Positions 1 through 37,151 of a stretch of 37,151 nucleotides of DNA are shown here, piece by piece. Source of the DNA: Methanomassiliicoccales archaeon PtaU1.Bin124 (lineage in GTDB: Archaea > Thermoplasmatota > Thermoplasmata > Methanomassiliicoccales > UBA472); the NCBI GenBank assembly GCA_002067865.1, contig MVRC01000008.1, positions 1-37,151 of the forward strand. Reading direction: 5' to 3'. Within the stretch, counting starts at the first letter, position 1, and every line of letters starts with the position of its first letter. The notes beneath the pieces are model-generated. The model worked only from the letters and a program-made list of their open reading frames with translations, ran no database searches and was not told the DNA's origin. The translations under genes were made by a program, and so were the position numbers.

Positions 1-2
1 CC

Positions 3-32
3 GCAGCGGTCCTGATGCGCCGCAAGAACTGA
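3..32 (+). CDS. C-terminal end of an upstream gene (partial)
   Basis: One frame is open from the window edge and ends in TGA at 30-32, giving only about nine residues (…VLMRRKN). The following tract is pyrimidine-rich and looks like an archaeal terminator, which is why a gene end is plausible here. Nothing can be said about function, and chance cannot be excluded at this length. Confidence 0.25.
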   Translation, partial: AAVLMRRKN

Positions 33-43
33 GCCCAAACCCC

Positions 44-78
44 TTTTCCCAACCTTTTCCTTTTTTCTTATTTTTCCC
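44..78 (+). terminator. Oligo-T terminator tract
   Basis: Several runs of four to six T residues lie in succession in a pyrimidine-rich stretch between the presumed upstream gene end and the gatD promoter. Archaeal RNA polymerase commonly terminates at such T tracts without a hairpin. Confidence 0.45.
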
Positions 79-110
79 TCGGTCAGCCAGGGCGCCCGAG
101 CGCGGAAAAG

Positions 111-118
111 AGTTAAAC
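111..118 (+). promoter_or_regulatory. TATA-like box for gatD
   Basis: An AGTTAAAC element is centred about 36 nt upstream of the gatD ATG in an otherwise GC-rich spacer. It would place transcription start near 140 and give a 5' leader of about 10 nt. It is assigned by spacing and composition only. Confidence 0.4.
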
Positions 119-150
119 GGCGAGAGCCATGTCCCGCCGGTGCCATTCTC

Positions 151-1446
151 ATGAACTATTCCGAACTGGCTTCCCGCATGCTCAAGGCCGCCGATGCAAT
201 GGAGGGTGACACCCTCAAGGTGGTGGCGTCCGGACGCGAGTACCAAGGCATTCTGATGCCACATCACGAGTTCAGCGACCCAGACGTCCTGGTCCTCAAG
301 ATGAAGAGCGGTTACAACGTGGGGGTTAGGCTGGACGGGTCATCTGCCGTCGAGGTCATCTCTCATGCGGAACGCAAGGAGAAGCCTGCCCGTCGTCAGA
401 AGAACGAGAGTGGGCTCAAGACCGTGGCCGTCATCGGCACCGGCGGCACCATCGCATCATATGTCGATTATCGTACCGGGGCCGTTCATCCGGCACTCTC
501 CGCCGATGACCTGCTGGGGGCAGTGCCGGAGATATCCTCAATATGCAACGTCAAGGCCAGGGTGCTGTTCTCCATCTTCAGCGAGAACATGGACGTGAAA
601 GCCTGGGTCACACTGGCCCAAGCGGTCAGGGAGGAACTGGACAAGGGGGTCGACGGGGTGATCATCCCTCACGGCACCGACACCATGGGATATACGTCCG
701 CCGCGCTCTCGTTCATGCTGGAGGGCGTGGAGAGGCCGGTGGTCCTGGTCGGCGCTCAGCGCTCCTCCGACCGGCCTTCGTCCGATGCTTACACCAATCT
801 CATAGCCGCGGGCAGGTTCTGCGTGGAATGCGCCATGCCAGGAGTGTTCGTCCTGATGCACGAGACATCATCCGATACGACCGCCGCGGTACATCTGGGC
901 ACAAAGGTGCGCAAGATGCACACCAGCAGAAGGGACGCATTCGCCAGCATCAACTCCAGACCGGTGGCGAGGGTCCATTTCAACGGGGCCATCGAGGTGC
1001 TGCAGAACGTGGCCAAGGAGAACAGGGAACATTATCTGAAGGACAATATGGAGGAGAACGTGGCATTGCTGCAGTTCTATCCCGGCATGGACCCCAGGAC
1101 CTTCCTCCCGCTCATGAAGGCCCACAAGGGAATCGTGATCGCCGGTTCAGGCCTAGGCCATGTCTCATCGTCCATGGTGGAGGCGGTGCGTGAGGCGACC
1201 GCTTCAGGCACGATCGTGGTGATGGCATCGCAGTGCTATTACGGCAGGGTCAATCTGAACGTCTATGCCACCGGCAGGGACCTCATCAACGCCGGCGCCA
1301 TCTCGGCCGAGGACATGATCCCCGAGACCGCATTGGTCAAGCTCATGTGGGTGCTGGGCCAGACCGACGACAGGAAGAAGGTCGAAGGGATGATGACCGC
1401 CGACCTGCGCGGCGAGATCGCCGAAAGGAGGGATGTGGATGACTGA
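151..1446 (+). CDS. gatD: Glutamyl-tRNA(Gln) amidotransferase subunit D
   Basis: This is the glutaminase subunit of the archaeal GatDE amidotransferase, which releases ammonia from an amide donor so that GatE can convert Glu-tRNA(Gln) to Gln-tRNA(Gln). The 431-residue length matches the family. Residues 1-75 form the small N-terminal domain typical of GatD. The asparaginase-like domain starts near residue 92, with the first catalytic-Thr motif TGGTIAS and the second motif HGTDTM near residues 173-178. Its 3' end overlaps the start of gatE by 8 nt, so the two subunits are translationally coupled. Pairing with gatE separates it from a free-standing L-asparaginase. The start at 151 is supported by the TATA spacing and by the expected N-terminal domain. 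Confidence 0.95.
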   Translation: MNYSELASRMLKAADAMEGDTLKVVASGREYQGILMPHHEFSDPDVLVLKMKSGYNVGVRLDGSSAVEVISHAERKEKPARRQKNESGLKTVAVIGTGGTIASYVDYRTGAVHPALSADDLLGAVPEISSICNVKARVLFSIFSENMDVKAWVTLAQAVREELDKGVDGVIIPHGTDTMGYTSAALSFMLEGVERPVVLVGAQRSSDRPSSDAYTNLIAAGRFCVECAMPGVFVLMHETSSDTTAAVHLGTKVRKMHTSRRDAFASINSRPVARVHFNGAIEVLQNVAKENREHYLKDNMEENVALLQFYPGMDPRTFLPLMKAHKGIVIAGSGLGHVSSSMVEAVREATASGTIVVMASQCYYGRVNLNVYATGRDLINAGAISAEDMIPETALVKLMWVLGQTDDRKKVEGMMTADLRGEIAERRDVDD

Positions 1447-3301
1447 CCGCGTCACTGTTGGTCTGGAGATACATCAGCAGCTGAGCACGAACAAGCTGTT
1501 CTGCTCCTGTCAGTCGGAACTGGTCGAGGACGCCGGCCCGGAACTGCAGCGCCGCCTCCGGCCCACGCAGAGCGAGCTGGGGGAGATAGACAGGGCCGCA
1601 TTGGCCCAGGCCGAGCGCAAGATGCACTACCGTTACCAATGCCCCTCCTCCCGCTGCTGCCTGGTAGAGGCGGACGAGGAGCCGCCCCACGATGCGGACG
1701 CGGTGGCCATGCAGACCACCCTGACCGTCTCAGAGATGATGGGCTGCAAGGTGGTGGACGAGGTCCATTTCATGCGCAAGATCGTGGTGGACGGCTCGAA
1801 CACCAGCGGCTTCCAGCGCACTGCATTGGTGGCCGTGGATGGGGAGATCGACGTCAACGGCAAGAGGATCAAGATCCAGTCGGTCTGCCTGGAAGAGGAC
1901 GCCGCCCGCAAGGTGGAGACCAAGGGCTCCGAGATCACCTACCGCCTGGACAGGCTGGGCATACCGCTGATCGAGATCGCCACCGGTCCGGACATGCACG
2001 ATCCGGAGGAGGTCAAGGAGGTGGCGGCGAAGCTAGGTTCTATCCTCCGTGCTACCAGAAAGGTGAAGCGCGGTCTGGGCACCATCCGTGAGGACCTGAA
2101 CGTCTCCATCCCCGGAGGGGCCAGGGTAGAGGTAAAGGGGGTGCAGGACCTCCGTCTCCTGCCCACCTATGTGGAGAAGGAGATAGAACGGCAGACGGGG
2201 CTGCTGAAGGTGAAGGAGACGCTGATCCAGAGGGGCGTTTCCAGCAAGGTGCCGGAGATCGTCGATTGCTCCGGGGTGTTGAAGGACTGCAGATCGAAGG
2301 TCATCGCCGGTGCGCTGGGCAAGGGCGGCAAGGTGTTCGGTGTGCCGCTGCCTGGCTTCGAGGGCCTGATGAAGAGCCCCGACGCGAAGCTGCGTCTGGG
2401 GGCGGAGATGGCCCAATATGCCAAGACAAAAGGGGTCGCCGGCATCTTCCACACCGACGAACTGCCAGGATATGGCATAACGGCCCAGGAGGTCGATGCG
2501 ATCCGCGCCCATCTTGGACTGAAGGAGGGCCAGGCGTTCGCGATCTGTGCGGACGACCCGGTGAAGGCGGAGCCGGCGTTGAGGCTGGCCGTGGTCAGGG
2601 CGTACATGGCGCCGCTGGGCGTGCCGGAGGAGACCAGGGACCCGCTGCCCGATGGGGGCACCGCCTACAGCAGGCCGCTGCCCGGGGCAGGTAGGATGTA
2701 CCCGGAGACGGACGTGCGGCCGATCACCATAGGGCCAGAGAGATTGGAGGAGACCCGCGCGCATCTTCCGGAACTGCCCGAAGCCAAGGTGGCCCGCTTC
2801 GTTTCCAAACACGGGGTGCACGAGCAGCAGGCCAGACAGCTGGTCAGGGACGGCTGGGAGGACCTGTTCGAGGAGATGGCCGAGAAGGGCCAGGCGGCCG
2901 TCGCGGCCAGGACTTTCCTCAGCACGTTCAGCGAGCTGGAGAAGGAAGGTGCGGTAGTTGGCAACATCAGCGATGACTCGGTGAGGAAGGCGTTCGCCGC
3001 CCTGTCCCAGGGCAAGTTCGCCAAGGAGGCCCTGCCAGACATATTCCGCCAGGTGGCCAGCGGAGCTCCGGTGGACGATGTGATCGGGAAGCTGGGTGAT
3101 TCCTCGGTCTCGGCCGGCGAGGCCGAAGGCATTGTCGACAAGATCATCCAGGACAGGGCCGATTTCGTTCGCCAGAAGGGCGTGGGAGCGGTCGGACCGC
3201 TCATGTCGTTCGTCATGGGAGAGCTGAAAGGGAAGGTCGACGGCAAGCAGGCCAGCGACCTGCTCAAAAGACGGATCGAGGCCTTCCTGAAACAGGCCTG
3301 A
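1439..3301 (+). CDS. gatE: Glutamyl-tRNA(Gln) amidotransferase subunit E
   Basis: GatE is the tRNA-binding, kinase/transamidase subunit of archaeal GatDE. The 620-residue product begins with the family hallmark GLEIHQQL, followed by the Cys-rich GatB/E cradle. Around residues 265-395 it carries the AspRS-like insertion domain that distinguishes GatE from bacterial GatB, and it ends in a helical YqeY-like tail. An earlier in-frame ATG exists at 1433, but the Shine-Dalgarno GGAGG at 1427-1431 sits only 1 nt from it and about 7 nt from the ATG at 1439, so 1439 is preferred. The last 38 nt overlap the convergent methyltransferase gene. Confidence 0.95.
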   Translation: MTDRVTVGLEIHQQLSTNKLFCSCQSELVEDAGPELQRRLRPTQSELGEIDRAALAQAERKMHYRYQCPSSRCCLVEADEEPPHDADAVAMQTTLTVSEMMGCKVVDEVHFMRKIVVDGSNTSGFQRTALVAVDGEIDVNGKRIKIQSVCLEEDAARKVETKGSEITYRLDRLGIPLIEIATGPDMHDPEEVKEVAAKLGSILRATRKVKRGLGTIREDLNVSIPGGARVEVKGVQDLRLLPTYVEKEIERQTGLLKVKETLIQRGVSSKVPEIVDCSGVLKDCRSKVIAGALGKGGKVFGVPLPGFEGLMKSPDAKLRLGAEMAQYAKTKGVAGIFHTDELPGYGITAQEVDAIRAHLGLKEGQAFAICADDPVKAEPALRLAVVRAYMAPLGVPEETRDPLPDGGTAYSRPLPGAGRMYPETDVRPITIGPERLEETRAHLPELPEAKVARFVSKHGVHEQQARQLVRDGWEDLFEEMAEKGQAAVAARTFLSTFSELEKEGAVVGNISDDSVRKAFAALSQGKFAKEALPDIFRQVASGAPVDDVIGKLGDSSVSAGEAEGIVDKIIQDRADFVRQKGVGAVGPLMSFVMGELKGKVDGKQASDLLKRRIEAFLKQA

Positions 3302-3857
3302 GCTCCAGGACGCGCAGCTCCTCGAAGAAGAGCCGCATCGATGCCAGTTCCTTTACATGGAACGGTCGGAGGACCTTGTCCAGCGCAGCCTGGTCCATGT
3401 CGGAGGAGACGATGACGATGATGCGTCCGTTCTTGTCCAGGTGCGGCACTGCCGCCTCCAGGAAGCGGAAGAGGGTCTCGGTGCCATTCGGTCCGCCGGC
3501 CCATGCCTTGTCCTCCATGATGCGTCCCTCCCCCCGCAGGTAGGGCGGGTTGAAGAGGATGAGGTCGAACGTGCCCCTGATGTTCTCGAACAGATCACTT
3601 TCAACGACGTTCACCAGCACATCGTTCCTCGATGCATTGGTCTTGGTGCACTTGACCGCCTCGGGGTTCACATCTGCCGCAGTGACGACCGCACCGCCCT
3701 TGGCGCAATGGACCGAGACCATGCCGGTCCCGCATCCCATCTCCAGCACTCTCTCGTCCCTGCTGATGTTCACCGCTCCCAGCATGAGCAGCGTGTCCTC
3801 AGCCGGGGTGTAGACGCCTGGCTCGCAACTGATCAGGATGTCTCGGTCCCTCTGCAT
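3264..3857 (-). CDS. HemK2/Mtq2-type N5-glutamine methyltransferase (aRF1)
   Basis: This is a 197-residue class I SAM-dependent methyltransferase. It has the SAM-binding motif VLEMGCGTGMVS near residues 38-49 and the NPPY signature near residues 103-106, which marks amino-group methylation of glutamine or adenine. Short length and lack of an N-terminal helical domain match the archaeal/eukaryotic HemK2 (Mtq2) class, which methylates the GGQ glutamine of release factor aRF1, usually with a Trm112-like partner. No Trm112 gene is visible here. The gene is convergent with gatE and overlaps its 3' end by 38 nt. The substrate is inferred from family knowledge. Confidence 0.85.
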   Translation of the reverse strand: MQRDRDILISCEPGVYTPAEDTLLMLGAVNISRDERVLEMGCGTGMVSVHCAKGGAVVTAADVNPEAVKCTKTNASRNDVLVNVVESDLFENIRGTFDLILFNPPYLRGEGRIMEDKAWAGGPNGTETLFRFLEAAVPHLDKNGRIIVIVSSDMDQAALDKVLRPFHVKELASMRLFFEELRVLELRPVSGRPRSVF

Positions 3858-3946
3858 CTTCCCTCACCACACCATGAGCGCCTCGGCACATCACCTTTTC
3901 GCCATTCCCGAAAACGCCTTATCGGCGTGGCTTCATTGCCTGACCG

Positions 3947-4840
3947 ATGGGCGTCTACACCTGGCTGGCAGTGATTGCCATCGTGGCCACGATATTCGTT
4001 GGCTTCTACAAGAGGTTCGCCTACGTCCAGGTGCTCATCATGGGAATGCTGGCCATCTTCCTGTTGACGTTCCTCAACCTTGCCATGGGCAATGGCCAAT
4101 ATATAGAGGACCTTGGGTTCAGGCCGGTCTATCTGCTCGACTGGCAGAACCCCGGTTCGTTCATCACCCACATGTTCGTGCATGCCAGCTTTGCCCACAT
4201 TATCGGCAACATCCTCTTCCTGTTCATCATCGGCGTGCAGCTGGAGTACCGCGTCGGCAAGTACCGCACCGCCTTCTTCTTCTACATATCCGGGTTCGGA
4301 GCGATGATGACCGAGGCGCTCATCCTGGGGCTGGATAAGACGGCCTTGATGGTTGGTGCGTCAGGGGCGATCGCCGGTCTCATCGGCGCGATGCTCTGGC
4401 TGTATCCCCGCGACAAGATCCCGATGTTCATCGGGCCGCTGCTGCTGCCGAACGTCCCGGTCGTTCTCGGGGCCGGGGTCTTCCTGGCCACGCAGCTGGT
4501 GCTGGACATAGCGCAAAGTAACGGCGGGGTATCGGGCGGAGTGGCCTACGGCGCCCATCTGGGCGGGTTCGTCGTCGGCATGGCCGCGGCCGCCCTGCTG
4601 CCCAAGCCGGCACCGAAGGCGGAGGAACTGCAGGACTATTCCGTCCTCGAACCGCTGGCCACAACGAAGATGCTCAAGGACGACCTGGAGCGCATCAAGA
4701 GCGAGACCGAGCCGGCCGTGCGCAAGGTATGGCTCGAGCATTTCGTGAAGAACGTCCAGTGCCCCCAGTGCGGCGGCAAGATGGAGCTCAAGGGCGGTAA
4801 GATCAAGAGCGATTGCGGTTACGAGGCGAAGCTGAAATGA
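3947..4840 (+). CDS. Rhomboid family intramembrane serine protease with C-terminal zinc-ribbon-like tail
   Basis: This 297-residue membrane protein has about six hydrophobic segments over residues 5-220. It shows the rhomboid catalytic features: Ser139 in GASGAIAG, His204 in GAHLGG, and the supporting His79/His84/Asn88 of the HAxxxHxxxN motif. After residue 220 comes a cytosolic linker and a CPQCGG…DCGYEAK tail resembling a zinc ribbon, in which only three of the usual four Cys are present. A TATA-like CTTATC lies about 27 nt upstream of the ATG, suggesting a nearly leaderless transcript. Its stop overlaps the start of the next gene (ATGA), indicating an operon. Rhomboids cleave transmembrane substrates; the substrate here is unknown. 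Confidence 0.9.
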   Translation: MGVYTWLAVIAIVATIFVGFYKRFAYVQVLIMGMLAIFLLTFLNLAMGNGQYIEDLGFRPVYLLDWQNPGSFITHMFVHASFAHIIGNILFLFIIGVQLEYRVGKYRTAFFFYISGFGAMMTEALILGLDKTALMVGASGAIAGLIGAMLWLYPRDKIPMFIGPLLLPNVPVVLGAGVFLATQLVLDIAQSNGGVSGGVAYGAHLGGFVVGMAAAALLPKPAPKAEELQDYSVLEPLATTKMLKDDLERIKSETEPAVRKVWLEHFVKNVQCPQCGGKMELKGGKIKSDCGYEAKLK

Positions 4841-5415
4841 CGCCGCCCAGGGTCGATGTGGTCTGCATAGGCAGCATCGCCCGGGACGGGTTCAACATCG
4901 TGGAGGCGCACTCCACCTGCACCCTGGTCCGCACGAAGAAGCACGTGATGCTGGTGGACACGAGCGACAGAGCATATCGCCAACGCCTTCTGGACGGCCT
5001 GGCGGGCATCGGCGTGGCGCCGGAGGAGGTGGACATTTTGGTCAACACCCATTCCCACTCCGACCATAACTCCAACAACAGGCTGTTCACCAACGCCACG
5101 CTCTACTCCCATGTCCTGGACCCCCCTCCCTCCCCATTTCAAGCCATGCAGGGCGTGAACCTGGAGATCGATGAGAAGGTGCGCCTGGTCCACACCCCGG
5201 GCCATTCCCCCGGCAGCATCAGCGTGTTCGTCGATGCAGAGGCCAGGACGGTCATCGCCGGAGATGCGATCCCCACCCAGGACAACTACCTGAAGGACGT
5301 GCCGCCAGCTCATCACACCGATCTGGCAATGGCGGTCGAATCCATGCACCGCATCATCTCCTGGGCCGATCGCGTGGTGCCGGGCCACGGCCCGATGTTC
5401 GTGGTCAAGCATTGA
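4837..5415 (+). CDS. Metallo-beta-lactamase-fold hydrolase
   Basis: The 192-residue protein has a compact metallo-beta-lactamase fold. The dinuclear metal motif THSHSDH falls at residues 71-77, followed by HTPGHSPG (third metal His), an IAGDA strand with the bridging Asp, and a C-terminal VPGHGP motif. This resembles the glyoxalase II/MBL-fold hydrolase group, but substrate cannot be assigned. The start at 4837 is chosen because its ATG overlaps the rhomboid TGA stop (ATGA). A longer in-frame version starting at 4813 would lie inside the rhomboid gene and adds residues with no family counterpart. Confidence 0.88.
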   Translation: MTPPRVDVVCIGSIARDGFNIVEAHSTCTLVRTKKHVMLVDTSDRAYRQRLLDGLAGIGVAPEEVDILVNTHSHSDHNSNNRLFTNATLYSHVLDPPPSPFQAMQGVNLEIDEKVRLVHTPGHSPGSISVFVDAEARTVIAGDAIPTQDNYLKDVPPAHHTDLAMAVESMHRIISWADRVVPGHGPMFVVKH

Positions 5416-5459
5416 TAACGCTTTAATCCCTGGAGCGATTATGTTAGGACGGTGTTTTT

Positions 5460-6062
5460 ATGACCTCAGTCCCGAACGCGCTGCATCTGGAGTGCCCCGA
5501 CTGCAATGACCGGACCGTGCATGAGGTCTTGAGGGGCAGGATGGGCAAGGACCAAGATGTGATCGAAGCCACTGTCCGTTGCCAGGAATGCGGCAAGACC
5601 TACAGCGTCACTGTGCGAGAGCCCAAGTCCGTCAAGGTGAACGTCGTGGTGAGCGACATGGGCGTCTCCCGCCGTGAAATATTGGACCTGGACGAGGACG
5701 AGGAGGTCCGGATGGACGAGGAGATGTTCGTGGGCGAGCTGCCCGTTATCGTCAGCTCCATCGAGGTGGGCGGCCGGAGGGTGCAGAACGCCTTCCCCAA
5801 GGACATCACGATGCTCTGGGTGAAACGCTTCGATAAGGTCCGCGTCAAGGTGGCGATCAACAAGGTGCAGCGCACCATATCGGTCGATATGGACGCCCTG
5901 CCGGACGAGGAGTTCACGGTGGGCGATCTGATGACCGTCGGCAGGGAGGACGTGGTCATCACCTGCATCAAGACGAAGGAGGGCATGGCCAGACGAGGCA
6001 CGATCCCGGCCAGGGACATCGTGCGGTTGTACGTCAAGGCGGCCCGCAAGGTCAATCTCTGA
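5460..6062 (+). CDS. HVO_0476-like archaeal zinc-finger protein
   Basis: A 200-residue soluble protein opens with a two-knuckle zinc finger (CPDC near residues 11-14 and CQEC near 41-44), followed by an acidic stretch and a beta-rich domain. This arrangement matches the archaea-specific HVO_0476 zinc-finger family (COG1326), whose role is not established; a nucleic-acid or translation link is only suspected. A TATA-like CTTTAATC at about 5420-5427 precedes the gene, giving a short leader. It ends 7 nt before pcm on the same strand, so the two are probably co-transcribed. Confidence 0.8.
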   Translation: MTSVPNALHLECPDCNDRTVHEVLRGRMGKDQDVIEATVRCQECGKTYSVTVREPKSVKVNVVVSDMGVSRREILDLDEDEEVRMDEEMFVGELPVIVSSIEVGGRRVQNAFPKDITMLWVKRFDKVRVKVAINKVQRTISVDMDALPDEEFTVGDLMTVGREDVVITCIKTKEGMARRGTIPARDIVRLYVKAARKVNL

Positions 6063-6069
6063 GGCGTGT

Positions 6070-6717
6070 ATGGACTTTGAAAAGGCCAGGGCGGACATGG
6101 TGATGCGCCTGAGGGCGCTCGGGGTGGTGCACGAGGCGAAGGTCGTTGCCGCCCTTGAAAAGGTGCCGAGGCATCAGTTCCTGCCCCCATCCATGGGGGA
6201 CCTGGCCTACATCGACAGGCCGCTCGACATCGGCGAAGGGCAGACCATCTCTGCCCCCCACATGGTGGCCATCATGGCAGAGGCCTTGGAACTGAGACCA
6301 GGCATGAAGGTGCTCGAGGTCGGGGCCGGTTCCGGATATCACGCTGCCGTCATGGCCGAGCTCATTCGCCCTGGCGGGAAGGTCTATAGCTTGGAGCGCA
6401 TCGAGAAGTTGGCGAACCAGGCGTGGAAGAACCTGGAAGCTGCCGGGTACGGCAATGATGTGGACGTGATCGTGGCGGACGGCTCAAAGGGGCTGAAGGA
6501 GCACGCCCCATACGACAGGATATCGGTTGCCGCAGCGGCACCGCGGATACCCGAGCCATTGATGGACCAGCTCAAGCCCGACGGCATCATGCTGGTGCCG
6601 GTCGGTGACCCTGGCTATCAGGAGATGAAGAAGGTGCGGAAGAAGGGTAAGCGGTACGAGATCGAGGAGATGGGCGCCGTCATGTTCGTGCCGCTGGTGG
6701 GCGAGCACGGTTACTGA
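6070..6717 (+). CDS. pcm: Protein-L-isoaspartate O-methyltransferase
   Basis: Pcm methylates L-isoaspartyl residues formed by protein ageing and so starts their repair. The 215-residue length and the motifs fit the family: GQTISAPHMVA near residues 57-67, the SAM-binding motif VLEVGAGSGYHAAV near 81-94, and the post-motif PRIPEPLMDQL. It lies 7 nt after the zinc-finger gene without its own obvious TATA box, so it is the second gene of that operon. Its last 7 nt overlap the convergent HAD gene. Confidence 0.93.
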   Translation: MDFEKARADMVMRLRALGVVHEAKVVAALEKVPRHQFLPPSMGDLAYIDRPLDIGEGQTISAPHMVAIMAEALELRPGMKVLEVGAGSGYHAAVMAELIRPGGKVYSLERIEKLANQAWKNLEAAGYGNDVDVIVADGSKGLKEHAPYDRISVAAAAPRIPEPLMDQLKPDGIMLVPVGDPGYQEMKKVRKKGKRYEIEEMGAVMFVPLVGEHGY

Positions 6718-7370
6718 TCCCGGCCGAGGATCAACGGAAGGACCAGTCTCAGGTCCCTTTCGCGGACGATGTGGTCCGCCGCACTGGTCACATAATCGTC
6801 AATGGGATTGAAGGCGATCTTGAGACCGGACAGTTCGAACATGGACGTGTCGATGAAGCTGTCGCCGATGCTGACGGTCCTTTCCGGTATGATGCCGAAC
6901 TTGCTCTGCAATTTCGTGAGCGCATCCGCCTTGCTCTTGAGCCAGACGTTGAGGACGCCATTGCCTGTCAAAAGTCCTTTCTGGTCGCACTCATAGCCGT
7001 TGGCCATGTAGTCGTCGAAGCCGTGGTCCCTGGCGATACGCGCCGCCACCGCCTCCAGTCCTCCGGAGACGATGACCAGTTTCATGCCCTCGGCCCGCAG
7101 CGCGGACGTCGTCTCGTCCAGCCCTTTCATGAACGGCATGGGGTCGAGGATATCCGACATGTCCTCTCGGCACAGGCCAGGCTTCTTGCCTAGCCAGAGC
7201 GAGATGTCACGATGCATGAACTCCATGTCATCGATCTCGCCTCTGACGAACGCGTCGACCGAGGCTCGGTTGCGGACCCCGAAATGGTCATGCACCCAGG
7301 TCCACGACGATGGATAGTCGATCAGAACACCATCCATGTCGAAGGCCACCAGGTCATATCGCCTTCCCAT
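6711..7370 (-). CDS. HAD-family phosphatase, phosphoserine phosphatase-like
   Basis: A 219-residue HAD hydrolase. Motif I is FDMDGVLID with nucleophile Asp11 and acid/base Asp13, motif II is IVSGG near residue 98, and motif IV is GDSFID near residues 168-173. The helical cap and the order of motifs resemble the SerB group of phosphoserine phosphatases. However, the cap lacks recognised SerB substrate residues that I can confirm, so another small phosphomonoester substrate is possible. The gene is divergent from the TraB-like gene, with 47-53 nt between the starts and a single TATA element centred between them. Confidence 0.78.
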   Translation of the reverse strand: MGRRYDLVAFDMDGVLIDYPSSWTWVHDHFGVRNRASVDAFVRGEIDDMEFMHRDISLWLGKKPGLCREDMSDILDPMPFMKGLDETTSALRAEGMKLVIVSGGLEAVAARIARDHGFDDYMANGYECDQKGLLTGNGVLNVWLKSKADALTKLQSKFGIIPERTVSIGDSFIDTSMFELSGLKIAFNPIDDYVTSAADHIVRERDLRLVLPLILGRDQ

Positions 7371-7390
7371 GGGCCATTGCGAGCGGGGAA

Positions 7391-7402
7391 AGAATATAAT
7401 AA
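7391..7402. promoter_or_regulatory. Shared TATA element between two divergent genes
   Basis: The AT-rich AGAATATAATAA reads as a TATA box on both strands. Its centre, near 7396, is about 26 nt from the HAD start (7370) and 28 nt from the TraB-like start (7424). That is the normal archaeal TATA-to-start distance for leaderless transcripts in both directions. No other AT-rich element lies in the spacer. Confidence 0.55.
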
Positions 7403-7423
7403 CGTTCGCTCAATCGGATGGTC

Positions 7424-8134
7424 ATGATCACTCTGGTCGGGGTGGGGCACGTTTTCGATATCGAAAAGCAGGTGCGCTACCTCATCCGGCACTCCTCACC
7501 GGCAGCGGTGGGGGTGGAACTGGACGCCGCCAGGTACGAGGCGCTGAAGAACCCCCAGGGGGAGAGGGAGGCACCGCTGGCCTATCGGTTGCTGGCGATG
7601 ACGCAGATGCGCATCGCCAAGCAGTTCAACCAGGAGGTGGGCCGGGAGATGCTGGCAGCGGTGGACGAGGGGCAGAAGGTGCAGGCCCGCGTGCTCTTCA
7701 TCGACGTGGAGGCATCGGACATGTTCAACAAACTGTGGAGGCGCATGCCCTTCAAGGAGAAGATCATGATGCTCCTGTCTGGGTTCACTGGGTTGATCAT
7801 CAGCAAGAAGCGGGTGGAGACCGAGCTGCAGAGGTTCGAGGAGAACGAGGAGCAGTACCTGCAGCTGCTGGGACAGGAGTTCCCCACGGTGAAGCAGGTG
7901 CTGATCGACGATCGCAACGTCGTCATGGCCAACCGCATCCTCCAGGCGGAGCAAAAGTTCGGCTCGGTGCTGGCCGTCGTGGGCGATGGCCATGTGGAGG
8001 GCATCCAGCGCATTCTGAACAGGGAGGACCTGACGGTGGTGCGTCTGAAGGACCTGCGCACCATGGAGGTGCCGGAGGAATGCATCTCCGATGGCAATTG
8101 CGAAGTGACCATCAGGTACAACGTCGAGGTTTGA
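7424..8134 (+). CDS. TraB/PrgY-family protein (soluble form)
   Basis: The 236-residue product matches the TraB (Tiki-like) domain: an N-terminal VGVGHV strand, VGVELD near residue 30, central helices, and the C-terminal GDGHVEGI motif near residues 186-193. Family members such as PrgY are linked to peptide pheromone shutdown, and eukaryotic TRABD proteins may be metal-dependent peptidases; the archaeal role is unknown. Many archaeal TraB proteins carry C-terminal transmembrane segments, but this one ends soon after the domain. ATGs occur at 7418 and 7424. The TATA centre at 7396 favours 7424 as a leaderless start. Confidence 0.75.
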   Translation: MITLVGVGHVFDIEKQVRYLIRHSSPAAVGVELDAARYEALKNPQGEREAPLAYRLLAMTQMRIAKQFNQEVGREMLAAVDEGQKVQARVLFIDVEASDMFNKLWRRMPFKEKIMMLLSGFTGLIISKKRVETELQRFEENEEQYLQLLGQEFPTVKQVLIDDRNVVMANRILQAEQKFGSVLAVVGDGHVEGIQRILNREDLTVVRLKDLRTMEVPEECISDGNCEVTIRYNVEV

Positions 8135-8174
8135 GAGGAGCATTTTTTAACTTGCATCCTCTTCCCAGTGGCGC

Positions 8175-8846
8175 ATGAAAGTACAGCTTCTCTCTCACAC
8201 CGAGAATGCGGAGGTGCTATGCGCCACCGCTGCCAAGACCTGCTATTCTCAAGGTGTTCCCAGCGTCATCATGGAGAAGGTGACGGAGGAGAAGGCGGGC
8301 AAGCTGATCGAGGAAGTGGTGTCGATGGGGCACCATTCTGTCATCGAGCATGCCTATTACACGTTTTCATTGGAAGGCGTATCCCGTGCCCTGACACATC
8401 AGCTGGTGAGGCACCGGGTGGCATCCTTCAGCCAGCAATCGCAGCGCTACGTGAACATGCTGAAGGCGGAGTACGTCCTGCCGCCCTCGATCGAGAAGGA
8501 CCCCGAAGCAAAAAGGGTGTTCGAGGAGGCGATGGACAACGCCTGGGAGGCGTACCAGAAGCTGGCAGAGAAGATGCCGGTGGAGGATGCGCGCTACGTT
8601 CTGCCGAACGCCTGCACCAGCAACATCATGGTCACCATGAACGCCAGGGAGTTGATGCACTTCTTCTCGCTGCGCTGCTGCAACCGAGCCCAGTGGGAGA
8701 TCAGGGAGGCGGCCGAGCTCATGCTGGCGCTCTGCCAGGAGGTGTCGCCGCAGATCTTCAAGGATGCTGGCGCCCCCTGCGTGCGCGGCCCCTGCACCGA
8801 GGGCAAGATGTCATGCGGGCACCCCAAAGGGAAAAGGAAACCATGA
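8175..8846 (+). CDS. thyX: Flavin-dependent thymidylate synthase
   Basis: ThyX makes dTMP from dUMP using methylene-tetrahydrofolate, FAD and NADPH. The 223-residue protein has the diagnostic RHRx7S motif at residues 79-89 (RHRVASFSQQS, followed by QR) that binds FAD and dUMP. The conserved C-terminal helix with NACTSNIMVTMN and FFSLRCCNRAQWEIR is also present. A T-rich TATA-like tract at about 8141-8150 precedes it. Its TGA overlaps the start of the next gene by ATGA, so the pair is translationally coupled. Confidence 0.95.
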   Translation: MKVQLLSHTENAEVLCATAAKTCYSQGVPSVIMEKVTEEKAGKLIEEVVSMGHHSVIEHAYYTFSLEGVSRALTHQLVRHRVASFSQQSQRYVNMLKAEYVLPPSIEKDPEAKRVFEEAMDNAWEAYQKLAEKMPVEDARYVLPNACTSNIMVTMNARELMHFFSLRCCNRAQWEIREAAELMLALCQEVSPQIFKDAGAPCVRGPCTEGKMSCGHPKGKRKP

Positions 8847-9244
8847 TGGCCCGATGCGGTTTCCAATGTGACAGATGCCCCATGTTCGACGGCAACATCA
8901 AGGACCAGAAGGACAGGGCGGTCGCCTCGGCAGGGTGGAGACATTATTGGAACCTGAGCGTGCCAGTGAACGATGTCCGATGCAAAGGCTGCCTCGAGCC
9001 AAGGGGCGAGGGGTATGAATATCCCGATAAGGCTTGCAAGATCAAGGTCTGCGCGGAGGACAAGAAGCTGGACCATTGCGGCCAATGCAAGGATTATCCC
9101 TGCAGCATGATGTCCCAGAGGCTGCAATATTGCGATATGGTCATCGAAACGAATCTGGCGAGGGCGAACGACTCAGACCGCGCCAAGTTCCTCGAGCCGT
9201 TCGATGCCAGGAAGAACATTGACGTGGCCAGGAACATGAAATGA
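8843..9244 (+). CDS. DUF3795-like cysteine-rich protein
   Basis: A 133-residue protein with a CGFQCDRCPMF start and further Cys clusters (CKGC, CKIKVC, CGQCKDYPC), probably binding zinc or an Fe-S cluster. The pattern resembles the DUF3795 family of small cysteine-rich proteins, which has no assigned function. Two adjacent ATG codons (8843 and 8846) are possible starts; the first gives an ATGA overlap with thyX. The coupling to thyX suggests co-expression but does not indicate a role. Confidence 0.8.
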   Translation: MMARCGFQCDRCPMFDGNIKDQKDRAVASAGWRHYWNLSVPVNDVRCKGCLEPRGEGYEYPDKACKIKVCAEDKKLDHCGQCKDYPCSMMSQRLQYCDMVIETNLARANDSDRAKFLEPFDARKNIDVARNMK

Positions 9245-9289
9245 AGCCGCTCTTCGTTCGGACCTGTGTTCAACGAGGGGCCAACAACG

Positions 9290-9297
9290 TTATATAG
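9290..9297 (+). promoter_or_regulatory. TATA box for the S17e gene
   Basis: TTATATAG lies about 42 nt upstream of the S17e ATG. With the usual 25-nt spacing, transcription would begin near 9318 and leave a leader of about 17 nt. It is a close match to the archaeal TATA consensus. Confidence 0.6.
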
Positions 9298-9334
9298 ACC
9301 GAATTCTTTTGGCGCCTCTACATTGGGTGTGTCC

Positions 9335-9529
9335 ATGGGAAACATTCGTCCCACTTACATTAAGCGCGTGGCTATCGACCTGGTACAGATGTACCCCCGC
9401 GTCTTCAGCGCCGACTTTGAGAACAACAAGCTCATGGTCAACAAGCTGACGACCGTCAGTTCCATCAAGATGCGCAACCGCATCGCTGGATACATCACCA
9501 GGTATTGGCAGAACCAGCAGGAGAACTGA
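9335..9529 (+). CDS. rps17e: 30S ribosomal protein S17e
   Basis: A 64-residue basic protein beginning [11 protein letters not shown] and containing [12 protein letters not shown] followed by IAGYITRYW, which is the S17e signature. S17e is a small-subunit protein found only in archaea and eukaryotes. The start at 9335 gives the normal archaeal length; an upstream in-frame ATG at 9266 would begin before the TATA box. The neighbouring exporter operon is unrelated in function. Confidence 0.93.
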
Positions 9530-9570
9530 ACGACAATCTTTACTTTCGTTCCCGCCATATGGTGGGCGCC

Positions 9571-10533
9571 ATGAGCGACGCCATTGAGGTGAAATCGGTC
9601 ACCCGTGTTTTCGGCGGGAATGGGAAAGGTCCGGCGAAGGCGCTGGACGACGTTTCCCTCTCCGTGAAGGAGGGGGAGCTTTTCGGGCTTCTGGGGCCGA
9701 ACGGTGCCGGCAAGACCACGCTCATCAAGATACTGGCCACGCTTCTTCTCCCCTCATCTGGCCAGGTGAAAGTGCTCGGCTATGATGTCGAGAAGGAAGT
9801 GGACAAGATCCGCCCCCGCATCAACATGGTGTCGGGTGGGGATGTGGGCGGATATGGACTTCTGACGGTGCGCGAGAACCTCTGGATGTTCTCCCAGTTC
9901 TACGGCATCCCCACCAAGGAGGCGAACGAGCGCATCGATCATCTGCTGAAGCTCTTCGCACTGGATGACAAGTCGAACGCCAAGGTGCGCACCATATCGA
10001 CCGGCCAGAAACAGAAGATGAACGTCATCCGGGGTTTCGTCACCGAGCCGGACGTCATCTATCTCGACGAACCGACGCTCGGTCTGGACGTGAACGCCAG
10101 CTTTGCCATCCGCACCTATCTGCGCAAATGGGTCAAGGAGCAGAAGGGCAAGACGATGCTCCTCACCACTCACTACATGGTCGAAGCGGACGAGCTGTGC
10201 GACCGGGTGGCCATAATCGACAAGGGCAAGATATTGGCCTGCGACACCCCCATCAATCTGAAGCGTATGCTCCGCCGCTCTTCCACCTTCGATGTGGAGA
10301 CCACGATATTCCCTGAGATCGAATCGATGGGGAGGCTGGCAGGGGTGGAAGGCTTCCAGGTCAAGCAGCTGGGGGACAAGGTCGTCACCAGGTATGTGGT
10401 CGAACAGGAGTCGGTCATCGCCGATGTCATCTCCGCTATCCAGTCCAAGGGCGGAAAGCTCACCTCGTTGAGCAAGACCGAGCCCACCTTGGAGGACGTG
10501 TTCATCCACTTGGTCGGTCGGGGGCTGGAATGA
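9571..10533 (+). CDS. ABC-2 exporter ATP-binding protein
   Basis: A 320-residue ABC ATPase of the drug/multidrug export type. It contains Walker A GPNGAGKT near residues 42-49, a signature motif in the variant STGQKQKM, Walker B VIYLDEPT followed by LGLD, the H-loop TTHY, and a C-terminal extension typical of DrrA/CcmA-like proteins. It energises the two ABC-2 permeases encoded directly downstream. An in-frame ATG four codons upstream (9559) is an alternative start. A weak TATA-like CTTTAC near 9538-9543 is better spaced for 9571. The substrate is unknown. Confidence 0.9.
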   Translation: MSDAIEVKSVTRVFGGNGKGPAKALDDVSLSVKEGELFGLLGPNGAGKTTLIKILATLLLPSSGQVKVLGYDVEKEVDKIRPRINMVSGGDVGGYGLLTVRENLWMFSQFYGIPTKEANERIDHLLKLFALDDKSNAKVRTISTGQKQKMNVIRGFVTEPDVIYLDEPTLGLDVNASFAIRTYLRKWVKEQKGKTMLLTTHYMVEADELCDRVAIIDKGKILACDTPINLKRMLRRSSTFDVETTIFPEIESMGRLAGVEGFQVKQLGDKVVTRYVVEQESVIADVISAIQSKGGKLTSLSKTEPTLEDVFIHLVGRGLE

Positions 10534-11342
10534 TCGACTGGCGCCTGCAGTGCCGTGCCATATATGGAAGGGCCTATCCCAGGGCCATCGGTGCGTTGAG
10601 GGAGCCCTCCTGGATGTTCTTCGACATCTTCCTGCCGTTGCTCAGTATATCCGCCTTCATCTTCTATTATCGCGCCTTGGGCGCCCCCGCAGTGTACGAG
10701 GGCTTCGTCGTCATCGGGGGAGCGATGACCGCCTTCTGGCTCAGCGTGATGTGGGGCATGGCGACCCAGTTCTACTGGGAAAAGGAGACGGGGAACCTGG
10801 AGCTGTACATGATGGCCCCGATGTCCAAGATGTCCATCCTGGCCGGGATGGCGCTGGGCGGCATGTTCCTCACGTCGGTGAGGGCCATCTCCACCATCGT
10901 CCTGGGCGTGATCATATTCCAGGTACAGATGCAGCTCACCTCCCCGTTGCTGCTGGTGTTCGCTTTCATAATCACTCTGATCGCATTGTATGGCATGGGC
11001 ATGCTCTTCTCCTCCCTGTACATGTTCTGGGGCAGGGGCGCTTGGCATCTGTCGAACCTGATGCAGGAGCCGATCTACCTGGTCTCTGGCTTCTACTTCC
11101 CCGTGAAACAGCTTGGCTTCTACGTGGCCATGGCCGCGTCCATCATCCCCATCACGCTGGGCCTTGACTCCATGAGGCAGATACTGTTCGGCGCGGGAGC
11201 GAATGGGCTATTGCCGGTGGTCGAGGAGATCGCCATCCTCTGCGTCGTTGCGGTCGTCTTCATCATCGCCGCCTGGTACTCCTTGCGCCACATGGAGTAT
11301 CTGGGCAAGAAGGAAGGGAGGCTGGTGCTACGGTCGCAGTGA
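10530..11342 (+). CDS. ABC-2 type transporter permease (first)
   Basis: A 270-residue integral membrane protein with about six hydrophobic helices, the expected architecture for an ABC-2 permease. It contains the family-type segment MGMLFSSLYMFWGRGAWHLSNLM before the last helices. The ATG overlaps the ATPase stop (ATGA) and its own stop overlaps the next permease start (GTGA), so all three genes form one coupled operon. It probably forms a heterodimeric channel with the downstream permease. Confidence 0.85.
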   Translation: MIDWRLQCRAIYGRAYPRAIGALREPSWMFFDIFLPLLSISAFIFYYRALGAPAVYEGFVVIGGAMTAFWLSVMWGMATQFYWEKETGNLELYMMAPMSKMSILAGMALGGMFLTSVRAISTIVLGVIIFQVQMQLTSPLLLVFAFIITLIALYGMGMLFSSLYMFWGRGAWHLSNLMQEPIYLVSGFYFPVKQLGFYVAMAASIIPITLGLDSMRQILFGAGANGLLPVVEEIAILCVVAVVFIIAAWYSLRHMEYLGKKEGRLVLRSQ

Positions 11343-12190
11343 GGGACCATGCCCGCACGGTGCGATGGGCGGCATGGCTGGGCTGGGAGATGGAGTCCAA
11401 CTGGACCAGCCCGTGGCTCTTCCTCGTCTACTCCGTGGTCAAGCCGATCTTCGGCACGCTCATCCTGGTGTTCATGTACCTCATCATCCTGGGGGGCGTA
11501 CAGGACCAGACGCTGTTCTCCTTCATGTTCATCGGCAACGCGTTCTACATGTTCGTGGCCCAGACGATGTTCGGCGTGGCCTATGTGGTCCAGGAGGACC
11601 GGGAGAGGTTCAAGACGCTGAAGCAGGTGTACATCGCCCCGATCAGCTACTTCATGTACATCGTGGGCCGGGCGATCAGCAAACTGGCCATAACCGCGCT
11701 GGCGGTGGTGATCACCCTCATATTCGGAGTGGCGTTCCTCAACGTCGGCGTCGACCTGGGCGCGACCGATTGGCTCCTGTTCGGGGTCGGTCTGTTCGTA
11801 GGGCTGCTATGCGTGGTGGTCATCGGAGTGGCCTTGGCAGGGATAACTTTCCTCACGGCCAGGCATAGCTCCGGCATCAACGAGGGCATCGCCGGCCTGT
11901 TCTATCTGTTCTGCGGCGTGGTGTACCCGATGACGGTCCTGCCATCCTGGGGGCAGACTATCGGCATGGCCATCCCGTTCACATACTGGCTGGAGATGAT
12001 GAGGCGGGCCTTAGCGCCAGGCACGGACTTCTCGGCCATCAGCGGCCTGGGCGGGTATTCGAACCTGGAGATCACAGCGCTTCTGTTAGCGACCACCGTG
12101 GTCTTCCTGATCATATCCGTGGCCATATTCCGCTATGCGGACCATCTTGCTAGAAAGAAGGGCAAGCTCGATATGAACAGTACTTATTAA
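11339..12190 (+). CDS. ABC-2 type transporter permease (second)
   Basis: A 283-residue membrane protein with about six transmembrane helices, similar in plan to its neighbour. It starts with GTG at 11339, overlapping the preceding stop as GTGA; no ATG is better placed, because the next in-frame ATG would remove N-terminal residues. It completes a one-ATPase, two-permease exporter of unknown substrate. The stop is followed within 30 nt by a tRNA gene. Confidence 0.85.
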   Translation: MRDHARTVRWAAWLGWEMESNWTSPWLFLVYSVVKPIFGTLILVFMYLIILGGVQDQTLFSFMFIGNAFYMFVAQTMFGVAYVVQEDRERFKTLKQVYIAPISYFMYIVGRAISKLAITALAVVITLIFGVAFLNVGVDLGATDWLLFGVGLFVGLLCVVVIGVALAGITFLTARHSSGINEGIAGLFYLFCGVVYPMTVLPSWGQTIGMAIPFTYWLEMMRRALAPGTDFSAISGLGGYSNLEITALLLATTVVFLIISVAIFRYADHLARKKGKLDMNSTY

Positions 12191-12200
12191 TAGGGAAATG

Positions 12201-12206
12201 ATAAAT
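12201..12206 (+). promoter_or_regulatory. TATA-like element before tRNA-Arg
   Basis: ATAAAT lies about 16-18 nt upstream of the mature 5' end. It would require transcription to start within or at the edge of the tRNA, so the promoter may instead lie slightly further upstream, in TATTAATAG at 12184-12192. Confidence 0.3.
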
Positions 12207-12218
12207 GGCCCCCCACAA

Positions 12219-12295
12219 GCCCGTGTGGGGTAGTTTGGATATCCTAAGAGGCTGCGGACCTCTAGACCTGGATTCGAATTCCAGCACGGGCGCCA
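12219..12295 (+). tRNA. tRNA-Arg (anticodon GCG)
   Basis: The sequence folds as a full cloverleaf. The acceptor stem pairs GCCCGTG with CACGGGC, the D arm has the conserved GG, the anticodon stem is AGAGG/CCTCT with loop CTGCGGA, and the T arm is CTGGA-TTCGAAT-TCCAG. The discriminator is G and CCA is encoded at 12293-12295. The anticodon GCG reads CGC (Arg). The 3' end lies only 3 nt from the convergent stop of the RqcH gene. Its first 12 nt take part in a competing inverted repeat with the leader (12211-12230). Confidence 0.92.
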
Positions 12296-12298
12296 CTA

Positions 12299-14227
12299 TC
12301 ACTCATTCTTCTCCGTAATGCCTACTACCTGGACGATCCGTACGTTCCCTGGCGGAAGGATCCTGGCTATCTCCTCTTCCGGCACTTCGAACATCTTCGA
12401 CAGCTGAGAGGACAATTTTCCCCTGTCCATCTCGCCCGGCTCTATGAGCACGTAGCGGCTGGACTGTGCCTTCATAGTTTCAGGCGGGGAGGCCATGATC
12501 TTCCTTGCCCCCTGATACTCGATCTCACCGATGGCTAACTGCAGCGCCAGATGGTGGCAGTAGTTGCGCTTCCCCCGGATGATGAACCCGCCCCTCGGCA
12601 CGAACTCACCTGCCGCCGGCGTCTTGGACACCTGGTCAGGCAGCACCCAGTATGCGCTTCCCTCCGCCGCTCCAGCACCCCAGGCCTTGGAGTTCGCCAA
12701 TGCGAACGCGCACACCTCCCGCAGCTCTTCCTCGCCCGCCTCCTCCCCTCCCTTGATGATGACGCTGGCAGCACCGTGCACGTCAGCATGGGAATAGCGG
12801 TCGGCCAGGTCCAGGTGCTTCTTGACCACCTGCTCGTTGGACCTGGCATCCCTGCCCCCTAGCACGATCCTCCCCTTCGCGGTGATGAACCAGCGGTACG
12901 ATTCGAACCAGAACTGCTTGGTCGGGCGGACCTTCTCCTTGGCCTCCTTGCGGCGCAGCTCTCCCTGCTTCTTGCGGTCCTCGATGCGTTTCTCAGTCTC
13001 CTGGACCGCCACCTCCGCTCCCCTGACCTTGTCCTTCAGCTCCTTGGCCTGCTTGAACAGCAGGTCGGAGTTCTCCTCCAGGGAGACGGTATAGTTGAGC
13101 GGCACCTCCAGACCAGCGATCCTCACCACGATCCTCTCGTGCTGCGGGTCCAGGCCTACGAAGAAAGGCAGCGGCGAGACGAACTCCCGGAACTGCTCCC
13201 AGTTCAGCTCCTCCGCCTTCTTCTTGAGCACGGCGAGAAGCTTGGTGGTATCCGCATAATGCTGGTAGAGAAGATTGGCCCTCTCGCTCAGCGTTTCCGC
13301 CTCAGCGGTCAGTCTTTCGATGCTCTCCTCCTGCTGCTCCAGTTGGCGCTGCAGACGTTCCAGTTCATCATCCCGGTACTCCTCTTCCTCGGGCGCCTTG
13401 GCATAGATGAACTCGTCCAGGGCCGCAGACAATGATTCGAACTGCTCGCTCTCCAACCCATTCCTCTGCTTCAGCGGGATGGGGCTGGCATCGACCGCAT
13501 AATCCCCCTCATAATAGACCCGGGGATCTGGCCGGTCCCTCAGCTCGGAGAACAGGTCCAGCATGGCCTTGTGCAGCCTGCCCTTTTCCTCATCGGTCAG
13601 CTGGGTCGCCTTCCTTCCCTTGTCCACCCCTGCCTTCAAGCAGGTCTCCTCCGCGTACTGTCCGCCCAGGTTCACGGCGGTGGCCAGTGTCCTGACGGTG
13701 TCCGATGTGGAGGTCGCGACCGCCTTGATGAAGTCGTCCAGGCTCATGCTCTCCGGGTCCTGGCGGGTCGGGGGGTAAAGATAGTCCGCGCCGATCCGCA
13801 CATCCCGGTGCCTCCAGGTCTTCTGCTCGATGCAATTGGAAATCTTGCCGCCCTCGACCACCACCAGATTGCCGTCCCCGAACATCTCGAAGATCACCTG
13901 GTATGTGGTCTCCCTGGTCGTGAGGGTCATGGTTACGATGCGGTCGAACGCCTGCTGCTTGACCTCGGAGACCCTGGCGTTCCCGAGCATCTTGCGCAGA
14001 TGCACCGCGAAGTTGCCAGGGGTGTCGGGCGTCTCCGGCCGGTCCTTGGGCATGTGCAGCCACTTGCCGTCCTTGAAAAGCAGCTCCCTGCGACCTTCAG
14101 GTGCATTGATGCGGATAAGAACAGTGCGGCGGTCCCAATGAAAGACCTTGTCGACATAGCCACCGATCAGGGCCTGCATCTCCTTGACCATGGCCCGGAC
14201 ATCGAAGGCGTTCATCTCTTTCTTCAT
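12299..14227 (-). CDS. rqcH: RqcH/NEMF-family ribosome quality control protein
   Basis: The 642-residue product has the RqcH/NEMF/Rqc2 layout: NFACT-N from residue 1 (NAFDVRAMVKE near the start), a central charged coiled coil around residues 280-440, and a C-terminal NFACT-R (DUF814) domain with FWFESYRWF and GRDARSNEQVVKKH. Family members bind stalled large ribosomal subunits carrying peptidyl-tRNA and add C-terminal tails to the nascent chain. The ATG at 14227 is preferred over upstream possibilities because AGGGGTG precedes it by about 6 nt and the conserved region begins immediately. The gene sits between tRNA-Arg (convergent) and tRNA-Thr (divergent). Confidence 0.92.
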   Translation of the reverse strand: MKKEMNAFDVRAMVKEMQALIGGYVDKVFHWDRRTVLIRINAPEGRRELLFKDGKWLHMPKDRPETPDTPGNFAVHLRKMLGNARVSEVKQQAFDRIVTMTLTTRETTYQVIFEMFGDGNLVVVEGGKISNCIEQKTWRHRDVRIGADYLYPPTRQDPESMSLDDFIKAVATSTSDTVRTLATAVNLGGQYAEETCLKAGVDKGRKATQLTDEEKGRLHKAMLDLFSELRDRPDPRVYYEGDYAVDASPIPLKQRNGLESEQFESLSAALDEFIYAKAPEEEEYRDDELERLQRQLEQQEESIERLTAEAETLSERANLLYQHYADTTKLLAVLKKKAEELNWEQFREFVSPLPFFVGLDPQHERIVVRIAGLEVPLNYTVSLEENSDLLFKQAKELKDKVRGAEVAVQETEKRIEDRKKQGELRRKEAKEKVRPTKQFWFESYRWFITAKGRIVLGGRDARSNEQVVKKHLDLADRYSHADVHGAASVIIKGGEEAGEEELREVCAFALANSKAWGAGAAEGSAYWVLPDQVSKTPAAGEFVPRGGFIIRGKRNYCHHLALQLAIGEIEYQGARKIMASPPETMKAQSSRYVLIEPGEMDRGKLSSQLSKMFEVPEEEIARILPPGNVRIVQVVGITEKNE

Positions 14228-14292
14228 AACGACACCCCTAATCCGACCCAAGCGGAAATAGGTGATGCTCATCCGATAGCTCCGTTTTAGAA

Positions 14293-14302
14293 AGATTTAT
14301 CA
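14293..14302 (+). promoter_or_regulatory. TATA box for tRNA-Thr
   Basis: AGATTTATCA is centred about 32 nt upstream of the tRNA-Thr 5' end in an AT-rich spacer, as expected for an archaeal tRNA promoter with a leader of a few nucleotides. Confidence 0.5.
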
Positions 14303-14329
14303 ATCACAATCCGGTTTGAGGGCTTCACG

Positions 14330-14404
14330 GCCACTGTGGCTTAGAGGCATAGCGACGCCTTGGTAAGGCGTAGGTCGAGGGTTCAATTCCCTCCAGTGGC
14401 TCCA
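14330..14404 (+). tRNA. tRNA-Thr (anticodon GGT)
   Basis: A complete cloverleaf is visible. The acceptor stem is GCCACTG/CAGTGGC, the anticodon stem is ACGCC/GGCGT with loop TTGGTAA (anticodon GGT, reading ACC), and the T arm is GAGGG-TTCAATT-CCCTC. The discriminator is T and CCA is encoded at 14402-14404. No intron is present. Confidence 0.93.
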
Positions 14405-14550
14405 ATTCTCTTTCTCTGTTCTTCTCGATAATATCAAACGGGTGGAACATCCATTTTTGTATGGAATGGAATTTTGAGAGATGTATCTGGCCATTTGAAA
14501 ATCACGTCAGATTTCTTCGTTACTAGGACAGAATGCGCCGATGAGGTTGA

Positions 14551-15741
14551 TCACTTCATGCGGTAATAGACCATTCCCGACCACATCTTCGGCCAGAAAT
14601 AGGTGGACTTCTTGGGCATCTTCTTCCCGTCCAGTGCGACCTCCCAGATGACATCCAGGGATGGTGGGCTGAGTATGACCGCATGATCGAACTCCCCTGC
14701 CTTGAGGCGGGACATCACGCTCGAGAGATCATGGTCATAAGCCACCTTAGATCCTTCATCCTCGAGAACCAGCGGCTTGATGATGCTCTCCTCGCAAACA
14801 TAAGTGTCCAGACCCTTCAACGCATCCGAAACCGGATCCTTGGGGCGTAGTATGAGATATCTTCCCGACCTGGTCACGAAGCCAAGGTCCTTTCCCGACG
14901 ACTCAGCCATGGCTTCGAGCATCTCCTCCAGGTCCATTTTCTTGGCCACAGCGAAGTCCTTGCTCAACGCCTGCACCAGTTCATCCTCTGAGCGCTTCAG
15001 TCCAGCCAACAGCCTGTGGGTAGGGCGGACGATCATGCCCGGATCATTTGATGCGACTATGGTCGCCAGAACGAACCCTTTCTTTCTATCCCCGATGTTC
15101 TCCTGGGCATAACGGCAGGACGTCTCATAACGGTGGTGGCCGTCAGCGATGAGCATTCTCTTATCGGCCAATCTCTTCCTGATCTTCTCGACGGCCTTGG
15201 TCTCCTTGATGCGGACCAGCTTGTGCTCCACGCCGCTGGCGTCCTCATACTCGATGACCGCCTCACAAGATCTCAGGTCGGGTAGGAGGTCATCCAGGTC
15301 ATCCACTATCCCGAAGATCGACTCACAATGGGTCTCCGTGCCACGGAGCAGGTTCAGCCTGTCCTCCTTGACCTTGGAGAACGTTTCCTCGTGAGGAATG
15401 ACCCCGTCCGGCGAATAACCTGTGGCGGCCAGTATCCCGACCAGGCCGATGCGGGTGAGACGTTCTCCCTCCTCATCGAACGACTGGCTGTATAGGTAAT
15501 AGCAATCCTTCTGTTCCACGGCCAGAGCACCATCGGCTATCCACCTGCCCAGCATCTTTCCCGCATCATCATAGCTGCCGTTCTTGCCGCCCAAGGTGAT
15601 CTTGGTGACATTGTAGGGATAGGATTGCCATCTCTCCAGTTCGGCGGGCGAAATGACATCGTAGGGAGGGGAGACCCTACCTATGGCAGCTTCGTTCTTG
15701 AGAACAGGGACCAGACCGCGGAAGGGGAGGAACTCGACCAT
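14551..15741 (-). CDS. DUF1015 family protein
   Basis: A 396-residue soluble protein with family hallmarks: an N-terminal FLPFRGLVP, PPYDVIS near residues 25-31, and a central ADGHHRYET motif near 195-203. DUF1015 (COG4198) is widespread in archaea and bacteria; its biochemical role is not firmly known, though it sometimes accompanies serine or amino-acid metabolism genes. The ATG at 15741 is chosen because AAGGGGTG lies about 8 nt upstream and PFRG follows directly; a candidate three codons earlier lacks such a site. Confidence 0.88.
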   Translation of the reverse strand: MVEFLPFRGLVPVLKNEAAIGRVSPPYDVISPAELERWQSYPYNVTKITLGGKNGSYDDAGKMLGRWIADGALAVEQKDCYYLYSQSFDEEGERLTRIGLVGILAATGYSPDGVIPHEETFSKVKEDRLNLLRGTETHCESIFGIVDDLDDLLPDLRSCEAVIEYEDASGVEHKLVRIKETKAVEKIRKRLADKRMLIADGHHRYETSCRYAQENIGDRKKGFVLATIVASNDPGMIVRPTHRLLAGLKRSEDELVQALSKDFAVAKKMDLEEMLEAMAESSGKDLGFVTRSGRYLILRPKDPVSDALKGLDTYVCEESIIKPLVLEDEGSKVAYDHDLSSVMSRLKAGEFDHAVILSPPSLDVIWEVALDGKKMPKKSTYFWPKMWSGMVYYRMK

Positions 15742-15787
15742 GGCGAACACCCCTTAATGCCGTGTCCAGTAAGTAATCCTTTCTAGC

Positions 15788-15979
15788 CTATGCCTTGGGC
15801 GGGGGAATGGGCTTCTCCTTGAAGAACTCGCAATCCGGATAGTCCTTGGCCGGGTCGCAGGTATCATAATTGTCCTTGTACCCCAAAGCATCATGGCGGA
15901 ACCGCTTGGCCTTGCAGTTCGCGCAGCGTCCATCGGTCGCTCTCCAAAGGCAGGTGTTGCGGGCTGAAGCCTCGGCCAT
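15788..15979 (-). CDS. Small cysteine-rich protein
   Basis: A 63-residue protein with five Cys residues (NTCLW, RCANCK, DTCD, YPDCEFF) and a Pro-rich end, probably a small zinc-binding protein. I do not recognise a family. Support for it being real: an ATG placed 27 nt from a good TATA box, archaeal codon use like its neighbours, and a stop 46 nt before the DUF1015 start, so the two may be co-transcribed. Confidence 0.6.
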   Translation of the reverse strand: MAEASARNTCLWRATDGRCANCKAKRFRHDALGYKDNYDTCDPAKDYPDCEFFKEKPIPPPKA

Positions 15980-16001
15980 GCCGTCCCATCGACATTGAAG
16001 G

Positions 16002-16013
16002 AATTTATAGATA
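16002..16013. promoter_or_regulatory. Shared TATA element between divergent genes
   Basis: AATTTATAGATA reads TTTATAGA on the plus strand and TCTATAAA on the minus strand, both close to the archaeal TATA consensus. Its centre, near 16006, is 27 nt from the minus-strand start (15979) and 30 nt from the plus-strand start (16036), so one element can serve both genes. Confidence 0.6.
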
Positions 16014-16035
16014 TGCCAGCAGGGAATCCGTCATC

Positions 16036-16599
16036 ATGGCGCAAAAGAAGATGGGCAAGAAATTGCCGCCAATGGCATTGCCAGTGTGCCTGATCGGGGC
16101 GAACGTCAAGGGAAGGGCCAATTTCTGCACGATCGCCTGGTTCACCGTGATCGACGATGACCCGGCCACGTTCGGCGTGGTGATGGCAAAGAAGAGGTGC
16201 ACGAAGGACGGGATCGAGGAGAACGGGACTTTCAGCCTCAGCCTGCCCGGTAATGGCATGGCCGCGGCCGCGGATTATTGCGGGATCAAGAGCGGTTACG
16301 ACGTGGACAAGTCGGAGGTGTTCGACCTCTTCTACGGTTCGTTGGGCAGCGCACCCCTCATCAAGGGCTGCCCGGTCACGGTCGAGTGCAAGCTGGTGAA
16401 CATCATCGAGTTCGCCGGGGTCGATATGGTGGTGGGCGAGGTGGCCGAGACATACGTCGACGATTCGATCATGGAGAAGGGAAAGGCCAGCCTGGAGAGG
16501 TTCGACCCTCTGCTCTATGGGATGGGGGGCGGCCCATACTATCATCTTGGCGAGAAGGGTGAAAAGGCCTTCGCCGTGGGAAAGAAGTTCAAGAAGTAG
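16036..16599 (+). CDS. Flavin reductase-like FMN-binding split-barrel protein
   Basis: The 187-residue protein matches the flavoredoxin/flavin reductase-like domain. An N-terminal PVCLIGANVKGRANFCTIAWF strand-turn is followed by FGVVMAKKRCTKDGIEENGTFSL and a short C-terminal HLGEKG segment. Such proteins bind FMN and act as flavin reductases or electron carriers in anaerobes; the partner is unknown. A TATA box sits 30 nt upstream, giving an almost leaderless mRNA. A hairpin followed by a T-rich tract begins at its stop codon. Confidence 0.85.
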   Translation: MAQKKMGKKLPPMALPVCLIGANVKGRANFCTIAWFTVIDDDPATFGVVMAKKRCTKDGIEENGTFSLSLPGNGMAAAADYCGIKSGYDVDKSEVFDLFYGSLGSAPLIKGCPVTVECKLVNIIEFAGVDMVVGEVAETYVDDSIMEKGKASLERFDPLLYGMGGGPYYHLGEKGEKAFAVGKKFKK

Positions 16600-16628
16600 G
16601 CCGGGCCACCGGCCTTATTTCTTATTTC
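16599..16628 (+). terminator. Hairpin plus T-rich terminator
   Basis: GGCCGG (16599-16604) pairs perfectly with CCGGCC (16609-16614) across a four-base loop, and TTATTTCTTATTT follows. It ends the flavin reductase transcript. The adjacent convergent M29 gene ends at 16622, so the element lies in the intergenic junction. Confidence 0.5.
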
Positions 16629-17737
16629 AGGTTCTCCGGGTTGAGCCCCTTCAGCTCGTCCAGCACGAATATGCCGTCCTTGCGGATGAGCACATCGTCG
16701 AAATAGATCTCCCCGCCGCCCCATTCCTTTCTCTGGATCAGGACGAGGTCCCAGTGCAGGGCCGAATGGTTGCCGTTCGGGCAATCATCGTATGAAGCGC
16801 CTGGCGTAAAGTGCAGCGAGCCGGCGATCTTCTCGTCGAACAGCGTGTCCAGCATCGGTCCGTTCACATAGGGGTTGAATCCCAAGGCGAACTCGCCCAC
16901 GTACCTGGCGCCCTCATCCATGTCGAACAGGGCGTTCATGGCCTTGTTGTCTGAGGAGCTGGCCTCGACGATCTTGCCGTCCTTGAACTTCAACTTGACA
17001 TTGTCGAATATCTTGCCGTCGTAGAGCGAGCGGGCATTGTAATGGATGGTCCCGTTGACGGAATCACGGACCGGGGCGGAGTATACCTCCCCGTCCGGGA
17101 TGTTCTTGTCGCCATCGCATTTCTTCGCGCCTATCCCCTTGATAGAGAAGCGCAGGTCCGTGCCAGGCGAAACGATCCTGACCTTGTCGGTCCTCAGCAT
17201 CAGCTTGACCAGCGGGTCCATCGCCTTGGACATCTTTACATAGTCCAGCGTGCAGGTCTTGAAATAGAAGTCCTCGAAGGCCGGGGTGGACATCTGGGCC
17301 TGCTGGGCCATGGACGAGGTGGGCCAGCGCAGCACCACCCATCTGGTGTTCGGGACGCGGTAGTTGGTGTGGACGGTCTGCCACCAGAGCTTGCGGTAGT
17401 GCTCCATGCGGTCGTCCGGCACATCGCTGTACTCCACGATGTTCTGCCAGCCCCTCATGCCGATGTAAGCGGCGGCCTTCTTCATCTTCTCCAGCTCTAC
17501 CTCGCCCATGAGCTTCATGTTCTCTTCCGTGGCACCCTTGAACAAGCTGCGCATGATGCGGGTGGACTTGTTGGAGACCAATGGGATGCCGCCGACGCTG
17601 TACACCTTCTCGATCAGAACTTCAAGCATCTCCACGGGGATATCGAAGGCCTCGATGTACACGACCTCCCCCTTCTGCAGCTTGGTGGAATAATCGATCA
17701 GGACATCTGCCAACTTCTTGAACCGCGGGTCTTGCAT
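16622..17737 (-). CDS. M29 family (AmpS-like) metallo-aminopeptidase
   Basis: A 371-residue protein of the M29 thermophilic aminopeptidase family. Metal ligand motifs are visible: the Glu in IPDGEVYSAP, the Glu in GEFALGFNP, and His/Asp in LHFTPG and SALHWDL near the C-terminus. It probably releases N-terminal residues from peptides in the cytosol. A longer version would start with TTG at 17767, but that codon lies inside the TATA-like TGAAATATCC (17758-17767), which is centred 26 nt from the ATG at 17737. The ATG is therefore the likely leaderless start. Confidence 0.88.
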   Translation of the reverse strand: MQDPRFKKLADVLIDYSTKLQKGEVVYIEAFDIPVEMLEVLIEKVYSVGGIPLVSNKSTRIMRSLFKGATEENMKLMGEVELEKMKKAAAYIGMRGWQNIVEYSDVPDDRMEHYRKLWWQTVHTNYRVPNTRWVVLRWPTSSMAQQAQMSTPAFEDFYFKTCTLDYVKMSKAMDPLVKLMLRTDKVRIVSPGTDLRFSIKGIGAKKCDGDKNIPDGEVYSAPVRDSVNGTIHYNARSLYDGKIFDNVKLKFKDGKIVEASSSDNKAMNALFDMDEGARYVGEFALGFNPYVNGPMLDTLFDEKIAGSLHFTPGASYDDCPNGNHSALHWDLVLIQRKEWGGGEIYFDDVLIRKDGIFVLDELKGLNPENLK

Positions 17738-17757
17738 GTCCGAGAATCGCTGCCGCG

Positions 17758-17767
17758 GATATTTCAA
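17758..17767 (-). promoter_or_regulatory. TATA box for the M29 peptidase
   Basis: On the minus strand the element reads TGAAATATCC and is centred about 26 nt before the ATG at 17737. This predicts a leaderless mRNA and argues against the upstream TTG start. Confidence 0.5.
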
Positions 17768-17905
17768 GGGATTGGTACGACGCGTTCATGACATTGGCAT
17801 ATCTGGATGTTCTCGATCATAGAATAAATGGGAAGTAAAATGGATGTGCGGTGGGACCGGCCTGGACCACTGGCCGGAACTGCCCACCATATGATCTTGA
17901 AATAA

Positions 17906-18358
17906 TTACTTCATCAGCTTCTTCCTATAGACGATCAGGGCGGCTCCGAAGAGGATCAGTACTATGCCCATCACCCATAGGAATGGCGCCGTCAAAGTAT
18001 TGCATGTATGTGATGACAATGCGCAGGTCTTCGTCAGCGCCGCAGGAAGTGCGATGGTCGCCCCGCCCATCATCGCACCCACCGCCGCCAGCGATATTAT
18101 CGAACCGATCGCCGTCGCGAAAAGCATCATGCCGCCTACGATGACCGTCGCCGCACCGATGCCTATCTCCGCCCTTGCAGTGTATCCGCAGGGCATGGGC
18201 AGCGTTTTGTTCGCCGCGGTGATGACCCACAGCCCGTTCGGATTTTCCGCGGTATGGACCTCGCACACGGGCGCAAACGTCCATGGACCGACAGCCACCA
18301 AAACCCCCAGCAACATAAGAACGATAGCTGGTATCACCATCTTCTTAGAGAATTCCAT
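17906..18358 (-). CDS. DUF4418 family membrane protein
   Basis: A 150-residue integral membrane protein with four hydrophobic segments: residues 8-27, 66-85, 86-107 and 124-143. Between the first two is an extracellular loop with two Cys and the family-like MPCGYTARAEIG. This fits DUF4418, small four-helix proteins that I recall being found near FtsX-type ABC genes; their function is unknown. Here it follows the FtsX/ATPase/FtsX genes on the same strand, 62 nt after the last one. It has its own strong TATA element, so it may be transcribed separately. Confidence 0.75.
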   Translation of the reverse strand: MEFSKKMVIPAIVLMLLGVLVAVGPWTFAPVCEVHTAENPNGLWVITAANKTLPMPCGYTARAEIGIGAATVIVGGMMLFATAIGSIISLAAVGAMMGGATIALPAALTKTCALSSHTCNTLTAPFLWVMGIVLILFGAALIVYRKKLMK

Positions 18359-18380
18359 GGGTTACTGTTTTTGGTCCAGC

Positions 18381-18397
18381 CAATATTAATATTTGGT
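18381..18397 (-). promoter_or_regulatory. Palindromic TATA region before the DUF4418 gene
   Basis: The sequence contains the perfect 12-bp palindrome AATATTAATATT (18382-18393) flanked by CCA and TGG. It is centred about 29 nt from the DUF4418 start and is the only AT-rich element in the gap. It can act as a TATA box in either direction. Confidence 0.5.
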
Positions 18398-18420
18398 GTT
18401 AAGGATGGCGCCTCAAACCC

Positions 18421-19626
18421 TCACTTCTGCCCCGCCCTTATCGATTCGTACGGATCGCTTCTGGCCGCCATCATTGCCGGATACAGCGCCGACAACGCCC
18501 CCAGCAAGACCGTCAGCAACATCACCCACCAGGTCTGCAGCAGCACCGCGTCCAAGCCTGGCCACAGGAACGGTATCCCAAGGCTAACAGTGATCGTGTT
18601 GTTGAAAATTATGACGATCGCTGCGGCCGACACCAACCCGATGAGCGCCCCGACCATCGCCAGTATCAGCGCCTCTGCCAATAATGCGTTGAACACAAAG
18701 CCCTTCTTCGCCCCCATCATGCGGTACAGCCCTATCTCCCTCCTCCGTTCGTTCACGACCAGCGTCGACACGGTGGCTATGAGCGGAAGTGAGATGAGCG
18801 TCACTGCGCCTGCAGTGAGATACAGCGCACCGACGGTTGATGCCAGTTGAGCGTCGATCTTTCGTGCCAGGTGGTTCGACGTTATGACCGACACCTCCGG
18901 CGCCGCAGCAGCTATGTCCGCGGACACCTGTTGCACGTCAGCTCCAGGCTCCAGCTGCACCAATATCGCAGATATCTGTCCCGGGTTCATCTCGATGGGC
19001 TGCCATGCCACCTTCACCGATTCCCTGGCCATCACTATGGCGTCGGAATCGCGCACGAACACCGACTGGTCCACACCGGTCCCGGTCGGCTGCAATATGC
19101 CAGCCACCTTGAACTGATGCCCGTAGAATATGATCGGCTGCCCAACGTCCGTCCCTTTGATCTGGTAGCCCAAAATGACCTCGTCCTTCTCCAACGGCCG
19201 CCCCAGCTCCTGGTCCAGCCACGGGGTCACGGTGAAGTCCATGGTCGAGTTGAATGCGATCAGCTGTGTTGGCAGAGCGCAACAGCTGGCGCTCAACGTC
19301 GCTATGAACGTCTGCGGGGCCACGCGCTGCACACCTGGCACAGCCTGCAGCTTGGTCATCTCCGTGGTGTTCATGAAGAATGTCGACGGCTTCCCGGTGA
19401 TTATGATCGCATCGGCGTTCGACGCATACTCCTGAGGGACGACCAACAGATCGGCACCCAGGCGCGTCATGCCCGCCCTGGTGGAATTGCTCGTCCCCTC
19501 AGTGAGGAACGAAGCTATGAGCACGGAGCACACCACCACGGCGAACGTCAGCACCGTCGCGACGTTGCGGAACGACCTCCTCTTCAGGTTCCTCCACAAG
19601 AACTGTCCATAGCTCAGCTTCGCCAT
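18421..19626 (-). CDS. FtsX/MacB-type ABC transporter permease (distal)
   Basis: A 401-residue permease with the FtsX plan: one N-terminal transmembrane helix (residues 20-42), a long extracytoplasmic MacB-PCD-like domain, then three C-terminal helices. The coupling segment NERRREIGLYRMMGA between the second and third parts is typical. Such permeases work as mechanotransmission or export units rather than channels. The ATG at 19626 is preferred over a TTG four codons earlier. It lies 42 nt after the ATPase gene and belongs to the same operon. Confidence 0.88.
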   Translation of the reverse strand: MAKLSYGQFLWRNLKRRSFRNVATVLTFAVVVCSVLIASFLTEGTSNSTRAGMTRLGADLLVVPQEYASNADAIIITGKPSTFFMNTTEMTKLQAVPGVQRVAPQTFIATLSASCCALPTQLIAFNSTMDFTVTPWLDQELGRPLEKDEVILGYQIKGTDVGQPIIFYGHQFKVAGILQPTGTGVDQSVFVRDSDAIVMARESVKVAWQPIEMNPGQISAILVQLEPGADVQQVSADIAAAAPEVSVITSNHLARKIDAQLASTVGALYLTAGAVTLISLPLIATVSTLVVNERRREIGLYRMMGAKKGFVFNALLAEALILAMVGALIGLVSAAAIVIIFNNTITVSLGIPFLWPGLDAVLLQTWWVMLLTVLLGALSALYPAMMAARSDPYESIRAGQK

Positions 19627-19668
19627 CTTATGCACCAACGACCTCTAATATCGATGCCAAGCGCTCGG

Positions 19669-20358
19669 TCATATCCTTTCGCATTTTTGCCCCTCCTCCT
19701 CGCTGACGATGCCCCTTTCCATGCTGAGCACTCGGGACGCAAAGCAGGCCAGGTCTTGGTTATGCGTCACCATTACGACCGTCTTTCCGAGCTTGTTGAT
19801 GCGGCAGAACATGTCCATTATCTCTTTCTCGGTGTTTACGTCCAGGTCACCGGTCGGTTCATCCGCCAAGATTATCGAGGGATTGTTCATGAGGGAACGT
19901 GCGATGGCGGCCCGCTTCAGCTCTCCACCGGACAATTGGTTCGGGAACGAGTCCAGCTTGTCCCCCAGCCCTACCGTCTGCAGTAGGATGGTGGCCCGCT
20001 CAGAAGGGTCTTCCTCCACCTTCGAGCAGAACATGGTCGGCAGCATGACGTTCTCCAGCGTGTTCAGCGTCGGCAACAGCCCAGGGAACTGGAAAACGAA
20101 GCCCAGCTCGCTGCCGCGCACCTCCGACAGATCTTCGTCGTTCATCGCCCACAGGTCCTTGCCGTTCAGCATGACCTTGCCGCTGGACGGACGCGTCAGG
20201 CCACCCAATATGCTGAGCAGCGTCGACTTGCCGGAACCTGAGCGGCCCACGATGAGAACGAACTCACCGTCCTTGATGGAGATGTTCGCCTGGTCCAGGG
20301 CGGTTATGCGGCCGGAGAGGGTCTCGTAGGTCTTCATCACTTCGTTGGTCTCGATCAA
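19669..20358 (-). CDS. ABC transporter ATPase (LolD/MacB type)
   Basis: A 229-residue ATPase of the LolD/MacB/FtsE class. It has Walker A GRSGSGKST near residues 37-45, the signature LSGGELKRAAIARSL, Walker B IILADEPTGDLD and the H-loop VTHN. The start is taken as TTG at 20358, which overlaps the upstream permease stop as TTGA and yields the usual IETNEVMKTY N-terminus. An ATG seven codons later is possible but would cut the first strand. It should energise the two flanking FtsX permeases. Confidence 0.9.
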   Translation of the reverse strand: MIETNEVMKTYETLSGRITALDQANISIKDGEFVLIVGRSGSGKSTLLSILGGLTRPSSGKVMLNGKDLWAMNDEDLSEVRGSELGFVFQFPGLLPTLNTLENVMLPTMFCSKVEEDPSERATILLQTVGLGDKLDSFPNQLSGGELKRAAIARSLMNNPSIILADEPTGDLDVNTEKEIMDMFCRINKLGKTVVMVTHNQDLACFASRVLSMERGIVSEEEGQKCERI

Positions 20359-21539
20359 TTCTGTCCGCTCCTTATCGCGTCGTATGGGTCCATCCTGCTG
20401 GCCTTCAATGCAGGCCACAGTGCCGCCGTCCCGGCCAACAACATCGCCACTAGCACGGCGAATAAAAACTGCATTGTCATGTCCAGCATTGAGGGGCTAA
20501 CCAGCTCGGTCTGCAACAACCTCGAGAATGTTCCCTGGAACAGGAACAGTGATATCGTCGCTGCCGCCGCCCCGGCGAGCGCCCCGGCGGCCGCCAGATA
20601 TATGCCTTCCGCGAAGAACATCTTGAACATGTCCTTCTGCGAGGCGCCCATGGACCTCATCAGCCCTATCTCCCGCCTGCGCTCGTTCACGCTCATCGCG
20701 GAGATGAGGAGTATCAGCGGCAGCGAGACCAGGATCACCACGGTCACGGTCAGGTATAATCCCTGCGAAGCGAGGCTCAGCTGGTCCGATATGCCTTGCC
20801 CTTGGTTGTTCAGCGGGAACACCAGAACGTTCGGGTTCTGCGCCGACACGTAATGGAGCACGGTATCGGTCCCGACCGAACGGTCCGCCTTGATGAGCAC
20901 CGCGGATATCTGTCCTGGCTGCATCGAAAGGCCGGCCACGCCATCATTGACCAATCGCTCGGCCGCGTCCATCGTTATGAACGCGCTGCCGTCCGCCGAG
21001 GCGGACGTAGGGTCCAATCTGCCAGCGACCGTGAAGGCCTGTCCGAATATGCTCACGGTGTCACCGATGCTTCCATACACTGAATCGCCCAACAGCACCT
21101 CGTTGTCCAAAAGCGACCTTCCAAGGTAGCTGGCAAGCAGCGATCTTATGGTGAAGTCCTGCGATGGTTCATAAGCTATGACGATCAGCGGCCTCGGCCA
21201 GGCCTGGTCCGTTCCAACATACGCCTGCATCGCCGCCTGCGTCACTCCCGGGGTGCCGAGCACCTCGTCATACGTGGAGGAAGGCAGGTACAGGTCCGAC
21301 GGCTGGCAGATGAGGAAGACGCCATTGCTCGTGGCGGTGGGGTCCATCGGCACGGCGATCATATCGGGGCCAAGCCTCTCTGAGCCGGTGCGGACGGCCG
21401 ATTGAGCGCCGGCCATCAGCATACCGGTCACGAGCAGCGAACCGGCGATGAAAGCGAAGCACAGCATGACCGCCAGGTTGCGGAACCTGCGCCGTTTGGC
21501 GCCGCGAAGTATGACGGTGTTGGCTTTCATCCTTCCCAT
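20355..21539 (-). CDS. FtsX/MacB-type ABC transporter permease (proximal)
   Basis: A 394-residue FtsX-type permease. It has an N-terminal helix (residues 17-40), a large extracytoplasmic domain rich in beta strands, three C-terminal helices, and the NERRREIGLMRSMGA coupling motif. It resembles the second permease of the operon, so the complex is probably heterodimeric. The ATG follows 1 nt after the stop of the degenerate oxidase gene, so the oxidase-like protein and the transporter are translated from one message. It has Met codons at residues 1 and 4 and either may be the start. Confidence 0.88.
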   Translation of the reverse strand: MGRMKANTVILRGAKRRRFRNLAVMLCFAFIAGSLLVTGMLMAGAQSAVRTGSERLGPDMIAVPMDPTATSNGVFLICQPSDLYLPSSTYDEVLGTPGVTQAAMQAYVGTDQAWPRPLIVIAYEPSQDFTIRSLLASYLGRSLLDNEVLLGDSVYGSIGDTVSIFGQAFTVAGRLDPTSASADGSAFITMDAAERLVNDGVAGLSMQPGQISAVLIKADRSVGTDTVLHYVSAQNPNVLVFPLNNQGQGISDQLSLASQGLYLTVTVVILVSLPLILLISAMSVNERRREIGLMRSMGASQKDMFKMFFAEGIYLAAAGALAGAAAATISLFLFQGTFSRLLQTELVSPSMLDMTMQFLFAVLVAMLLAGTAALWPALKASRMDPYDAIRSGQN

Positions 21540-21540
21540 C

Positions 21541-23448
21541 TTACCACCCCGGCTCGATCTGCCGCATCATCTCGTTCTCCTCATGGTCCAGGATGTGGCT
21601 GTACCAGATGTAGGTCGGTCCTATGGTAGGATCGAATGCAAAGGCCGTCCGCCCGTCCACCGGCGCGAAGCGCACCAGCACAGTGACGACCTCGCCGGGG
21701 TTGACCACCACGCAGTCCCGCCAGCCGGTGTCGATGGCCGACGGAGCATAAGCTGTGCCTAGCAGGTAGCCCGTCATGTCGATGTTGACCGTCGGGTTCT
21801 TGAAAGGCAGCTTGCCCCCGTTCGCCGCCAGCCAGGCATAGTCGTATCGGTCGGAGAAGCCCTGCCTGCTCACGACCTTTAGGTGGGCCAGGCCGACCTC
21901 GATAAGATGACTGGAACGCGTAGAGTCTACGATATGCCACAGCTCCGTAGTTCCGACCTTCGGCAGCTCGCTGATGCCGGAACGGAACAGCTGTCCGTCC
22001 AGCGTCGCCATGGAATCCCCCGCCTCGCCGATGAAGTCCAATAGGGTGAAGTAACGCTCCGCCACGGGCTCATCCGAGGCGACATAGTCGGCCATCGAAT
22101 CAACCCCTGACGGCAGTGAGATGGCCTGGTATCCAGACTCAGGACCGACCGTGAATTGCATGACGACGCCGGTGTTTGCGTCCGCTCCCTTTCCGAACGG
22201 GTACGGTGCGGAAGCTGAGTTCCTCAGGGCGATCTTGGTGCCGGAATCAAAGGAGGAGAAGTCGACCAATATGTCCGCGCGCTCTCCCGGGGCCAGGATG
22301 ATGCGGTTCGTCCTGAGCGGCGCATCGAGATAGTAGCCATCCTTCGCCAGAACCGTGAACGCCATGCCGTTCGAGAGGGCCAGGTCATACCAGCGCGCGC
22401 CCGATCCATCAAGGAGGCGCAGCAGGTATATGCCCCGGTCCACGTCCATGTTCGGCCATGCCAGGCCATTGACCGTTATGACGTTCCCCATGAACTCCCG
22501 CACCCAGGCGGCGGTATCGTTCGGCCCTGGCAGGTTCTGCGTGGGCAGCTTCAGCGTGCCATCAGCATAGAAGTTGCGGTCCTGGATGGACAGCGGCACA
22601 TCGTACTTGCCAGAAGGCAGCAGCAGCGAGGTGGCATTGTCCATATCGCGCAGGATGTAGAATCCTGAGAGCCCGGAATAGCAGTTCGATCTGGTGAGGC
22701 CGATGGCCCGGTCATGGAAGTACAGCGTGGCGGGCGACTGGACATTATCGTAGTGATATACGGCGGCGTTCGGCATGGTGCGCTTATAGGTATAGTACTC
22801 CGGGCCGTGCAGCCCGTTCCAGGTGACCCAGGAATAGGGATGGCCGTCATACATCGATGAGCTCTCCATCCCCATGACATGCACGGTCGTCGTCACTGGG
22901 TAGATGGCAGTGCCGGTATTGTTCTGGTTGTTGATGTCGATGCTCGAGTCGGCCGCGTACAGGTACGGCGTGTAAATGGAGTTGATCCAGGCCACGTTGG
23001 CAGGGCGTCCTTGCACCGCCTCGATGGTCGGCGATGGCGAGGAGCGGACGAATCCCAGTTGCTTGCCTGTCACCGCATCATGCGCCAATCCGCCGTACCC
23101 CCAGACCTTCGTGGCAGGTAGGCCGGTGGGTCGACCCTGCTGATCCACCGTGGGCAATATCTGCTGGTAGAACTCCGATGCGATGATGGAATAGTGATCG
23201 GTCATCAGTCCGTTGGTCGGGTCCAGCATGGTCGTAGGCGTGAAGACGGCCGGCGGGCCATCCAGCTGGTTGGTGAACTTGGGGATCGACGACGGGTCCA
23301 GGTCCTTGAGGCCAGGCGGTGCTGCCAATGCTGGAGGGATGAGGCCCGTTGCCAACATGAGAAATGCAAGTGCCAGAGCTGGAAGCGCTGATGACCTCGC
23401 TACTCTGCCCCCGGGCGGGGTCTGGGCACCATGCATTCTAGATCGCAT
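21541..23448 (-). CDS. Multicopper oxidase-fold protein with degraded copper sites
   Basis: A 635-residue secreted protein with a signal peptide (hydrophobic residues about 20-42) and a three-cupredoxin multicopper oxidase fold of the bilirubin oxidase/CotA type. Ligand motifs are aligned but broken: HVMG (H189, M191 in place of His), HDR (R247), HLIEVG (H514, E517, G519), and YSHILDH (Y616, S617 in place of the type 1 Cys, with H618 and H622 kept). Five of ten His ligands and the type 1 Cys are gone, so classical oxidase activity is unlikely. The frame is intact and long, arguing for a retained non-catalytic role. It is directly followed by the FtsX/ATPase genes. An alternative start is the ATG at 23436. 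Confidence 0.82.
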   Translation of the reverse strand: MRSRMHGAQTPPGGRVARSSALPALALAFLMLATGLIPPALAAPPGLKDLDPSSIPKFTNQLDGPPAVFTPTTMLDPTNGLMTDHYSIIASEFYQQILPTVDQQGRPTGLPATKVWGYGGLAHDAVTGKQLGFVRSSPSPTIEAVQGRPANVAWINSIYTPYLYAADSSIDINNQNNTGTAIYPVTTTVHVMGMESSSMYDGHPYSWVTWNGLHGPEYYTYKRTMPNAAVYHYDNVQSPATLYFHDRAIGLTRSNCYSGLSGFYILRDMDNATSLLLPSGKYDVPLSIQDRNFYADGTLKLPTQNLPGPNDTAAWVREFMGNVITVNGLAWPNMDVDRGIYLLRLLDGSGARWYDLALSNGMAFTVLAKDGYYLDAPLRTNRIILAPGERADILVDFSSFDSGTKIALRNSASAPYPFGKGADANTGVVMQFTVGPESGYQAISLPSGVDSMADYVASDEPVAERYFTLLDFIGEAGDSMATLDGQLFRSGISELPKVGTTELWHIVDSTRSSHLIEVGLAHLKVVSRQGFSDRYDYAWLAANGGKLPFKNPTVNIDMTGYLLGTAYAPSAIDTGWRDCVVVNPGEVVTVLVRFAPVDGRTAFAFDPTIGPTYIWYSHILDHEENEMMRQIEPGW

Positions 23449-23534
23449 TCCAATTGTGTTCAGGTCCTATTTGAAACAATTTAAATTTAATATAATGTAT
23501 AAAATATCTGGTTCCGATCGATTGTTAGGAACGA
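23449..23534 (-). promoter_or_regulatory. AT-rich promoter region of the degenerate oxidase gene
   Basis: This gap is far more AT-rich than its surroundings. On the minus strand it contains TTATACATTATATTAAATTTAAATT, offering several TATA candidates 30-65 nt before the start. A short imperfect hairpin (GATTGTT/AACGATC with one wobble pair, 23518-23537 area) next to the preceding gene's stop could end that upstream transcript. Confidence 0.45.
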
Positions 23535-24044
23535 TCAATTCGCCTCGCCGACGATATATGCAAAACTGATGCGGCAGGCCAGGCCATCGCTGTTGTAGTC
23601 GGTCGCATCGTATGCCCAGGACCCCGTTCCGCCGATGACATTGTCACCGTTCAAGGTCGGGATGGTCCCGTCGGCAGTGTAGCGCATCGTCCGCGCAGCC
23701 TCGTCGATGATCTCCACAGCAGTGACCCGGAAATAGAACTTCTGCTGCTCCTGAGATATGATGGCACCTAGGTGGAACGGCGCGATCTCTCCGATGGTGC
23801 CGTTCATTCGGCCGCTCTCCCGAACAACATCGAAGGCCATGTCCCCGTCGGTATCGATGGATATGATGAACTTGACATCGATGCCGTTGCTGACGTCTGT
23901 GGTGTTCAGGTCCCAGCTGAGGATATAGACGTCGACCAGGGTGCTCCTCCTCTCTGGTTCTTTCGTCAGATATGGGTACACGAACGCGGCGATCGCGATG
24001 CACAGCACCAGCGCAACGACTGCCACCACGATCTTCCTATCCAT
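23535..24044 (-). CDS. Membrane-anchored extracytoplasmic protein, unknown
   Basis: A 169-residue protein with an N-terminal signal-anchor helix (residues 5-24) and a beta-rich extracytoplasmic domain with acidic repeats of D/N and G (DTDGDM, NSDGLAC), possibly binding calcium or another metal. I do not recognise a family. A good Shine-Dalgarno AGGTGA lies about 3 nt before the ATG, and a TATA-like GCTATATC about 40 nt upstream. It lies between the intact giant oxidase and the degenerate one, on the same strand, and is therefore likely part of the same envelope locus. Confidence 0.7.
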   Translation of the reverse strand: MDRKIVVAVVALVLCIAIAAFVYPYLTKEPERRSTLVDVYILSWDLNTTDVSNGIDVKFIISIDTDGDMAFDVVRESGRMNGTIGEIAPFHLGAIISQEQQKFYFRVTAVEIIDEAARTMRYTADGTIPTLNGDNVIGGTGSWAYDATDYNSDGLACRISFAYIVGEAN

Positions 24045-24106
24045 CGTTCACCTGGGAATGCATAAAGAGAGCGTGTCGTTGATATAGCTTGGCCTGGGCG
24101 GTTGGT

Positions 24107-24136
24107 TCAGAAAAAATAGAAAAATGGAAAAAGGTT
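24107..24136 (-). terminator. Oligo-T terminator after the giant oxidase gene
   Basis: On the minus strand, three successive T runs (TTTTT, TTTTT, TTTTTT) separated by a few bases lie 25-55 nt after the stop of the giant gene. This is a typical hairpin-free archaeal terminator and separates the giant gene's transcript from the next gene. Confidence 0.6.
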
Positions 24137-24160
24137 TTCAGCAGAGGATTAGGCCAGTTC

Positions 24161-27100
24161 TTAGGGTCTGCGGTACCACAGGACGCCTACCACCGCCACT
24201 GCGGCGATGATCGCAGATCCGATGATCCAGGGCGTCCAATCGAACGGCTTCACTACAGAGATGGACGCATAGCCGACCACCGCCCCGATCGACGCCGACA
24301 CAGTGCCTTTGCCAGTTTCGTTCTGCGCGGTGTAGGTGGCACCGTTCATGTAACCGCAGTCGGTCTTCCAGGTGAACACCAGGTTCGGGATCACGTTGTC
24401 ATACTGGTCCAGACCGGTGGCGACGAACTCCACCACCTGCTTAGTGCTCACGTTTACCGTGCCCGGCGTCAGGACGATGTGCGTCAGCTGGTCAGGCACG
24501 ATCACGACGTCAGCGAGACCGATGGTGCTGCCTACGATGGCGCGCACCTGCCCGGTCACTCCGGCGGTTGTCTGGGCAACGAAGGCGCCGTTGGTCACGG
24601 TACCGACGTTGCTGGTCCACGTCACGCTGAGCCCGGAAATGGTGTTGTTCCACTGGTCGTAGCAGACCGCATCGAACTGGACGGACTTGCCCGCGACCAT
24701 GGCGTTCACGCTGCCAGGTGTCACAACGATGTGGTCCAGCACATCCGGCACGATGTTCACCGATACCGATGCCTGCACCACTCCGTAAGTGGCCCTCACA
24801 TAGCCTATGCCGGTCGAGGTCTGAGCGGTCAGCAAGCTGTCGTTCATCGTACCCACGTTAGTGGACCAGGTGAAGTTCAGCCCTGTCACCTCATTGTTGT
24901 ACTGGTCGTACCCTACGGCGGTGAAGTTCAGCGTGTGGTCCGCCACGAGGTCGGTGGTTCCGGGGGTGATGATGATGTACGTCAGCTGGTTATTGCCGAC
25001 GCTAACCGTCGCCGTTCCGGTCTTGCCGAGCACCGATGCGTTCACATATCCGGTGATGCCCGCCGTGTTCTGTGCGGTGAACAATCCGTTGCCGTCGATC
25101 GTACCTATATCGGTGGTCCAGGTGAACACCAGTCCTGGGATGCTGTTGTTATACTGGTCGTAGCCCACGGCACTGAACTGCTTCTGTGCACTGGCGGCCA
25201 GATTGGTCACGGCCGCAGGGGTGACATTGATGTGGTCCAGCGCATCAGGCACGATCTTGATCGCGCTTGTTCCGTTCACCACGCCCGACGTGGCCTTCGC
25301 CCAACCGGTGACACCAGCCATTTTCTGGGCCGTCAGCACGCTTCCGTTCATCGTTCCCACGTTGGTGGTCCAGGTGAACATGAGGCCATCGACCACGTTG
25401 TTGAACTTGTCATAGCCCACGGCGGTCAGGTTCAGCACCATGCCGGCCGCGACATCGGTGGACGAGGGCGTCACCAGGATGTAGGACAGCTGCGCGAAGC
25501 CAACATAGACCCTCGCGCTGCCAGTTATGCTGCCGACGGTGGCGTTGACATAGCCGGACGCTCCCGACTGGTCCTGTGCGGTGAACATGCCGTTGCTGTC
25601 GACCGTTCCCACATCAGTGGTCCAGGTGAACACCAGTCCAGAGATGCTGTTGTTGAACTGGTCATATCCGACCGCGCTGAACTGGGTCGTCGTCCCGGCC
25701 AGTGCATTCGGCACCGTCGTCGGTGTGACGATGATATGGTCCAGCGCATCCGGTACGATGTTGACGACCGCAGTCGCGTTCACCACACCGTTCGTCGCCA
25801 TCACGTAGCCAGTAGCAGTGTTCTTTTGTCCGTTCAGCGTCGTGCCGCTCATCGTTCCTACGTTGGTCGTCCAGTCGAACGTCATCCCAATGATCGGATT
25901 GTTGGCGTTGTCATAACCGACCGCCAAGAACTCATGGCTGGTGTTCGCCACCACATTGATGGTGTTCGGGGTGATGGTTATGTACGCCAGCGGTCCGAAA
26001 ATCACGGTGACGTCCGCTGTGCCGTTCATGAACCCAGATGGCGTGACGGTCGTGCCAGTCACTGCACGTACATACCCGATCGCCGGGGTCTGCTGCGCTG
26101 CAAATAGTCCGGTCTGCGTTATCGTTCCGACATTGGTCTCCCAGAACCAGGTCAGACCAGGGATGGAGTTGTTGTATGCATCCTGTCCATCGGCGGTGAA
26201 CTGTTGCGCCCCGCCCTTCACCACGAACGTCATCGCCGGGGTGACATTGACATGGTCAAGCGGGCCCGGCACTATGGTCACGGTGGCCTCGCCGGTCATG
26301 ACGCCGTTCTTGGCCCTGACATAACCAGTGACACCGGCGGTCTTGTTCGCCGTGAGCGTGGTACCGCTCATGGTGCCGACGTTGGTCTCCCAAGCGAAGG
26401 TGACCCCCGACATGATGTTACCATACTGGTTGATCGCATCGGCAATGAAGTTCTGGGTATGCCCCGCCATCACATCCTTAACTGTGGGTGAAACACGGAT
26501 CGACGTCAGGACGCTCTTGATCACCTGCGAGGTGAGCGGGTAACGGTCCGTGGCCACTCCACCGTCTATCGCGTATGGTGTGTCGACGATGCCGAACGGG
26601 GCATTGACATCGGGGGTGGTCCAGTCCTTCCAGTAATTGCCGCCCGTGCCGTTGTCCCAGGCATTGCCGGTATCATCGTACGCCTGCACGTTCGCCGCGC
26701 TGTAGGTGGCGGTCGAGCCATGGTTGTCGATGAAATCGTTCTGGTACACGATGTTGTTGCCGCCAGAATGTATCCACACACCATATGCCAGGTTTGCGAA
26801 GAAGGTGCTGTCGTAGAACGTGTTGTACGTGGACAGCATCAGCTGCGCCCCTGGATAGTTACGCACGATGGTGTTGTTGGCGAAGGTGTTCGAATGCGAG
26901 TCGTACAGCCAAAGTCCGCTGTATCCATCTCTGATCTCATTGAACGACACGATGCTATCGTTCGTATGGCTCAGGTAGATGCCGATGTAGTTCAGCGATG
27001 CGGACTGGTTGAACACCAGCACGTTGGTGCACTGGTTCAGGTAGACACCCGCCCAGTTGTTGTTCGTGACCACATCGTTCGCCAATATTCCATTCACCAC

Positions 27101-30100
27101 ATTGTTCAGCGCGATTCCGGAGTCCGGAGCATACGGCCACGAGGATACGCCACCATTGGCGTTCGACACCGTGCAGTCGCGCACGATGAAGTAGGCGGTG
27201 GTGTTGCCGATGTATATTCCGTAACCGAGGCCCGTGGCATCGATGGAATATCCTTCGATGACATACGGGGACACTAGCGTTCCAGCACCGGACGTCACGC
27301 CGTTAGCCAGCGTGAAGTCGGCATCGCTGTCGATGCGTATCGGCGCATGTGTAACATACGTCGGTGCCTGCGCCCGCGGGCTGTTGATCATCTGGTCCCG
27401 CAGCGATATGAATGCGGTCGTGTAGGCGGTGGCGGTCGGTACGTACGGCGGGGTCACGGTCGGACCCGGCGGAGCGGGCGGCTGAGCCCCAACTATCACG
27501 TTACCTCCGGCCGTGTCGATCCTCAGCAGGTTCGATGAGGTGGAGTTTAGCTGCTTGGTCGGGAAACCGATGCCAACTGGGTACACCACCGGGTCCCCGA
27601 TTATCTCGGTGCCGAGGATGCGGAAGTAGTACTGGGTCGAGCCGTCATTGACGATCGTGGCGTTATAGTAGAAGGTATTGCCCTTCGTGTGTCCCGTCGT
27701 CGTGAACGGCGAATCCACGGTCGCCAGCGTGGTCCACGGTCCGGTGGACGAGTTAATGGATAGCTGCACGATGTAGCCGGACTCGGCGATCGAATTGTCC
27801 GTCCAGGTCATGTTTATCCAGTTGTTGTTGGACAGATTGATCACACCGTTAAGATTGCTGGCCGGCACAGGCGCCACCGCAAACCCTACGGCATGCATCA
27901 TATCCATCTCCTCATGCTCCAGGAGGTGGCAGTGCCAGACGTATTCCCAACCATAGTTGATGTAATGGTTGGTGACGATCTGACTTACGGCCGATGGGTC
28001 GAAGAACCCTCCTGGCGGGGCCAGCAGCAGCTCTCCCTCCGGCTTCGTCGGGTCGATCAGACGGACGGCGTTCGGCACCTCCCATGGTAATGATGGTGAA
28101 TACGGCCGCATCGCCACTATCGTCACCGACAGCGGATCGACTCGCACCGTCTCCTTCCATCCTATCTCGTTCAGGTCAGGGGCGTAAATGGCCCCGTCCC
28201 AGCCTACCCTATTGATCAGCTGCACGTTCATCAGGTGCCAGTGCATCGCGTGCGTGTCGACGCCGTTATGCGTGATGGCCCAGATCTGCGTGCCATCACC
28301 CTGCACAGGCGTCAGCGGATACATGTTGTCCGTGAGCAGGTCCACCGGCGGGCTGGCATAGCCTAGCGGAATGAACATCTGCGTCACGGCGGTGCCCATG
28401 TTCACCTCCAGGCCCAACGTTCCGCTCATTCTTCCATACTCCACATCGTAGGAGCCGCCCATCTCATCATGGATTGCTTTCGGTTCCAACGGGATGGTGA
28501 CGGAGTTACCGGCCAGGGTGGTGAAGGTCATGCTGCCGTCGCCTATCCTGACGTAGTTGTTGTTGGAGAAGCTGCCCCCATATGCCGCGTTGTAGAAGTT
28601 CTGTGGCACCAGGACTGGGTCCTGGGACAGCTGGAACACGCTCTTGTGCGCCGAGGTGTTGGAGAACGCATCGAACAGCGCACTGAAGTCATATGCAGGC
28701 GCAGAGGTCTTATTGGCCACATGGATCTGCATGATGGTGCGGGTGTTCGGCCCGTAGCCCGGCAGGGTGTTGGCGGCTCCGCCGGAGGCGGTCTGGTCGC
28801 CGTCGCCGGTGAAGTAATCGTTGCGCGGGTCCTTGGCCGGGAATCCCCCCGGCGCATCGTTGTACAGGATGAGCGTCTTGCCGGCATAGGCCGAAAAGTC
28901 GACGATCACATCGGCCCTCTCCGCGCTGCCCAGCAGCAGCGAGTGGTCCTGCACGTTACCATACGTGAAGGTCTTGGCGTTGAAGTTGTAGGTGACCGGC
29001 TGCTGCGGTATCACGACCGGTGAAGGCAGGAAGCCGCCCTCTGTACCTATCTGTATCCAGTTCGGTCCGGATGTCGCCGGGTCCGGCACTCCTCCGAAGC
29101 GGCCGTCGGTGGGCCACAGCGCCGGGTATCCTGGCGTCGGGACTGCCGGCACCATCTTGACCTCGGTGTTGGTCCGCCCGTCCCAGGTCGTAACCGATGG
29201 ATCGGCCACGTACATCTGCAGGTTGTAGAATCTGTCGTTGGCCGCGTTCAAGATCCTGAAACGCACAGCGGTCGGATCGACCGTCAGCACTGGATAGGCC
29301 TGTCCGTTGACAACCGAAGTGTCCATGAACGCCTCCATCGTGGAGGATACATTGGGCACGCCAGGGATCATCGGCGGCTCAACGGAGTTCGGGTCCGAGG
29401 GATTGTAGTACGGGTTCGGGACCGGTCCGTACGTAATACTGGTCGGCGGGAAGAACCATGGTCCGTAGTCCCAACGGCCCAGATCATTGGCGCCTGTCGG
29501 CGAGTACGGGTTCTGGTTCGGCATGTAGACGTGCGGGAACCACAGGTCGCCGGTGGTGGGCGTGATACCGTTCGAGCCCCATGCCCATGTCGGGTCCTGG
29601 TAGGCTATGGTCGTGCTGTCCACGAACGTCTTGTCCTGGATGATCAACGGAATGCCGTATAGGTTAGCGCCGGTCCCCGATGGCAGTATGCCAGCGTTGA
29701 TCAGTTGGTTCTCTATGGAATCTGTAAGCAGATATCCTGCCGCCTCACCGGCGTACACGTTCAGCCTGGTGATCCCATAGGAGTGGTCATGGTAGAACAT
29801 CAACCTGGCGCTCTGCTGGTTCGTATAATAGAACGTCATGGCTCCGGGGCCGGGGTCGTTGGACGCCCCGGGGGCCGGGGCACTGGTGACCCCTACAGTG
29901 TCCGGAACGACCTGGCCGTTCACGAACCACATGTCCGGAACGTACTCTACGCTGACGCCCTTTGGATACTGGGTGGTCTCACCGGCGGGGGTGATCCACT
30001 GATGTGGCGTACCATCGGAGATCCAAGGTGTCGCTCCGCCATGCAGGTGCAGGGTAGCGCGGTTCTGAGTATAGTTCTCGAACATCATGGGGTTCATGAG

Positions 30101-31036
30101 CGACGCGTTCGGACCCATGCCCGCACCCATGGTGGTGGTATCGACCGGGATGAACAGATTTCCGTTTATTCCGATCGGGAGCAGGTTATAGAAAGTCACC
30201 CTCGTCGGAATATCTCGACTGGCGACCAGAACAGGACCGAGGTAGCTCGGTTGGTCCATCCCATATGCCTGAGATCCATCTGGCATTAGGATGGCAGATC
30301 CGTCTGGGTTGGTAAGCGCAACGTGGTTGCTATACCCGGCGATCGCCGGGGTCTCCAGCTGCACATAACCGACGAGGAGGGTCGAGGGCAGGTCAGAGGA
30401 GAACTTATGCATGTACCTCACGACCGCGATCTCATAGTAGTCACAACCAGGATAGGTCGTAAGGTCCGGAACACCGATCCCAATGTAGTTGCCTAGATTG
30501 TTGGCGTTAGACGCGCCCAGCCCGGGCAGGGTATCGATGAACTTTCTGATGCCTCCGGTCAATGCCCCATCCATGTTGCAGGTCAGCGCAGCACCTGAGC
30601 CGGTCGGGTCAGCGATCTTTGCTATGGGGGCGCTGTATCCCGACCCTCCAAACACCACATTGATGGAATAGATCGAACCCGAGATGACCACTGCGGTCGC
30701 TATGGCCCCGCTTCCAGTGCCCCATGCGTCCTCTATTGTTACTACGGGGTTGGAATACCTGGTACCAGAATTGTCAACGGTGATGCTGGTGATGGACCCT
30801 GTGGGAACGGGGCTGTTCGCATAATTAGCATATGGCCCGAAGTAATGCGGAACCCCCCCGGGGTCCATTTGCCCCAAAGCCAGATTGGCAGAGGTATTCT
30901 TCACGTTGCCCTGGAACGCCATGCTCTGGGTTGACAGGACATAGCCCATTCCCGCGGTCAACAAGAAGGAAACCACCAAAAGCACAGAAATGATTTTTGT
31001 TACGCTGATGCCACCAATTTTGCTATCCCGTTTCAT
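24161..31036 (-). CDS. Giant surface multicopper oxidase with NosD-like helix, Ig stalk and membrane anchor
   Basis: A 2,291-residue modular surface protein. An N-terminal signal/anchor helix (about 10-32) is followed by two short repeats of the form YSxPxVxI…GSGA (about 45-115) and a complete multicopper oxidase: HLHG (H330, H332), HDH (H416, H418), HAMHWH (H929, H932, H934) and HCHLLEHEEMDMM (H1035, C1036, H1037, H1041, M1046), all ten His plus Cys and Met present. Then come an FnIII-like domain (about 1057-1160), a NosD-like right-handed beta-helix with N-rich parallel coils (about 1226-1502), nine Ig-like repeats (about 1512-2262) and a C-terminal helix ending YRRP (2268-2288). The oxidase domain is unusually long because of insertions between motifs two and three. 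The ATG at 31036 is preferred because GGGAG lies 8 nt upstream. It probably oxidises metal ions or phenolics at the cell surface; the substrate is unknown. Confidence 0.85.
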   Translation of the reverse strand: MKRDSKIGGISVTKIISVLLVVSFLLTAGMGYVLSTQSMAFQGNVKNTSANLALGQMDPGGVPHYFGPYANYANSPVPTGSITSITVDNSGTRYSNPVVTIEDAWGTGSGAIATAVVISGSIYSINVVFGGSGYSAPIAKIADPTGSGAALTCNMDGALTGGIRKFIDTLPGLGASNANNLGNYIGIGVPDLTTYPGCDYYEIAVVRYMHKFSSDLPSTLLVGYVQLETPAIAGYSNHVALTNPDGSAILMPDGSQAYGMDQPSYLGPVLVASRDIPTRVTFYNLLPIGINGNLFIPVDTTTMGAGMGPNASLMNPMMFENYTQNRATLHLHGGATPWISDGTPHQWITPAGETTQYPKGVSVEYVPDMWFVNGQVVPDTVGVTSAPAPGASNDPGPGAMTFYYTNQQSARLMFYHDHSYGITRLNVYAGEAAGYLLTDSIENQLINAGILPSGTGANLYGIPLIIQDKTFVDSTTIAYQDPTWAWGSNGITPTTGDLWFPHVYMPNQNPYSPTGANDLGRWDYGPWFFPPTSITYGPVPNPYYNPSDPNSVEPPMIPGVPNVSSTMEAFMDTSVVNGQAYPVLTVDPTAVRFRILNAANDRFYNLQMYVADPSVTTWDGRTNTEVKMVPAVPTPGYPALWPTDGRFGGVPDPATSGPNWIQIGTEGGFLPSPVVIPQQPVTYNFNAKTFTYGNVQDHSLLLGSAERADVIVDFSAYAGKTLILYNDAPGGFPAKDPRNDYFTGDGDQTASGGAANTLPGYGPNTRTIMQIHVANKTSAPAYDFSALFDAFSNTSAHKSVFQLSQDPVLVPQNFYNAAYGGSFSNNNYVRIGDGSMTFTTLAGNSVTIPLEPKAIHDEMGGSYDVEYGRMSGTLGLEVNMGTAVTQMFIPLGYASPPVDLLTDNMYPLTPVQGDGTQIWAITHNGVDTHAMHWHLMNVQLINRVGWDGAIYAPDLNEIGWKETVRVDPLSVTIVAMRPYSPSLPWEVPNAVRLIDPTKPEGELLLAPPGGFFDPSAVSQIVTNHYINYGWEYVWHCHLLEHEEMDMMHAVGFAVAPVPASNLNGVINLSNNNWINMTWTDNSIAESGYIVQLSINSSTGPWTTLATVDSPFTTTGHTKGNTFYYNATIVNDGSTQYYFRILGTEIIGDPVVYPVGIGFPTKQLNSTSSNLLRIDTAGGNVIVGAQPPAPPGPTVTPPYVPTATAYTTAFISLRDQMINSPRAQAPTYVTHAPIRIDSDADFTLANGVTSGAGTLVSPYVIEGYSIDATGLGYGIYIGNTTAYFIVRDCTVSNANGGVSSWPYAPDSGIALNNVVNGILANDVVTNNNWAGVYLNQCTNVLVFNQSASLNYIGIYLSHTNDSIVSFNEIRDGYSGLWLYDSHSNTFANNTIVRNYPGAQLMLSTYNTFYDSTFFANLAYGVWIHSGGNNIVYQNDFIDNHGSTATYSAANVQAYDDTGNAWDNGTGGNYWKDWTTPDVNAPFGIVDTPYAIDGGVATDRYPLTSQVIKSVLTSIRVSPTVKDVMAGHTQNFIADAINQYGNIMSGVTFAWETNVGTMSGTTLTANKTAGVTGYVRAKNGVMTGEATVTIVPGPLDHVNVTPAMTFVVKGGAQQFTADGQDAYNNSIPGLTWFWETNVGTITQTGLFAAQQTPAIGYVRAVTGTTVTPSGFMNGTADVTVIFGPLAYITITPNTINVVANTSHEFLAVGYDNANNPIIGMTFDWTTNVGTMSGTTLNGQKNTATGYVMATNGVVNATAVVNIVPDALDHIIVTPTTVPNALAGTTTQFSAVGYDQFNNSISGLVFTWTTDVGTVDSNGMFTAQDQSGASGYVNATVGSITGSARVYVGFAQLSYILVTPSSTDVAAGMVLNLTAVGYDKFNNVVDGLMFTWTTNVGTMNGSVLTAQKMAGVTGWAKATSGVVNGTSAIKIVPDALDHINVTPAAVTNLAASAQKQFSAVGYDQYNNSIPGLVFTWTTDIGTIDGNGLFTAQNTAGITGYVNASVLGKTGTATVSVGNNQLTYIIITPGTTDLVADHTLNFTAVGYDQYNNEVTGLNFTWSTNVGTMNDSLLTAQTSTGIGYVRATYGVVQASVSVNIVPDVLDHIVVTPGSVNAMVAGKSVQFDAVCYDQWNNTISGLSVTWTSNVGTVTNGAFVAQTTAGVTGQVRAIVGSTIGLADVVIVPDQLTHIVLTPGTVNVSTKQVVEFVATGLDQYDNVIPNLVFTWKTDCGYMNGATYTAQNETGKGTVSASIGAVVGYASISVVKPFDWTPWIIGSAIIAAVAVVGVLWYRRP
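24250..26505 (-). repeat. Nine tandem Ig-like repeat units inside the giant gene
   Basis: Nine units of about 83 residues (250 nt) follow each other without linkers. Each has the pattern (I/V)xVTPxx…F.AVGYDQ.NN.I.GL.FTWTTNVGTM…G.V.A..G.V.G.A.V.IVP. Units alternate between two subtypes: odd ones read VGTM(S/N)G and end in LDH, while even ones read (V/I)GT(I/V)…G(L/M)FTAQ and mostly end in L(A/S/T)Y. The series is therefore ABABABABA, consistent with duplication of a two-unit block. The fold resembles bacterial Big/invasin-type stalk domains. Confidence 0.8.
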
Positions 31037-31081
31037 TGGAACTGCTCCCATTCGATGTGGCACCTCTTTTTTGAGCTGTTA

Positions 31082-31093
31082 CTATTAATTATT
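31082..31093 (-). promoter_or_regulatory. TATA-like element before the giant oxidase gene
   Basis: On the minus strand AATAATTAATAG is centred about 50 nt before the ATG at 31036. It would give a leader of roughly 25 nt that contains the GGGAG ribosome-binding sequence. Confidence 0.45.
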
Positions 31094-31178
31094 TTGTGGC
31101 AAGAATGTATCATCAGGCGATGATTCTACAATCGTATCTGGCATTGCGAGAGAATTTTAATGGCCGTTAATAGAATAA

Positions 31179-31370
31179 TGTCGAGATGATTCTGAAACAC
31201 ATTTTTCCAAAGGCCTCTGGGAGCTTCGGGAAGTCGTCCTCAAACAGCTCAAAATTGTGGTTGAGATAATTTCTGAACATTTGGGTTCAGTGCCAAGGGA
31301 GCATACATTCGCATGTTTCGTGACTGGTCAGCTAGAACGTGAAAACGTTTGGTACAAATTATCTAGGTAA
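31179..31370 (+). pseudogene. Start-less coding remnant (unknown, possibly transposase-derived)
   Basis: A 63-codon frame bounded by stops (TAA at 31176 and TAA at 31368) has protein-like composition (…ETHFSKGLWELREVV…, ending ERENVWYKLSR) but no usable start codon. It lies within 620 nt that contain no intact gene. The ending is reminiscent of a transposase segment, but I cannot assign it. It is best read as the remnant of a gene whose ends were lost. Confidence 0.3.
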
Positions 31371-31372
31371 GA

Positions 31373-31500
31373 AGAGTGGTGGGCTCAGCCGAGACCGCTC
31401 ATCACTTAAGCCAGATGGAGAAAATGGAAATTCAATTCCACAGGCAGAATGCAGGGCCAGCTCGAAAACCCTATTCCCTCCCAGTATTGGGAGGTTTTTT
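31373..31500 (+). ncRNA. Candidate structured RNA ending in a terminator hairpin
   Basis: Three foldable elements follow in order. The first is a long stem AGTGGTGGGC/GCTCATCACT (31375-31408 area, ten pairs with two wobbles). The second is a TGGAA/TTCCA hairpin near 31425-31440. The third is the perfect CCTCCCA/TGGGAGG hairpin (31477-31494) followed by six T. No convincing protein is encoded across them. This fits a small stable RNA or a transcript end. I see no match to a known RNA class, and no conservation test was possible. Confidence 0.3.
31477..31500 (+). terminator. Intrinsic-terminator-like hairpin with T run
   Basis: CCTCCCA (31477-31483) pairs perfectly with TGGGAGG (31488-31494) around the loop GTAT, and TTTTTT follows directly. 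This bacterial-style terminator is unlike the hairpin-free T tracts elsewhere in the window. Confidence 0.5.
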
Positions 31501-31583
31501 GTTCACCAGAGCGGTCTAACTAAGCCCTCATCGAGGATGACGTGCATAACTTGCTGTCGTAACAACAAGAATAATGGCTTTAA

Positions 31584-31688
31584 TCAAAGAACAGATATAT
31601 CCCCTTATCGAAGACCATGTACCCGACACCGAAAGGAAGGAAGATCGCCAAGAAGCTGGTTGAGATTGAAAAGGTCTTAGAGGCATGA
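31584..31688 (+). pseudogene. C-terminal remnant of a winged-helix regulator
   Basis: The frame opens after a TAA at 31581 and ends in TGA at 31686-31688. It reads …YIPLSKTMYPTPKGRKIAKKL followed by VEIEKVLEA, which is the wing plus final helix typical of MarR/PadR-type winged-helix regulators (TxKGRKIA…L). The N-terminal DNA-binding part is missing in every frame upstream. Its stop overlaps the ATG of the next gene (ATGA), the usual sign of an operon, so the regulator was probably once coupled to that membrane protein. A short peptide from the ATG at 31617 might still be made. Confidence 0.45.
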
Positions 31689-32155
31689 TTTTGTCGAAAG
31701 AAGATGATGAAGAACTCAATGACTCTCTGGATACAATGCTGGATATGGCATGGTGGAGACTCAACGAATGGTATTCTGAAAAAAACTCAATCAACACAAA
31801 CACTAGCATCATTCTTACTCTAGATGGAGTTCTGGTCGCTCTATTGTATGACAATGAAATGTTTAAAATCGATGTTGGAATCGGAGCGCTTCTTGCCTTG
31901 TCGGCATCAGCGTTTCTCTCAATGTTAATATTATTTGGAACAACATTTAAAAGTATTGGAATAAGTGAATCGTTAGAACAATTCAAAACCAAATTCTATT
32001 CCTCCAGTGACCTCAAATTGAACCTGCTCAGCAGTCTTGGAGGTATTGAACGAAGAAATAGGAAAAAAATAGGAACACAATGGAAGCTACATAACGCATC
32101 CATTGTCCTGCTCGCGATTGCGTTCACTTGTATAATATGGGTTACGCTTTCTTGA
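31685..32155 (+). CDS. Small multi-pass membrane protein, unknown
   Basis: A 156-residue protein with an acidic N-terminal helix (about 1-35), hydrophobic helices near residues 38-56, 62-88 and 136-155, and a basic helical linker between the last two. The layout recalls the small transmembrane effectors of SLATT or Pycsar (DUF5706-like) defence systems, but no diagnostic motif is visible, so this is only a suggestion. Codon use is AT-rich, unlike the housekeeping genes. Its start overlaps the stop of a regulator remnant, and its last 14 nt overlap the convergent small repeat-protein gene. Confidence 0.65.
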   Translation: MILSKEDDEELNDSLDTMLDMAWWRLNEWYSEKNSINTNTSIILTLDGVLVALLYDNEMFKIDVGIGALLALSASAFLSMLILFGTTFKSIGISESLEQFKTKFYSSSDLKLNLLSSLGGIERRNRKKIGTQWKLHNASIVLLAIAFTCIIWVTLS

Positions 32156-32348
32156 GTTCTTTGCCAAAGAAGTGGGTTTTGGATGTGTCTGGACCAGTCC
32201 CCTTAATAACATCGATCATCACTGCCGGATTCTCTGGTGGAATATTCACCGGTTCCTGCTTAGCAGTGTTGATAATAGTAATCATCACTGCCGGATTCTC
32301 TGGTGGTATCTCAACTGTCCTCGGCTTGTCTTGATTTTCTTCGCTCAT
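32142..32348 (-). CDS. Small proline-rich protein with two 22-residue repeats
   Basis: A 68-residue hydrophilic protein starting MSEENQDK, containing two copies of IPPENPAVMI spaced exactly 22 residues apart. Its ATG lies 8 nt after the stop of the 450-residue gene, consistent with the same operon; a GTG start overlapping that gene (32369) is an alternative. I know no family for it. The repeat, the placement and the absence of other genes on that strand support it being real, but it could be spurious. Confidence 0.5.
   Translation of the reverse strand: MSEENQDKPRTVEIPPENPAVMITIINTAKQEPVNIPPENPAVMIDVIKGTGPDTSKTHFFGKELKKA
32215..32240 (+). repeat. 26-bp direct repeat, copy 1
   Basis: An exact 26-bp unit beginning ATCATCACTGCCGG recurs 66 bp later at 32281. 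On the minus strand it encodes PPENPAVMI in the small protein. Confidence 0.85.
32281..32306 (+). repeat. 26-bp direct repeat, copy 2
   Basis: Second copy of the unit at 32215-32240, in the same orientation. The 66-bp offset is a multiple of three, so both copies are read in the same frame of the small minus-strand gene. Confidence 0.85.
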
Positions 32349-32356
32349 CGTATCAC

Positions 32357-33709
32357 TTACGCTCCCCACCCACCGTAGGGTGTGAAATCCTTCAAGTACG
32401 ACTCTCCAGGTCGGACCTCTCCCTGATCTATATGATTTTTCCAGTCCTCATCAAGGAACGATATGGCAGCCATGTTGTAGGGCTTCGAAAAACCCAGGCG
32501 GTACTGTCGGTCTTTCTTGGTGTCAATGCTGTCATAATCCACTGCGAACGTATCGAATTCGGGCAAGCCCTTCGCGCAGGCGATTGCTTTCTTTACCTGA
32601 CCTACGCCCCAGCAATCCTTCATTACCACATTGAGTACTTTCCCGAATTTGTTGTCCTCATCATGTGAGGTGCTCCCGCCGAAGAATAATTCGTCGCTTG
32701 TGGATGCGTTAATCCTCATGCTTGCCATGGATACTCCATGGTCCAATCCGCTCAAACCAATGACGTTCGCGTTTGACCACCAAAGGGGTAGCATTTGGTT
32801 GTTGCAGACATCCGACAACCTTTCGATGAACCATTTGACCGAGTTGATCCTGCCCTGAGTTTTACTGATGCCTTGAAGACCACGAATATGGACATGCACT
32901 CCATCATACATCTGGGAATTCAAAGCGGCGTTAGCGTTAGTTACCATCTTATGGAGTGGTTCGACCTCATCCGGTTTGAACATTGATGGGTTGATATCCA
33001 GCGTGTAAAAACACATTGGTATGTTGCTCTCGGTTCGGTCATTTAGAACATCAGCATAGGCGAGGTTGATTTTATGGGCACTACTGACACTGCTAGGTAT
33101 CTTGCCATCGATTATCGGTACAAACCCGGACATTGCTTTGGCCCTGCACCTGATTGCAGATGTGACAGACCATTCGATCAGAATCCTAGTAAGAGGCAAC
33201 TGCTCGTATTTCGTGTTGACGACCTCATCCCAGAAGAGCATTGTGTTGCCCGACTTTGACGCTAGGTTTGTTAAGGTGTCTGCAATTTCCAGCCCTTCAT
33301 CTTTGCCAATCCCTAACGAGGTTCTCGGCAATCCCTCCACTAGTTCCTTTTTGAACGAATCTAGACCCTGCTGGGCACCGGTCCATATAAATTCGGACGG
33401 GAACGACATGACCACCGGGTGATCCTTCGCAAAATCAAGATAGGGGTTACCTAGAACCTCTCCTCGAAGGAGGTCCTCCAATCCCATCACTTTCTTCATC
33501 ATCGAGTGAGCGGTCAGGCCGCACAGTTCTACGGGCTGGTTCTTGCTCAACAACTCTCTGTTCCTCAGAAGTACTTCGATATCCTCAGGGCCTTTGAAGT
33601 ATGGCATAAGGCTGCTGATGCCCCCATTCAATTCCTTGCTCATACATACCCATTGGCCGAGCTGGGCACGCTCCACCTTCTTAGTGATGACTATTGTGCT
33701 TTGTCTCAT
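32357..33709 (-). CDS. Unrecognised 450-residue protein
   Basis: I do not recognise a family. The protein is soluble, without signal peptide or transmembrane helix. Its alternating short hydrophobic strands and helices (for example MCFYTLDINP near residues 235-244, VHVHIRGL near 270-277, NVIGLSGLDHG near 315-325) suggest an alpha/beta barrel. Conserved-looking polar motifs include FWDEVVNTKY and GLDHGVSMASMRI. The ATG overlaps the stop of the upstream winged-helix gene (ATGA), so it is the second gene of that operon. Placement between a possible membrane effector and a restriction gene makes a defence or mobile-element role possible, but nothing in the sequence proves it. Confidence 0.75.
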   Translation of the reverse strand: MRQSTIVITKKVERAQLGQWVCMSKELNGGISSLMPYFKGPEDIEVLLRNRELLSKNQPVELCGLTAHSMMKKVMGLEDLLRGEVLGNPYLDFAKDHPVVMSFPSEFIWTGAQQGLDSFKKELVEGLPRTSLGIGKDEGLEIADTLTNLASKSGNTMLFWDEVVNTKYEQLPLTRILIEWSVTSAIRCRAKAMSGFVPIIDGKIPSSVSSAHKINLAYADVLNDRTESNIPMCFYTLDINPSMFKPDEVEPLHKMVTNANAALNSQMYDGVHVHIRGLQGISKTQGRINSVKWFIERLSDVCNNQMLPLWWSNANVIGLSGLDHGVSMASMRINASTSDELFFGGSTSHDEDNKFGKVLNVVMKDCWGVGQVKKAIACAKGLPEFDTFAVDYDSIDTKKDRQYRLGFSKPYNMAAISFLDEDWKNHIDQGEVRPGESYLKDFTPYGGWGA

Positions 33710-34218
33710 CTAACAAACACTCCTTTGCCAGGGTCTTGGATTTCAAATTTGTTCATCGTCTCGATGATAAACTCGGCCATTTCCCTCGCGTGATCTGAAT
33801 CAACGAATATTGCGCCCTCTACCGTTTCACCGTTCAATAGAGAGAATTTGCGCTCTTGAATCTGTAACCTTGGAACCCGTTTGCCCTCGTGTAGCGATAA
33901 TCGAAATGTTTGATGTCCAAATTCTTTCGATGTCTGTAAATATTTGTGAACGAGCTTTCCGTTAGGGTAATACAACTTTGATTTTATGCCGGGTACTTCC
34001 CGGTCATAAATCTCCCGTCTCATCACCAATTCTTTTAGAATATCTCTGGACCTTCTCTCGGTTACTCCAGTGGCATCCGCCACCATCTTCGCAGTTACTC
34101 CATCGGGATTCTGACGGACTATCCCGAGAGTAAGAGAGATGATGTCGCCATTTGTTCGAGGATTGTCTTCTGATACCCCCAGTATTTCTGCGACACTTGA
34201 ATCCTTCAATTTTGCCAT
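33706..34218 (-). CDS. Winged-helix DNA-binding protein, operon leader
   Basis: A 170-residue protein with an N-terminal winged-helix domain at residues 20-85: GVTAKMVADATGVTERRSRDILKEL is the recognition helix-turn-helix, followed by the wing KSKLYYPNGKL. The C-terminal half is beta-rich with a final helix (AREMAEFIIETMNKF). The ATG at 34218 follows GGGGATG at a suitable distance; another ATG two codons earlier is less well placed. A perfect inverted repeat lies 22 nt upstream between TATA box and start, so it probably represses its own operon, which includes the 450-residue gene. Confidence 0.78.
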   Translation of the reverse strand: MAKLKDSSVAEILGVSEDNPRTNGDIISLTLGIVRQNPDGVTAKMVADATGVTERRSRDILKELVMRREIYDREVPGIKSKLYYPNGKLVHKYLQTSKEFGHQTFRLSLHEGKRVPRLQIQERKFSLLNGETVEGAIFVDSDHAREMAEFIIETMNKFEIQDPGKGVFVR

Positions 34219-34239
34219 GTGCATCCCCTATTCAATATG

Positions 34240-34254
34240 TTACGGCTTCCGTAA
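34240..34254. promoter_or_regulatory. Palindromic operator candidate
   Basis: TTACGG (34240-34245) and CCGTAA (34249-34254) form a perfect 6-bp inverted repeat with a 3-bp spacer. It lies between the TATA element (34263-34275) and the winged-helix gene start, covering the predicted transcription start near 34242, where a bound dimer would block transcription. Confidence 0.5.
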
Positions 34255-34262
34255 GTGCATAT

Positions 34263-34275
34263 GTAATATATAAAC
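34263..34275 (-). promoter_or_regulatory. TATA box of the winged-helix operon
   Basis: On the minus strand the sequence reads TTTATATATTACA, a close archaeal TATA match in very AT-rich DNA, placed about 50 nt before the ATG at 34218. The wider stretch 34255-34375 is AT-rich and otherwise shows no feature. Confidence 0.55.
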
Positions 34276-34369
34276 ATTATCATCACTATTTATACTATAA
34301 TAATTCTAATTTCTGATTCGTCGGCGTTATCACATATTAATTCCGCGTATTAAGAATGTTTCTATTTCA

Positions 34370-34537
34370 TTAATCAATCCGGCCGGGTCTTGCATTTGTC
34401 AATGAGCATTTATTATTATTCTTTGACACCATGTTGAACTTTACAGGGATTTCCGCGTTGGTGACCTCCCTTATTGACTCGATTACCTGCTGATGCAATG
34501 CTAGGATTGGGCATTCCTCGCACTTTGGCATGATCAT
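34370..34537 (-). CDS. Possible small Cys-containing protein
   Basis: A 55-residue frame starting MIMPKCEECPILA, with a CxxC pair, an amphipathic helix (ALHQQVIESIREV) and a basic tail. It lies in the 488-nt gap between the winged-helix gene and the restriction gene. A TATA-like ATATATT lies about 65 nt upstream on that strand. There is no clear ribosome-binding site and no recognised family, so it may be chance. Confidence 0.3.
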   Translation of the reverse strand: MIMPKCEECPILALHQQVIESIREVTNAEIPVKFNMVSKNNNKCSLTNARPGRID

Positions 34538-34593
34538 CTGCGCGCTCTGTTCCTGCAATCACTCATACGACCGAAGTCCCACAGGTAACGTTT

Positions 34594-34612
34594 TTTCGAT
34601 ATATTATTTCAA
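34594..34612. promoter_or_regulatory. AT-rich promoter candidate upstream of the restriction gene
   Basis: TTTTCGATATATTATTTC offers TATA-like matches on both strands between the possible small protein (minus) and the restriction gene (plus). It is about 100 nt from the TTG start of the latter; a second weaker element, GATATTGTATC near 34631, is closer. Confidence 0.35.
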
Positions 34613-34706
34613 AATCGTATCATTAGAGCTGATATTGTATCACTGCTAATCTGGCTAACAAACGTTTTTCATCAACGAACCATATACAAATCCGGGCAGT
34701 GGGGAT

Positions 34707-37151
34707 TTGAAGAACGCCATAATCGAAAATCCAGTCATCAATTCGCCATACAAAGAACCAAACAAATACTTCCGTTTCACAGATGAAGGGATCACCAGCG
34801 AAATAATTAGCGAGCGGCGTCCAAGCTCGTACTTCTTACCCATAGCGAAACCTCGCAAGAGGGATAAACAGACCGCGTTCGAGACGGAATGGACCAAGGA
34901 CCGCATCCAGTTCAACAAGTTCGTCAATGAGGTCCGTCCACGTATCGAACAATGGCGTGAGATGAATTATCCCGGCGTGACCTCCATTACTCGGCAATTA
35001 CTCGAATATTGGAATGACGAGCGGCGAGAGAAAGGCCTATTCTTCTGTCAAAAGGAAGCTCTGGAAACGATCATCTACATCACCGAAGTGGCAGAGAAGA
35101 GCGGCGATGTTTACATATCCAACGAGCTTAAGAAAGCCAACGATGAACTCAATGCGTCTTTACCTCGCATTGCCATGAAGATGGCAACCGGCTCTGGGAA
35201 GACTGTTGTGATGGCAATGCTTATCTCGTGGCAAACGCTGAACAAGATCGCCAACAACCAGGATGCGAGATTCTCGGATGCGTTTCTTATCGTTACGCCT
35301 GGTATTACAATCAAGGACCGTTTGCGGGTCCTTTTTCCAACAGACCCGGAGAACTACTATCGCCAACGGGACATCGTACCATCTGAATGGATGGAGCGGT
35401 TGTGTCAGGCCAAGATCGTAATCACAAACTTCCATGCCCTTCAACTTCGGGAAAAGATCGAGGCAAGTAAGATTACTAAAACTATATTGGGAAATCCTTC
35501 CGCCTTCACGGAAACGCCCGATGAAATGGTACGCCGGCTGTGTCGAGAACTAGGCAATAAGAAGAACATCATCGTTCTGAATGACGAGGCACATCACTGC
35601 TATTTCCATCATGATGGAGATGAGAAAGACCTCACTGTTGAAGATAAGGATGAGGTAAAACGCAGGGACGAGGATGCTAGGGTTTGGATTAATGGCCTTG
35701 TAGCAGTGAACAATAAACTTGGGATTCGATTCGTTTACGACCTCTCAGCCACGCCATTCTTCCTTTCAGGTTCCGGTCATCCCGAGGGAGAGATATTTCC
35801 ATGGGTAGTATCCGACTTCTCTTTAATTGATGCAATCGAGTCTGGCATCGTTAAGATTCCCCGTGTTCCAGTGTCCGATAATTCGATGACCGGGGAAATG
35901 CCCACCTATCGTAACATCTGGCCGCTAATTAAGGACAAACTCCCACGCAAAGGCCGAAAGGACACCGAGGGCATTGAAGGAGATCCCAAATTACCGGCAG
36001 TGCTTCAAGGGGCTTTGCATAGCCTATATGGCAACTACGAAAAATATTACCGAGCTTGGGAATCGTTCGCTTCTAATCATAAGAGCGCCCAAACTCCTCC
36101 TGTTCTCATTGTCGTATGCAACAACACGAGCGTCTCTAAGCTTGTTTTTGATTACATATCAGGATGGGGGAAGCAGATACAAGATCGTGATGTTGTCCAA
36201 GCCGGGGCATTGGAGATATTCCGTAACGACGATGGGCAGGGGAACTGGTTGCCGAGACCTAATACAATTTTGGTCGATAGCGAGCAACTGGAGTCTGGCG
36301 GGCAGATGAGCGATCAGTTCCGCAAGATCGCTTCTCGGGAAATCGAGGAGTTCAAGAACGAATACCGGACCCGATTCCCTGGACGGGATGTTGAGCAATT
36401 GACCTCGGAAGACATACTCAGAGAGGTTATGAATACCGTCGGGAAGCCAGGCAAACTTGGAGAAAACATCAAGTGCGTCGTCTCGGTTTCAATGCTTACC
36501 GAGGGATGGGACGCTCAGACAGTCACACACGTACTAGGTGTACGAGCGTTTGGCACACAACTTCTTTGCGAGCAGGTGGTAGGTCGAGCGTTGAGACGAA
36601 TGAGCTATGCCACGGACGATAATGGTATGTTTCTACCTGAGTACGCCGAGGTCTATGGTGTGCCATTCTCCTTCATCCCGGCCAAGGGCAGGCCATCGCA
36701 TCCCGGCGAACAGAAAGAGGTTCATCGGGTCAAAGCGATGCCGGACAGGACCTCGTCGGAGATACGATACCCCAAATTGCTTGGATACAGGTACGACATT
36801 GGTGAGGACCGCCTGACCGCCACATTCAATCAAGCATCGAAAATGGTACTATCAACTCATGATCTTCCAACGATGACTGAGATGGACCCTATCGTGGGCA
36901 CGAGCGATGTTCATACCCTGGAAGACCTGAAAAAACAACGACCCAACGCTGTCGCATTCTTCCTGGCTAAAAAATTGCTGGAAACCAAGTTTCGAGATGA
37001 GGCAGACAACCCCAAACCATGGCTTTTCCCACAACTTCTGGAAATAACCAAACGATGGCTCAATGAGTGCGTCGAGTACAAATCGGATACTTTCCCGCAA
37101 ATGCTTCTCCTGGTCCAGTTTTCGCAAACGGCGGTGGACCGTTTGTACAGC
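34707..37151 (+). CDS. Type III-like restriction enzyme helicase subunit (N-terminal part, runs off window)
   Basis: The frame is open from 34659 to the window end and gives 815 residues from a TTG start at 34707. The N-terminus (KNAIIENPVINSPYKEP) matches the BPTD_3080-type restriction endonuclease group, which is why the TTG is chosen; there is no ATG in a suitable place. SF2 helicase motifs are visible: ATGSGKT (Walker A, near residues 163-169), NDEAHH (motif II), DLSATPFF (motif III), GWDAQTV and QVVGRALRR (motif VI). It should couple ATP hydrolysis to restriction of foreign DNA. The nuclease domain, if present, is beyond the window. No methyltransferase partner is visible upstream. Confidence 0.9.
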   Translation, partial: MKNAIIENPVINSPYKEPNKYFRFTDEGITSEIISERRPSSYFLPIAKPRKRDKQTAFETEWTKDRIQFNKFVNEVRPRIEQWREMNYPGVTSITRQLLEYWNDERREKGLFFCQKEALETIIYITEVAEKSGDVYISNELKKANDELNASLPRIAMKMATGSGKTVVMAMLISWQTLNKIANNQDARFSDAFLIVTPGITIKDRLRVLFPTDPENYYRQRDIVPSEWMERLCQAKIVITNFHALQLREKIEASKITKTILGNPSAFTETPDEMVRRLCRELGNKKNIIVLNDEAHHCYFHHDGDEKDLTVEDKDEVKRRDEDARVWINGLVAVNNKLGIRFVYDLSATPFFLSGSGHPEGEIFPWVVSDFSLIDAIESGIVKIPRVPVSDNSMTGEMPTYRNIWPLIKDKLPRKGRKDTEGIEGDPKLPAVLQGALHSLYGNYEKYYRAWESFASNHKSAQTPPVLIVVCNNTSVSKLVFDYISGWGKQIQDRDVVQAGALEIFRNDDGQGNWLPRPNTILVDSEQLESGGQMSDQFRKIASREIEEFKNEYRTRFPGRDVEQLTSEDILREVMNTVGKPGKLGENIKCVVSVSMLTEGWDAQTVTHVLGVRAFGTQLLCEQVVGRALRRMSYATDDNGMFLPEYAEVYGVPFSFIPAKGRPSHPGEQKEVHRVKAMPDRTSSEIRYPKLLGYRYDIGEDRLTATFNQASKMVLSTHDLPTMTEMDPIVGTSDVHTLEDLKKQRPNAVAFFLAKKLLETKFRDEADNPKPWLFPQLLEITKRWLNECVEYKSDTFPQMLLLVQFSQTAVDRLYS

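Follow-up and report, generated by a model that had tools for sequence, protein, structure and literature searches.

A multicopper oxidase homologue lacking half of its copper ligands beside an FtsX-type ABC transporter in a methanogen

What becomes of an oxidase that has lost half of its copper ligands, and whose gene lies against that of a transporter permease? The question is raised by a degenerate CotA-type multicopper oxidase (MCO) of 635 aa, encoded at 21541..23448 on the minus strand and bearing a hydrophobic, signal-like N-terminus. The window analysed here, a stretch of 37,151 nucleotides that makes up the whole of contig C8, belongs to a 2.2-Mb, 99.8% complete methanogen genome in which MCR alpha is present; the haem-copper oxidase COX1 was not found in this genome. 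The contig is unlikely to be a contaminant: its NFACT gene is single-copy and 66% identical to that of a genus mate. The tetranucleotide usage of the contig fits the genome (0.96). The contig end (31500-37151) has a GC content of 0.46 versus 0.57 overall; the ORFs tested there gave no significant Pfam or PHROG match, and the region is possibly a mobile or foreign segment.

Copper ligands of the degenerate protein

The reading frame begins with ATG and, as the initial annotation had described, is intact over its 635 codons, with no internal stop. In a phmmer search against PDB sequences the product matched CotA best (1gsk, E=1e-62, residues 115-631), and it shows full-length three-domain homology to the MCO superfamily with 49-52% identity to archaeal MCOs. 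Pfam detected no Cu-oxidase domain in it at E≤0.001, whereas the intact homologues show all three. Even so, there is no doubt about its MCO homology.

A catalytic MCO of the CotA type carries 12 ligands in the motifs HxHG, HxH, HxxHxH and HCHxxxHxxxxM, of which the degenerate protein keeps six. The ligand columns were read off the CotA alignment, from which the CotA numbering was also verified, and the motif positions, all on the minus strand, were computed from the ORF. In motif 1 (residues 190-205, 22833..22881), H190 is kept as the T2 ligand (CotA H105), and M192 stands in place of T3 ligand H107; M194, M199 and H203 are gained nearby. Motif 2 (F244-H245-D-R247, 22702..22719) retains H245 (T3, H153) and has R247 for the T3 ligand H155. 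Motif 3 (S513-H514 to L520, 21889..21912) retains H514 (T1, H419), with E517 replacing the T2 ligand H422 and G519 replacing the T3 ligand H424. In motif 4 (W615 to R629, 21562..21606), Y616 and S617 occupy the positions of the T3 ligand H491 and the T1 Cys (C492), and H618 (T3, H493), H622 (T1, H497) and the axial M627 (T1, M502) are kept. The protein has lost five His in addition to the T1 Cys. The replacements by Met, Arg, Glu, Gly, Tyr and Ser and the retained His listed in the initial annotation are real, but its H189 and M191 should read H190 and M192, and the axial Met is absent from its list.

Chance or misreading of the ligand losses is ruled out, as the motifs of CotA and of four archaeal homologues line up with those of the protein gap-free; with motifs gap-free against CotA, a shift of the alignment recovers no ligand. 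Compared with the other columns that are unchanged across seven intact homologues (hereafter invariant columns), the ligand columns were lost in modest excess (6/12 versus 39/173, one-sided Fisher p=0.043). With the T1 Cys gone, together with one T2 and four T3 His, oxidase catalysis is judged very unlikely and the loss of oxidase function near certain from the alignment. The designation of the protein as non-catalytic is therefore well supported. AF2 predictions reached a mean pLDDT of 36.5 and 36.7 with alignments of 5 and 6 rows, respectively; viral contigs yielded only Bacillus CotA-like genes, which served as alignment rows.

The genome carries three MCOs: the degenerate protein, an intact copy on contig C16 and an intact surface MCO of 2300 aa. 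The C16 copy keeps all ligands, is 52-53% identical to the degenerate protein and lies in a sister operon, which justifies calling the latter a paralogue. The 2300-aa protein (24161..31063, minus strand) adjoins the degenerate operon upstream. It contains all ligand motifs in its N-terminal MCO part (HLHG, YHDH, HAMHWH and HCHLLEHEEMDM), followed by a NosD-type β-helix, about ten Ig-like repeats and a C-terminal membrane segment, and is possibly a working oxidase. Shorter relatives of this protein in three other genomes (G001, L050; G016, L051; G008, L052) keep the ligands. The oxidase step would presumably be covered by either the 2300-aa MCO or the C16 copy.

None of the seven full-length archaeal homologues compared shows a change in a ligand column. 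A simple pattern search recovered all four motifs in the G001, G016 and G008 relatives and in two further homologues, and three of the four in homologue L048. A complete search of the order (147 genomes) and sampling of its class and phylum found no second degenerate MCO, and a scan of GTDB contigs by exact peptide patterns returned only distant bacterial MCOs and no second degenerate copy. The degenerate copy is a singleton among the 147 genomes, a point that counts against the functional reading given below.

An operon with an FtsX-type ABC transporter

The degenerate gene is the second of six on the minus strand, the order being a 169-aa anchored protein, the MCO, permease FtsXa, an ATPase, permease FtsXb and a DUF4418 protein. 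The first (23535..24044) is a small membrane-anchored extracytoplasmic protein that precedes the MCO in each of the four operons; it shows 33-39% identity across them, contains acidic DxDGD-like stretches and matches no Pfam family. FtsXa (20355..21539) is an FtsX/MacB-type permease (Pfam FtsX 6.5e-19, MacB_PCD 7e-8). It is followed by an ABC ATPase of the LolD/MacB class (19669..20418), whose true start is probably internal, near 20355. FtsXb (18421..19638), also of the FtsX/MacB type, is nearest to DUF4418-linked bacterial permeases, and the DUF4418 membrane protein itself (Pfam 2.2e-19) is encoded at 17906..18358. The order from the small protein to FtsXb is common to the C16 operon and to that of genome G005, and the G011 operon agrees with it up to the contig end. 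The C16 operon (L009:5239-13065) is adjoined by a DUF4418 gene and a double FtrD-like (DUF2318) protein. Within the genome, DUF4418 occurs only at these two operons and FtrD (PF10080) only at C16.

The spacing between MCO and permease sets the degenerate operon apart. FtsXa starts at 21539, 1 nt past the MCO stop, as had been noted initially; with the annotated FtsXa starts as reference, 144 nt separate the two genes at C16, 151 nt in G005 and 349 nt in G011, and at C16 an alternative upstream start could bring this down, though not below 45 nt. Shortly past the MCO stop, all three intact operons have a T-rich stretch that by eye resembles an archaeal terminator. Because the gaps differ and the T-rich stretch follows the intact MCOs, the arrangement suggests that an intact MCO is a separate unit and that the degenerate MCO may be made together with the permease. 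Since none of the intact copies shares the close packing, the proposed link to the transporter is strengthened.

Both permeases are FtsX/MacB-like, and their resemblance to MacB and LolE led us to reject a link with the cell-division FtsX. Their best bacterial matches are DUF4418-linked, in Treponema (DUF4418-FtsX-ATPase) and in Fusobacterium (L065:339-7850; FtrD-FtsX-FtsX-ATPase-FMN_bind-DUF4418-FtsX-ATPase). They score 187 bits against a DUF4418-linked permease versus 36 bits or less against FetB/FetC-like ones. The operon, with DUF4418 beside FtsX and ATPase genes and permeases nearest to that subfamily, belongs with the DUF4418-linked FtsX ABC systems. Through the Fusobacterium cluster, DUF4418, an uncharacterised family, is connected with gene clusters of the Fet/Fls type. 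In Pelobacter, genes for a heavy-metal P-type ATPase and an HMA protein are followed by DUF2318-FtsX-ATPase. The locus shares with Fls loci the two FtsX-type permeases and the ATPase, but not FTR1 (FetM) or an in-cluster FtrD. FTR1 (PF03239) has no match in the host genome, and no P19 (FetP) was recognised among the proteins of the operon. Whole Fet/Fls membership was rejected, FTR1 being absent from the genome and FtrD confined to the C16 locus.

Taken with the ligand losses, a constrained open frame (see below), the unique 1-nt packing and the ABC family context lead us to favour, tentatively and at somewhat less than an even chance, a non-catalytic, extracytoplasmic and probably metal-binding accessory subunit that was derived from an oxidase and serves the FtsX-type ABC system encoded next to it. 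The MCO fold would have been stripped of oxidase activity and kept as an accessory subunit to the two permeases, the ATPase and the DUF4418 protein. Most likely one or both of its reduced sites would hold copper or iron, and the protein may present the metal, or dock, to the ectodomains of the permeases. We infer its secretion, metal binding, contact with FtsX and co-transcription, as well as a direction of transport. What is observed is the gene coupling; the copper chaperone or substrate-binding partner of the transporter suggested in the initial annotation is a putative role.

Residual sites and constraint on the degenerate gene

Assuming that the usual assignment of His to copper applies, H514, H622 and M627 remain at the T1 site, and one T3 copper presumably keeps H245 and H618, with M192 replacing the third His. 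Either remnant set could plausibly serve as a 2His+1Met metal site. Of the eight gained Met, three (M192, M194 and M199) fall within 8 residues (permutation p=0.023, test picked post hoc), and the gained Met, His and Cys sit near ligand columns (p=0.043, likewise picked post hoc). This clustering is suggestive only, a weak and after-the-fact signal, and total Met and His (19 and 13) are not raised. The T3 losses take in all three ligands of one copper. No weight was placed on the emptied site, as random loss of 5/8 His empties one T3 site in 36% of cases by hand count.

The protein contains exactly two Cys, C256 and C579, which align to CotA positions 164 and 466; each is a gain at a column where all seven intact homologues share another residue. 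Speculatively, a disulphide between the two might link domain 1 to domain 3. A dedicated metal-binding ABC subunit built on the MCO scaffold, its cluster perhaps replaced by the new disulphide, is conceivable but rather unlikely. About equally unlikely is a pure protein scaffold that, like FtsP (SufI), is metal-free and offers a binding surface to the permease or to the giant MCO. SufI, with 2/12 ligands and no metal, is thought to be a scaffold and provides the precedent (PMC2661564). A disulphide replacing the inter-domain copper cluster, itself speculative, would also suit such a protein. The six ligands that remain, as against two in SufI, include the His-His-Met set at T1 and argue against a metal-free protein, as does, weakly, the Met cluster gained at motif 1.

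Is the gene simply decaying? Compared with the C16 MCO, differences at codon positions 1, 2 and 3 are 0.39, 0.28 and 0.585, the third positions being saturated; this pattern points to purifying selection on the degenerate MCO. In 500 simulations of neutral drift, carried on until positions 1 and 2 had diverged by 17%, the mean number of stops was 9.1, and no run had fewer than two. The protein keeps 140 of the 185 invariant columns (76%), whereas intact homologues keep 89-96% in leave-one-out comparisons. Its branch is the longest of the family, at 0.85-0.87 substitutions per site versus 0.15-0.30 in the sister operons; the corresponding values are 0.89 versus 0.20-0.45 for FtsXa, 0.51 versus 0.25-0.32 for FtsXb and 0.39 versus 0.22-0.45 for the ATPase. 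The MCO and the neighbouring permease FtsXa have therefore changed most in the operon. The operon as a whole has diverged further than the sister operons, and age may therefore explain some of the MCO rate. The degenerate MCO appears to be under weaker or different constraint, not none.

GC3 bears on the history of the two copies. In the degenerate operon it is 0.71-0.80, close to the host level, and three genes of the C16 operon have 0.65-0.67 versus 0.80-0.82 in their neighbours. Judged from composition, the C16 copy may have come in later, with the degenerate copy long resident, and long residence fits the basal place of the latter in the tree. One could thus imagine an oxidase made redundant by the arrival of the C16 operon, or by the giant MCO, and now drifting with its frame still open. 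The long branch, the reduced share of invariant columns, the singleton status of the gene and the composition of the C16 operon, as if acquired later, would all fit such a course. Against it stand the zero stops where drift yields about nine, the strong third-position excess of differences, the tight link to permease and ATPase genes that are themselves intact and conserved, and the signal-like N-terminus that has been kept. With the frame open, the codon positions bearing the mark of purifying selection and three quarters of the invariant columns retained, simple decay is disfavoured, and we consider decay in progress improbable.

The residual His/Met sets, together with the heavy-metal setting of related FtsX-ABC genes in Pelobacter, would also suit an independent secreted metal chaperone or sequestration protein with no physical tie to the transporter. 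That the permease gene follows after only 1 nt argues instead for linked function, and Met and His are no more numerous overall, which makes an independent protein a decidedly doubtful choice. Least probable is a new catalysis, in which the remodelled cluster (H190, H245, H618 and E517) forms a mononuclear metal site of different activity: three His and a Glu do remain there, a set that occurs in other mononuclear metalloproteins, but R247, G519 and Y616 suggest a disrupted cavity and the operon offers no clue to a substrate or pathway.

Comparison with known systems

In a 2008 survey, all 21 anaerobic archaea examined were copper non-users (PMC2147054). The degenerate protein adds to the oddity of finding copper oxidases in a methanogen. 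It is homologous to CotA over residues 115-631 and shares with it two T1 His and the axial Met. Unlike CotA, it is without half of the 12 ligands, the T1 Cys among them, and its gene is packed against an FtsX-type ABC transporter.

Among the Fet/Fls systems, the iron-uptake cluster FetMP-FetABCDEF (Fls) of C. jejuni likewise combines two FtsX-type permeases with one ATPase, and FtrD occurs at the sister locus on C16. The methanogen differs in having no FTR1 in its genome and no FtrD at the degenerate locus, with an MCO in the extracytoplasmic position. In C. jejuni, growth under iron limitation depends on fetA-D, and the authors describe what FetBCD does and transports as unclear (PMC10783030). 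The class of FtsX-type ABC transporter found here is poorly understood.

E. coli FtsP (SufI) resembles the degenerate protein: it, too, has the MCO fold but no working copper centre (PMC2661564). The protein scored 89.7 bits against the FtsP model, a curated equivalog with a cut-off of 581, and thus falls outside that family. It also differs from FtsP in the number of ligands kept and in having no clear twin-arginine signal, and the FtsX of its operon is MacB/LolE-like, not the cell-division FtsX. Plant SKU5/SKS proteins have the MCO fold without copper ligands; they are eukaryotic and GPI-anchored and have no ABC transporter. Pseudo-MCOs are already known, from E. coli FtsP to the plant SKU5 type. 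The present locus joins an MCO pseudoenzyme to an FtsX-type ABC system and, with the intact operon in the same genome, provides a matched pair in which to study what the MCO contributes.
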